64,000 bases of DNA, from NCBI RefSeq assembly GCF_020921035.1, contig NC_063157.1, positions 11,258,001 to 11,322,000 on the forward strand. The letters run 5' to 3'. The stretch is from Rhodamnia argentea. Lineage: Eukaryota; Streptophyta; Magnoliopsida; Myrtales; Myrtaceae. Numbering within the stretch: position 1 is the stretch's first letter; every line of letters starts with the position of its first letter. Made by a program: the position numbers and the translations under genes. Below, one piece after another: positions 1 through 64,000 of the stretch. Under the pieces are notes generated by a model. That model worked only from the letters and a program-made list of their open reading frames with translations. It was not told the DNA's origin and ran no database searches.

Positions 1-386
1 TTAACAGAAAATCTCAATTGTGAGGGTTGAGTTAATCAAGCTGCGAATGCATTGATCCGTCTTGACCCAAATGGAATAAGAGGGATTGGCCACCACAATA
101 CCGTTCTGATAATTGATAAGCCTCTGCGGACACGGAAATTGGATCAATAGCAGAGATTGGAGCAAGAGCTGAGATTGGAGCAATAGAGAAAAGAGAAGAA
201 GAGGTGAAATTGGGCGATACATTATTGAGAGATGATGGGAAATTGGGATTAATAGAAAGAGAAAATGATGGACAAAGAAATGTTGATGTTTCGCAGACAT
301 TGTTGAGACAGTAATTGGAGCAAAGGAAGTGTTGATTTGGGGCAAAGATTTTGAAGAACGTGATGCGTTTTCATGCTCTAATACCG
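1..386 (-). mobile_element. Ty1/Copia retrotransposon, N-terminal gag part and primer-binding site (truncated by window edge)
   Basis: An open frame runs on the minus strand from 345 to the window edge. Its end (about residues 85-114) reads NPSYSIWVKTDQ followed by SLINSTLTIEIF, which resembles the Copia gag N-terminal pattern of NPxYxxWxxxDQ followed by an L-rich helix. At 375-386, directly inside the LTR edge, the minus strand reads CGGTATTAGAGC, two mismatches from the usual Copia initiator-Met primer site TGGTATCAGAGC. The rest of the element lies outside the window, so I cannot judge whether it is intact. Confidence 0.6.
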
Positions 387-560
387 TGTTGATGTTTAAA
401 GTCAGAGAGAAATAATGACAGAGTGTTTATGGTGGCTTAATCCAAACTAAGATTGTATAATATGTATTTATATCAGCGATTCATTACAATAAGGGTATAA
501 ATAAATACAATTATAGAAATATCCCAATATACATATAATTACACGTTAATAAAATATACA
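387..560 (-). repeat. Short Copia 5' LTR (174 bp)
   Basis: The segment starts TGTTGATG and ends TATACA on the plus strand, so it has TG...CA ends in either orientation. It abuts the putative primer-binding site. Read on the minus strand it contains a TATA-like GATATAAATACA. The other LTR is outside the window, so the boundaries rest on these ends and the primer site. Confidence 0.5.
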
Positions 561-3430
561 TGTCAATCCCGCGAAAGTCATCAGAAGCATAATCCAAGTA
601 CATACTGACTAATGGATGCATCCAATCCTTATTGATCAACGAGGCCGTTTTCTTGTGTGTATAGGCGTGATTACGTTAATGTGGGCAAGTGTTCGAGAAA
701 AATGTCCATTTAGATTCAATAATATGGCAAAATCAAGATTCATACATAATGACAAGACGACACGATAAGGACATGGCAAGTTTGGTATTTTAGACCGCGA
801 TGACATAGCAATGATCCCATATAGCATCAGACAATATTTACGTAATTCAAATACAATGAGTAAATGACACAGCATAATGACGAGAAAAAAGCTTAAATGT
901 ACGTTAATTATTAAACCATCCCTTCATTTAATAGCTTAAGCTTTTAGAACAGTTGGTGACAATCCTACAAAATCTCACATAGTATTAGAGTAGGAGGTCT
1001 TAAGATCAAACCTTTTGAGGCCTCATTTATCTCCCAAATTAAATATTCCACATCTAGAGTACTAGGCAAAATGTTCAAACTAAACGTCTAACAGCTTAAA
1101 TTTAAATACTATATGTTCTATGTGATACCCGAAGTTTAGAGCGAGCCCATGCAATGCCAGTCTGGCGAACATAACCAGAGAATGCAATTACTAAGGAGGA
1201 CACTTCAAACTAAGCATCATAAATTGAAACACATCAGTAGATATGTCAACCCCACGATAATCGTCAAAGGCATAATCCAAGCACTTAATAACGAATGGAT
1301 GCATCCAATGCTTAGTCACTCGAAACGAAATGACTCGATGAAAAGGGCATATGTGAAGGAACTGGTCAAATGAAACCTATAGATCTTTCCGGGGACTAGA
1401 TACGCATCGGATGGATTAGCATCCCACAACACCCTTTTTGTACCGTTCCCTTAAGTCCTAAATCACATGTGATTTAATTTCGTACGCATGCGTGATATGT
1501 TGTTTTAGGATTACAAAATATGACCAAACCATTTATTTAATGTTGTTATGAAAGGCCACGAATGTGGCACGCTCAATAATCGTCTAATCGAAATCAAAAA
1601 CACCTCATTAGAGATGAGAGGAATGGTGTGCACCTTATTTAGAATCCGTCGAAAAGTTGATGCGGAATGGCGACGAATCGGAACTCAAATGCTTCACTTT
1701 CTGAGCAAGGGAAAGATGCTCTGGATTCATGCTAGAATAATTGGCTTTGGTAGGATTGATATCCTCGCTGGCTGAATGAGACAACCACCATCATAACGAA
1801 AAGGTACTTTCTGAATTTCTGCATTAGAGGGCTAAAGGAGAGACTTGAGCCTATTTATAGAGTTTCCGACCGTAGGTCCCTCTCACTGTGGGCCGGGCCA
1901 AACTCGACCCACACTAATCCAGTTCATATTAAACCGATTAAGGATCTTTATATCTCATCTTATCGGACCAACCCATAAAACGGTAAATGTCAATTTCAAT
2001 TAATGTAAGTCCAAGTAAAAAAACTCTTACACATTACCGAACAATGACATCATTTTGTTGTTTCGTGTCCGGAAGGTAGAGATTACACATTGAGAAGAGG
2101 ACATGACAAAAAACATGTCGCGTATTTCAAACCGCGATGACACGGCAATAACCACATGGAGCATCACACGATAATTACATCCGGCATGACATCACTATAA
2201 AGTAAAGATAAGCTTCCATGTATGCCCCCATCAAAACCATACGCAGTATCTGGTCTGGTTATTTCCTAGTCAAATGTCAATAACTGGTATGATGGCAAAT
2301 ACAACTTTTTGTGGGGGTTAAGGTAGAGTAACCATGGTTTGTTTTTTTTGGTCAAAAGAGTAACCATGGTTAAGCACTCCCACGTTGACTGAAGAAGAAG
2401 AATATCAGGGGAAAACTCGGAGCATACCATTTCGTGATAAAAAGATCTGCAAGGGCAAAGGACTTTTGAAATGTGGAGTTCCCACTCGGAGGGGGACAGC
2501 TTCCAGAATGTTTGGCCTTTCTCTTTTCGGTTTCCATTAACCTGCCTGGACTTTTTCATGTTATAATAATGTGATACATAGATTGACTTAGGTTAAAAAA
2601 AAAAATGTTTCTAAAGGAGATGAGGAAGTCAACAGGCATGCGGCCTCATTGGTAAAGTAATTTAAGGGATGGGGACCATAATATCATAGATACAGAATTC
2701 GAGTCCCAAGCTTTGTAAAGAAATAGAGCAAAAGTAAAAAATATAAGAGAGATACGTGGATCCAGATATGTTTTCACTGTTTCATTTCCTACTCATTCAA
2801 ACAACACCTAACTTTTCCTCTTCACATTTCCTTTCTTCACTTTCATTGTTCTTTTCACCTCATTGTCCTCATCCACGTAAAAATCCTTCAAAAAAAGAAA
2901 AGAAAAAGAAATAGATAGAGCCCAAACAAATTGGAACCTTAATTCTTTTTCATAATTCAGGGGGCATGATTGGAATGACTTGACTACTTGAAGATTTAAT
3001 GAACACTCTGCAACAAAGTGCACAAGTTGGTTAACTCCAAGCACTTGACCTTTTCATTTGAACGAGACCCAAAACTGATTGCACGAAATTGATAAGATTT
3101 GATATGGGTGACCTCTAATTCCCGAGTGCCAAACTCTTACGTTGAACCAACTTTGCCTATGTTAAAGCTTTCGATGCGTTAATTTGGCCAACTACAAATT
3201 GGACTCGTTCAATTACACAACTTTTGCACTTATAGGGGATGAGCAACAATTAACAAGGATACTATGTGCGCGTGTTTGCGACCCCTCCTTCGAGCTTAAC
3301 AATTTCAATTAAGCTGATACATGGTAGGCAATACTAATGCAAGTGGTCATGGAACCCTTACCTTTAGTTCAACTTCAATTTTGCTCTGAACTTTTTTTGT
3401 CTAAAAAAAAATCATAACCTTTTGTTATAG
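561..3430. other. Intergenic, degenerate dispersed repeats, no gene seen
   Basis: No convincing coding region. Two pairs of diverged duplicate segments are visible: 561-650 matches 1244-1330 (both contain GGATGCATCCAAT), and about 718-860 matches 2093-2205 (both contain accgcgatgacacggcaat-like text). A SINE-like tract lies near 2640-2715. The rest is unassigned AT-rich DNA. Confidence 0.5.
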
Positions 3431-4592
3431 CCTCAAATATGCCCCGCATTCAAATTCGTCACTACTTTCTTCAAAGTTATCAACATCGGGAGGCCTCGTT
3501 TCATACGAAGGTGAGAGTATTCATGAATATGGATATTATAGTAATGAACCTACAATTGACTCTAACAATGATAATTTTAGAAAAAGAACTAGTGGCAATA
3601 TATGGATGTGTGGTAAATTTGGGATTATAGTTATAGTTTGTGATTTCTTTTTTGCGATAAAAAAAAGTTCGGAACGGAATTAGAATCAATGTTAAGTGAA
3701 GATTATTTTTAGGGGATTAACCCGAAAATTTACATATATAACAAGAAAAAGCAAGGCGGGCCCATTGATGAACCAAATTGGATCTGCCAGTGATAAGATA
3801 AATGAGGTGCGAGGCTATAGATCTTTCTCGCGTCACGATCAATTTGACTCGTGCATCACTTTCTGTTTTTAGATCTGACATGACATCCACCAAAATGCAA
3901 TTCCTTCCCTGTTCGATTGCCGAGTCAATTACCAACAGCGATTTTTTTTTTTTTTTGGTCCTAATTACCAACAATGATTATTCATCGGATGAGCCTAAAT
4001 TATGTCATCTCAAATTCCACGTGGATCACATTGATTGGTAGCATCACCAATTCAGACTTTGACTCTACAAGACGTTGCCCTCGAGAATTCCTAGGGCGAA
4101 CGAGTAATTTCAATTTTCCCTGAGCGCTTTTTTTTTAAAATTTTTTTTTTTGGATTTCTTGATGACCGTGTCCGCCATCTAGACGTTTACCCCGACCTCC
4201 GAGGCCGCCTAGGAACATGACGTGTTTCGAATCCAGCTATAATATGGAAGAGAAATGATAACATGATTATACTTATGGAGTAATAACTTATCAAGGCGAT
4301 AATCGATAACCGATTCGAGAGTCCCTAATTCGAAGTGAGATTAATAACTTGCTCTAATAAGTAACAAATAATTATAAATTATTGTCGGATTCACTGCTTC
4401 GATAATTTATTATCCACAACATGCTGTTATTTTCACGGTTAGCTAAATACTATTATGCTAGCAATGCCTAATATTGAATAAGTTAATGCCCGTGAGGAAT
4501 TAACAATGATTTTCATTTGTTTCCATATTACTCGAGGTTCTATTTTTCACGCACATATCCAAATAAATCAGTTTTTCATTTTTATTTTTTTG

Positions 4593-4862
4593 ATTAGTAT
4601 TTCGAAAATCCTAAAATTTGTTACGAAAATGTAATTAAGTTTCAAAACTTTCGAAAAGCGCAATCAAATTCTAAAATTTCTCAAGTTGATAAAATTAAGT
4701 CATTTCATTAGCGCCGTCCAACTTGATAAACAAAAAATGTCAACATGTTTTGGGACTTGATTGTACCAACTTGATAAGTTTAGGACTTGATAGCACTTTT
4801 TGAAAGTTTTTGAACTCAATCGTATTTTTGTGACAAGTTTTGAGATTTTTAGTGCACTAACC
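4593..4862. repeat. Hairpin MITE-like element, family B
   Basis: The left side (attagtatttcgaaaatcc, then aaaatttgttacgaaaatg) returns as its imperfect reverse complement at the right side (cgtatttttgtgacaagtttt, then gagatttttagtgcacta). The whole element can therefore fold back on itself. A relative with the same arms lies at about 38664-38898. Confidence 0.5.
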
Positions 4863-5104
4863 CTTTTGTTTTTGGTTTGTGGTGCAGCCGACGTCACATG
4901 TGTAGGAAATCTCGATTCTGTCCTTTATATATCTCTAATGTGTCGGCGGTTAGACCGATGTCATTATTAAACCTACAATTATGTGAAGACACGCTTTTAT
5001 TATGAATATGAGCAAATTGGACCAGCGTGTTTTTTTATTCAATCGGGGGTATAGATTGTAAATTAACATGCAACGAAACATGTTGTATTTCAAGGGTTAG
5101 ATTT

Positions 5105-5285
5105 TAGCGGTCCCACTGGGTCGGGACCTAGATCGGACCACCGGTCTCGATCCGATCCGGTCCTTGGTCCTAAAAATTTGGGGGCCGTGACTACCGGTCT
5201 GGTCCCCGATTTCATACCAGGACTACTAGTTCGGTCCCCAATTTCATATTGGGACCGAACCGACCCAGATCATGGTCACCCCTAG
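5105..5285. mobile_element. hAT-like non-autonomous remnant
   Basis: A run of gaccgg/ggaccgaac-type repeats ends in ATCATGGTCACCCCTAG, whose reverse complement CTAGGGGTGACC is of the hAT terminal-repeat type also seen at 7613 and 15385. The left end is poorly conserved and no target duplication is evident, so the boundaries are approximate. Confidence 0.35.
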
Positions 5286-6276
5286 TTAAGGCACTGATGA
5301 AAGAGAAAAAAGGAAGGGGGTTATGGCATTGACGAAAACAGTAATTGGTTATGCTGGACATATTCATTCCATTAATAGATGAAGGTTTCCACCTCATGTC
5401 TGGTTATAGTAGGGTCTGTTTGTAATTTCCTTACCAAAGATGACAAGGCTTTGTCCATGAGAAAAGGAAAATGAAAGGAAAAATAACTCAAATGGTCAAT
5501 GAATTCTGGTATAATGTATAATTTGGTCCCTAAAATTTTAATTTTGTTCAATACGGTCTTATGCAATGTGGACCCTAAACTTTTGATTTGTTCAACGTAA
5601 TCCTCGTACTTTTGGTATATGCTCAATATAGTCTATGGAGTATATGAAATATTCAATATTGTCCCTGATATTGAATTAATGAAAGTACAACATTAAAAAT
5701 TTTCATACAACACATGAACTACGTCGGACTCATATTAAAAATTCAAAAATCATGTTGGATAAATAAAAAGTGTCCACGCGAAAAAACGCAAGCGATTTGG
5801 TTTCTCGAAGGCATGACAATGTCATAACAGCTGAGTCGTTCTCCCACGTCTGACAAAAGTGTGTCAGATCTACACGTAAAAGGCTCACACAATCGATCAT
5901 ACCATACGCACACTGTGTTATACGTATCCACCTCACCAGTCAAATCAAACCTAAGAGTTGCAGGTCAAGGTCAACGGCAAGTAAAAGCCTCCCCCAGTTC
6001 AGAATCACTCATTGTGATTCATTCTCATTTCTAGTGCTCCTCCCCTCCCCCCCTCTCTGTCTGTCTGTCTGTGTCGTTCATCGTTGTGACTACCTTTTCA
6101 AATCCAAATGCTGACGGCGCACGCGAAAAAGAGGAAAGCCCACATTCGGTTCGTAGAAGCAGTCCACGAAGAAAAAATAGAAGAATAAGCGCGTGATCAT
6201 CGGAGGAGGCTACAGTATTCAAAGTCAAAGCACAATTATATACTTTAATGTATGGACCGCCTTGAAGGCCCCTTCG

Positions 6277-6283
6277 TATAAAT
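6277..6283 (+). promoter_or_regulatory. TATA box of CAR copy 1
   Basis: TATAAAT lies 148 bp before the start codon at 6431. That would leave a 5' UTR of roughly 120 nt. Confidence 0.6.
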
Positions 6284-6430
6284 TGACTGCCCAGCTTCTT
6301 CTTCGTGAAATATCAGGTTGCTTTCTCACTAGCAGAAGACAGAGCAGCAACCACCCATCATCGTCTTCACTCCCAACCGTTCAATTTCCATCTCCCTCTC
6401 TAGACCAAGGCCCGGCGATCAGTTCCGTGA

Positions 6431-7219
6431 ATGGAGCATCTTCTGGGGCTCTTGAGAATCCATGTTCACAGAGGGGTGAATCTCGCGATCCGAGATATCC
6501 GGAGCAGCGATCCTTACATCGTCATCCGAATGGGCAAACAGGTCAGCTCGTCCCCGCCATTTCCCGCTTCTTGTTTTGGTCCGTGATGGGTTTGTTGGAA
6601 CACCCATCTCGTTGTTTAGTGGTTTTTTGTTTGTTACCCTGCCTTTTTGGGTGATTTTCACTAGTTTCTGCTTCTGCGAGTACCGTATAGTTTTGGTCAA
6701 TTGAATCGACACCGGTGACCATAATCGCTCCAGGGCTTTGCTCTCTAATTAGGATTATCTGATCAAACGCATAGTAGGATTCTGTTGTGATTTCGGCTCC
6801 GTCTGATCTTTAAGTTTCGATGTGGGTCACAGAAACTGAAGACTCGGGTGATCAAGCAGAACACGAACCCGGAGTGGAACGACGATCTAACTCTCTCGAT
6901 CACCGACCCGAGCCTCCCCGTAAGAGTGTTGGTGTACGACAAGGACACCTTCAGCCCGGACGACAAGATGGGGGACGCGGAGTTCCACATCAAGCAGTTC
7001 CTGGAAGCCCTGAGAGTGCCGACGGACGGAGTCCCGAGCGGGTCCGTGATCGCCAGAGTGCCGCCCAGCCGGGACAACTGCCTGGCCGAAGAGAGCTGCA
7101 TCGTGTGGAGCGAGGGCAAGGTGGTCCAGGATATGGTCCTCCGGCTCCGCAACGTGGAGCGCGGGGAAGTCCAGCTGCAGCTCCAGTGGATTGAGGTTCC
7201 TGGTTCCAGGGGATTGTAG
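6431..7219 (+). CDS. C2-domain ABA-related (CAR-like) protein, copy 1
   Basis: A single-C2-domain protein of 165 aa, the normal size for plant CAR proteins. Family members bind acidic phospholipids in a Ca2+-dependent way and recruit PYR/PYL ABA receptors to the plasma membrane. Exon 1 is 6431-6541, the intron 6542-6832 (gt...ag) and exon 2 6833-7219. The start is the ATG opening MEHLLGLLRIHVHRG, which matches the family N-terminus. Likely Ca2+ ligands are present in loop 1 (D22, D27 in RDIRSSDP) and loop 3 (D73, D75, D81 in VYDKDTFSPDDKMGDA). It ends ...QWIEVPGSRGL. Copies 2 and 3 are paralogues downstream. The intron that splits copy 3 between residues 69 and 70 is absent here. The C2 and CAR assignment is strong; the ABA role is by family analogy. 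Confidence 0.9.
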
Positions 7220-7868
7220 AAGTGGCCAGGCCTTTGCTGTATGTTATGTTAATACGGCTCTTGCTAAATGAACAGAGGATGGACTTTCTCTGTACTCTGC
7301 TACTGATTGAATGAAGTTTTATTTTCGGATTTCTTTTCTTGAGTCATTTCAGTAACTGAAGGGTTCAGTCTGGAGCATTACCCATCTTGGAAAAGGACAG
7401 GTGAGTGCTGAAAACAAAGCGAAAATGGCAGAGAAGCAACCAGGGGTTTTCACCTTTCTATACGTTTGCTTCGAGTCATGTTTTGCTTTAGACGCGAGAT
7501 AATTCCGAAACAAAATCCACGAACATTAATCAGATGGATAAATTTTAAAGTATAACTAGAGACAAATACAAATTGACCAAATTCACCTCTAAGAAGAATA
7601 GTATTAGGAAAGTAGGGGTGTTAGATTATTGAATCGAAAAACTGAATCGAATCGAATCGAAATTTTGTGCATTTTTCGATTAAGGTTTTTAGTTTGGATA
7701 ATGGAAAAAGCCACATTTCTTTTTGTTGGTTCGAACCCCTAAATCCCTCAATTGACATCCTCCAAGAAAAATCCCCAAATCCTCTTTGCCGTCTCTCTCA
7801 ATCTATCCAAGCTAGATGAAACCCTAGATCAACCAATTGCAGAGAGCTCGAACCCCAGAGGCACATCA

Positions 7869-8499
7869 ATGCCGTCGATCATCCAAGAGGAAGAGCCCCT
7901 GCTGGCCCCGAACCCCGATTGCTTCTGCATGTTCCCTATCCATTACCCGCAATTCTAGGAGATGTACAAGAAGGCCGAGGCCTCCTTCGAGACTGCTAAG
8001 GAGGTCGATCTGGTGAGAATGAGCTATAAAATATGTGCATGAGTTATAGAATTAGTTAAATTAAAGGTTATGTCTTTTTGAAGAGTCTTTCCTTTCTCTG
8101 TATATATATGACTCTAGGTCATTGTAATAGATATGGAAGAAGTAATATAGAAAATTGAGGAATAACGTTTTTTCCTCAAAACCTCTATGTGTTAACAGAC
8201 CACTCCTAGGACCTCCGCCACACTCCCTCTCCATCGACGAGCGCCACTTCATCGCCCACATCCTCGCTTTCTTTTCTGCCTCCGACGGGCATCGTCCTAG
8301 AGAACCTTGTTGTTTGCTTCATGAAGGAGGTCCAGCTCTCCGAGGATTGTGCCTTCTACTACTTCCAATCGCCATTGAGAACATCCACTCCGAGATATAC
8401 AGCCTTCTCCTCGAGACCTACGTTGAGAACTCTATCGAGACGGACCGCCTCTTTCGCGCGGTCGACACCATCCCCACCATTGCTCGCAAGGTAGTTTGA
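7869..8499 (+). pseudogene. Ribonucleotide reductase small subunit (R2) fragment, disrupted
   Basis: The sequence opens at MPSIIQEEEPLLAPNPD, continues FCMFPIHYPQ then EMYKKAEASF, and resumes after a gap with DERHFIAHILAFFSASDG, MKEVQLSED, IAIENIHSEIYSLLLETY and LFRAVDTIP. These are landmark segments of plant RNR2/TSO2 proteins. It is broken: a TAG replaces the Trp codon before EMYKKAEA, about 190 nt of AT-rich DNA splits VDL from the S-DLRH segment, about 4 nt are missing before DERHF, and compensating frameshifts lie near 8287-8370. It stops after IARK, so the C-terminal half, including the radical-transfer tail, is absent. It sits wholly inside the hAT-like ends, so capture by the transposon is the simplest reading. 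It cannot encode a working enzyme. Confidence 0.85.
8009..8195 (+). repeat. AT-rich insertion in the R2 fragment (solo-LTR-like or intron-like)
   Basis: This tract separates the VDL and S-DLRH segments of the R2 fragment. It contains a TATA-like tgtatatatatgac and a tail ending ATGTGTTAACA, reminiscent of a small Copia LTR (TGAGAATGAG...TTAACA). The borders also fit gt...ag of an intron. Splicing would not restore the frame, so I favour an insertion. Exact edges are uncertain. Confidence 0.4.
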
Positions 8500-8680
8500 C
8501 CATCTGCAAATAGGTTGAGCTATGGAGGATAAAAAAAGGAAGAAGAAAAATCGAAATTCGAACTGAACTGACACCCCTATAGGGACGAGAATAAACACGG
8601 TAATATATCCCGCATCAAAATGTTCTATAGACAAATAAAGGAAGCTTTTATAGAGGCAAATAGTTATGTCTAATGCATCT

Positions 8681-9392
8681 ATAAAAAAATTACCAATAAA
8701 CTCTTAAATCTATTACATTTGTGTTAATTTAATCCTAAAATTTTTGATAATTTGCCAATTTAGTGCTAGACATTTTAATTGTGCCAATTTAATACTAAAC
8801 CATATGACGTTTTGTCAATTCAATGCTAAATTTTTCAACAATTTATCAATTTAATCAGAAACTGGTGACATTGAGGTTTAGTCGGCATCGATTGTCTTCC
8901 ATGGCATCGACACTGATATGGACAATTTTTGCAATTGTCATTAATTTTATTGGATTTTTTTAAATATTTTTGTTTCAAAGTCTCGGCTGAGGTCCTTGTG
9001 GCCCAAGGGTGGAAAAATAAGCATAGAAAAAAGAATATAAGAAACAAAAAGAAAAAAATCAAATAGAAAAGAAATCAATTTTTTAAAAAGTTCTAAGAAT
9101 TATCGACGTTAGCGGCGGCCATTTTATATAGGAGAGCTATCCTTGAATAGGCCGTCATGTCAGTGATTTTCAACCAAAATTGACTATAAACACTAAATTG
9201 ACAAATCGTCAAAAGATTTAGGATTAAATTGGTAAATCGTCTAAAATGGTTAGGTCTAAATGGGTAAAATATCTCCTTTCTAACAAAAAAAAAGGGGTAA
9301 AATGAAATGTTTAGGACTAATTTGGTCAAATTAAAAAGTTTAGAACTGAATTGACACAAGTATAGTAAGTTTAATTTTTTGCTAATTTCTCC
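8681..9392. mobile_element. Non-autonomous Mutator-like element (712 bp)
   Basis: Imperfect long inverted repeats: ATAAAAAAATTACC...AATTTAATCC at the left against its reverse at the right (aggattaaattgg ... gctaatttctcc). The flanks AATGCATCT (8672-8680) and GATGTATCC (9393-9401) agree at 6 of 9 positions, and all differences are transitions, consistent with an old 9-bp duplication. No transposase is present. Confidence 0.55.
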
Positions 9393-9534
9393 GATGTATC
9401 CACGTAGTCCATGTCATACTTTTTTTTTGGGTCGAATAGTCCGCGCCATACTTGAATGACAAGAATGAAGTGAGAAAAAAAGACTTTAACGTTACAAATG
9501 GAAGGGACTCCGTTAGTTCTTTCTTCTCGTTGCA

Positions 9535-10290
9535 GTTAGAGGCGGAGATGTTCTAGAAAACCTTGTTTCTTTAACGGTATGAAGATAGGTCTAATTGTTT
9601 TATTCAACAAGATCAACTTATCACAGGGTGATGATAATACGTCGGGAATGACTTTGTCGCTTACCAAGAAAAGTGATGATGACGATAGAGTATAATAGTG
9701 TTACGGTTGAATATGCTTTTTCTAAGGTACTGGAAGAACTTTCTTGTACAAATTCTAGAAGACTTAAGACTTTCCTAGTCTCAAATCGTAGCACCAAATA
9801 TTATTCACAAACACTTCTGAGACATCTAGTTCGGTTGTCGATCTGCTCGGCTCGTCATCATTGATCGTTGGATCTCGTGTCTTCTCAGCGATTTGATTTT
9901 CAACTTGATAGCATCGATCGTCAAATGGGAGCATGACAAGTTTGCCTTAAGTTTGATAATGTGAGGATTGACTTCCCTTGCTTTTTCTCAAATATGAACC
10001 CATCTGTCTCTGCCAACCGCGTTATTTCCGTGCATCTACTGCCATCGTCAACGACTCAAAGGCAACCTCTGCCGCTCGACCATGCAACGGTAGGCCTGTC
10101 TTGCCGTTGTCTCTCTTCGAGTGGCAAAGCTTCTCACCACCGTCAAACTCGTTCCCTAGATGGATCTTGTAGCTGGTTATGACTCAATTGTCGATGGCCA
10201 ACGCGGTTGAGATAAACTCAAATCTAAATTTGTTATGGAACATATGTCAAATGCGAAGTCTTTTTAGGGGTTTGGCCCACGTGGATTGTG
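9535..10290 (+). repeat. Segmental duplication block A, copy 1
   Basis: This block, 3' of CAR copy 1, is homologous to 14240-14776 plus 15386-15600, which lies 3' of CAR copy 2. Shared landmarks include gttctagaaaac, the tggatct-gtgtct-tca-cga tract, and cttcccttgctttt-ctc-aa. No gene is recognised in it. The frame at 9961-10182 is short and not preserved in the second copy, which argues against coding. Confidence 0.7.
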
Positions 10291-10609
10291 ATAAATAAGA
10301 TGCATGTGTAAGTTGCATTAGAAAAGAAGCCATACATTAAAGAATTAGTATGGTACGGAGTATATAATATATTCTAGTTGGCTCACAACTCATTGGTTTA
10401 AACTTTTAAATGAATATGGGTCCAACTGGATATGTTGACGGTAATGTGCTCAAATTTGGGCTCTCCCTTGGCCATCTCCCCTAATGAATTCTTCTGCAGC
10501 TCCTGACAAATGGTATCATAGCAGATGATTGATTAATGGCATATACTCAATTATATTTGTCATGGGTAAATATCTCAAGAAAGGAATACGACCAACGCTG
10601 TCAAGACTT

Positions 10610-11290
10610 GGAAGGTGAGTGGTGTAGCAAGGTGGTTTCTAATTGGCAAACTTCATAGTTTGATTTAGTGAAAGAGACTTGGAAGGTGGGTGTGGGTGAT
10701 GTGGTGTGGCAACAAGGTCTTGATGACAACCTTCATGATTTTGGAGAATGAGATCAAGGATAAATGCGAGCATTGTAGATACCTGGATGTAGGTGAGGCA
10801 TTGTGGTGCAACTAGGTGGTTTCGATGGCAACCTTCATAGTTTGATCCGGTGAAAGAGACTTGGAAGGTGGGTGATGTGGTGTGGCAATGCGGTCTTGAT
10901 GGCAACATTTATGATTTTGGAGAAAGAGACCTTGGATGAATGTGAGCATTGGAAATACCTATATGAAGGTTGGGCATTGTGGTATAACAAGGTGGTTTTG
11001 ATATCCGGTGAAAGAGACTTTAAAAGTGGGCAATGTAGTGCAGTAACGCGAATTCAATGGCAACCTTCATGATTCTAGAAAAAGAGACCGGGGATGAATT
11101 TGGACATTAGAGATACTTGGATGAAGGTGGAGCATTGTAGTGTAGCAACGCGGTTCTAATGACAAACTTCATAATTTGATCTTGTGAAAGAGATTTGGAA
11201 GGTGACCGATGTGATGCAGCAATGTGGTTTCAATGTCAGACTTCATTATGCTGGAGAAAGAGACTAGGAATGAATGTGGGCATTGAAGAT
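10610..11290 (+). repeat. Minisatellite, about 4 units of 160-180 bp
   Basis: The motif ggtgggtgatgtggtgtggc followed by a cggtcttgatggcaac-type tract recurs at about 10684, 10866, 11027 and 11200. Each unit also carries a ttggagaaagagac-type segment and a ggatgaatgtgagcattg-type segment. Units are diverged and the period varies from about 161 to 182 bp. No family is recognised. Confidence 0.7.
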
Positions 11291-11734
11291 TCAAATCGAG
11301 ACATGTTGGTGCTGCCGAATACCTGAATTAATTGGGAGCAAACCTAATGCTAAGCTCATATGGTGGAGAATTGTTAAGATGCACGTGCAAGTTACGGTAA
11401 AAAAAATCCCACAATGGAGAATTGGTGTGGCTTGGAGTAGTTAAATGTTTTAGTTGGCCTATAACTCATAGACTTAAATTTTGAGTGAAGGTATATCAAA
11501 CTAGATATGTTGGTAGGCTAAGATTGGACACTACCTTAACAATCTCTCCTGGTTAAGGTATTGGAAATCTGATGCGAGCTCTCGATAGTAGCTACCTTTT
11601 TGAAGAAAATACTCCAAATAGCTACACAAAATCACATCTATTACGGACTCGTATAAACTCTCACACTGAAAAGAATTAACCTCCCGCGTAGCCCAACCAT
11701 TTCCTCTCCCCTCCGCTATTATAGAATGAGCAGG

Positions 11735-12100
11735 ACGTCAGTCAAATTGTTTCATTCCAACTAACCGAACGAGACCTAAATCCTCTGAGATTAGAATCCA
11801 TAGTTTGACTTAACTAAAACTAACTCTCTAGGTTACTAACAGTAAGGACTCTAGACCAGCAAGGAAATGTTTGATTTAAACCATGATTATTTGGCATTGT
11901 CCATAGATTAAAGGTCCGAGATTTCGCAATCCCCGTCTATGTAGTTCTGTCAAGACGCTAAAGGTCCATAATAGTGTAAAGGTAGATATACATGTAGCCC
12001 CGTGCACAAAGCTAGATAAATCTCCTATTCCTGAAAACAGTTTGTCCCCTTGACTCTTCACGCCAACAAGTAATGGCTTAACTGACAACTAAGTTTGCTC
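11735..12100 (+). repeat. Segmental duplication block B, copy 1 (upstream of CAR copy 2)
   Basis: Matches 17520-17875, upstream of the CAR remnant at 18601. Shared text includes gctaaaggtccataatag, gcacaaagctagataaa (gcgcaaagctagataaa in copy 2) and agtttgtccccttg (agttttgtccccttg in copy 2). This ties copy 2 and the remnant to one duplication event. Confidence 0.7.
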
Positions 12101-12667
12101 TTCTACTGTGATCTTGGATTTAGTTATTGGAATGTACGCGTGACTTGTGTTAGAAAAATTCCACACCGGCCCAGTGTTGTTTGGAGTAATTAATAAATTC
12201 AAATTGGCTTCATAGCTCATTGATTTAAATTTTTGAGTGAAGGTCGATCCAATTGAAATTGATAACGGGCTCAGGCTTTAGTTCTTCTTGGTGATTTTCC
12301 CGGTTAAAGGTATCTCGCAAATTTTACATTGGTCGGAGATGTGGACCCATCTGAGTGTGCCAAAACCGATCATCCATCCGGGCACCATGTTCAGACTGCT
12401 ATCCAATAAAGAATAAAACCCTTTTATTAACGACAATGAGCCCATGCGACTTACGTGGAATGCCAAATATATCGGATGCAGACTCCGACAATGCTGTCAC
12501 CAAACAAAAAAAAAAAAAAAAAAGGGCTCAAGGATGATGGAGAAGCTCAAATGGTCCCTCTCACCAGACATGGCGAATGCGCGTAGATAGCCTTTTTTAG
12601 CCTACCTTGGCGTGTACGCGAACCATTTGACGCGGTGGTCAACCTCTTTGTGCCTTGAACCTTTCAG

Positions 12668-12674
12668 TATAAAA
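12668..12674 (+). promoter_or_regulatory. TATA box of CAR copy 2
   Basis: TATAAAA lies 142 bp before the start codon at 12816, nearly the same spacing as in copy 1. Confidence 0.6.
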
Positions 12675-12815
12675 AGACCAGACCAGACATGGCGAATTGC
12701 CATCAGACAACCGAGCAAATTCCCAGTCTCCGTTCTACATCACGCAGAAAAAAGATATCAGAAGCACGTAGTTCATATTGGGTCTAAGGACAAGCGCAAG
12801 TCTGTCTCATAAGAA

Positions 12816-13429
12816 ATGAAACATCTTTTGGGACTTTTGAAAATTCACGTCTGCAGAGGAGTTAACCTGGCGATCCGAGATGTCCGAAGCAGCGATCCTT
12901 ATGTTGTCATCAGAATGGACAAACAGGTATATCAATCATGCCGGCGTCCAATCTCTGCGTCTCTTGTTTTTAAGTGGTTTGGAGTATGAATTTGCTTTCA
13001 GCTGAGCTCACCCAATTAGTTTCTTGATGCTTCCTGCAGAAACTGAAAACTCGGGTGGTCAAGAAGAACACGAATCCGGAGTGGAACGACGACCTGACTC
13101 TCTCGATCGCCGACCCGAGCCTCCCCATAAAGTTGATGGTGTACGGCAAGAACAGATTCAGCCACGACGACAAGATGGGGGACGCTGAGATCCACATCGT
13201 AGCCTTTCTCAACGCGTTGAGGATGAGATTGGATGATGTCCCGAGCGGAACCCTGATCACCAGAGTGAAGCCGAGCCAGGACAACTGCTTGGCAGAGGAG
13301 AGCTGTATTGTGTGGAGCGACGGCAAAGTGGTGCAGGACATGGTGCTTCGGCTCCGTGGCGTGGAGCGCGGTGAGGTCGAGCTCCAGCTTGAATGGATAG
13401 ACATTCCCGGTTCCAGGGGCCTGCAGTAG
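12816..13429 (+). CDS. C2-domain ABA-related (CAR-like) protein, copy 2, with altered Ca2+ loop
   Basis: A 166-aa paralogue of copy 1. Exon 1 is 12816-12926, the intron 12927-13039 and exon 2 13040-13429. No ATG lies between the TATA box and this start, which opens MKHLLGLLKIHVCRG. Loop 1 is intact (D22, D27 in RDVRSSDP). Loop 3 reads VYGKNRFSHDDKMGDA, so the usual Asp residues at 73 and 75 are Gly and Asn; D81 remains. Two Ca2+ ligands of the standard C2 site are therefore missing, which predicts weaker or Ca2+-independent membrane binding (inference). H13 to C and G35 to D are further differences from copy 1. Like copy 1 it lacks the intron after residue 69. It ends ...EWIDIPGSRGLQ. The frame is open and splice sites are canonical, so it looks functional as a gene. 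Confidence 0.88.
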
Positions 13430-13825
13430 GACTAGCTCTGTCAAATTTGATCATTGCGAGTTCAACTCGACGTACAGAAAAAGCTCTGATTATGTTCCTA
13501 ATCACTCTTCGATTTTTTACTTAACTTACTGGGCATGTAAGATGAGACTCTTTCAAGTTTCAATGTATCATTTCCAGGTCACTACACCAGTTTGGCAGCG
13601 AGTACTGGCTTCTTAGTTTCTGTCCATGAATTAACGAAAGCAATGATCCTCTCTCTCTCCCTCTCTCTCTCTCTTTGGTAGAGCTTTCTCTATAACCCAT
13701 CACGTGGGATGCTGCGAAGAGATCGTTTTTTGATGAATCTGAAGGAGGGAAGAGAAATGGAAGTCGCTTTCGGCAGTGGCTGAGAGTTGAGATTGCAGAT
13801 TTAAAGCCCATTTTGGAAGATTTTG

Positions 13826-14240
13826 CACTCCAAGGAAGCTGTGGTTGATGAGGAAGAAGAGGTTACGCCTGAATCCTCCATTCATACCGAGGAAATCGTC
13901 CCTTATGGGAACGCAGAAGAACCCAACCCTGATTGTGCTTTCGGCGATAAGATACAGCAACTCGCACCTTCTAGTTACGCAAGCCGAAAATCGATTCTTT
14001 TTTGCACGATGATCAGAATATGAACCGGTGTTCGGAAAGAATCACCAGAACTGAAACATTCCACAAGCAAAGCGGAGCTTCGAAAAACCGAGTCCATATG
14101 AACCTTATGGAACGAAGACTCCAAAGGTGCGCTTGGTTGACGTATCTCAAGCTCTAACTGATGGAAACTCCAACGGAGTTCACATTTGGAATATGAAAGA
14201 CAGATTTCAGCGTATCAAATTGGGAGGAATTGCACGATGC
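13826..14240 (+). pseudogene. Unidentified decayed coding remnant
   Basis: The frame from 13823 reads SKEAVVDEEEEVTPESS, then EEIVPYGNAEEPNPD, and shifts downstream to frames giving EPVFGKNHQN, EKPSPYEPYGTKTPKVRLVDV and IWNMKDRFQRIK-like text with stops between. The composition and continuity across frames look like a once-coding, acidic protein. I do not recognise the family. It lies between CAR copy 2 and duplication block A. Confidence 0.3.
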
Positions 14241-15600
14241 ATTCGAGACGGAGATAGTTCTAGAAAACTACGTTTCCCCAACGGTAGGAATGCAGGTCAA
14301 ACTGTTTTTGTCCACACGATCAACTTGACACGGCATTGATAAAATGCAAGGAATGACATAATCGCTTACTAAGAAAAAGGGGTGATGAAACACTAACAGT
14401 AATAGAATACATTCACAACAGATTTCAACATCTAATCCGGATGTCTGATCTGTTGGGCGAGTCTGCCTTCCCGTGACTTTATGCACGGAAAACCAATACC
14501 TTCGTCGGCCAATAGATGTAAACTTGACAATGTCGACGGTTGGATCTTGTGTCTCGTCAGCAACCCCATCGAGAACTTGTCAGGCGTCAATCGTTTGATC
14601 GGGGCATTGCAAATTTGCATTGATTTTGCTCACGTGAGGGTAGACTCCCCTTGCTTTTACTCGAACATATTTCGATTTGTCCCTACTGGCCGCTTCCCTA
14701 CCGCACATCCGCCACCGTCGTCAATGGCGACCCTCCGCCACTCCACTACCCTGGGCCAGGGCCAATGAGGGAACTATTATGGGTGAGCGGTTCCGGGTTT
14801 CTTACGGGTTTCATCTAGAACTTGGAACCTACACTGTCGAACAGGTTCCTCATTTTTTGGAACCTGGAACCTACCTGTCATACCTTAGAACCCGGAACCT
14901 ACCGTGTCACAAGTTCTAGAGTCGGTTCCAGGGTACCTAAGAACCTATCAATTTTTTTTTCATTTTTAATTAACCAAAATAAGAGTGAACGGTACAACAT
15001 CTAAGAGAAAGTAGAGATGAGTGGTTTTAGGTTTCGTACAGATTACATTTAGAACCCGAAACCAATCCATTAGAACACATTTATCATTTTTTGGAACTTG
15101 AAACCTAAAAATTTGTTTGGCTCCGGATTATACACTCAGTATCGGACGCCATAGGACATTGTAGGATCGTGCAAAAACACATACAAAGAAAAATATAAAA
15201 ATTTATTTCGGGATCTATGGTCTAGGTTCCGGGTAGTGGAACCTGGAACCTACCCGTTGAAACAGGTTCCTCAATTTTTGGAATCTAAAACCTACCCTAC
15301 ATACCTTGGAACCTGTAACCAGATCGGATCCTACGGGTTTCGGTTCCAGGTTCTCGATTCTACTCTGAAACCATGCTCATCCCTAGGAGCTATCTTCTAG
15401 TTGTCTCTTTTAGGGCCGCAAAGCTCTCACCGCCATCAAATTCGTTGCCCCTATCAGAGCTCGTCTTGTTGATAATGCAATCGTTGAAGGATTGTGCCGT
15501 TTAGATGGGCTCATACCTAAATTTGTATGGAACATGTGACAAATATGAAGTCCTTTTGAGGGTATGGGCTATGTGAATTATAACCAACCTAAAAGAAGTG
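14240..15600 (+). repeat. Segmental duplication block A, copy 2 (interrupted by hAT insertion)
   Basis: Homologous to 9535-10290, with the match running 14240-14776 and resuming 15386-15600 (landmarks ccgcaaagctctcaccgcc and aaatttgtatggaacatgtga). The interruption is exactly the hAT-like element at 14777-15385, so copy 1 provides the empty site. Confidence 0.7.
14777..15385. mobile_element. Non-autonomous hAT-like element inserted in block A
   Basis: The left end reads ATGGGTGAGCGGTTCC. The right end in reverse reads CTAGGGATGAGCATGGTTTC. The interior is a series of ggaacctggaacc-type inverted motifs, typical of small hAT derivatives. The flanks GAACTATT and GAGCTATC agree at 6 of 8 positions, and the paralogous block at 9.5 kb lacks the insert. 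No coding capacity. Confidence 0.6.
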
Positions 15601-15639
15601 CTTAATTGCAATTCAATCAAGAAAACGAATGGTAATTAG

Positions 15640-16012
15640 CGGATTACGAAGCATACATTGCTTCGAATGGGGTTTGATCTATTCCTACCCCCTCCACCAT
15701 TCACGATGACGGCTACGACTATGTGGACCGCGGCTTCAAGAAAGAGGAAGTGAATTCGGGCTCCAACGAGGCGTCGTCGTCGGTTGTGGACAAGAGGGCA
15801 CCGAGATGCAGAAGAAGCGGAGGACGGCAGCTTGGGCTGTTTTGCCAAATCATGGGAAAGTGTTCTACAATAGTTGGAAGATTGCGGAAGATTTGGAGAT
15901 TTCGGTGAAGAGATTGAAGGCGAAGGATGGGAAACTGAAGGGTGATAATGTCAACAACACCATCGTGGCGGTGGCGGGGCCTGGGCATGCTCCGTGTTCA
16001 TGATCGTGACCT
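15640..16012 (+). other. Unrecognised short open region
   Basis: Overlapping frames (for example 15806-16003, containing AAWAVLPNHGKVFYNSWKIAEDL) have a higher GC content than the surroundings but match no family I know. This could be a relic exon. No start context or splice pattern supports a gene. Confidence 0.25.
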
Positions 16013-16021
16013 GCTTTCCGT

Positions 16022-16586
16022 AGGAAAAGTTACTAAAAGGATTATACTTACTGTAATTGTGTCAATTTAATCCATTTAGTCGATCGACGTTAACGTGAAT
16101 AATTTTTAATATTTCTTTGATTTTTTTTTTCCTTCCTTCCTTTGCTTTCTATTTGTGCCTAGCAAGGGTCACGGCCCTCACCCTAATCGGGATGAGGCGC
16201 GCTAGGCCATGGTCGCCTTCATTTGCAGCCGGCGAGTTGCGGGCGAGGCGGCCTCACCGTTTGTCACACTCGCGACTCACCGGCCGTTGAGGAAGTTGAT
16301 CATGTGGGCGAGGCCATGACAAGGTTGCCCTCGCCCAATGGCCGGCGAGCTCCAGCGACCCTCGTCGGCGACAAACAAAAAGCAGCAAAAGGAAGAAAAA
16401 CAAGAAAAATAAAAAATAATCTTAAAATTTGGCCACGTCAACGATGGTAGCCCCGTGTCGGTTCCGACGGGTAAATGGACTGAATTGGCATAATTGTAAA
16501 ATGTTTAACACTTAATTAGTAAAATAAAATTTATAATTGAATTAACATAATTATAATAGATTTATGGTTCTTTTCATAATTATTCC
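16022..16586. mobile_element. Non-autonomous Mutator-like element (565 bp) with GC-rich core
   Basis: The ends AGGAAAAGTTACTAAAAGG and (reverse) GGAATAATTATGAAAAGAACC form imperfect inverted repeats. The flanks GCTTTCCGT (16013-16021) and GCTTTTCGT (16587-16595) agree at 8 of 9 positions, the 9-bp duplication expected of MULEs. The middle (about 16150-16370) is GC-rich with gcgaggcggcctc-type text and lies between AT-rich arms. Confidence 0.7.
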
Positions 16587-16937
16587 GCTTTTCGTGAATT
16601 GTGCACGGCGGGAAGCAAAAGAGAGAAGAAGAACGAAAGAAAGATGTCAACCCGAGCTGACGTGAAAAAGAAGAGGACAAGATGACACGCGGATGACATG
16701 TTGGACAAAACGACAACATTTGGACATAAAATTAGAAGTAGGGCAAATTTTCGTTCGAAGCGAAAGTTATGACCAAAAAAAAGTTGGGGCATAATTGATA
16801 CGTTTAAAAAATGAAGGCCCATTCCAAATTTACTTATTTTATTTAACAACTTAAGAATAAATTTCTTTTAACATTTTCTTTGTTGTGCTAAAGGCTAATA
16901 AAATTTCAAAATATAAAAGCCTTACAACCAATTCGAG

Positions 16938-17382
16938 GGAAAATTTTCACAAAAATCATAAATATATTACAATTATGCTAATTCAATCCTAATTTTTTTT
17001 TTATCGATTCAATCCTAAATATTTTAAATTTGTGTTAATTAAATTGGCTTAAATCATCGACTTAGCGCAGCCGGTGCCGACGTGGCCAATTCTTAATAAT
17101 ATTTTAATTTTAAAAAAAAATTATTTATTTTCTTTTTCCTTTTTTTTCAAGGAAAAATAAAATTATATAAATAATAAAAAAATTAAAAATACTAGAATAT
17201 TATTAACAATTGGACATGTCGGCGCCGACCACGCCACATAAGTGATTTCCCACCAAAATTGTCTAAAAGGACTGGATTGACACAAATGGAAAAGATTTAA
17301 GACTGAATTGACAAAAAAAAAGGTTTATGACTAAATTATCACAACTACAAATAGGCTTATGACTTTTTTAGTAATTTTTCCC
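16938..17382. mobile_element. Non-autonomous Mutator-like element (445 bp)
   Basis: The left end GGAAAATTTTCACAAAAATC pairs with the right end read in reverse (GGGAAAAATTACTAAAAAAG). The flanks CAATTCGAG (16929-16937) and CAATTTGAA (17383-17391) match at 7 of 9. The last about 51 bp plus flank are repeated in tandem at about 17409-17460. Confidence 0.6.
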
Positions 17383-17519
17383 CAATTTGAAGGTGTTACA
17401 AACATGCTTATGACTTTCTTAGTAATTTTCCCCAATTAGAAGGTGTTACAAACATCTTAATTAAACTTTATGTGCCATTCTAATTACCCAATGTTGGTTG
17501 CAAATCTTTTTAATTTATT

Positions 17520-17875
17520 CTAATTGTTTTATTCCTACTAACCAAACGAGTCCTAGATCCTCTTATAGATTGGAATCAATAGTCCAATTTAACTAACCCC
17601 CCATCCCCAACCCCCTTCTCTCTCTCTCTCTCTCTCAGATTAGAATCAACAGTCCTAGATTTGGCAATCCTTTTTATGCAGCTCCATCAAGATGCTAAAG
17701 GTCCATAATAGTTTGTACAAATCTAGATGCACATGTAGTTGTAGAGGACTAGACCCCGTCTGCGCAAAGCTAGATAAAAGTTACTATTCCCGACAATAGT
17801 TTTGTCCCCTTGCCCTTTTATTTAGTCCTTGTGCCAACAGGTATTCGCTTAAATGACAAGCGAGTTTTTTTTTCT
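17520..17875 (+). repeat. Segmental duplication block B, copy 2 (upstream of CAR remnant)
   Basis: Homologous to 11735-12100, which precedes CAR copy 2. It lies about 730 bp before the remnant at 18601, a distance similar to that between block B and copy 2. The remnant was therefore once a full gene duplicated together with its upstream region. Confidence 0.7.
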
Positions 17876-18600
17876 CTTGGATTCAAGTCTCGTTGAGAGC
17901 ATTTTAACACTAAAATCCTGAATGCACTAGGTTGATGTGGATAAGTATGCCTTTTAGATCGCTTGGTAGAGCCATCAAATAGATGAACCAAGTTGAAAAT
18001 GATCCGATTCATATTGACCCATCTTCATGCATTACAAATCTAGTATCCATGTCCAACCCAACACATACTCTTGCTCATATTACTAAAATAATTCAATATC
18101 AAATCCAGTTTAGAAAAAGTCGTTTCTTGCAATTTTTTTTAAAAAATATATATTGCTTAAGCACTGTGGATAAATTTATAATTTTTTAAAAGTATGATTT
18201 TGTTTAAATATTTTTTTCCTTCTTCTTTTTCTTTCTTTCTTTTCTTTTTTTTCTTCTACGTCCGGTGAGGGTCACCGGCGACCACCGACTATCGGCGACG
18301 GCAACCGGCCGGCAACCCTTGCCTTATCCCGTAATAAAAAAGGAACAAAGAGAAAAAGGAAAAAATTATGAAAAATCAGAAAATTAAAAGAAATAATTTG
18401 TTTATGACTCACTTAAATTTAGGTTCACCCCATCTTTCGCTACCACACTCCGAGAATTAGTTTTTTGACAATAATATCCCTTGTGGGTCTTACCTTTTAG
18501 CACATCATACCCACTTACCAGATTATAAAATTAATACGTGGCCCCAGTTTGTGTTTACTTTTTTTATTTTTTTTCTTTTTCTTCCCTATCTCTCTCTTTG
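17876..18600. other. Intergenic, AT-rich with a small GC-rich core, no gene
   Basis: Where the promoter and body of the fourth CAR copy would be expected there is only AT-rich DNA and a GC-rich patch (about 18258-18330, accggcgaccaccgac-type) resembling the core of the local MULE family. No CAR exon 1 is found here. Confidence 0.5.
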
Positions 18601-19210
18601 GGTGTTGAGCTCCAACTCGAATGGATAGACATTCCCGGTTCCGGGGGCCTCTAGGGTGCTGCATGATAACACTTCTTTTTTTGGATTTCTCTACCAGAAG
18701 TCAATCTGGCGGGGAAATCCGTTTGGTAAAAACTTTGCCGAAATAGAAATCGGTTTGGTAAAAAAATTGACTTCCGGCAAGATTTTTAACTTCCGGCAAG
18801 ATTTTTGGCCAACTTTGAGAAGCAATTTTTTTTTACTTCTCCACCTTAGAATTACTTCTTTGATCACGCCGACCACCGCCGCCCGCCGGTCGCCGCCGCC
18901 GCCGCCGCCGCCGGTCGCCGCCGGTCAGAAGTAAAAATTTGTTTCAGTTATCAAACGCATTTCTCTATCAGAAATCAACTTATGAAGTAGAAATAGAAAA
19001 AACTACTTTTGCTAAAAATCAGAAGCTGAAAAATTCACTTCTTGCCAGAATGACTTCTGGAACAGAGAAGTGTTATCATGCAGCACCTAGGAGGACCTAT
19101 GTCTGTCAAATTTGATCAATGCGAGTTCAACTCAATCTGCACAGAAGCTCTGAATGAGTTCCTAATCATTGCTTGATTCTTTTTTTTTTTTAACTTGTTG
19201 GACCTAATAC
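18601..19210 (+). pseudogene. CAR-like copy 4, reduced to its last codons and 3' UTR, split by a MITE
   Basis: Bases 18601-18654 read VELQLEWIDIPGSRGL then TAG, matching the end of copy 2. After the insertion, 19088-19210 continues tctgtcaaatttgatcaatg, then cgagttcaactc and gagttcctaatcattgcttg, which parallels the copy-2 3' UTR after its stop codon at 13429. All upstream coding sequence, including both Ca2+ loops, is missing. The duplicate of block B upstream (17520-17875) shows this was once a complete copy. Confidence 0.85.
18655..19087. mobile_element. 433-bp MITE inserted at the stop codon of CAR copy 4
   Basis: Terminal inverted repeats GGTGCTGCATGATAACACTT (left) and the identical sequence in reverse at the right. 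A 3-bp direct repeat TAG (18652-18654 and 19088-19090) flanks it, which fits the PIF/Harbinger target size. The interior has inverted motifs (agaagtcaatctggc, ccagaatgacttctgg) and a GC-rich gccgccgccg stretch at about 18877-18925. No coding capacity. Superfamily assignment is tentative. Confidence 0.75.
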
Positions 19211-19659
19211 GCCGAAGAGGGACTGGAGAATGTTCATTGTATTGGAATTGTCCGGCTTTGGATCTATTTAAATGTTCAGTATCAGCACATGTTTCTCAGA
19301 GATCTTGTGGGTATGATAGGTGGTATGGCCATTTTGTGGAATGATTTAGTATCTTCGATTTCTGATATAATTACGGCGAATTTTGTGTTGTGTGATATGT
19401 GAATTGACTGAAACTAGAGATGTGATGCATATGACCTTTATGCATGCTCCTGCTGCTATTCAGAAAGAATGAGGGTATGAAATCAACTCCAGCACTTAAT
19501 TACAGTGAACCCTTTGGCCATGGAGTTATTTGGGGGGATTTCAATGAAGTGCTCTCTATCATTGGAAGAAGATTGGAGCTAGACAAGCTAAAAATTTATA
19601 AAATGGTCACTTTTCAAGATCTCCTGGATAAATGTTTGCTGTTGGATGTTGAGAGTAAG
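19208..19659 (+). mobile_element. LINE (L1-type) endonuclease fragment, 5' part
   Basis: Disordered frames read GGMAILWNDLVSS and later GVIWGDFNEVLS and LLDVESK, matching the apurinic endonuclease domain of plant LINEs (GG.A.LW and the GDFN motif). Stops and frameshifts are frequent. The sequence resumes at 22351 after a large insertion. Confidence 0.6.
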
Positions 19660-22350
19660 TGTCATGCCCCGATTCCCGAGTCCGTAACAACTCTACCAAA
19701 TCATCTTAAGTCTCATTGACCAGTTAATTTGATTAATAATTAAGCGCGTACGGAACATACAACTCCCAAGCAGATATAAATCAACAAGAATAGAAAAATA
19801 TGAATACACATTAGTTAGCTTAGCAAAAGACTATTATTAACAGCGATAGATTCTTCTTAACCCTAGGGAGACTACGGTATACACAAGCCCATTCTCTCTA
19901 AGGCAGCTCCACGTGATCGGCAAAAAGATATGGGATCGAAAGGGTTAACTCATATCTACACGAGTCTAGCAACTCCAACTAGAAGGGCCAACATCACCCT
20001 CTCCAACTCCCGTTAAAAGATCTCTAACAAAAGGGCCTACTCTAAGGCTCACATCATACAAAATAGTCAAGGGTCCCTAGGTCCTCGTTTGGGTCATGGT
20101 CAAGGCCCTCAACTTCCCCATCAAGGATGTCTATGTCCATCAAGTCCCATGCCTCAACCCTCGAGGTCGTAGTAGGATGCCCATCAAACTCTTAGATAGG
20201 CCCGTATAGGAGATCACCATGACGGATAAACCAAGCTTTGAAGATATGAGGAATCAGAAAGCCTAGTCCTTCCTCAACCCAGACGGTTGTCACATGGTAC
20301 TCCCATATCCAATCCGATTTGAAAATCGAATGGTGTGTGACAACGAAGGACTACTTTATAAGGACTCCGAACCTCACCGGACGTACAACTAGCATCACGG
20401 ATATGAAAATATTCAATAATAAAAGGGTGAGATATAAAATCTCGGTGAGTCAACGCCTAAGTCCAAGCAAGGTATTGACTCGCTCAAGGCAGCCTAAGCA
20501 TACAAAACAAAGTCGATGGCAAAATAATAGCACACAAACCAAGGCACACAACCGTAACACTCATCACAATCTCATGCATAATGCATCACACGTGTTCCAG
20601 TTATTAGAGGCCATTCAGCCCGGCACACTAGATAGTTGGTGCTATTCTTGCGGGACTAGGCACCGTTCCATTCCTTCGGCAATAGCAACTGTTAAGTCGT
20701 GTGATCCGATCGACACCGTATAACTAATAGGCATTCCTAAAGAGATTGTCGGTCCATCACAAGCCGTGGCCGGCATCCGATCAGCCCGACGTCACGGACT
20801 GTCGTGCATCTGATAAGTCGTGTTACCCCGGGCGACACGGCACGAACATACCATGCATTCATTATATGACCACACAAGCACGCCAAATAATCAAGCCAGT
20901 TTATATCTTTGCATTAACTTTCAATGCATACATGGTCGTGCTAAAAAAACTCGGCTCAAGACCATTTTCATGTTTAAAATTCAATACACACGAGGTCATA
21001 TGAACACACATATTATCCACCAAACTTTGTATCTATAAACGAGTGACCCAGTTGTTACATCCACATATGGATACACCCAATCAAGGCATATAGCAACTAG
21101 CAGTAAATCACCCAATACTAATTAATTAACAACTCATTACTTATCCCGACCATAATTAATTAATTAATCCAATCACGGTTAGTTGAAAAGTAATTACAGT
21201 TAAATTAAAGAAATTATAGTTAAATTTAAGTAACTATGATTAATCTAATTTAATCGTACTTAAAGAAGATAACCGCAATTAAATTAAATTTACTACGATT
21301 ACTATAACCTAACTATTATTAATTTGACCTAACCATAATCGCTAATCTAGCCCGACCTCAAATAATTAATTTAACCCGCGATTAACAACATTTATTCTAA
21401 ATCTTAAACTCGGTTAATGCCCTACTTAGAGTTTAAGGTCGACTCACAAACTCCTGCAGTTGATGTCGAGTCAGGCGTGACGATAACGACGACGACGAGA
21501 TTCGCAGAACGGCGATGACACAAGTTCGAGTCGCGGGTCGGGTCTCGGCGGCTTCAGGGCGGCTTGGGGATAGGTGGTAGCGGCTAGGGTATGCTAGGTG
21601 TGTCGGTGGCCGGCGGTGGTGGTTTGGACAGGGGGCTGGTGGTCAGCCGAAGGCTCGGGCCGGCATCGGGGGTAGCTGGGGTGGTCGTTGCGTCACTGGA
21701 CTCGGGTGAGCTCGAGCGGCGCGATAGCAGGACAACGGCTAGGGGTGGCAACGAGGTGAGGTGGGGGCGACTGGCAACCAAAGCACGGTGGCAACAAGCC
21801 GCGGAGCCGGGTGCAGGGGCTGTCGGGTCAGCTGGGGCTTGGCAGCGACTGGAGTTCGGCAGTTGGAGGCGGCGAAGGGAGGTGGCGTGGGGAGGTTGGG
21901 TGGGGAATCACGTCGGCGGTTTGGGGTTTGTTGTTTGTTTTGTGTGTTGTGGGGGGGAGGGGGGAGGGGGTTGTGGGTGTGGTGGCATGGGGTTGGTTTC
22001 CCGGCTGAGATGATGGCCACGGGTCTTTTCAAGGTTTAATTTTTTTTGTTTTATTTGAATAAAATTTAGGGACATTTTATTAAATTGATAAAATGAATAT
22101 CGGTAATAATTTGGCTCAATCGACTGACTGCGAAATTGAGATTTTCACATTTAGGATTCGGTTAAGGCTAGGTTCAAACGTGAAGGATCTCAGCAAAACA
22201 AGTCGATGTTTAACTAATCTCACTTAATTTTTTCTGATTGACGTGTCGGAATTATTCAATTATCATCTCTTAAATCATTAAAATCTAAATTTATTTTCCA
22301 CGGTGAAATTCTTGATTTTGCTTACGGTGGTCGAAAATTTCGGAACGTCA
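19660..22350. repeat. Large solo-LTR-like insertion (2.7 kb)
   Basis: It starts TGTCATGCCCCGATTCCCG and ends TTCGGAACGTCA, the start and end style of large Gypsy LTRs. It splits a LINE reading frame at both junctions. The flanks share AAG on each side; a longer target duplication is not visible. The interior has no gag-pol. The open frames at 21591-22013 lie in a G-rich low-complexity tract and look fortuitous. It may be one solo LTR or a composite. Confidence 0.5.
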
Positions 22351-22950
22351 AAGAAAGAATGGCATTTACCTAGTGTAACGATCGGGAAGGGGATGATTTT
22401 GTCAAGAAAAGTAAAAGATTGGACAGAGTTCTTGTACCCTGAATGCAGGGCATCTTATCCAGATGCAGAGAGGCCAATGCACTACCTACCACTTCTTCCG
22501 ATCATAGCCCCCCATGTCACTTTCTTTCAGTGCTACTCGTTCTAAAAGGAAAGAGGGAGTTCAAATCCAAGGCTCTCTTTGGCTGGAGGATGAGACTGAG
22601 AGTGCTTGAAAGTTAGTGAAAGAAAAGTGGGTTTTGGGTGGAAGAACTGAAGAGGGTATTAAGGAAGAAGCTGGAGATTATCATTTCTAAGGGTTTGGCA
22701 GATTGGAGCAAACATGAAAAGCTTTCAAATGCCAAAAGACAGGTAGAGGCCCTGAAGAAGGACCTACAGCAAAGAAGAGATCCCACTGAGATATCTTCAG
22801 ATAAAGAGAGGGAAAATTAAGCTTCTTGATGTGGAGGCAAGAGGAGATACATTGAGGGATGAATTTGAGAATTCAATTGCTGAGATGGGATCACAGAAAT
22901 ACTAAAATTTTTAGATGCCATTACAAGACAGGACAAGACAAAAAAAAAAA
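22351..22950 (+). mobile_element. LINE fragment, 3' continuation
   Basis: Immediately after the LTR-like block a frame reads MAFT-stop-CNDREGDDFVKK, then RLDRVL and further pieces, which is the C-terminal part of a LINE endonuclease domain with the consensus FTW Trp codon turned into a stop. Further downstream, LRDEFENSI resembles the linker before reverse transcriptase. The reverse transcriptase itself is missing. Confidence 0.55.
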
Positions 22951-23137
22951 CATGAAGTTCAATGTAGACAAAGTCTCCATGGGTTGCAACAGGTAAGTGG
23001 ACAATGATGTTCCCCCAACAATGTAGTAAAACTCTAGAAGTGTCTCCAACAGAGAAGAGAGACTCGTTTTGCTTGAGAAGAAAAGCTGTCATGAAGGACC
23101 AAATTCTTTTCCCCTCCCCAAAAAATAAATGCTTACG

Positions 23138-23576
23138 TTAGGAGTGATTTCCCAGTCCGACCTGGTCCCACCCTAGAACCAAGAATCGGACCGGGAGGAT
23201 TGGTTCTCAGTTTCAAGGACAGAGATCCGGTGCAGTTTCTGACGGTGTAATAATTGGACTGGTCGTATTTTTTTTTTTTGTGATTTATCGTTAAATTTTT
23301 TTCGTTGACACATATTCACCGGACCACCTCTTGTTAATTGTATCTCGTTATCGCTAAATCCGGAAGTCATGTTAAGCATCTTAGATTTAGGTTTAGGAAT
23401 TTTCTTTAAAACAAAAAAATATTAGTCGGTCCGATCTAAGCGGTCTGGTTCCCGTGGAATCTGGAACCGAACGGACCATAACCGATTCCAACTTTATGGC
23501 ACCGGGAATCGGACCGGAGCCCCCGAGAATTGGACCAAACCGGCCGATTCGATTGGTCCATTATGCTCAATCCTAA
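23138..23576. mobile_element. hAT-like non-autonomous remnant
   Basis: The left end TTAGGAGTGATTTCCCAGTCC and the right end in reverse (TTAGGATTGAGCATAATGGACC) share the first bases. The interior is dense in cggaccgg/ggttcc-type inverted motifs as in other small hAT derivatives here. No target duplication could be confirmed. Confidence 0.4.
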
Positions 23577-23660
23577 CTTGCATTCCGAACACAGAACTAA
23601 AACCCAAAGGGTAGTCTACTTTAATCTCCATAGTCGTTCCGTCCTCAAGAGCGACAGGCG

Positions 23661-23861
23661 CTAAGGCACAGCAGGATCAATCTCAATAAAGTCTTGCAGA
23701 AGACAATTAAGAAAACTTTCAGTAGTAGCCTCATCAAGAGTCCGGGATTGCCAACAGCACTTGCAATGCAGCTTTAGCCCAACAAGAGCAGTTAACTGCG
23801 AAGGCACGTTTAACAACTTGATCCAAACCAGAGATTTTGACTTATCAACATGAATTCTCAA
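23661..23861 (-). pseudogene. LINE ORF1-like (DUF4283-type) fragment
   Basis: The minus-strand frame reads SLVWIKLLNVPSQLTALVGL followed by a Cys-rich stretch, resembling the VPVWVKLxNVPLxxxTPxGL segment of DUF4283/zinc-knuckle proteins encoded by plant LINEs. It is short, isolated and on the strand opposite the LINE pieces at 19.2-22.9 kb, so it is a separate fragment. Confidence 0.45.
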
Positions 23862-25547
23862 CAGATTCGTATCCCCATTCTCTACCCAATATCATATCGT
23901 ACGTCGTAGCGACCGCTCCAACACTTCAAATCTTCTTGTCCAGATGTCCAATAAGCACATCATGCCACAAACTAATTCACCTGTGGCTCATAAGAAACGT
24001 TTACGAGGGAAAGTCGTTATTTTCTAATCTAAATACATCGTTTTCAATCCATGAAACACGTTTTTCGTACATCGATTTAGAGTTTCTTTTTCGAACAAAC
24101 GAATTCTAAAACATGATTGTCGAGTGTCCTGGCTCAGGCGGCACATTGGTCAACGGTGTTGTATGAAACTTCTGAAAGTGCTTCTAGAAACCTACGGGGC
24201 CGTTCGCCCGAAGGCACAGTCTGGTGTCCGCAGCATGGCAGGACGTAGAAGACAAAACAGAAAGTAGCACAGGAAGAGGAAACAAAACAATCTTGCAGCA
24301 AAAATAGTCAACGAACCCGCGGAGATCCCAATGAAAGACCCGGAACAGTCCTGCAAAGTGGAGACTGGCAAGCTGTAATAGTCTATTTTCCATTATGTTT
24401 CCTAAAATCTCGTACTATTTTAATTTAAAAAAATGAAATTCAACGGGAACAAGAGAAACCATGTCTTCATTCATGACGTTGTTAGGATCTCATATAAAAA
24501 AACTATGTCTTCATCGAAGATGTTGTTAGGGTCTCGTACAGGCCTTTATGGCCCTGGCCAGTTCAAATCCGGGTGTTGCCCGATCAAGAAAAAATTCCAA
24601 ATCTCTTATTTCATATTCGGGTCCATAACCATGGGTTCCAATGTATAGCCAACATAAATGATTTTAGTCATTATAAAAAGAAAATTAATTCTTAAATTCT
24701 TTTCACGCTCAAGTCATGTCATCTCTCCGATAGAGGGAATTTTTTTGTTTTTTATGATTTTCTTTTTCAGTATGAAATGAAAGGAAAAGAAGACCTTATG
24801 AAAATGGAATATTTTCACATGGAAGTTGTAAAATAGATATTGGACAGTCTAGAAATAGCGATTTGTTGACTAGTACCTGTCAAATCTTGCTCGATAATTT
24901 GGTTTGACTTTGTCGCCCGGATAATCCCGACCAGGCCAACCTTCAAAAACGAAACAGTTTCTACATAACCAATCATCCATAATATCAAATAAATCATACA
25001 TATCAAACTGATGTGATAAATTTACTCACAATTAATTTTTTGGTCATCAAAACCCCAAATCGATACATATGTAACAAATTTACCTTGCTTTCCGTTAGTT
25101 TCCATCAAATTGGGTTAAGACCCCAAAAAATATCGAACGGGTACTCTTATGACAAACAGAGGGAAAAAAATCCTAAACCGATACACCCGTCAACTACCAT
25201 ACGCCATCCAATTTAGCAATTTCATGATAATATTTAACGATTAATAGAGGGCACATGTGTACCAGCTTAGGACATTTGAGGTAAATTTATTATGGGTGCA
25301 TCAATTTGGGATTCTTCTTAGTATCAACCTAATTTACAACCCATGTAATGATTGTTGTTCAATATTTTTTTTTTTTTTTTGGAAAAACTAATAGATGATC
25401 AGATTCCGAAAGTTGTCTGCAGGAAATGTGCTTCGTATGAGTAGGACTCCAATTGTCAATTTAGGGGCCCACTCCCTTGACGCGTCCGTTCAATTTATAG
25501 AAAAGAAAATTTGAAGAAATGTTGATTTATTTCCCTGACGTGGGGGT
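23862..25547. other. Intergenic, no gene seen
   Basis: Short frames only, none with a recognisable domain. The minus-strand frame 24184-24393 is GC-neutral and unconserved in pattern. The 3' end of this interval is the upstream region of CAR copy 3. Confidence 0.5.
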
Positions 25548-25555
25548 TATAAAAG
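25536..25555 (+). promoter_or_regulatory. TATA box and ABRE/G-box-like site of CAR copy 3
   Basis: TATAAAAG at 25548-25555 lies about 150 bp before the ATG at 25705. TGACGTGG at 25536-25543 carries the ACGTG core bound by ABRE/G-box bZIP factors. Regulation by ABA is inferred from the motif and family only. Confidence 0.5.
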
Positions 25556-25704
25556 AGCGCCCTGATCAAGCCGGACTTTGCGGTGCCAAGGCCTAGCATC
25601 AGCGGAGCATCGAAGGCGGCACCGTCTTCCGCCGTCCGACGAGAACACCCGCACGAATTTCAAGACCCATTTGAACACCAGAATCGTTCGGCGTGCGGGT
25701 TCTA

Positions 25705-26773
25705 ATGGAGGATACGTTGGGCCTGCTCAGGATTCACGTCCACAGAGGAATCAACCTCGCCGTCAGAGACCTCAGAAGCAGCGATCCTTACGTTGTTGTG
25801 AGGATGGGCAAGCAGGTACTGATGTCTGTGTTCTTTTCCTCCTCCTTTTGGTCCCCTGTTTCGGCGATTTCTCTGTTTTCGGTGCTCTTTGGCTTGTGGG
25901 GGATGCTGATCTTTCTGATGTTAGCCGGATCGAGCCAGTCGACAGTACAGTGGTGCTTATTGTGGCTGTTTCGAATTGAACACGGCGATCTTGGGCACAA
26001 ATGGGGACGGTTGTTGTCATAGATTGAACGATGGCTGTAGTTGCGTTCTTGCCTGAAAAAGAATAAATAGTGCAGGGCAAGAAAGATGACATTAATCGCA
26101 ATTCTTATCGTAGCCACAGGAAATGTACCGTGCTTTCAATTACCGCTTGATTCGTTCTGCTTTGTTTACTGCTTTTCTTGTCTGAGATGGATGAAGTCAG
26201 TGTGGTGTAACTAAGATCAAAGGCCGAGGCCCTCGGTTTCGTTCGCTTGAACTGATGACCCTGCTTTCTGCGTATGTGTTTGCAGACAGTGAAGACTCGC
26301 GTTGTGAGGAAGAATCTCAATCCCGAGTGGAACGAGAACTTGACTCTTCTTGTTACTGATCCTGATCTTCCTGTGAAGCTTGTGAGTGACGACTGCTGCA
26401 ACCGCATCGAATCAGTAGAGTGACAGAGAGGGTTTCCCGCTTCTTCGTAATGACTGCTTGTTTCCGTTCGCCGCAGGAAGTATATGACAGGGACAGATTC
26501 AGCCGCGACGACAAAATGGGGGACGCGGAGTTCGATATCAGGCCATTCCTGGAAGCCGTGAGGATGGAGGCGGACCTGGGAGGCCTCGAAGATGGGACCG
26601 TGGTCACGAGGATCCCGGCGAACCGGCAGAATTGCCTGTCCGAGGAGAGCTGCATCATGGTGAGCAACGGTGAAGTGGTGCAGAACATGTTCCTCAGGCT
26701 CCGCAACGTCGAGTGCGGAGAGATTGAACTCGGGTTGCGCTGGGTTCACGTTCCCTCTCCCAGGGAATTATGA
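25705..26773 (+). CDS. C2-domain ABA-related (CAR-like) protein, copy 3 (three exons)
   Basis: A 167-aa CAR-like C2 protein. Exons are 25705-25815, 26286-26381 and 26477-26773; introns of 470 and 95 bp have gt...ag ends, and all junctions are phase 0. The start is the ATG of MEDTLGLLRIHVHRG, aligned with copies 1 and 2. Loop 1 (D22, D27 in RDLRSSDP) and loop 3 (D73, D75, D81 in VYDRDRFSRDDKMGDA) keep the Ca2+-binding Asp set, so it should be a Ca2+-dependent phospholipid-binding protein. The second intron, between L69 and E70, is absent from copies 1 and 2. It is more diverged from them than they are from each other, so it is the older branch. It ends ...WVHVPSPREL. A long TC microsatellite begins 4 bp after the stop. 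Confidence 0.9.
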
Positions 26774-26777
26774 AGCT

Positions 26778-26784
26778 TCTCTCT

Positions 26785-26834
<50 letters not shown>
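26778..26834 (+). repeat. (TC)n microsatellite
   Basis: An almost pure TC run of about 57 bp starts 4 bp after the CAR copy 3 stop codon, so it lies in the 3' UTR of that transcript. Confidence 0.9.
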
Positions 26835-26836
<2 letters not shown>

Positions 26837-27146
26837 GTCCGTTCACGGCACAAGTTTCTTTTCGCTCTCAGACAATTTTGCAGGATTTGAAGCTATTAGA
26901 ACAGAGGTGTTAGACTGGATTAACTAAATCTCGACTCATTCTATTGCTAACCCATTCAATGGCCGAGCCGCTCTAAAAGCATATGGTGGTAGGGATTAGG
27001 AGCACAAATACAACGAAATAGAAAGTAAAGACGAGAAAAATAATTCGAGATACAAGGTTTATCTTGATTCACCCTTCAATTAAGGCTACGTCCATCAAAA
27101 AATTGCACTATAATCAGCAATTCCTAGCTCTCTATTATAACTTTTA

Positions 27147-28732
27147 GGAAAAATTTCAAAAAAGGCTTGGAGTGGCCTCGTTTTCTCAAAAAAGGGCCTA
27201 GAGTAAATATCGTTTCAAATAAGGGCCTAAAGTGCTCAAATCATTTCAAATAAGGGCCTAACCGAAGGATAATTTTGTCTTTTAAATTTCTGGCCTTTTC
27301 TTTTCTGTTTTTCTTTTTTTCTCCTCCCCTTCCCTCGCCTCCCGTTCATCATCTCTTCTGACTTGAATGCACGGTGGTCTTCGTCTTCCATCTACCGACG
27401 CACTCGGGGAAAGAGAGAGAGAGAGACCAAGGGTTGGGTCGTTCCTTCATTTCTTTCCCTCGCGACGAATGGATTGATCGGAAGTGAGGCTTTGAGCCGG
27501 TCTTGCGAAGGGATTTCGTTGGGTGTTTCCGAATGGTGGAGAGATTTTGTGGACCAGCGATAAAGAAACCGTAAAAACGAGGCGTTCCGATGGTGACCAA
27601 TAACAATAACTCATCGGAGATGCCGGAAGAGCCGAGCATCGACACCGACAAAACTCAACTACGAGATCTTCTCAATCCTTGAGAGCAAGTTCCTCTTCGG
27701 CTACGACAACCCCAAGCTCTGGGTCCCCAAGCAAATGAACCCAAAAACCACCCACCGACGCCGATGCGGACAATAACAACCCCTCCGCCATCAAGAACCA
27801 GCGAGGCAAAATCTGCATCCTTGCCGTTGATTGCGGCGGCATGCGGGGCATGCTCCCCGGCAAAGCCCTCGCCTATCCGGAGCACACCCTCAAGTCGAAG
27901 TTCGACAACCCGACGCCTAACATCGTTGACTACTTCGACGTCGCCGTGGGCAATGATGTAGGTGGCATCCTTACCACCACGCTCTTCGCCACAAAGGACC
28001 ACACCCGCCCGATTTTCCGGGAAAACGACATGTGGAAGTTTCTCGCCGACCACGGCCGGAAGTTCTATCGCTCACGGCCCGTCTCCGGCTCGGGCGGGTT
28101 CCCGCGGGGGGCTCCGCTCCACGTCGTCGGCGACGGCCGAACCGGAGAGGCTCGTGAGGGAGTCCTTCCGCGACGGGCGGGAAGGGAGCCGACGCCGAGG
28201 GACACGCCGAAGCCGGTTACGGTGCCGTGCTACGACTTGACAAGCTCGGCACCACTCCTGTTCTCGCGTGCGGACGCGTTGGAAATGGACAGGTTCGACC
28301 GACTTCCGGCTCTGGGAGGTGTGCCGAGCCACGTCGCCAGAGCCTAGCGTCCGGGAGCGTGTGCAGATGCGGTCGATGGACGGGCGGACGCGGTGCGTGG
28401 TGGTGGGAGGGACGTTGGCGATGAGCAACCTCGTGGCGGCAACGATCACGCATGTGCTGCACAACAAGTGGGAGTTCCCGTTGGTGCGAGGGATGGAGGA
28501 CCTGTCGAAGAAAACGTGCTGGAGGAGACGATGAACAGGGGAGGGGAGGGGAGGAGAACAAAAAAGAAAATAGAAAAGAAAAGGCTAAAAGATTAAAAGA
28601 CAAAAATGTCCTTCAATTAGGCCTCTATTTGAAACGATTAAAGCACTTCGGGCCTTTATTTGAAACGATGTTCACTCTAGGCCCTTATTTGAGAAAATGA
28701 GACCACTTCGGGCCCTTTTTTGAAATTTTCCC
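27147..28732 (+). mobile_element. Mutator-like element carrying a captured gene fragment (Pack-MULE)
   Basis: Inverted repeats of about 150 bp: the left starts GGAAAAATTTCAAAAAAGG, and the right in reverse starts GGGAAAATTTCAAAAAAGGG. The match continues through three AAATAAGGGCC-type modules to about 27300 and 28578. A perfect 9-bp direct repeat TAACTTTTA flanks it (27138-27146 and 28733-28741), the hallmark target duplication of Mutator elements. The interior holds no transposase but a GC-rich patatin-like gene fragment. Confidence 0.85.
27590..28510 (+). pseudogene. Patatin-like phospholipase fragment, frameshifted
   Basis: Landmarks in order are EIFSILESKFLFGYDNPKLW (about 27660), NQRGKICILAVDCGGMRGML (about 27795-27855, the DGGGxRG oxyanion region), then DYFDVAVGNDVGG at the nucleophile elbow, LFATKDHTRPIF, KPVTVPCYDLTSSAPLLFSR, FRLWEVCRATSPEP and ITHVLHNKWEFPLVRGMEDL. 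This is the core of a plant patatin-like protein. The elbow lacks the GxSxG serine, as in the pPLAIII branch (family assignment inferred). Frameshifts near 27650, 27760-27800, about 28085 and 28290 and a truncated C-terminus make it non-functional. It lies entirely between the MULE inverted repeats. Confidence 0.85.
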
Positions 28733-28741
28733 TAACTTTTA

Positions 28742-29464
28742 ATTACAAAAGAAATGAAATTATATATATAAGCAGTTATCCATTAATCTAAATACAAACT
28801 ATTAATAAAATACTTATTCAAACTATAAAAATCATCTAACTATTCGAGACGCTGTTCCGGTGAGCCGGTGAGTAGGCAGAAAGTTAAAGGGATTCTCATA
28901 CCTTCTTGTCGATGAGAAATATAAACCACATCTCGAAGCAATTACACTACAGACAATACATCTTTAGATATTACTTCTTCTTCTTGAGACCAGCACACCC
29001 TCGTTAATGTGGGCATTAGTGAGAATCATGCTCAATTATCAAAATGCAGCACTTCACTAAAACTTATTTCTACGATAACTTAGCCTGAAAACGTGGACAG
29101 CTCAGTGTTCCCTCCTCCTGACCTCTGCGCACCATGGCTCTTGCCGCCGTCCTACACTTATTCCTCCGCGGCCGGCCGGCTCCTCACTACTACTGTGAAC
29201 CCCTCTCTCATTCCGTTCGTGATAAGCTTAGTCCGCTTTCCTTTTGGTTCACGCATGTCACCGTCCAATGTGCTGCTCCGGGGTGGCTCGCCGGAGCAAG
29301 TGACACCAGCGCTGCCGCGCACAAGGGCAACTTCTTGGCGACTCCAATGGGATTGGGCCTTTCAAGAGCAATGGGCCTACGTAGCATGTGTTTGCATCTG
29401 TTGTCCTTAATTTTTCACCTTGGGGCTGTGGTCCAAGCCTCAGGAGTCACAGGCTCATGGCCGG
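28742..29464. other. Intergenic, no recognised gene
   Basis: A GC-richer patch with plus-strand frames at 29093-29410 and 29134-29616 has no recognisable domain and runs into the AT-rich arm of a MULE remnant. I treat these as non-coding. Confidence 0.45.
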
Positions 29465-30012
29465 CAGCCCAATATTTTAATATTATTTTAATTTTTTTTA
29501 ATTTTATCTTTATCTTTTTTTTCTCTTATTTTCTTCCTCCCTCCCGTCTTCTTCCTCTAGCCAATCACCAATGCTCCTCGACTGGCCAAAGGACAGCCGC
29601 CTCGGCCTCGTTGTAGCCGGGCGAGGCCGAGCCTCATAGTGGCCGAGCGAGGGTTAGCTTGCTAGCCCGGATCCGGGCGAGGATAGCCGAGCCGGCCCCG
29701 CGACGGCAAGGTCGAGCCTCGCCTGCCAAGATCCGGGCAAGGCTCAGCCTCCTCGGCCCCTAGCGAGTCCTGTCGTTCCTCCGAAGAAGAGGGAAGGGAC
29801 AGGAAAGGAAAAAAAAAGGAAAAGAGAAAATTTAATAAAATTTAAAATAATATTAAAATTTAGGTGACCGGCCGGCTAGGGTCCACGTCAGCGCTGGAAG
29901 GCCAAAGTTTTTTGGGTGGACTAAATTGACACAATTACAAAAGGTTTAGGATTGAATCGGCCAAAAAAAAGTTTATGATTGAATTGACACAATTGCAATA
30001 AATTTAAACTAT
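29465..30012. mobile_element. Truncated MULE-type remnant with GC-rich core
   Basis: A GC core (about 29575-29770, gcgaggccgagcc-type) is flanked by AT-rich arms. The right arm ends with ttgacacaattacaaaagg and ttgacacaattgcaataaattt, as in the other local MULEs. A matching left terminal repeat is not visible, so the copy is truncated. Confidence 0.45.
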
Positions 30013-30509
30013 GATAACTCTCAATTGTCTAGCAAACACAGCCCTTTTGGATCATTCCTTCAAATGAATCTGCTATCACATTCGAGTAACGGGGCTCCTA
30101 AATACAACCCACGCGGTAGGCTCCTCTTTTTCGAACTTTGTTGTCAGTTCTCACCGCCAATATTCGAAATAAGACTTTGATGAGCCAAATTTGACAGGGT
30201 TAAAAATGCATTTGAACAAGTTATTTGATCGTGTGGACCCCACTTTTCGTTCATGTGATCTGAGCCATCACATTTACTGCCCTTATGTGCTCCGATGCAG
30301 CTAATAATTTTATCTGGGATTGATCACCTCTACGGCGTAGCCCGGAATGGAGCGGCACGATCTTCTTGGAAAAAAAAGTCAAAGCCTTTCTCAGCCGTTG
30401 GATGCGAATGGGATCCGAGGGGTCCACATTCCCTTTTGACTTCCAATGATCCACGTCTCGTTCTCGACCCTTCAACTCGGAAAAGTGTCTCGCTTCGCCA
30501 ACCTATAGC

Positions 30510-30517
30510 TATAAATA
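30510..30517 (+). promoter_or_regulatory. TATA box of GGP
   Basis: TATAAATA lies 227 bp upstream of the main ATG, which implies a leader of about 195 nt that contains the uORF. Confidence 0.65.
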
Positions 30518-30578
30518 CAGATTTTGCCGCCTCAAGAAAGAGGGAGAAGCAGAATCGCCGGAAGGAATCTAGAGAAAT

Positions 30579-30731
30579 ACGGGTCTCGTGACGGACGGAG
30601 AACTCCCGACGAGAACTCTCACCGGATTCCCCGCGGCAAAGACAAAAACAACCAGAGCGAAAACCGACTGCGATCCCTTCCGCCGCCGGCGGATCCCGGG
30701 GACACCCTTTTTGCTGCAACAGAAACGTTAA
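30579..30731 (+). promoter_or_regulatory. Non-AUG (ACG) upstream ORF in the GGP leader
   Basis: A 50-codon frame starts at ACG 30579 (context aatACGG, with A at -3 and G at +4) or at ACG 30591 (context gtgACGG). It ends with TAA at 30729-30731, 5 bp before the main ATG. An in-frame stop at 30570-30572 precedes it. The peptide is basic in the middle (PFRRRRIPGTPFLLQQ near the C-terminus). Plant GGP/VTC2 leaders are known to hold a conserved ACG-started uORF through which high ascorbate represses translation. I identify this frame with it by position, start type and peptide character, not by alignment. Confidence 0.7.
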
Positions 30732-30736
30732 AAAAG

Positions 30737-33470
30737 ATGTTGACGATCAAGAGGGTGGCGACGGTTGTGTCGAATTACCAGGAGGAGGGTGGCGAGAAGG
30801 ATAATGTTGCTGTTGCAGTCGGAGGGGAAGCCAAGGGATGCGGTCGTAATTGCCTCGGAAAGTGCTGTTTGGCCGGTACGTCCCCTGTGATCATACGCTT
30901 CTTTTTCTTGTTCTCTTTCGGTGTATAAGAATTATAACTCACTGTCGCCGATAGTCTGCGGCTTAGTCGTATGTTCGAACGCGACTGGATTGTTGTCGTT
31001 GGGTTCGGATGATATCAAACTTTTCTCGTTTTATGCGGATATCAGAAGATTGTTTGATTTGGATGTCTCTTTTATGCGACAAAGAGCTACTTAGAGACTA
31101 TAGGGTACATTAGCTTGGAGAAGCTCATCCTATTTTTGTTCTGTCACATGTTTCGTGGCATATTTCTTTGATGTTCTGATTGTTCGACAGCCGTGGGTAG
31201 TTTTCTCGCCGGAAAAGATTCCTGGGTCGGTTCTTAGGCTTTGCAGAAGGGACAGGAAATTGCGCATTTTGTTTGGCTTTCTTTGCTTCCTGGCGAAGTT
31301 ATGACTGTTAGGTTTTGAGCTTTTGATTCCTGGTGTATAAAGCTAACTGTGAAATTGCGATAAACCGAAGTCGACCATCTTCTTTTGTCGCCATATTGTG
31401 TGCTGGAAGCTAAAGTCTTGATTAAGCTTCAAGTTGTATGGAGGTTTTCTGATCCTTATCTTATGGGAGTGATGCACATTTTACATAGGAGCGGCCAGCG
31501 GCTTTTCTTGATTTTCAATCATTCCCCACTGCCTGGAGAAGTGACATTATAGCGTCAAGGATAAAAGATTACAGAAAAATAATGGCTGTCCTCGTACCAG
31601 AGAGGATCGAAAAGCAGCAGTAAATTCAATAATAGACATATATGTGTGAATATGAGATGCATTGCGTGTGGTGAGAGGGGAGATGATGTGGATGTTTGGT
31701 TCAAGTTTTCTAATGTCGGCATTAGCTGGTACCTGATTTAGCTGCTAATTGCAGCATCAGACCTTCCTCTGTACACATTCAAGGTACCCGGAGAAGATTG
31801 CGCTGAAGAATCCGTCCTTTCCCTGAAACCACCTCAGATGTCTTTCCTGCTTAATCTCTTACTTGGACAGTGGGATGATCGGATGAATCGAGGTCTGTTT
31901 CGCTACGACGTAACTTCGTGCAAGAAAAAGGTTATTCCTGGCGACAATGGCTTCATTGCGCAGCTGAACGAGGGGCGCCACCTCAAAAAGCGCCCGACTG
32001 AGTTCCGAGTGGATCGAGTTCTCCAGGATTTCGATGGGAAGAAGTTCAATTTCACCAAAGTTGGCCAAGAGGAAGTGCTTTTTATGTTCGAACAGAGTGA
32101 TGACTGCTACAGCCACTTCTTCCCCAGTGCCCCCGCCATTTTCAAGCCTACTTCTCCTAATGTTGTGGCAATCAACGTAAGTTCATTGCTTCTTTAACAC
32201 TAAACATTATGCAGGTCTTAATTGATGTCCACTGATTGCTGACGGTCTAAGTTGGTTAAACTTCTTCAGGTAAGCCCGATTGAGTATGGGCATGTTCTCC
32301 TTATACCCCGTGTTCTCGACTGCTTGCCTCAGAGGATCGACCGGGCAAGCTTCTTTCTGGCTCTGTCTTTGGCTAGAGAGGCAGCAAATTCTTTCTTCAG
32401 AGTGGGTTACAACAGTCTAGGCGCATTCGCCACCATTAACCATCTTCACTTCCAGGTGACCTTAATTGAACACACTTCAATCCATGATTTGGCCGGCCGA
32501 TTGAGCTACTTTTCTTTTCCATGGAAGGAAATTCTGACCTTTCTTTTTTCACCAAATAGGCGTTAATTACTTAAGCCGTTTATCTTGTTCTTACAGGCGT
32601 ATTATCTGGCTTCTCCGTTCCCGGTTGAAAAGGTTCCTACTCTGAGAGTAATGACTTCCGCGAGCATGCAGAGAAATGGAGTAGTTGTCTCACAACTCCT
32701 GAAATTCCCAGTCCGTTCAGTCGTGTTCGAGGGTGGGCATACTCTACAGGATCTGTCCGATGCGGTTGCTAATTCCTGCATACGCCTTCAGCGCAACAAC
32801 ATCCCTTTCAATGTACTGATCGCTGATTGCGGCAAAAGAGTGTTTCTATTTCCACAGGTAAGCTTTCATTTTCTTGCTTTCCTGACAGATTGACGGTTTA
32901 ATGTCAAAGAACCAGGTCTCACACTGGAAGTGAATTTTGAGTCAAGAGTTGTGTTTTAGGAGCAAGTAAGAAAATGTTTCTAATTCTTTCTAAGGATACA
33001 ATTGATGCTCTCTGTAGTTATTCTCGGTAAATTCTGGTGGTCACCACAGCACAATGTTGTGTATTTTCATCATAAGTTTTTAATGATCACGCATCTGATT
33101 GTGCTCTGTGTCAATGGGTCAGTGTTACGCAGAGAAGCAAGCTCGGGGAGAAGTGAGCCAAGAACTTTTGCAAACTCAAGTAAATCCCGCCGTCTGGGAG
33201 ATCGGCGGACACATAGTGTTGAAGCGACGCGAGGACTTTGAAAATGCATCGGAGGACTATGCATGGAGACTCCTTGCGGAGGTTTCCCTATCGAAGGAGA
33301 GCTTCCAAGAAGTAAAGGCTCATATCTCGGAAGCGGCAGGCTTGCACGAGATATCAGATACTGCGGCGCATAACTTGCATCAGAAGGAAGGACCTGTGTC
33401 CACATCTTCTGCTCCTACAGCCACCACGCATTTGCATCAGGACTGTCTGGTTGTGAAAGGCGGGGCATAG
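30737..33470 (+). CDS. VTC2: GDP-L-galactose phosphorylase
   Basis: Catalyses GDP-L-galactose + phosphate to L-galactose-1-phosphate + GDP, the controlling committed step of the Smirnoff-Wheeler ascorbate pathway. It acts in the cytosol, with nuclear localisation also reported. Exons: 30737-30875, 31755-32176, 32270-32455, 32597-32857 and 33123-33470; all introns are gt...ag, the phases join cleanly, and the product is 451 aa against about 440 for Arabidopsis VTC2. The N-terminus MLTIKRVATVVSNYQ and the Cys cluster CGRNCLGKCC are family landmarks. The HIT-type catalytic motif is H245-L246-H247-F248-Q249 (INHLHFQ), split from AYYLASPFPVE by an intron. The C-terminal region includes QVNPAVWEIGGH and ASEDYAWRLLAE. 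The leader carries the ACG uORF, so feedback by ascorbate is expected. Equivalent to VTC2/VTC5; which of the two cannot be decided here. Confidence 0.95.
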
Positions 33471-35790
33471 TTCTTGCAGCGGTATGCGCAGTGAGTAGCT
33501 CCTGACCAGAGCACAGGGAACTAACTAAAGGCGGATAGTCCGGACAAGCTGTCCAGGACAAGATTCTGCATCTTACGTTGCTTCGTTTGGATACTTTGTC
33601 GGTTTCCCGCAGCGAGGAATGAGGTTCGGTAGATTCACCGCACCTCGGGGCAGTTCATGTTCTTCACGGGGCAGTGTAGCTTGGAGCGACCGTCCGGAAG
33701 ATTGAATTTTGACAGCGAAATAGTTTCTGACTTTACCATTACTACTAGGAACAGGGCTTCTATACTTATCGGCAACAATTGCCACTGCAGTTCCTACAGG
33801 CTTTCTTTGGGCTGTGTTCTGAGCTGCTTCAGTATGTATATCGTGTACTAACTATGAAATTCTTTGGACAATCCTCATGCCATTCAAGTGAATCTATGGT
33901 CTTTCGCACATTGAATCGTTTCTTCATCTTTCCATAATTTGGAACGATGTCGATTAGTTTCGAGAATCGATATTTTACTGTAATGAAGTGGGAAGCAATT
34001 TTTCTATTTCTATTCCCTAGACGAATTTCTGAGCAAAGGCACACGTTCGATAACAATACAAAATTTCTACTCCTGGGATAGAAATTCATTTAATAACCAG
34101 AATAAAATTTTTATAGTAGCCAGCCACTTGGCCTCGATTGCGGACAGTGATCGGCGACCGGCGGATGGCGAAGGGCAAATAGGAGCCCGGGACTGGGGAC
34201 CAACGGTCGGTGGCAAAGACTCGAGAGAGATGACCAGCCGTCGGCCAATGGCGATCAATGGCAGGGACGCAAGAGAGAGAGAGTGTGTGTGAGTAATGAA
34301 AAGAATTTTTATTTCTGTTTATGTTTCAAAAATAGAAAAGTAAAAAAAAATTATTTTTTATTTCTATTCTAAATCTATTTCTAAGTAAAAAAATTTGTCT
34401 AAAAAATAATAAAATGTAATTTCGGTTTCAAACGAATTTCTATTCCAAATCTGTTTTTCAAAAAAAAAAAGATAAAAAATTAACTAAATAGAATTGTCAT
34501 CATGCGTATCCAAATACTTGAAAGCAGGGTAGAACTGTAGAAGTACGATTGGAAATCTATGGACTAAGCCAACTTGGATGTATAGATACATCTGTCATCG
34601 GTACAATTCGAAAGGTCAGGGTTAGCATTTCGATTCTCGAACCGATTTAACTGGGGAGGATATTTACAGAATATACCCGGTTGCCAATAATAGACCTATT
34701 TGAAACTTGTGGTGGTTGTAGGATAATGAAAATGACGCACGATCGATCCTTCGATAATAAACTACACGGGCAACTTACAATCTCCACCGATTGTTATTCT
34801 GAGACTCCATTAGATGAGAAAAAAAAAATGTTTCAAAAAAAAATTAAATTAGTTATTCGTCTCGTTTGAAATATTTAGTCAATGAAAAATATTCTTATTA
34901 TTGAATAATTTATTGAATAATTTATGTCTAAATACTTTCTTGTCATATATCTTGTGATTCGCCTTTCTCCATGCGATGAAGGAATAGAAACAGAGCCCTG
35001 TTGTAAACTAGAGAGACTCAATCGCTAGAAATTGGTATGAAAACCCTAACGCCCATAAATAAAGCCCATCATTATTAATCCGGACAGTTTTACCGTTCCA
35101 TTGATATTATAAAAAAAAATTGACGGATCTTTTTCCCTGTTGATAGATTCCCGCAATATTTTTTTTTCTGGTTCTATCCTGTCCTAGTCTACTATACAAG
35201 TCATACCGTGTACGTTATATGCCGCGTGCGAGTTGATAAATAGAAAAGGTTGATAGGTATAAAAAGCTATTGATGAAAAAAATTAGGGGTGACCTAATTT
35301 CTCAATGAGTTATTGATATGTTATAGACATTTTGAAGAAATTACCGACTCTTTTTCGAAGTATGAAAATTTCCAAATTTTCTTATATCCGACAAAACTAT
35401 TGGGAAAATCCGTGAAGACGATAGACGCCAACTTTCCTTGTTTTGAGTTACTCATAGGCGACAGAGCACGAAAATCCAGAGGCAATAAATTGTCGAGTTG
35501 GTCGCCTTAGCGTCGACCATAGGTCACAAATTCTTAAGTTTTTCGCCTTAGATCATACCTGAAAATGACAAAATCAGAGTTATGGTCGTCTTGAGTCGAA
35601 CTTAAGACACAAAATTCATGCTTTGCCGCAATGAATTCAATCAAAAGTGGGACAATTTTGAACTTTGGGCGCCAAACATGAACTTTCGTCATCTTAGATT
35701 AGATTTAGAGCAATAAAATCATGGTTTTTCATGTTGTGGCTGAGCTTTTGTCATAGCAGTCATCATGGCCAAACTCGTCTCCGACCCATC

Positions 35791-35830
<40 letters not shown>

Positions 35831-37139
35831 GTCGTGCTTGAGCACAACTAGATCCCGAGCTTGAGGTCTCGATGTCGCGCTTGAGTACTAACTCACCGTG
35901 AGGACCCAGCTCGCTGTCAATGGAGGCGGAGCTCGATCGAACTGTCAAGCAACTGTTTCGATCAGAGCTGAAGAGCAGGAAGAGAGTGTGAGAGAGAGAG
36001 ACCGCTGCATCTTCGGGCCAAGGACATTCAAGTGTGGCAAGCAATGGCAAGCGACAAGATCAACAGCAACTTTGGGCAACGTCGTCAGTCAGAACCACCG
36101 CCGCGGGCGGCCTGGCCAAAAAGGTTCAAAGTGGCACCCCCCACTGGCGATCCATCTTCTGTTTCATCTCGCTCTCTTGGTCCTCTCCAGCCCCCACCAC
36201 CACCGGCTCGCAAACTCACAAGGCAAAACTTTCCAACATAGCTACTAGAAGAGGAGGAAGAAAGATGGATCGTCGTGTGTTCTTGAGGAGGCTCGTCTAG
36301 GAATTGGATACTGTTCTTGAGCCCATCATTATTGAGCTTTGCTTCATTAACTTCATCTCGAATTATATTTTATTGAAAAATACTTCCCTAACAATCTTGT
36401 CAGTTATTTCTGATCATACATCCACATACCATCACCGCATGTTTTGCATAAAGTACTCATTAATTGAAAAATCATGAAATCAGAAATAATGATAGTAAGT
36501 AGCGGCTTCCTTTTTTATTAGAGGTCAATCCCCCAATTTTGCCATCTCTACATCGGTCATTAAGCGGGAAAGAGGCGTCACAAATTAAATAGACTTCTTG
36601 ATTAACACGTATCACTAGAAATAATTACCATGCAAATTGGATAAATGCTCACTTGAACAGAAAGTAAACTTTTGGGGACCGGTATCCATATCGATCTCTT
36701 GCTTTTATGATTGATAACGCTAAACATAAATTTCAAAGATATCCCTTATCATTAATTCTATCCGAAAAATGAAATAGAATTTTGAATACCTTCTATATTC
36801 TTTGATTGGTCCTATCTATCCTAAAAAGTTCGGAAAGATTAATAAAAAAATCTCCTATGATCTCCTTCGCGTCGGTTATTCCACCATGTACAATACCTAC
36901 CATGAAGTCTTATGTTCACACTCCCCTCCGAACATCAAGACAAATTTTTTGTGAGCCCCAAAGTACAATCCCTAATCAAAGTCAAAACAATAAACACTGT
37001 TCACATCAAAACCTACTTACCAACCACAGGAGATTTTGTGAATATTCTCTCCCACAAAATAGTCAATCGCTAAAGGACGGCTTGAAAAAGAGAGAGCACA
37101 AAACGAGTTTTACTCCACGTCCATGGATTCAAGTCACCG
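33471..37139. other. Intergenic, no gene seen
   Basis: The first few hundred bases are presumably the GGP 3' UTR. Further on come AT-rich repeats (about 34080-34500, with a GC-richer centre), a (CT)n microsatellite at 35792-35826 and a GC-richer patch at about 35890-36303. That patch's overlapping frames (for example 36032-36241) match no family I know. Confidence 0.5.
35792..35826 (+). repeat. (TC)n microsatellite
   Basis: An uninterrupted TC run of about 35 bp in intergenic DNA. Confidence 0.9.
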
Positions 37140-37649
37140 TCACTTGTTCGAATCAGAAGGGCTTGACCTTGTCATCATGGCCTTGAACTCCTCGAAATCG
37201 ACCTCGCCGTCTCCGTCCCTGTCCACAGAGCCGACCATCCTCCGGCAATCACTCAGCGAGCACTTCTCCCCGAGCTTCGCCATCACCGTGTGAAGCTCCT
37301 TCGCCGAGATCCGCCCGTTCTTGTCCAGGTCGTAAATGTCGAACACCTCCTTGATCTCCCGCTGCTCGTCCTCGCTGCCCGCGCTCGGCCCCCTCGCGAA
37401 GAACTCGGCGAACTCGTCGGGGTCGATGAAGCCGTCCCCGTCCCTGTCGATCTCCGACAGCATGCACCTCGCCTCCTTGGGGGTTGCCGCGGTCTGGCCG
37501 AGCGCGCTCAGGACTTGCCTCAGCTCGTCGTAGGAGATTTTGCCGTCGCCGTTCACGTCGTACTTGTTAAAGATCAGCCTCACCTCATCCATGGTGCCCA
37601 GAGAACACCTCGGCTTCGGAATTGAACTTGAGCCCTCGCTTTTGGCCAT
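37140..37649 (-). CDS. Calmodulin-like protein with four EF hands (CML)
   Basis: A 169-aa intronless Ca2+ sensor. The four EF-hand loops are at residues 31-42 (DVNGDGKISYDE), 68-79 (DRDGDGFIDPDE), 107-118 (DLDKNGRISAKE) and 143-154 (DRDGDGEVDFEE), all with acidic position 1 and Glu at position 12, so all four should bind Ca2+. A Ser-rich N-terminus (MAKSEGSSS) and a short Ser-rich tail flank them. The start is the Met at 37649. The frame stays open upstream to 37763, but the TATA box at 37711-37720 lies between, so the longer form is not transcribed. CMLs of this type (CML23/24/25 class) act in touch, stress and hormone responses by binding target proteins. The exact orthologue is not determined. 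Confidence 0.92.
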   Translation of the reverse strand: MAKSEGSSSIPKPRCSLGTMDEVRLIFNKYDVNGDGKISYDELRQVLSALGQTAATPKEARCMLSEIDRDGDGFIDPDEFAEFFARGPSAGSEDEQREIKEVFDIYDLDKNGRISAKELHTVMAKLGEKCSLSDCRRMVGSVDRDGDGEVDFEEFKAMMTRSSPSDSNK

Positions 37650-37710
37650 TGTCGAGAAGAGAGAGCGTTGCTTCTTTTGCAAATTTTTTTTTTCCTCTGT
37701 GTGCCGCGTT

Positions 37711-37720
37711 CTATATATAG
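37711..37720 (-). promoter_or_regulatory. TATA box of the CML gene
   Basis: CTATATATAG lies 62 bp upstream of the chosen ATG on the minus strand. It decides the start: the alternative Met at 37763 lies upstream of it. Confidence 0.7.
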
Positions 37721-38663
37721 GAGGAAGATGACTCGTGTTGAGGAGACTTTTAAACCTAGTCAAAGTCGTATTATCTTGTATCTAAATCTGATCATGACAA
37801 CAAAGAGCGATGGGATAAATATCTTTTGAAATCCTCGGCGCTAAAAGTCTTATTCTCCTTCCGATCTAAGTTTAACATCGCAATAAAAAGCGATGAGATA
37901 AATATGTTTTCGAAAAAAACATTCTGTTTTCGTCACTCTACTTTCAAGCATTTTTCAATCAAGTCTATGCACTTTTAAAGTCGATCATGACAAAGAAGAG
38001 CGATACGATAAAATATCTGAAAGGTTTTATTCTTTCGTGAGCCTACTTTCACGTTTTTTAATCAAATGTTTGTACTTTCAATGTATCTAATCAAATCATT
38101 CTACTCCGATAAATTTTCTAATCAAATCCACCCGACGCCAAAGTCAGCCAAGGCCGCTCAAAGGACTTCACAGGGTGACTTGGATTTAAAAATTTCCAGC
38201 GTGTGCGACACACGGGGCTCAATTTTACCTGCAGTATACCCCACCAGTCGCCTACATTTGCTAAAATTTTTTCACGTACTTCGACAAGAGCATCAGCATA
38301 TTTTATCCACATCAAATTTGGACGTGGTCCGACGTCAATTAGACTTCGGTTAAATTTGGTGACGGAGAAACTTGATCAGAAAATTCGTGAGTGAAAATGT
38401 TTTAATTAGACAAATTAACCGAATAAAGACTTAATTAGGGAAAAAAGAGAGAGGTGAAAGTATAAGGACGAAAGACAGAACCACGTGCATTCGTATTCAA
38501 TGGGACATGGGTTCATTTGGCAAACAACGGAACTTGAGTGGATTTGGCACATTGATTTAGGAACGTTCCCTATTTCTCTTCTCAGCGACCAAAGAGTCAA
38601 CGACACTTCTAGCAGATCAATTCAAGAATAAAGTTTTCGTACATATATCTCCTTTTAAAAAGA

Positions 38664-38898
38664 AACTAGGAACAAGTGCACTGAAAATCTTTAAAATTGT
38701 TATAAAAGTGCTGAAGGTGCAATAAGTCTTGAAACTTGTCACGAAGTTGCGATCGAGTCCTAAAACTTTCAAAAAGTGCAACTACTTGATTTCACAAATT
38801 TGACAAGTTTTAGAATTGGATTAAAATTTTTAAAAGTTTTAGAGCTCAATTGCACTTTCATGATAAGTTTTAGGACTTCTAATACATTAATCCCAAGA
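38664..38898. repeat. Hairpin MITE-like element, family B (second copy)
   Basis: Self-complementary arms (gtgcactgaaaatctttaaaa at the left; gataagttttaggacttcta at the right) match the element at 4593-4862 in arrangement and sequence type. Confidence 0.5.
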
Positions 38899-41424
38899 AA
38901 TTATTAGCTACTCGTTTATCTTTCCAATTATCTATTGGTTAAAGGGTACTTAACTTAAGGACCCTTAACTCTAGATTTATGTTATGTTTCTTTCAATTAA
39001 TATATTGTTAATCCAAAAAGAATTGGACAAGAAAGATGAAACCGTAAAGTAACTGACAAAAGTTCGGTAGTTGAGGTTGGATTTGAATTTTTTTGTCTAA
39101 TTTTTTCATAGCACTGCCTTGTGATTGGACGATCTCCTCGGGCTTTTGTTCTGGGATAGATTTTTTTTAAAATTGATGTTGGAAGTTGGGAACGCACGAA
39201 AAATTTCCAACGTAAGACTCCCGATAACGGCGATCGTTGATTGGTCTACGCAAGGGCGAAAGCGCGTAAACCCTAAGTAGAGCAAACCATGTTGAAGATG
39301 GTCTGAAAGCGACACGACCGTAATTGCCTTGCCATTTCTTGATTTTGATTTTTGAGTAAAGCAGCGACGCAATTTACGCTCGTTGGATAGAAACTTCTGC
39401 ATTTGGCCTGATGAGGGCATTTGAAAAATATGTGTGTTTACATCACAATTTGGACACAAGCAAAGATGCGGTCGAGTCAGCGCTCTTTGCATTTTGAATT
39501 GCCATTAACTATTGTGAAATCGACGCCATAGATGTTTGAACGAGGACCGCACGCGATGGACCGGTTGGGTCCGTACGAAAATTCCATATACGATCAGGAA
39601 GATGGATTTAGATAGCTCCTGTCTGAGTGTGAAGTTTGATAATTCTTGTTAATTAGTTCATGTAAGGAAAGAAAATTATGTGTCATGGCGATCGGATAGC
39701 GTCGATGAGTACTGCTAGGTATAGTAAGACTAGTGTACTCAGTTCATGTATCAATAGCCCAGTTGGTTGCAAGGATGGAATAAGATGGTAATATGCTATT
39801 ACGTTATAATGTAATGGAGGTGTAATAACTATTATGCTGTTTGGTTCGAGTAATATAATATGCATTACATTGTTTGGTTCCTTGAATAGCGTATGGGATA
39901 AGGGTGGTTTTGCATCGGAATTCCTAAACTCAGATAGATAATATTGTAATAATAATTTTAATGGTCAGTTACGAATTTAATACCCCATAAACATTATCAG
40001 ATAATGTAAGTTACTACACATAACATGTGATTATCTTAAAACAAAAATTAGTAATTGAGTTATTTATTATATAAAGTACAACATAATAGTCAATTACAAA
40101 AAAACAATGTCGTTTAATATATCCGACAATAAGCAACTAATATTATGTTAATCATTACATATGAATATCTTTCAATAAAATAGTTACTTATTATCAAGTT
40201 AGCATAATTTTTTTTATTTGACCAAAAAAAAAAAGTTCGCATAATTTTTGGAAATGAAGCCAACTTAACTGACCGTGTGCTCTACTATGATTATGACTAA
40301 CTATATTATAAATAATGTGATTATATCAAAACAATCATAAATGTTGCCATTATGATACAATAACATAAAAAAAATTAGTTATAACTAATATAGATTTAAA
40401 TATAGTCTAACCCTGGTAGAGTGAGTTGACCCAAAAAAAAAAAAAGGCAGTGATCTTTTAGGCTGGCATAATAGGGACTACACTTTGATGGCTATCATGG
40501 CAAGCATACATTATAATCGAGCAATATAACCAAAAAAAAAATGTGTAACGTAATAGTCATTTTTGCGACCAAAGATATCATAAGTGATCTGGAAAACTAT
40601 TGATAGGTCTTCAAACAAATGGATTACACTCAAAAGTCCAATAAAAATATGTAGCATCAGTAAGACACTAACCTTGCTTAAGGCATCCTTTTATTGTCGA
40701 ATCGGTGCACCACAGGGTTAGAAGTCGAGGTCCCACAAGTTACTAGGGGAGTAACAAGAAAAACGGGAAAGTCCCACTTAGATTCGCTCTTTTAAATCAA
40801 GTCAATCATATTTCAAGAATCGGTGCGATCTACAATGAGCCCACTAAAAAAAAAATATAACTTCTCTTAAGCATAATGGCCGATTACATCCTCTTCACCA
40901 CCTGTATGACAGCCAATAAGAATCTTTTACAAGGAAAAATAGAGCGACAACGATGTTAAGGAAGAGGGCTTACAATGAATGGATCAAAGGAGAGATTGCT
41001 AAAAGCCTCAATGCTTGGTGCGAGTCTCCAGGTCTATAGCCCGAAAATGAATCTCAATCCTGATGCATTTGTCTCCTTTTAATTTTTCCCGTTTTCCTTG
41101 TAAGGAATTGACCTAAACAGACCAGGTTCGATCTTCAAATATTTATTGCCGTATGCATTCCGTGATTTTTGTGATATCATTGAGATGTTAGTATTCAATG
41201 CCCATTTGATTGTATAATCCCAATTTCGTGCTCTTGCAAATGCTAGTATCCTCAATTTAATTAGACTGTTTTCTGCTGATTCGGTGTTCTTTTCTGCCTT
41301 CCATTATGGTTTTATATATACACAAATCAGCCCAAACACAATGAGATGCACAAGAAACTCGATCTCAACCGCTACCTACATAAAAACGAAAGGTAAACTC
41401 GTGAGGTCATACAAAATACAACAA

Positions 41425-41713
41425 GGGTCCATTTATTTCGGCAAAAATTCACATTTGGAAAATATTGTCCCAAAAACGATGACTTATATCAACTAGAAAA
41501 ATGTATAAACGAAAACATTTTCATTGTCCACAAAAAAGTATATATATAAATTACTGTCAATAATAAAAATATTTTTTGTTGGCTAATCATTGTTTATAAA
41601 TTATTGTCGATAACGAAAATATCTTTGTTGGCTAATTATTCCAAGCAATATAACCAAGCATTTTCAAGAAAATGATCTCCAAAGTTGTTCATTCTTCGCA
41701 AAACAAACGGGCT
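41425..41713. repeat. MITE-like element with gggtccatttatttcg ends
   Basis: The left end GGGTCCATTTATTTCGG and the right end in reverse (AGCCCGTTTGTTTTGCG) are imperfect inverted repeats, and the interior carries long AT-rich arms. A relative with similar ends is at 43558-43799. A target duplication is not clear. Confidence 0.4.
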
Positions 41714-42810
41714 TTAGGTGATAACACGGATAAAAACCACAAGCCGACCTGTCGCTTGATTAATGGTCATTTTTTTGGAATACCCGAGAACGCCCGAGTT
41801 CATGACCTATGTAAATTTACATATGGTCACAGATTTTCATTTTAAAAAGTTCTAGTGTGAAGAAAAGCACCCCACTGGCTATATCTTCTTTCACGTAAAT
41901 CCAAAGAAACATAATAAGTGACATCACGGATGGAAAGCAAGCACAACATGGTACGTACCGGTACTAGGAAACACCCGTGAAAGTGGGAAAGCTGTGGTTA
42001 CCTTTTTCTCATGGTCACGCACGGCACGCAACAACCAGCAGTCCTCTTGGATTAAATGGTATACGAGGACCGCGGGTTTGGCCAACCAAATTTAAAGTTT
42101 GGTTGCCTACTCAATGCACGACGGTTGTCTTTGAGTATTTATGAAGTTTAAAAATTTAGGGTTGAGCAATTTGGTCGGTTCGACCCGGGGTCAAATCGAT
42201 TTTTAACTTGTTTGAAAGAAGAGATAGATGTATTCGAGATGTGTTATGAACTTTGAAAATCTAGGAAATAGATCAATGCCTTGATTTCTATGTCATAGAT
42301 TATTCACATGATATATTTTCACCAAATAATAGTTATATTACTTGAAGTTTCTCTTCCTAAACACCATTTTTTTTTTTTTTGGGTCGGGACTACCCATCTC
42401 GAAACCAATCAACCGAAAAAAAGAAAGTTCACACAGAGTTTGTGTCTATTATTCTTAGTAGAGTCATTCTTGTGGCGACAAAATACCGAGCTTGAATCGG
42501 ATGGTATGTGCCCGATTCATCACAATGGTTAGATCATATGTTTTCCTCCTAAGTTCCCTACCGTAAAGTGCGACGCAATAATCCTCTTCCTTTTGCTGTT
42601 TTCTTTTTTCTTATGTAAAATTTTCATGGATTTACATATAAAAGTACTAGAATGTAAGATTGATTTAAATTAACTTTGATTTTACTCAACTTTGACTAGT
42701 TTGTGCATGTTGCACATACATTCGTCAGGATATTCCAAATAGGGATCAAAGAGACGTAAAATCTTGAAGGAAAAAGAAAAGTAATTAAGCCCACGCAGAA
42801 GGATTGTTAG

Positions 42811-43499
42811 AGGAAAATTTATCAAAAAAGTCATAAATCTATTATACTTTTGCCAATTCATTTCTAAACCTCTTAATTTTTCCAATTCAGTCTTGAACAT
42901 TTTACATTTGTATAATTTAATCTTAAATCTTTTTGTGTCAATTCAGTCTTAAGCCTTTTGCATTTGTGTCAATTCAATCCATTTAATCAACTTTGGTCGG
43001 CCAGCACTAATTTGGATTTTTAATGACATTTTAATATTTTTTTCTAATTTTTTTACTTTCTTTATTTCTTTTCTTTCTTTTCCTTTTTTTTTCCCTTTCT
43101 TCTTCCTCTAGCCGATCGTTGCCAAGGTCGAACTCGCAAGTCTCGGGTGAAGCTCGCCCAAACCAGCATTGGGCGAGGCTAACCTCGTCAACACTAGCCT
43201 CTCACCGATCACACCAAAGAACCTACTGGAGGAAGAAGAAAGGAAAAAAAAGAAAAATAGCAATTTTTTAAAAATATTTACTAAAAATTATTCACATTAA
43301 AGCCAGTCAGCCAAAGTTGATCGGATTGACCGAATTGACACAATTGCAAAAGTTTAGGACTAAATTGGCACAAAAAAAGGTTTAGGATTAAATCCGCACA
43401 AGTGCAAAAGATTTAGGATTAAAATTGAAAAAATTAGAATGTTTAGAATTGAATTAATAAAAGTGCAATAGATTCATGAGTTTTTTTTACAATTTCCCC
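42811..43499. mobile_element. Non-autonomous Mutator-like element (about 690 bp)
   Basis: The left end AGGAAAATTTATCAAAAAAG, and the right end in reverse GGGGAAATTGTAAAAAAAAC, continue into long imperfect inverted arms with several ccaattcagtcttaa modules. Near 43100-43230 there is a GC-rich core (gtcgaactcgcaagtctcgg). The flanks GATTGTTAG and AATTGTTAC share ATTGTTA, 7 of 9. Confidence 0.6.
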
Positions 43500-43557
43500 A
43501 ATTGTTACATATCTTTAACTTGGGGTGAAGGGAAAGTAGAAAAAAGTTAGACTCATA

Positions 43558-43799
43558 AGATCCATTTGTTCAAAGAACAAGAAAATGAATAATTTGAAAA
43601 ATAATTTTTGTAAAGTGATTGCTTGTATCGCTTGAAATAATTAAGCAATAAATAACATTATCTTATCAATATATGTCTAAATAATTTCGTGGACAGTGAA
43701 AAAAAAATTTGTTCATTCATTTTTGTAAGTGATTTAAGCGATCAATTTTTGAAAAATAATTTTCAAATCATTCATTTTTCATAGAATAAACGTATCCGT
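43558..43799. repeat. Palindromic MITE-like element
   Basis: The left arm gatccatttgttcaaagaac, then aatgaataatttgaaaaataa, is mirrored by the right arm gaaaaataattttcaaatcatt, then gaataaacgtatccg. Related to the element at 41425-41713. Confidence 0.5.
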
Positions 43800-44166
43800 T
43801 CGTCATTTTGTTTTTTCCCAAAAAGAATTGACATGTTCATATGGATTACAGAGCCCTTGACAATATATATACTTGACATTTTCAAGTACCAGTGGATGGT
43901 CACGTGCGTTGCACGTGGAGTCACGTCTCGTTTTACATCACTGTCCTTTTGGAAGCAAATTGAACACGCTTCGTAACCGAATGGTCGAGTACGATGAAAG
44001 AGTGCAACTTCTCCGCACTAATAAAAGAAACTGTGGATGAAATGTACAATTTACCAATTAATTTTCAAACGCGTCAGTCTACAACAGTGAAAGCTCTACT
44101 GCACAAAGAATGAACAAGGCATAAATTGACTTCAGATAATATAGCTCGTGGATGTAGCATCTACAC

Positions 44167-44766
44167 AAGAGAATTATAAAAAAAAAAAGCCCTAAATCTA
44201 TTTCGCTTGTGCCAATTCAATCTCAAAACTCTTAATGGTGTCAATTGAGTCACACACGTTTTCACACTTTCCCAATCGAGTTCATTTAGGCAATTTTGTC
44301 TAGAGGCTTCTAACGTGGATATTGCCCGTCATACTTGACACTTTTTTTTTAATTTTTAATTTTTTTCTTTACTCTTTTTTTTTTTAACTTAGGGGTAGCG
44401 AGAGTTGTCCGCAGATCCTCACCTGCCCTAGGCGAGGCCATCGCAGGCCCTCGCTCAAGTCTGAGCAAGGTGGGCACCATGGCCCTCGTCCATGGCCGAC
44501 GAGGGCAACGACGCCCGAGTCCAATGCCTTGAGGGCATTCCTACCCTAAGTTCAAATACCAAACTGTTATTAAAAATATTCATGACAATGCCCGTCGTGC
44601 CATGTAAGACGACTAGAATTCACATCAGCAATTTCCGACCAAAATTGATCGGATGGACTTAATTGACATAACGTGAAAGGCTTAAGACTCAATGGCACCA
44701 TTAAAAAGCTTAGGACTGAATTGACATAAATGCAATAGATTTAAGATGTTTTTAGTAATTTTCGGC
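44167..44766. mobile_element. Non-autonomous Mutator-like element (600 bp), perfect 9-bp TSD
   Basis: CATCTACAC flanks both sides (44158-44166 and 44767-44775). Imperfect inverted arms: aagagaattataaaaaaaaa at the left, gccgaaaattactaaaaaca in reverse at the right. A GC-rich core (about 44390-44530, with ccctaggcgaggcc) lies in the middle. Confidence 0.7.
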
Positions 44767-44775
44767 CATCTACAC

Positions 44776-45539
44776 AGACAATATAGATAACACGATTCGC
44801 TCATCATTCTAATATGTTGCGCAAAACATTTATCCATTCTAAATGGTAGCACCACATAACATAATTATACTTTCCTAGTCACACGAAATACGTCATTCAT
44901 CTAACGACTTTGAAATGTTTTTGTGTGCAATATCAATTTTCTATCTTGAACATGTAAATCTATTTAATATTAAGAAACCAAGCTCTTAGCTAATCGAAAG
45001 AGAGGTTCATGTTTTGATGATCTCCTAAACTAAGTCACTATTTGAGAATATTAGGATACATAGAGAGGTTTTCCCATTAAGTGTTATCTTTTCAACTAAG
45101 TTATATGGGCTTGGTCCATCTCTTTTGTTAGCATATTTAGATGGACACTGGACCGACCCATTTCGCAAAAAGCTGCCCATCTTACAAAGAGTTGCCTGCC
45201 TTTCAATGAGATATGAACATCCATGGATGAAAGGGACTGGAAATCCCATCACTGAAACCATTCAAAGTTTAAGAAACTTGAGGGTACTGTTCGCAAAATT
45301 AGAGGACAACTCAAATGCTCTGATTGCGAATGAGAGTCTGTTTGACACTTTCCTCGCGGAAAAGAGGGAAACGATTGCCATATATACACGAGTAATTGAT
45401 CGCCAAACTCGGCTGCTATAGCTATCTAAAGTTTCTAACAGCAGCTTTTCTCTGTTCCGTTCTTGGAGCAGGAGTTGCTTCGAATAATCAAAGAAGAAAA
45501 TCCTGAAGGAAACTGTCGGGTTTCTTTTGTTCTCAAGCC
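44776..45539. other. 3' flank of the kinase gene, no gene recognised
   Basis: The plus-strand frame 45125-45421 has no recognisable domain. The proximal part is probably the kinase 3' UTR. Confidence 0.4.
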
Positions 45540-48149
45540 TCAACAACAGAAGAGGTGATCGTCATCTTCAATGTCGGGAACTCCTAGCATTGCCAGGGCT
45601 AGGTGCCCGTCCATGTCGGTCTTTGATTGTTGTAGTTGATGACTGTAGAAGTCGATGATGCATCCGTTTCCCACAAAGGCAGAGCCCTTCCTACTTAATG
45701 AGGAAGGCTCCTCTTCGCCTCTTAGAATGGCCACGACGCGATCCATGGGCGGCCTCTGAGATTCTTCGCTATTTATGCACGCGTGTGCTGCTTGAATCAG
45801 CCTCAGAACTGGGCTAGAGCTTCTGAGAGCGTGTCCAAGCCGGGGATCAAGCAGTTCTTGGATGGCTCCTACTCCTTTCTGCAAAAGGGGTTTCGCCTGC
45901 AAAACCAGTAAAAGTCCGATCATTCAATGCTGAAACCAAGTTTGCCGCAGTGAAAGTCCAGTAACTTCAGGGCCAGCCACTCTGAAAGCACATGGATTTG
46001 ATGCTTTGCAACATCATGAGATGCAAACTATTTGCTTCCTTTTGCAAAAGTAAATGAAATGAACTCTACAATCAAAAACCTCACAAAATCAGAAAAGTAA
46101 TAGAGCTTATTATAAGCACTTCAATTACGACAGTTCCTTAGCTAGATTAAAGGTACTTCTAGACGTCTTACCTAGTTTAAAGGTACTTTAATCAATACAA
46201 CATCTTCTAGGTTGACCTCTTTTCCGCACATAAGTTGCTTATGAGGAGTATGCAAATACACATTAACATTAGCAGTGAACAGCAGCAAAAAATTGAAGCT
46301 AATATGATGAAACCTACCCATAGGACCAAATTCTCCTCCCCTGCAGGCTTATTTGCTTCAATTGGTTTCCGGCCGGTTATTAGCTCCAACAAAACCACTC
46401 CGAAAGCGTAAACGTCGGTCTTATCGGACACTTTCCCGTGCTGGAAATATTCAGGTGCCAAATATCTGCACCAGGTTAGGTGTTAGAATTACATCAGTAG
46501 AAGAAACATCTTAAACATGCACCTGAACAACAGATAGCCCAATTCAATCCTATTTTGCTTTTTTTTTTTTTTTTTTGCCCTTCAACTTCAGCACATACCC
46601 AAATGTTCCTTTGACAGTTTTGCACAGGAAAGGGACTGATGGCCCAGAAGTCCATGTAGCTAACCCAAAATCACACAACTGCAAAAATGCAAGCAAAGTC
46701 CAAGGGGTAGGTACATCAGAATGACTCTTCTTGACCAGTATGACTCATTGTGAACTCAGGAGGAGGATTAAAAAAAAAAGCATAATGGAACAGAAAAATT
46801 GAAAAAAGATGGAATTTTTTACCTTGGGCTTTTTCTTGGAGGAGAGGAGAATGTTGGAGGGCTTGATGTCTCTGTGAACGACACATTTCTCAGTCCCATT
46901 GTGCAAATACATCATTGCCTCGGCAACACCGACAGCGACCTTGTACCTCGCCAACCATGGGAGCGTTGGGCAAACCTTACCTCCCTTTTTCCTATCTGCA
47001 AGTAAGGAAGACCAATTCTCAAGAAACCACCCCAGAATTGAAAAGTGATTCGATGACAAGCTCCGGACCACGACTCACTGTGCAAATGCTGCTCTAAGCT
47101 TCCGCCGGACACGTACTTGTACACCAAGAAAAGGCCCTCCTCCGGATCAATGCAGAAGCCTAGCAAAGGGACTATGTTCGGGTGGTGAAGCGAGCTTGCA
47201 ATCATCAGCTCTCTGAAGAATGCCTTCGGGGACTCCTTGTCTTCTCTGTCCAAACGCTTTATGGCCACTGCTGTTCTCAAGTAGCCAACCCTTCCTCTGA
47301 ATACACAGCTCAGTGCCCCTCTTCCCAGCACTCTGCCTGCAGAATAACGTGGCAAATGCTCTCACTCGAAGTCTCAAAATCAATACCAGAGACCAGAACA
47401 CGAACTGGGTTAGCAGTTAACAGAACAAAGAGTGCCGTGAAAGCGAAAATAAGCTCGTTATTTGGCGAATTAATGCGATTTGTCTCCTGCCTTGCGGCTC
47501 CTGACAACTTGATTGGTCGGGTTTATTTACCTAAATGAGCTCCTTCATAAATTCAAAAATTAGAAGAAGAGAGAGAGAAGCCAACTGAACTGTATTCACC
47601 TTTCGAAAAATTGCGAGTTGCAGAGAGAATTTCACTGTAGACGAATCTGATCAAAGTATTGGCCACTGGGGCAATGTTCTTCTCCAACGACAAGACCCGT
47701 CGCCACTTGACCTCCTGGGCATCACACTCGTCCAATCCGTTGTCCAAATTCAGCATGAGAACCGTCGTGCCGACGGCGGAAGCGTTGACGCAGAATGGCT
47801 CGAGCTCAACCCGGGAGCAGAAGGTGAACCTGAAAGACGAGTGCACGGACTGCGGGTCGGCGTTCGCCAGCTCCGGGCCACGCCCACCGCCAGTCGACTC
47901 CGCAAGCAACCACGCCCTGTTGTTCTCCAAGTGGCCGCCTTTATCGCCGCTCTCGGCCTCGTCCCGGCTCTGCTTCTTCGGAGAAGGACGAAGACAGGAC
48001 AAGCCAAAGTCCAGTACCATCTTTCTGAGAAGGGTTTTGATTTGTGACTCGTTTTGGTGGTCGGCGTGATGATGGGAAATTGGCGTTGGAGCATTTGATT
48101 CGTTGCGTGGCTTCTCAGTATCTGTGCAAGTTTCTTGGGATCCCCCCAT
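45540..48149 (-). CDS. Receptor-like cytoplasmic kinase (RLCK), 521 aa
   Basis: A Ser/Thr protein kinase without signal peptide or transmembrane segment. Six exons on the minus strand: 48149-47600, 47336-47079, 46995-46823, 46678-46599, 46465-46318 and 45896-45540; all introns are gt...ag and phases agree. Residues 1-165 form a plant-specific N-terminal part, containing [16 protein letters not shown], with no domain I can name. The kinase domain begins at [16 protein letters not shown]. Glycine loop G188-V195 (GRGALSCV), catalytic Lys K210 (VAIK), HRDIKPSN at 310-317, CDFG at 329-332, then [11 protein letters not shown] and [18 protein letters not shown]. It ends ...[21 protein letters not shown]. 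The chosen Met (MGGSQETC, context gaaaATGG) lies in a frame that stays open upstream to 48368; a TTTAAAATATT-like box near 48260 would make those upstream Mets untranscribed. Subfamily not determined. Confidence 0.88.
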
Positions 48150-48529
48150 TTTCCTCTCACTTTTCTTTTTTCCTGGAAAGGGGCTGATAATGCAGAAATC
48201 GAAGTGTCTTGAGCAGAGGAGGAAGATGAAGCAGAGAGTTGGGTGGGAATATTTTAAAGCGAGAGCTGCTTTGCTTTGCTTGAGGAAAGAGACAGAGAAC
48301 ATGGGAGAGAGGAAGAGAGCCAAATGCAACTGAGAGGGGGGTCTTCTTGAGAATAACCAGGTGAACATGAGGATGTGCCTGAAACATGCTGAAATAACAG
48401 ACTAAAGAAATGTAATTAAACCCATAGAAAAAAAGTCTTATGCGTGACTTAGGGCAAACAGTGATCTAAATTCAGTTGACATTTGCAATCGTATAAGAGC
48501 CGTATCAAAAGGTATTATCGCACGAACAA

Positions 48530-48835
48530 TTCATGAATTTTGATCTAATGTGCAATGTCGTTTTCGAACTTTTAGTTGGATTAACGAGATCCCCGAACTT
48601 TAAATTTGTTTAATATGGTCGCTGAACTTTTGATCTGTGTTTTATTCGTTCATGGACTATATGAAGATGTTCAATGTTGTCAATGAATTTTCATTAATAA
48701 AAGAATAATATTGAACATTTTTATATAATTCCAAGATTGAATCAAATATTACCAATAGTTTAGAGATCATATTGAACAAACTAAAAGTTTAAAGATGACA
48801 TTTTGGCCAAACTTAAGTGACCCATGTGTCGTTTT
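48530..48835. repeat. Hairpin MITE-like element, family A
   Basis: The left arm (gaacttttagttggatt, gaactttaaatttgtttaatatggtc) is mirrored at the right (agagatcatattgaacaaac, taaaagtttaaagatgaca). Relatives are at 62317-62680 and partly at 5490-5690 and 51350-51490. The centre holds aatgttgtcaatgaattttc and its imperfect inverse. Confidence 0.5.
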
Positions 48836-49078
48836 CCCATATCAAAAACGAAGTTAGTGCTGGTGCCTTGTAAACACGTGTGCGGCATTCGAGCGTCGAA
48901 ATTGGTAATTCAAATGGATTCGAGGCGCATGCCTTTAATTTAGATGATAACACTCTAATAAATGAAATTTAAATATCGATATTACCAACAACCATTTACA
49001 GAATCTAAACCTGAATGCGGATGGGATTAAAATTTGTAATCTTTCAATCAAAAGCATAATCCAAAAAAAAAAAAAAGA

Positions 49079-49733
49079 GGAAAATTTCAAATAAGGGCCC
49101 GAAGTGCTTTTGTTTTTTTAAATAAGGGCTTGAAGTGAACTTTATAACTCTTATTTTTTCAAAAAAGAACCTGAAGTGAATCTTATTTCAAATAAGAACC
49201 TGAATTATACATGAAGTCTAAAAAAAAAGAGCTTAGTCTCAAGGGCATTTTTGTCATTTCCCTTTATTCGATTTTTTCGTTTTTATTTTTATTTTCCTTT
49301 TTCTATTAAAAAAAAAAAAACACACACACACACACACACAAAGGTGAGAGGGCTACCGAGGTCACCGATGCTTGGGCGAGGGCCAGAATCAAGCAACCAC
49401 GGCCCTAGTCAAGGCGAGGGCCAATGTCTTGGGTGAGGGCACAACCCTCCGCCGCTCCGCTCCACGGGGTCGTTGGCCTTTGCTGACCCCCCATCAACGA
49501 TGGGGCGGCAACCACAGGCGAGCCTATATGTCTATTTTTTTTTTTTTTTTCCTTTTTTTAAAGAATATAAAAATGAAAAAAAAATCAAAAGGGGAAATGA
49601 CGAAGCTGCCCTTCGGGCCAAATCCTTTTTTAAGATTTCATGGCCACTTCAAGCCCTTATTTGAAATAAAATTCACTTCGAACTCTTATTTAAAAAAATA
49701 AAAGCGCTTCGGGTTCTTATTCAAAATTTTTCC
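49079..49733. mobile_element. Non-autonomous Mutator-like element (655 bp), same TIR type as the Pack-MULE
   Basis: The left end GGAAAATTTCAAATAAGGGC and the right end in reverse (GGAAAAATTTTGAATAAGAACC) continue in aagtg-cttattt modules exactly as in the Pack-MULE at 27147. The flanks are A-rich on both sides (AAAAAAAGA and AAAAAAAAA). A (CA)n run and a GC-rich core with gcgagggcc motifs lie inside. No gene captured that I can recognise. Confidence 0.65.
49320..49341 (+). repeat. (CA)n microsatellite
   Basis: A short pure CA run inside the MULE at 49079-49733. Confidence 0.85.
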
Positions 49734-50089
49734 AAAAAAAAATTTTGTGGAACATAGTACACTTCAATAAATAATGGTAAAGTAAAAAAAAAAGCATAAT
49801 AGGGAGGGAGAAGGTGCATGTAAACGTCCTCCAAATTTGACCCAAAAAAAAAAAAAAAAATTCCTCCAAAAGCAAGAACGTGAACAATGGAGCAGGTTTA
49901 TTGTGGGCTCGGCTCGCGCAAGTGGAAGGAACCAATTTTTTTAAAAGGTCAGAGAGGGGGATGAGTTGTGAGGTCAGAGTGGGGCCCGCCGAGAAAGCCG
50001 AGATTCCGTCTGCCATGGCCGAAGCGTGCAAGCTCAGGTCACCAGAACTGGAGAGAAACAAATCCTCCGAACAATCGTCCAAAAAATTT

Positions 50090-50573
50090 TATTGACATAT
50101 TCACTTTTAAACCTTTTAATTTTAATAATTGAATCCCCAATGTGTTAATAATTTATCAATTTAGTCTATTGAATTAACATTAGCCGGAAACCGATGATGT
50201 GGATACCCAACGTGCGGTACATCCAACATTGACGTGGACAATCTTTTTACAAGTTTCTTTCATATCATCTCTTTTTTTTTCCAATCAAGCCAGTTATAAA
50301 ACGAGGGTCGCTGGCCCTTCCAGACTTGATAGGAAAAAGAAAGAAAAATAAAACAAAATATATTTAAAAAAATTAAAAGAAATTCATGTTAGCGTCGATC
50401 GTCCTACGTAATACTACCGTCATTCGAGTCGGCGATTTACGATTAAAATTGGTTGGATAGCTCAACCGGCAAAGTGTCAAAAGAATTAGGACTCAATTGA
50501 CAAAATTGAAAGATTTGAAATTGGATTGGTCAGAGTGCAATAAATTTTGAATTTTTTAGACAATTTTTCCGCC
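50090..50573. mobile_element. MULE-type non-autonomous element
   Basis: Arms with ttttaaaccttttaattttaataattgaatcc at the left are inverted at the right (aggactcaattgac, tgcaataaattttgaatttttt, ending caatttttcc). No clear target duplication. No coding content. Confidence 0.45.
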
Positions 50574-50966
50574 TGATAACCTTCATAGCAGAGTTTTATC
50601 CGACATATGTAGACGAAACATATTGAACTTTCCATCACCCAGCTCGAACTGAAGGCGAGCGAAGATCTGCGTGCATACGCCGTACGCTTGTCTATCGAGA
50701 TGTGTTCGTTAAGCAATGAAGTTCGAAAGACCGCGAACGATCTCGTGCTAGGACCATATAGATACTCTCATGGAAACTCTTGCTTTTTTTCCCTAAATCG
50801 CATCGCGAAGACGATTCCATCGCTCTACGACTAGACGAACGAGCTCATCGCGATCGGAAGAAGTGCGGTCCGATCCTCATCGACGTCTACCAATTTTCTC
50901 AAGCAGTGTCTTTTTCGGAGAAACTCTCGGTCGTTTTCACTAATGTTGAGAATCGTCAAGCGGGCC

Positions 50967-51305
50967 TTGCGCACGTGTGGTTGGTGTCGGGATGGAGACG
51001 TCGTTGCATTTTCGGGTTTATATGCTCGATCCCTTTCTGCTTGTACCGTTCAATTCGCTCGGCAATTTGGTGGGGGGTCCTGAGGACAGTTTAGGATCAA
51101 AGCAAGTCCTGTCGGATCTTTTCACTTTTACCATATGATCAAACACCAACATCATAGCATGTATCTATTCATTACATTGGTGATTGATGCGAACATTGCT
51201 CTGTCATTAGCAGTGTACTTCATGGCGATATTGATGAGAGTCTGCTTAATTAATGAGCCCCTTCGGTTTGGTTAGCACCGTGTATGGATGAAAAAAAAGG
51301 CCATG
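50967..51305 (+). repeat. Dispersed duplicate segment, copy 1
   Basis: Matches 52046-52357: ggccttgc-c--gtg-ttggtgt, gcattttc-gg-tta-a-gc-cgatc, gatcaaagcaagtcc-gtc-gatctt and ccctc/ccttcggtttg-ttagcacc occur in the same order in both. Confidence 0.7.
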
Positions 51306-52045
51306 AGATGTAGACCGTCCATGCAAGGGGGACAAATGGTGCCTAAACTTTGGTATAATGCGTAACATCGTCCCTAGAGTTTTTAATTTGTTCAATACAG
51401 CAACTAAGCTATTGGTAAATATTTGATTTAGTCTCTAGATTATATGAAGAATGTCTAATATCGTACTTCCATTCTATTAATTCAAGGTGATAAAATTTGC
51501 TGATGTGGCTTCCAATTCGTTAAATTTGAACCATTGGCTACCAAAAAAAAAGTTACTCGTCGATTATTCAAGTAAGATATCCATATTCAATCAGAATATA
51601 ATGATCCACGTTGTCAAATAACCTTGGACATGTTAACACCCTAGTTTGTTTTTTTCTTTTGCCCTTTTCTAAAGTAATGATGGCAAAAGGATGGCAATTA
51701 AACATTAAAATAGTCATAAGACTCTACGATCTGTTTGGACCATGCGGCATAAGTTCGATACCTTCACCCGAGAAATTGTCGAGAAGAAATCCAAGTTCGA
51801 GCCCGTCGATATATTCAGTTGAAGCCATATTTACTTAAAAGCTCAAATCAATAAGTTATGAGCTGACTAGGATATGTTAACGGTTCTAAATCTCATAAAT
51901 TCTGCGATGTACGACTACATTTACTCAAAAGATTAGACTGATAAGTTATTAGCCAATAGGATATGTCAACAGCTCTAAATCCCACAAATTCTGCAATGCG
52001 CGACTTTTTTAACGCAACTCATACATGCATTTCGACACTTCCCAC

Positions 52046-52357
52046 GTTGGCCTTGCACGGGTGATTGGTGTTGAGATACAGACAGCGTTGCATTTTTTCT
52101 GGCTTATACGCCCGATCATCTTCTGTTCCCGTCAGTCGATTCGCTCGGACCCTATGGACAATTCAGGATCGAAGCAAGTCCAGTCAGATCTTCTTCTTTT
52201 TACCATGGGACCAAACACCAACACGGGTCCTTCCAAGTTCCTTAATAATTGATCCAAACAGTGCTCGCTCCATTGTTCATGGTGACATTGACGAGAGTTA
52301 TTTTAATCGACAAGTCCCCTCGGTTTGATTAGCACCATCAATATATGAGAAAAAGCT
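52046..52357 (+). repeat. Dispersed duplicate segment, copy 2
   Basis: The second copy of the segment at 50967-51305, about 1.05 kb downstream in the same orientation. Neither copy holds a conserved open frame, so a non-coding repeat or an old promoter-type duplication is more likely than a gene. Confidence 0.7.
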
Positions 52358-53139
52358 AAGAGATGCCGATCCGTTTGGTCGGATTGAGTGCATTGGGTAG
52401 GTACTCAAAAGAAAAAAAAAAGCTCCGTACATAAATAAAGTAATATCAATCAAAGTAGATAGAAATATTTACTTGCAACAAGAATATAAACTTTTTTTTT
52501 TTTGGTTCTGGACGCAGAGTGCCTGATCATCCATTTATCCCTGATAGCTTCATCGATCTCTCGAAAATCCGAGAAGAAGATTGACATTATTCGTGTCTAG
52601 TGCAACGACTTATATCAATTGGATTTGGAGTCGATCGTTACGGTGGGGATGACGGTTGACCATCTTAGATTAGTTCAAAGACTTATATAAATGAGATTGA
52701 AAGTTTAAAGAAGGCATTACATGTCGATATATTAACCCTCCAGATTGGCGAACGGACAAACAAGAATCAACAAAGCCTGATTAAATTAATTTAGGCCCGG
52801 TTTACCAGCTGACATGACAGTTGCCATGCATGCTTTTTGCATTATTGCTAACGTGTCCCAACTTTTCGTCTCCCCCTCATCATTATCATCGAAAAAATTA
52901 TTCCAAGTGTCGTGACATGATCTCTCCAGTTTCCATCGTAATCGATATTTACTGCCTCCTTCGCGGGTCTTTGCTTTATCGGTCGTCTCGTCTCTTGGCT
53001 TCGACGGAGGCACCGTACACCGCTCCATCCGGTCTTTCTTTTCTCTATAGAGATAGTATCATTGGTCAATCTGGGAAATCTTATTATGTCGTATGAAAAA
53101 AAAAAAAGAGAAAAAAAATTCAAAAAAAGTAAAAAACGA

Positions 53140-53400
53140 AAATGCCATTCGACCGGTGGGGTCTGATCCTTTTTCGAGACTTATATGGCCACTTCAAGTT
53201 TTTATTTGAAACATGATCCATTTCATTCCTTTATTTAAAAATAATAATAATATTTCAAGCTCTTATTTGAAATAATGTCCATTTCGGATCTTTATTTAAG
53301 AAAATGATGAAGTTTCAGGCTCTTATTTAAAATAATGTCCATTTTAGGCATTTATTGAAGAAAATGATGGCACTTCAAACCCTTATTCAAAACTTTCCCA
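53140..53400. mobile_element. Solo right terminal repeat of a Pack-MULE-type element
   Basis: In reverse it begins GGGAAAGTTTTGAATAAGGG and carries four to five AAATAAGAGCC-type modules, as at the ends of the elements at 27147 and 49079. No matching left repeat is visible, so the element is truncated. Confidence 0.5.
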
Positions 53401-53671
53401 AACTTTAACATCTTTTTTTTGCTCTTCCTATTGAATATTCTTTAATATTATAAATTTAAAATCTTTCTACATTGATATACTATGACTTAAAATTTTCGTA
53501 GTTATTTTGTTCAAAAGAGGAAGATTTAACGAGTTATTAATGTTAAGATTTAACAAGTTATTAATGTCAAAAAACATGTTACAATTTAAAGAAATGAACA
53601 TTTTCACCTTCTACTAGTGATAATTACACTGTCTGATATTAGTATTCTTTGACTAACCCATCTTAATTTCA

Positions 53672-54292
53672 CGGGATAAGTACACCGGAAGTGCCATAGC
53701 TTGAGTACGGTTCACTTGAGGTTATAACTATTTTTTTTTCCTTCACTTGATGCCACAACTTTTAAAAATCGATCACTTAAGTGCTATCGCCAATTTATTT
53801 GGTCGGAAATCTTACGTGGCCAACGAAAAATCTAACATGGTATTGCCGGAGTAGTTTTTTTTTTATTTTTTTTAATGTACACATGCATTTTTAAAAAAAA
53901 ATTATTTATCTTGAAAATTTTCCTTTTCTTTTGGCTTTTTCTGCATGTTTTCACCCCATGAACGAGGCGGCCCTCGCCCCTAGGCAAGCCAGTCAGGACC
54001 TATGAGGGTCATCAACGACCCTCACTGGCCAAGGGGAAGAAGACCAAGAAAAAAAATAAAAGAAAAAGCTATTTTCAAAATTAAATGCAAAATAAAAAAA
54101 TATTAAAATTAATACAAAAAATCCACTTGTCAATGAAAAATTAATAAAAAAGTCCACGTATGATGATTTGTCAGAAGTGGCACTCAAGTGAATGATTTTG
54201 CTCCGACGTGCCACTTAAGTGAGCGAAAAAAAATTTATGGCACTCAAGTGAACGCCATATAAAAGTTATGGCACTCCTAGTAAACTTATCCC
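53672..54292. mobile_element. Non-autonomous Mutator-like element (621 bp), perfect 9-bp TSD
   Basis: TTAATTTCA flanks both ends (53663-53671 and 54293-54301). The terminal repeats are GGGATAAGTACACCGG and, in reverse, GGGATAAGTTTACTAGG, followed by gtgccata and cacttgag modules repeated in both arms. No coding content. Confidence 0.75.
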
Positions 54293-54450
54293 TTAATTTC
54301 ATCATGGAAATTTCATATTTTGAGCAAGTTCATTATGCCTTATATATTTAATATTAAATGACATCTTAAAAAATGCCATTCGTATTTGCCATGACAACTT
54401 CATATTTAGATTTGAAAAGGAAAATTCATTTTGTGTATCCTGTATTTATG

Positions 54451-55350
54451 GGAAAACTTTCCAGAAAGTCCTAAATCTATTATACGACGGTCAATTCAAT
54501 CTCAAAATTGTCAATTGTGTCAATTTAGTCATAAAACTTTAAGTAGGGAAGCTCTAGGGTTTTGCTAACCAGTGTGACGTTGAGTTATATGTTCCCTAGT
54601 TCATGCGATTTCTCAAAGTAGTCCTTCCAATCAATTTAAACCGAAAATCGATGACGTGGCCATTTAGTCAATGCCGAGGGTGCTACGTGACATTACCGAC
54701 GTTGACATGAACATTTTTAAAACGATTTGTGATTTTTTTTCTCCTTTTATTTCTTTTCTTTTCTTTTCACAAGTGGTCGATCTTAGGCGAGTGATGTGTG
54801 GGCTAACCTCCCCGAGAACCGGCGAGGCTCTGGGGCGAGGGTCACCGTGCTCGCTGGCCATATTGACAAAGAAATAAAGAAAAGAGTAAAGAAAATGAGA
54901 GAGAAAGAAATAATTTCAAAAAAATTAGAAAAAACTTTAAAAAATTATAAAATTGTTCACGTTGTCTCCAAATGTGCCACGCAAAAGATTAGCGTCCACA
55001 TCAACAATCTTTTGCCAAAAAGAAAAATTGTCAAAAAGTTTGGTGAGGGTCGACTTCGTCCGCGACGTGCAAGATCCTAGAGCAAGGGTCGCCGGGCTCG
55101 CTGGGTACAATTAAAAAAAAAAGAGGAAAGAAAAAAAGAAGCAAATAAATAATTTTAAAAATCACAAAAAAAATTTCAAAAAAAATTGTAAAATTATACA
55201 CATCGGCTCCGGCTGTGCTACGTAAGAGATCGGTATCCATGAGCAATCTTTTTTCGAAAGAACAAATTGTCAGAAAGCTTAAAATAAAACTAGGTTTAAG
55301 ACTAAATTAGTATTCGTATAATAGGCTATTGACTTATTGATAATTTCCCC
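54451..55350. mobile_element. MULE-type composite element
   Basis: The left end GGAAAACTTTCCAGAAAGTCC and the right end taatttcccc (reverse GGGGAAATTA) bound inverted arms. Two GC-rich cores (about 54780-54860 and 55030-55110) suggest a nested or duplicated element. No target duplication was confirmed. Confidence 0.45.
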
Positions 55351-56260
55351 ATGAATTTCTATTAGTTAATTTGCCTCATGGTGTGTGCTTCATCTCAACT
55401 CGTATGGCCATGTGAGGCCCTTTTAAATAGAGCTCACACTGCTTATACAGGCGGATTTTGATTCGTGCTTTCTAGGCAATAACTTGTGAAGGGAGAAATT
55501 GAAGAGGAAACGTTACATAGGCCTGAACCTATCCTACTTTTGATAGGGCGTTTATTAAAATTATGTCAAGCGACAAGTTACCATGAATAAGATAAGAGAA
55601 TTATTCTCTCCTCGTCCTCCCCTCTTCGCTCCCTCCCTCCATCTTTTGCGTAATCCTCTACCCCATCTCAGCTTTGTGCGCCATCGCTGCCTCCTCGGAT
55701 GTCGAACAGCCGCCGCCTCGCAAGGATCGCCAAGGCCGCTGGTGTACGACCCCAAAAAAAAAGAAATTACAATTCAAAGATTTAAGACTAAATTAGTATT
55801 TGTATAATAGGCTTTTGACTTATTGATAATTTCCTCATGCATATCTATTAGTTAATTTGCCTCATGGTGTGTGTTTCATCTCTAACTCATATGGCTATGT
55901 GAGGCCCTTTTAAATAGAGCTCACTCTGCTTATACAGGCGGATTTTGATTCGTGCTTTCTAGGCAATATCTTGTGAAGGGAGAAATTGAAGAGGAAAAGT
56001 TAGGTAGGCCTGAACCTATCCTACTTCTGACAGACCGTTTATTAAAATTATGTCAAGCGACGATGTACCATGAATAAGATAAGAGAATTATTCTCTCGTC
56101 CCCCTTCTCTCCCTCCCGCCACCTTTTGCGTAAACCTCTGCCCCATCTCAGCTTTGCACGCCATCGCTGCCTCCTCGGATGTCGAACGGTCATCCCAACC
56201 TCCCGCACCACCACTGTGGTAGTAGCCGCCGCCTTGCAAGGATCACCAAGGCCGCTGCCG
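55301..56260 (+). repeat. Tandem duplication, two units of about 486 bp
   Basis: actaaattagtattcgtata at 55301 recurs at 55787 and the match runs on through agttaatttgcctcatggtg, acaggcggattttgattcg and ccatcgctgcctcctcgg to about 56255. The units differ by substitutions and small indels. The first unit begins inside the right arm of the preceding MULE. Confidence 0.8.
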
Positions 56261-57506
56261 AGCCCTCATAACCTTGGATCGAGATCCATCTGGGGTGATC
56301 AACCTCAATTAGCCTCGACCCCAGCCTCGGTTTGAGGATTCGGAGGCACCCGCGTGGGTTCGATGTAATTGAATAATTCTAATGAACAATTAGAACTTGA
56401 CTAATGAATAGTTCTCCAATAGCAGTTCTACTAATTTTGTGGAACTAAAAACACACACAATGGCTTACAACAAGTTTGTCACAGGATCATGGGAGAATTT
56501 CCAATTCACAAGGAAAATTACTGCCCAAGAAAAGCTACTGGTTATTGACAGAACAACTGCATCACCGATCGGTGCATCCTCCTCATGACTACTGACTTCA
56601 CAAGGCACCCAAGACTCGAGCGAACTGGGTTACGCATCTCTCTTTAATTGGAATGTCCGAGTACATATAGCTAAGCAGGCACATCTCCCCCTTTTGCTTT
56701 TCCAGACTGCATAGAAATTGTCAACAGCATCCAAAGACGATAATTCGCCGTAGTTTTTGCGTATGAATGATTTGAGAGACACCAGAAGACAGATGATGTG
56801 CATAGCAAGCGCAAACATAAAAATGTCATCGTCGCTTCAAAGTTCTGCATTTGGCATTCCTCACAACACAGACCATTTCATCAATGCAACTGAGCTTCTT
56901 GGCAACTAGTTGCTTCTTAATAATAGTCAAATCATGATATATCCAACAATCAACAAAACATGCAGCCTCCCGAAACATGAATCGACCTCTTACTCTATAC
57001 AAAATGAAGAGTACATTACAGCCAAGAAGAAGTACAATCTTCCGACAAACAAGGGTCGTGTTGAGCTTCAAGAATACAAGCTCAACATTAGAGTACTCTA
57101 GCATAAAAACATGGTTGCCACGCAACATTCATAGATAGAGGAAAGAGGCTGCTGAATCTACTCGCCAAGAAATAAGCACCATTGCAAACACCAATATCCA
57201 TTCATTGCCCAAAACTGCCAGAACATTCAGCATCCCAACTAGCTTTAGTGAGAAAAGTCTCTTCTCCAAATGAGGAGAAATGGGACATCGAAACAGTCTA
57301 TTACTCAAAAAGCAGGATTTTTGGTTAACACAGATATCCAGATTAACATTGTCCATACAACCAAGGAGGATGGTTAATGCAACCAAGATGGTGAAGTGTG
57401 AATTAAGGACGGAAGAATTGGAGGCACAGAATATACAGTTGACTAGATTCAAAATAGGGCCAAAACTGAAATTGTCACCTCTAAACACGAAGACATGAAC
57501 GAATTT
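56261..57506. other. 3' flank of the PPR gene, no recognised gene
   Basis: Probably contains the PPR 3' UTR. The minus-strand frames at 56826-57128 and 57129-57488 show no domain signature. Confidence 0.45.
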
Positions 57507-59093
57507 TTAACCTCCACGAGGACTTCTCCTCATCCTCAAAAGTTCATCATACGCATGTAACTTTCTGGCCTTGGAAAGGCTATGTTTCAATTTCAACAGT
57601 GTGGAAGAGGACAATCTAATTCCTCTTTCAATGACATCCTCGGCATATTTGACTGCTTCAGGGAGCCTGTCAAGATCAAGAAGCCCCACAATCAAAGTAT
57701 TTCCAGTCTCATCCAAATCGGACCTGTAGTATTCAACCATCCACCTCCAAACTTTCATAGCTGAGTGATGGTCTCCTGTATCTATAAAAATCCTGGCAGC
57801 TGCCTTACAATTGGCCACGCTTGGCACGCATTCATTTTTCACCATCTCCGTAAACACAATGGAGGCTTCCTTTAGTTTCCTACTTTGGATCAAGAACTGA
57901 AGCAAAATATTGTAAGTTCTATCGTCCGGAAATGCTCCATTGTAGACCATTTCATCCAACAGCCTCTCAGCCACATCTATGTGGTCGGTGTAACAATGTA
58001 AAGCTATCATTGAATTATACATTTCTGTATCTGGTCTACACCCAAGTCTTCCCACCATAGCTTCCCATATAAAGTTGGCTCCTTTGGGATCAGCATGCTT
58101 TATAAACTCCTCCAATGCGTTCCGAAAGAACTTCATACCTGGATAACACCGGTGATCACTCATCGTCCGGAAATATTTCAATGCTTCACATATCCCACTA
58201 GGACCCTTCAGCAAAGTACATAAAAATGAGCCATAGGCAGGCACGTTGGCGGGATCCCAACCGATTTCTCTCACCATCTCGGCGAAAGTTCGCCTAGCAC
58301 CAGTCACATTCTGTTCATTCTCCCAACCCTCCAACAATATCGCATATGTATCGGGGTCCGGCCGAATCCTGTCCTTCACGTTTACTAAGAAGTCCACTGC
58401 ATCCACAGTCTTACCGTCCCTACAAATCGCACTAATCAGCGAATTCAACGCTACAACATCAGGCGGCAAGCCGTATTGGCCCATCACTTCAAAAGTCATA
58501 ATAGCTTCTTGCAAGCTACCAGCAAGCACGTAGCTACTAAAAACGGAAGCGAAAGTGGCAAGCGAAAGCAGCTCCTTTTTACGCATCGACTTCACAGCAT
58601 CCCACATTGCATCAAACAGAGAGTGCTTACCCAACATGTCGACCACCAAATTCCAAGCGTACGGGCTGTGGTCGTCCTTGAGCTGGTGCCCGGACCACCT
58701 GAAGAACTTGACGGCGGAGCCCGGGAAGCCGTAGGACAACTTGAGCACCTCCTCGACATCTTCTTGCCGGACCCCAATGCCGGAATCTTCGAGGACCTTC
58801 TCGACGGTGAGGGAGGGGGTTTTGGCGATGATTTCGCACAAAGCCCTGATCTTGGGAGGCAAATCGGGGATGTCGAGGTATGAGTTGAAAGTTTGCGGCT
58901 TGCCCAGTTTTTGTTTAGAGGTGACACGGTCGGCTTGACGATGAGGACGGGGGCATGTGGGGGATTTTGATCTTGACCTTGAATTTAGAGCGATACGGCG
59001 CTTCTTGTCGAAGGGCGAACTTGATGGTGGCGGTGGGGAACGGGAACGAGCACGGTGGAAATCGCGGTACGGTCTCTTTCTGTCCCCGGCCAT
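57507..59093 (-). CDS. P-class pentatricopeptide repeat protein with RS-rich N-terminus
   Basis: An intronless 528-aa PPR protein. PPR arrays bind organellar RNA in sequence-specific fashion; the P class usually stabilises, processes or helps translate transcripts. From about residue 140 to 500 there are consecutive 35-residue helical repeats, for example around DVVALNSLISAICRDGK, DPDTYAILLEGWENEQN, DTEMYNSMIALHC, FPDDRTYNILLQFLIQSRK and VPSVANCKAAARIF. The N-terminal 60 residues are not a typical transit peptide: they are Arg/Ser/Pro-rich (RARSRSPPPPSSSPFDKKRR, then NSRSRSKSP) with a KKRR cluster at 30-33, which looks nuclear. The conserved segment VEKVLEDSGIGVRQEDVEEVL precedes the repeats. 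Start at 59093 is the first Met of the frame. A hAT element ends 184 bp upstream. Orthologue not named. Confidence 0.9.
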   Translation of the reverse strand: MAGDRKRPYRDFHRARSRSPPPPSSSPFDKKRRIALNSRSRSKSPTCPRPHRQADRVTSKQKLGKPQTFNSYLDIPDLPPKIRALCEIIAKTPSLTVEKVLEDSGIGVRQEDVEEVLKLSYGFPGSAVKFFRWSGHQLKDDHSPYAWNLVVDMLGKHSLFDAMWDAVKSMRKKELLSLATFASVFSSYVLAGSLQEAIMTFEVMGQYGLPPDVVALNSLISAICRDGKTVDAVDFLVNVKDRIRPDPDTYAILLEGWENEQNVTGARRTFAEMVREIGWDPANVPAYGSFLCTLLKGPSGICEALKYFRTMSDHRCYPGMKFFRNALEEFIKHADPKGANFIWEAMVGRLGCRPDTEMYNSMIALHCYTDHIDVAERLLDEMVYNGAFPDDRTYNILLQFLIQSRKLKEASIVFTEMVKNECVPSVANCKAAARIFIDTGDHHSAMKVWRWMVEYYRSDLDETGNTLIVGLLDLDRLPEAVKYAEDVIERGIRLSSSTLLKLKHSLSKARKLHAYDELLRMRRSPRGG

Positions 59094-59276
59094 TGATCTC
59101 TTGGGTAGCTACGCAGATTGCAGAAGGTTAGGGCAACGGTAGGAAAGCCCTCATCGAGAAGATGAGCGCTGCTTGGGGGCGCAGCGAAGAAATCAGAGAC
59201 ATGCCGACTGCCCAGGCCGAAACATGGAGCCGACCAGGTCAATTTACAAACATAACCCCTGGGTTCCCTTGGAAGT

Positions 59277-62210
59277 GGAGGTGGCTACGGGCCAGTTTGG
59301 ACTCGGAACCGCCCCGGGTCAAATCCGTAATCGGCCCGTTGACTGGGCCCGTCGGTTTCGAACCGAAACCGGCCCGTGCCATAGGGGCTGGTTACGGGTC
59401 CCCATTTCACTGAATCGGCAAACTAGCCAGTACAATACAAAAAAATAATAATAAATAAAATAAAAAAGGGGAACTTTTTTTCTCAAATTGTGATTGTTGC
59501 AACTTCTCCCCTTTTTTTCTTTCTTATTTAATTTATAAATTCTATCTAACTATTATAAATACCACTTTCCATCTTTCATTTTTTCTCACAATTTCTCTTA
59601 AATTTTCATTCTCTCAAATTCTCTCAATTCGCTTAATGCTCTCAATTTTCTGAATCTGCTTTCCGCTCAATTCTTTCAAAAAATAGCAAGTGGAAGTAGA
59701 AATAGTGACACAGAAAAAAAAAAAAAACAAGATGTGGGAATTCGATTATCCTCATGATCCTCGTGATTTTGCAGATTGGGAGATCGATGTTGATGATATT
59801 AACATTATTCCCAATGTGGAACACGTCCCAACGCAAGAAAGTATTCATCCTAATATCAGTATGAAAAAAAATGTCAACAATAAATGTGCCGAAATAAGAG
59901 GTTACATCCGACATATGGGAGCACTTCATGAAGAAGGAAAGATTTGATTTATGCCCAAAAAAGTATGGGGTAACTTGTCAACATTGTGGGGCAGCATACA
60001 AATATACAGGTGGACAAGGCTATGGAACATTCAAACGGTATCTTAGGGCGAAACATCCAACCCAAGCCGGAATTGACACCGAGCAATAATAAATTTCTGG
60101 GTACACTAATCCTAACACTCCTTTATTTCATTATAATGAAAAAACTTATAAAGAAGAATTAGCTAGATGTATTGTCGTTACCATTTAATTTTGGTGAAAA
60201 TTTTGGTTTTAATCATTTTATACAAACCGCATGTACTCCACAATCAAAACCTATTTTGAGAAATAAACTTAAACGCCAAGTTTTTTATCTTTATAAAAGA
60301 GGAAAAAAACATTTACAAATTTTTTGTATGAATTTTAATGGACGTGTGCATATAGATAGAGACATTTAGAGTGATCTTTGGCAAACTCATTCTTATATGG
60401 GTATTACATGTCATTGGATAGATGACGATTGGAACATTCAAAAAAGAATTATTACATTTAGAGTTTTTGATGATATGCATATGACAAATAATATTTATAG
60501 AATAATTATACAAGTTTTAGAAGAATATTATTTGCTTAACAAAATTTTTTCAGTTGATTTTGATAATGCTGCGGCAAATACCGCTTCAATTTTCAAGTTA
60601 AAAAGATTTGTAAACCCACTTTTGGTGGATAATTTTTTCACATTACATGTGCTTGCCATGTTTTAAATGTATATGTACAAGATGGTTTAAAAACTCTTAA
60701 TATTTTTCTCAATAATTCAATTTTTATCGAAACATCCCTACATTATGAAAGAATGGAGCAAATTTTGTGAAATGCATGGAAGAAAAGGAAATAAAATTTC
60801 ATGAGATGTTCCAACTCGTTGGAATTCTACGAGTTGCTTAATCAATCTTTTGCATATAAAGATTTATTATGTGCATTTATTTCAGATAATATTTCTCAAA
60901 TTAATTAATACCCACAAGAGTGAGATATTTGCAAAAAAAAAAATTAAATTTTTAAAATTTTTTGATGATGCAACTTATACTTTATCGAGTGTTTATTATC
61001 TTACTACGCATTTATTTTTAATAGAGTGTATTAATATTACTAGTGTTTTTAAAGAAAATGAAAAAGATGATCAATTAAGTCAAACTATTATAGCAATGCG
61101 AACAAAATAGCTACATTATTATACCGAAATTCCTCTTATTTATTTGGTTGCTACTTTTTTCGATCCACATATCAAATTAGATGGTTTAGGTGATTATTTG
61201 ACTACATATTATGAACACGTTTGATTAAAATGGTAAATGTTAGAGCTATACAAACAGTAGTTGAAAACGCAACAGCAAAATTATATAATGAATTTTTTAG
61301 TAAATATAATCTATGTGATAATGGATTTTTCCAACCTAGCGACATACAAAGCGTGGACCTAGGTAAAATTAGTAGATGGCATAAACTTATGATGAATAGG
61401 CAAAAAATAAAATAAAATGGCGCAATAGGAAATATTTCTAAAATAGAGGCTTATTTAACTATTTCTTTTGAGTTTGGTGAATCCGAATACGGCACAGATT
61501 TCATAATTCTAGATTGGTGGAAAATGCATTCAACCCAATTCCTAATTATAGCTCTTATCTCACGATAGGTTTTAGCAATCCCTTGTTCAATAATTGCAGT
61601 TGAATAAGCATTTAGTGCTAGATACAACATTTTGGATGACCGATGTTCAAAATTAGCTTTGAATTCGGTGGAGGCTCAAGCTTGTGTCGATAATTTAACA
61701 AAAGCTTAATATCGAAAACAACAGATGAATCACAACAATGAAATCGAATTATTCGATGATGGAGATACCATCACCATGGGTACCGATATCGGAACGGGTG
61801 GTGACGATTGACGATGAGATAAGTATGAGGTAATCAAAGGTAAAAGAATTATATGGGATTCGATTCTTCTATCCCTAAGAAGATATGTAGGTGCTTAATG
61901 ATAATTCATTAAGTTCAAGCCCATTTTTCCTCCCTTTTCCCCCGAAGTTTGATTATAATTTGTATTTGATAATTTATTATTTCATAATTTATAATTTATA
62001 ATTTATTATATTATAATTCATTATTTAAAAATTAAATTTAAAAATGGGAACTAAAATGGGCGGTTCCATTTTCGATTTTGAACTAGAACCGGGCCTTAAA
62101 CCGACTCGGAACCGCTAGTTCAAAACTAGAACTCGAATCGTCGATTCCCCCGTGGCCACTAATTAGAACCGCTAGTTCATGAACCGAAACCGGCCCGTGG
62201 CCATCACTAC
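59277..62210 (+). mobile_element. hAT transposon (2934 bp) with 8-bp TSD, decayed
   Basis: An exact 8-bp duplication TTGGAAGT flanks it (59269-59276 and 62211-62218). The termini GGAGGTGGCTACGGGCCAGT and, in reverse, GTAGTGATGGCCACGGGCCG are imperfect inverted repeats, followed by ggttcgaacc-type subterminal motifs. The interior codes for a broken BED-zinc-finger hAT transposase on the plus strand. Confidence 0.85.
59732..61812 (+). pseudogene. hAT transposase (BED zinc finger, RICESLEEPER-like), many stops
   Basis: Pieces in order: an acidic N-terminus (MWEFDYPHDPRDFADWE); a BED finger at 59961-60060 (VTCQHCGAAY followed by TFKRYLRAKHP); the catalytic-domain segment HWIDDDWNIQKRIITFRVF and IFSVDFDNAAANTASI (about 60405-60590); PTRWNST (about 60806-60826); PLIYLVATFFDPHIKLDGLG (about 61132-61192); and the dimerisation region ILDWWKMHSTQF with IPCSIIAVE and AFSARYNILDDR (about 61510-61645). 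Frameshifts and at least six in-frame stops separate the pieces, so no active transposase is made. Confidence 0.85.
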
Positions 62211-62218
62211 TTGGAAGT

Positions 62219-64000
62219 GATCGTTGAATTGCTACGACCGTAAAATTTTTGGAAGTTGAAATTACAAAACCCCATTAACTTTGAGAATAGGGATAAAGGC
62301 GTGAATCATCCATAAACCGTGTGGTCTAGTATATAATGTGATCTATGAATTTTTTAATTTGTTCAGTATGACTCTTAAATTTTAATCCAATGTGCAATAC
62401 ATTCTGTGGACTTTTAATTTATTCAATATTGTACATAAACTTTTTGTACATATTCAATTTAGTCCTTAAATATCGTCCTTCTATTTTTTTCAAGATCAAG
62501 GATAATATTGAACATTTTCCTGTGATTGTAACGACTAAATTGAACATTTACTAAAAATTCAGGGATCATACTGAACACTAAGTTAAAGTGCATGAACTAT
62601 ATTAAACAAATAAAAAGTTTAGAGACCACATTGCATATTGGATTAAAGTTCAATGGTCATTTGTGTCATTTCCCTTGTGAATAATACATATTCATTTCGA
62701 ACTTTCAACTCTTACACGATATTCTTTAAATTTTCATTTTGTTATGGTCTTATTCTCTGTTATTTTTTTCGTTAGCACGTGTAATGCATGCGATTTTTAA
62801 GGGACAAAAATATATTTCCATCTCCTTTTTTTTTTATAAAGAAAAATTCTCATTTACCTTTGAATACAGTGAATAAAATTAAAAAATATTGAAGATGGGA
62901 AAAAAATTAAATTAACTAATAAATTACCAAGAAGAGGAAAAAAAATCAATAATAAACACAAATAACAACTCATGCATCTCAATGCCCACGGGAGTCTTGT
63001 CTCGGCCTTTATGATTATGACAAGGCCACCTCGTCCGAGTTGCCTCGAGTTGAATTTGCATTCACTTGACCTTTTCTTTTGCTTTGAATCATGCATTTAT
63101 TGTATTTTTTTTTTTTGTATGACCAAACAGAAAATCTTGCATTTATTGTCATAAGATTTGCAGGATTAGGAATGAAAAATGAAAATATTGCGGGAAAGAA
63201 AATGATTATCTCAAAAAGAAAAAAAAAATGTATGGGTAACAAAAGCCTACGGTAAAAGTTCCTATAAAACTCCCCACCCCTAAATCTCCGGCTCGCAAAA
63301 ATAGAGCGGCTCATAACCGATCTGGAATAGAGTACCGGCGGCTCTCTTCTTGTTCCATCGGTAACTTCTTTTACTCATATATTTTTTCTTACCAACATCT
63401 ATTTAGTCGTGGTATTTGTAAAGTTGGTCTTGCTGTCGTAAGCGAAGAAAAAAAATGTTTGAACCCAACAATTAGATAGGCAAGATCTTGATTTGTTAAT
63501 GCGGTATGATTATAAACTTTAGGAATTCTACGGATAGGTTCTTGACTTCTTATACGAGCTATATATTTTCAATCTTTTTCTTTTTTGGAAAATAAAAATT
63601 ATTACATTGAGGTGGTGCATTGGATTCCCTTTTTCATTTTATCCAAAAAGACACAAATGGATTTTTTTTTTTCAATTTTAGCTTCGGGCCTCTTTGATAT
63701 TAATTTTTGCTACAAATACTATTCATGCCCTTGGAAAGTAAACTTTTTTTTTAGCTCGGCTCTTTTGAAATGTAAAGGGGTGTGGCAAGAATAGAAGGTT
63801 GAGTTGGAAAGATTAAGGGAATATAGATTTGAACCAAGCAATAACTTTAAATTTCAATGACAATAGCCATACTTAAAAATAGACATGCATGTCCAATGTT
63901 TAGAGGGATTTTTGGAGGCTTTGGTGAGAGTGGTGGTTATGAAAATAGTTTGCTTTCATATCAATGAGAGCAAAGTTTGGCTTACATCGAAATTATTTAT
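62219..64000. other. Intergenic, no gene seen
   Basis: Contains hairpin family A at 62317-62680. The frames at 63015-63314 (minus) and 63585-63794 (plus) are low-complexity and domain-free. Confidence 0.5.
62317..62680. repeat. Hairpin MITE-like element, family A (second copy)
   Basis: The left arm (gtggtctagtatataatgtg, ttaatttgttcagtatgac) is mirrored at the right (catactgaacac, aaaaagtttagagaccacattgc). Same layout as 48530-48835. Confidence 0.5.

Follow-up and report, generated by a model that had tools for sequence, protein, structure and literature searches.

The interval 27147-28732 of the window (the whole stretch of 64,000 nucleotides that was analysed, placed on contig 8) is a complete non-autonomous Mutator-like element. 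We consider it highly probable (roughly 0.9) that it belongs to a multicopy Pack-MULE family holding a piece of a group III patatin-related phospholipase (pPLAIII) gene that was captured once, spread in waves and then drifted neutrally. The Pack-MULE with a captured patatin-like fragment that had been proposed in a first-pass annotation is supported by elements with the same TIRs and different loads elsewhere in the genome, as well as by a candidate donor gene that is free of TIRs.

Structure of the element

The features discussed below are as follows (window positions; strand where one applies).

27138..27146, no strand: target site duplication, left copy TAACTTTTA, exact match to 28733-28741
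27147..27358, plus strand: left TIR, largely units of about 30 bp with GGGCCTAAAGTG-like cores
27346..27589, plus strand: captured donor pPLAIII 5' leader (L018 alignment from donor position 1501; ATG at 27590)
27427..27831, plus strand: stretch absent from the short subfamily (roughly element positions 281-685, with limits that differ by a few bases from copy to copy)
27590..28504, plus strand: captured part of donor pPLAIII exon 1 with a broken frame, start codon through ...VRGMEDL
27955..27957, plus strand: nucleophile-position codon GAT (Asp); Gly (GTGVG) in the donor and both subfamily consensuses
28507..28732, minus strand: right TIR, of which 28522-28732 pairs with the left TIR
28733..28741, no strand: target site duplication, right copy TAACTTTTA, exact match to 27138-27146
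49079..49733, no strand: another element with TIRs related to these (84% over 62 bp at one end), filled with different GC-rich sequence
53228..53399, minus strand: one related TIR end alone, with no partner arm to match it in window 52000-55000

The element starts with GGAAAA and ends with TTTCCC. Its limits in the first-pass annotation held to the base, with TAACTTTTA directly outside both ends, and we confirmed the perfect 9-bp target duplication, which lies within the 9-11 bp expected of a Pack-MULE. At other spacings of 1000-2600 bp within the window, identical 9-mers were found in 182 of 14,206,972 sampled pairs (1.3e-5). The inverted repeats reported earlier are also real, but longer than the 150 bp or so first given: BLAST aligned 27144-27358 with 28735-28522 at 82.9% over 217 columns (E 4e-56; three bases of the target duplication are included), and since this alignment extends the arms to 27358 and 28522, each measures about 212 bp, within the range of about 100-500 bp for Pack-MULE TIRs in the available text of PMC3310237. 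A stricter alignment of the arms gave 165 identical among 193 ungapped columns, and their local alignment score was 240, whereas none of 500 single-base shuffles scored above 30. The inner end of the left TIR overlaps the beginning of the donor-derived sequence (donor match from 27346), while on the right, positions 28507-28521 are also counted as TIR, judged from differently loaded relatives, in which the TIR is about 226 bp long. The CpG observed/expected ratio was 0.62-0.66 in the TIRs (27147-27358 and 28522-28732; small counts, five each) versus 1.16 in the cargo (27585-28521).

Surroundings in the window

Three copies of a small C2-domain-type gene stand in tandem in the window (about 6401-7230, 12780-13450 and 25680-26773), and the element lies 364 bp past the stop codon of the third (26771-26773). 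Pfam C2 was found in the first two copies and not in the scanned frame of the third; we take these genes to be CAR-like. The third copy has an extra intron-like insert of 95 bp (GTGAGT...GCAG, 26382-26476) splitting an exon that the other two copies have in one piece; this may be either an intron gain in the third copy or a loss in the others. Elsewhere, the window holds a tandem duplication at 55292-56187 (about 417 columns at 91% identity) and a long self-inverted repeat at 42824-43486 (66% over 705 columns). Sequence resembling this repeat recurs near 8.7, 17 and 29.9 kb, perhaps as another MITE-like family.

The cargo and its candidate donor

The insert is GC-rich, as had been noted (0.615 for 27585-28521 versus 0.404 for the window), and its patatin-like character was borne out by a match of its longest frame to patatin-17 (1oxw; E 5.7e-12), though this frame reached only 17 bits against Pfam Patatin, under the cut-off of 27.7. 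Reading through the pieces of the insert improved the match to 1oxw (E 1.3e-13) and gave 19.8 bits for Pfam Patatin, still under the same cut-off. No transposase was found by Pfam in the four forward stop-to-stop frames scanned, and the sequence enclosed by the TIRs can be aligned to the donor; both observations count towards a non-autonomous Pack-MULE. Comparison with the donor also confirmed the frameshifts claimed for the insert. Sequencing error was set aside as their cause because L014, a copy of the long subfamily (see below), has several frame breaks in common with the long consensus, and because long open frames (PPR, EF-hand) are present in the same window.

The candidate donor (L018) lies on the minus strand of contig 5 at 3933054-3934222 and matches element positions 200-1358 only, and the captured interval is a contiguous 1169 bp running from the donor 5' leader into exon 1. 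The donor frame is open from MASNNNN through DAGGMRG, GTGVGG and VGGG, scores 61.6 bits against Pfam Patatin over the full profile of 191 positions, and is followed by a splice donor (CAG/GTACGC) and an acceptor (TTTCAG/GCAAATGG) leading to a C-terminal exon, pointing to an intact-looking two-exon pPLAIII gene. No TIR match was detected around it in 9.5 kb (L048) at E 1e-3. The search for a donor patatin gene that the first-pass annotation had suggested thus yielded a candidate, in L018 and L048, in which the captured host-gene piece exists without TIRs. Among the at least 117 matches listed, we saw the whole captured interval free of TIRs nowhere else; a parental paralogue closer than L018 may exist, since 40 of 1916 candidates were scored.

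According to the available text of PMC4623698 and PMC4253999, the GxSxG box is replaced by GxGxG in pPLAIII proteins, and the Asp of the DGG motif is mostly absent. The donor and both subfamily consensuses likewise have GTGVG. At the presumed place of the DGG motif, positioned by eye with no tool alignment reaching there, the donor reads VGGG and the short consensus VGGA. The two exons of the donor, as read from its sequence, agree with the few introns of pPLAIII genes and with the two exons of rice OspPLAIII-alpha in the same sources. By contrast, the element copies hold just the 5' leader and part of exon 1 in a broken frame. These comparisons bear on the missing GxSxG serine. It is absent from this copy, as reported, but its absence came with the donor, which already has GTGVG, the GxGxG box of pPLAIII, and is a matter neither of partial capture nor of loss in the transposon; loss of a catalytic serine after capture is thereby ruled out. 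This copy reads GNDVG at the esterase box (GAT, Asp), which, judged against the donor and the consensuses, would be a change later than capture.

Copies across the genome and other cargoes

In the whole-genome search (346.7 Mb), 40 of 1916 candidates were scored, and the family counts are therefore lower bounds. At least 117 matches were obtained, and besides the element itself they include full-length copies, six at 90-95% identity and two at 85%. Among 30 loci examined, three represented elements already counted and five (L015, L018, L033, L034, L035) lacked one or both ends, leaving at least 22 distinct elements with both ends, all carrying the patatin cargo in whole or in part. A perfect 9-bp duplication at the exact ends was present in 17 of these 22 and missing from five. 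The 600-bp flanks were unrelated between loci, with the exception of L023 and L030, whose shared flanks reflect a local duplication about 16 kb apart; at least 22 elements in otherwise unrelated flanks indicate mobility.

The long subfamily, to which the element at 27147-28732 belongs, comprises seven copies (L008-L014; 1575-1625 bp, 2.2-5.6% from their consensus), while the short subfamily comprises ten (1157-1230 bp, 5.5-10.8% from theirs), lacking the stretch given in the feature list. Five elements (L016, L017, L021, L026, L032) fall in neither. One of them, L026, is chimeric: its patatin 5' part is followed by unrelated DNA of 41% GC that replaces the 3' half (L026:2191-2860) and has a TATA-like stretch, perhaps the promoter of another gene.

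The search for further copies of the TIR pair that had been recommended did find differently loaded elements. Ten further TIR-matching places (L038-L047) were picked among the genome matches listed. Both ends are present in eight (L038, L039, L040, L042-L046) and not in L041 or L047. Among the eight, six (L038, L040, L042, L043, L045, L046) have a perfect duplication of 9 bp or more, L039 matches at 8 of 9 positions and L044 has none. The donor sequence is absent from nine of the ten places, and L047 has 107 bp of it. A single other cargo is common to seven elements (L038, L039, L040, L042, L043, L044, L045), the six other copies being 81.7-91.3% identical to that of L039. A frame of L045 matched exo-poly-alpha-galacturonosidase (3jur; E 6.5e-5) and, at E 0.09-0.19, three further pectin enzymes; Pfam gave no match for L045 and a sub-threshold DUF2160 (E 0.05) for L039. 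These matches point to another multicopy cargo, apparently polygalacturonase-like, between the same TIRs.

Within the window, Pfam gave no match for the one frame scanned of the element at 49079-49733, and its duplication is uninformative because of poly-A flanks.

Selection and decay

Singleton changes within the subfamilies fit neutrality. In coding stretches of the long subfamily, 39 of 113 were synonymous (36.7 expected; 0.35 of simulations as high), and in those of the short subfamily 53 of 161 (55.0 expected; 0.66 of simulations as high). Over whole elements, C>T/G>A changes made up 142 of 268 singletons in the long subfamily and 181 of 344 in the short. Per site, they occurred in the long-subfamily cargo at 0.028 in CG, 0.037 in CHG and 0.0084 in CHH contexts (roughly three and four times the CHH rate for CG and CHG, respectively), and in the short subfamily the CG and CHG rates were about twice the CHH rate. 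Given the neutral singletons and the richness in C-to-T changes, the cargo appears to behave as a non-coding passenger that is probably methylated, although CpG in the cargo of this copy is not depleted (observed/expected ratio as given above), which counts against a reading as methylation decay. A protein-level function after amplification was rejected, since the singletons fit neutrality, and a protein-level effect at the 27147-28732 locus is most likely nil.

Compared to the donor, synonymous differences were in excess in consensus A (40 of 83, 25.7 expected) and consensus B (23 of 47, 14.6 expected). The excess was also present in L014, L016 and L017, weak in L021 and absent from L032. It suggests that constraint acted somewhere on the branches between donor and elements, and we tentatively attribute it to selection on the donor gene.

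A possible small-RNA effect on the donor

Transcripts or hairpins of the elements might instead give rise to small RNAs with an effect on the intact pPLAIII donor, which we consider unlikely. Exact matches in at least one of the 22 copies were found for 368 of 1180 donor 21-mers, 90 of them in this copy (21-mers from donor positions 1501-2700, extending 31 bp beyond the captured interval), but such sharing is expected from any captured piece. The long inverted TIRs would suit this explanation, the C>T excess in CG and CHG contexts is compatible with small-RNA-directed methylation, and 24-nt small RNAs are described on rice genic-MULEs in the available text of PMC4858842; against it, no Rfam family reached the gathering score in window 24000-32000. 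That the broken copies act as a dispersed source of small RNAs tuning the intact pPLAIII gene would be a shade less likely again.

One capture or two

Both the left and the right junction are identical in the two subfamily consensuses. At the left junction of the patatin elements, TIR and donor overlap by 7 nt (TCATCTC), and at the right there is little or no overlap (our reading against the relatives). This fits, but does not prove, the gap filling guided by short overlaps that is discussed for Pack-TIR elements in the available text of PMC8277862.

The shared junctions argue against two independent captures, in which the same gene and the same TIR family would have founded the long and short subfamilies separately. 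We regard this alternative as rather improbable, though several observations lean towards it. In the core tree of 21 sequences (the donor and 20 elements; L026 and L032 were omitted for short coverage), the seven long copies and L017 fork at 100/99 and the ten short copies at 97/96, with the donor between the two subfamilies, albeit with weak neighbouring forks (86/75 and 88/68). The short consensus is also closer to the donor over the shared core (641/688, 93.2%) than the long consensus (609/673, 90.5%), this copy having 590/671. In addition, the same TIRs took up the polygalacturonase-like piece, which makes repeated capture possible. The frame-breaking gaps differ between the subfamilies, with uncertain placement in the GC-rich middle, and count neither way. 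Near the DAGG motif, five of the seven sequences compared (consensus A, consensus B, L014, L016 and L021) depart from the donor in the same small way; of the other two, L017 has many gaps in this stretch and L032 has no coverage. Amounting to a few bases, this difference lends weak support to a single capture, and the shared gap pair, once taken as proof of one, was demoted when inspection reduced it to those few bases.

Under the single capture that we favour, the contig 5 gene or a close paralogue would have been copied into a gap between inner TIR ends, and two or more waves of spread would then have been driven by a MULE transposase made elsewhere. The frame would have been broken separately in each subfamily before its spread, after which the cargo would have undergone neutral drift and the C-to-T decay expected from CG and CHG methylation.

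A resident patatin pseudogene lying by chance between unrelated inverted repeats is refuted as an explanation: apart from the broken frame nothing was found in its favour, homology ends at the inner ends of the TIRs, and the unit of TIR, cargo and TIR recurs in whole or in part, with both ends, at no fewer than 21 other places in the genome, of which 16 have their own perfect duplication.

Relation to known Pack-MULEs and significance

Capture of a gene piece by a Pack-MULE is a well-known kind of event. The family resembles the Pack-MULEs of rice, maize, tomato and Arabidopsis, as far as the available texts of PMC3310237, PMC8277862 and PMC4858842 describe them, in its 9-11 bp duplication, its TIRs of 100-500 bp and its GC-rich captured gene piece, often multicopy and with a donor unlinked to TIRs; in rice, 36% of Pack-MULEs (481/1337) are multicopy, as quoted in the portion of PMC8277862 at hand. 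It differs from those described there in carrying a piece of a pPLAIII gene, in TIRs made largely of units of about 30 bp, and in having, between the same TIRs in other elements, another multicopy cargo of polygalacturonase type. Our literature search found no publication combining Pack-MULE and patatin and none with the motif strings of the element, and for Pack-MULE with polygalacturonase or with Eucalyptus it returned just single co-mentions, those for polygalacturonase under titles on other subjects. Relatives of the cargo protein numbered zero confirmed in IMG/VR and bacterial genome contigs and zero in plasmids. TIR-pattern matches in IMG/VR (four single) and genome contigs (three single) aligned over at most 41 bp and were judged to be chance, and another TIR pattern search of IMG/VR gave no matches.

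The family is a well-resolved case of capture: a single genome shows the candidate donor, junctions, subfamilies, duplications and neutral decay, with two unrelated cargoes between the same TIRs. Capture models such as short-overlap-guided gap filling, as well as donor silencing, thereby become directly testable. It is also a warning that automatic annotation could call the broken patatin copies genes. Should the small-RNA effect on the donor be true, one transposon capture would have put a growth-related lipase under the control of a transposon family, and the same TIR family may have done likewise with a second gene of polygalacturonase type.
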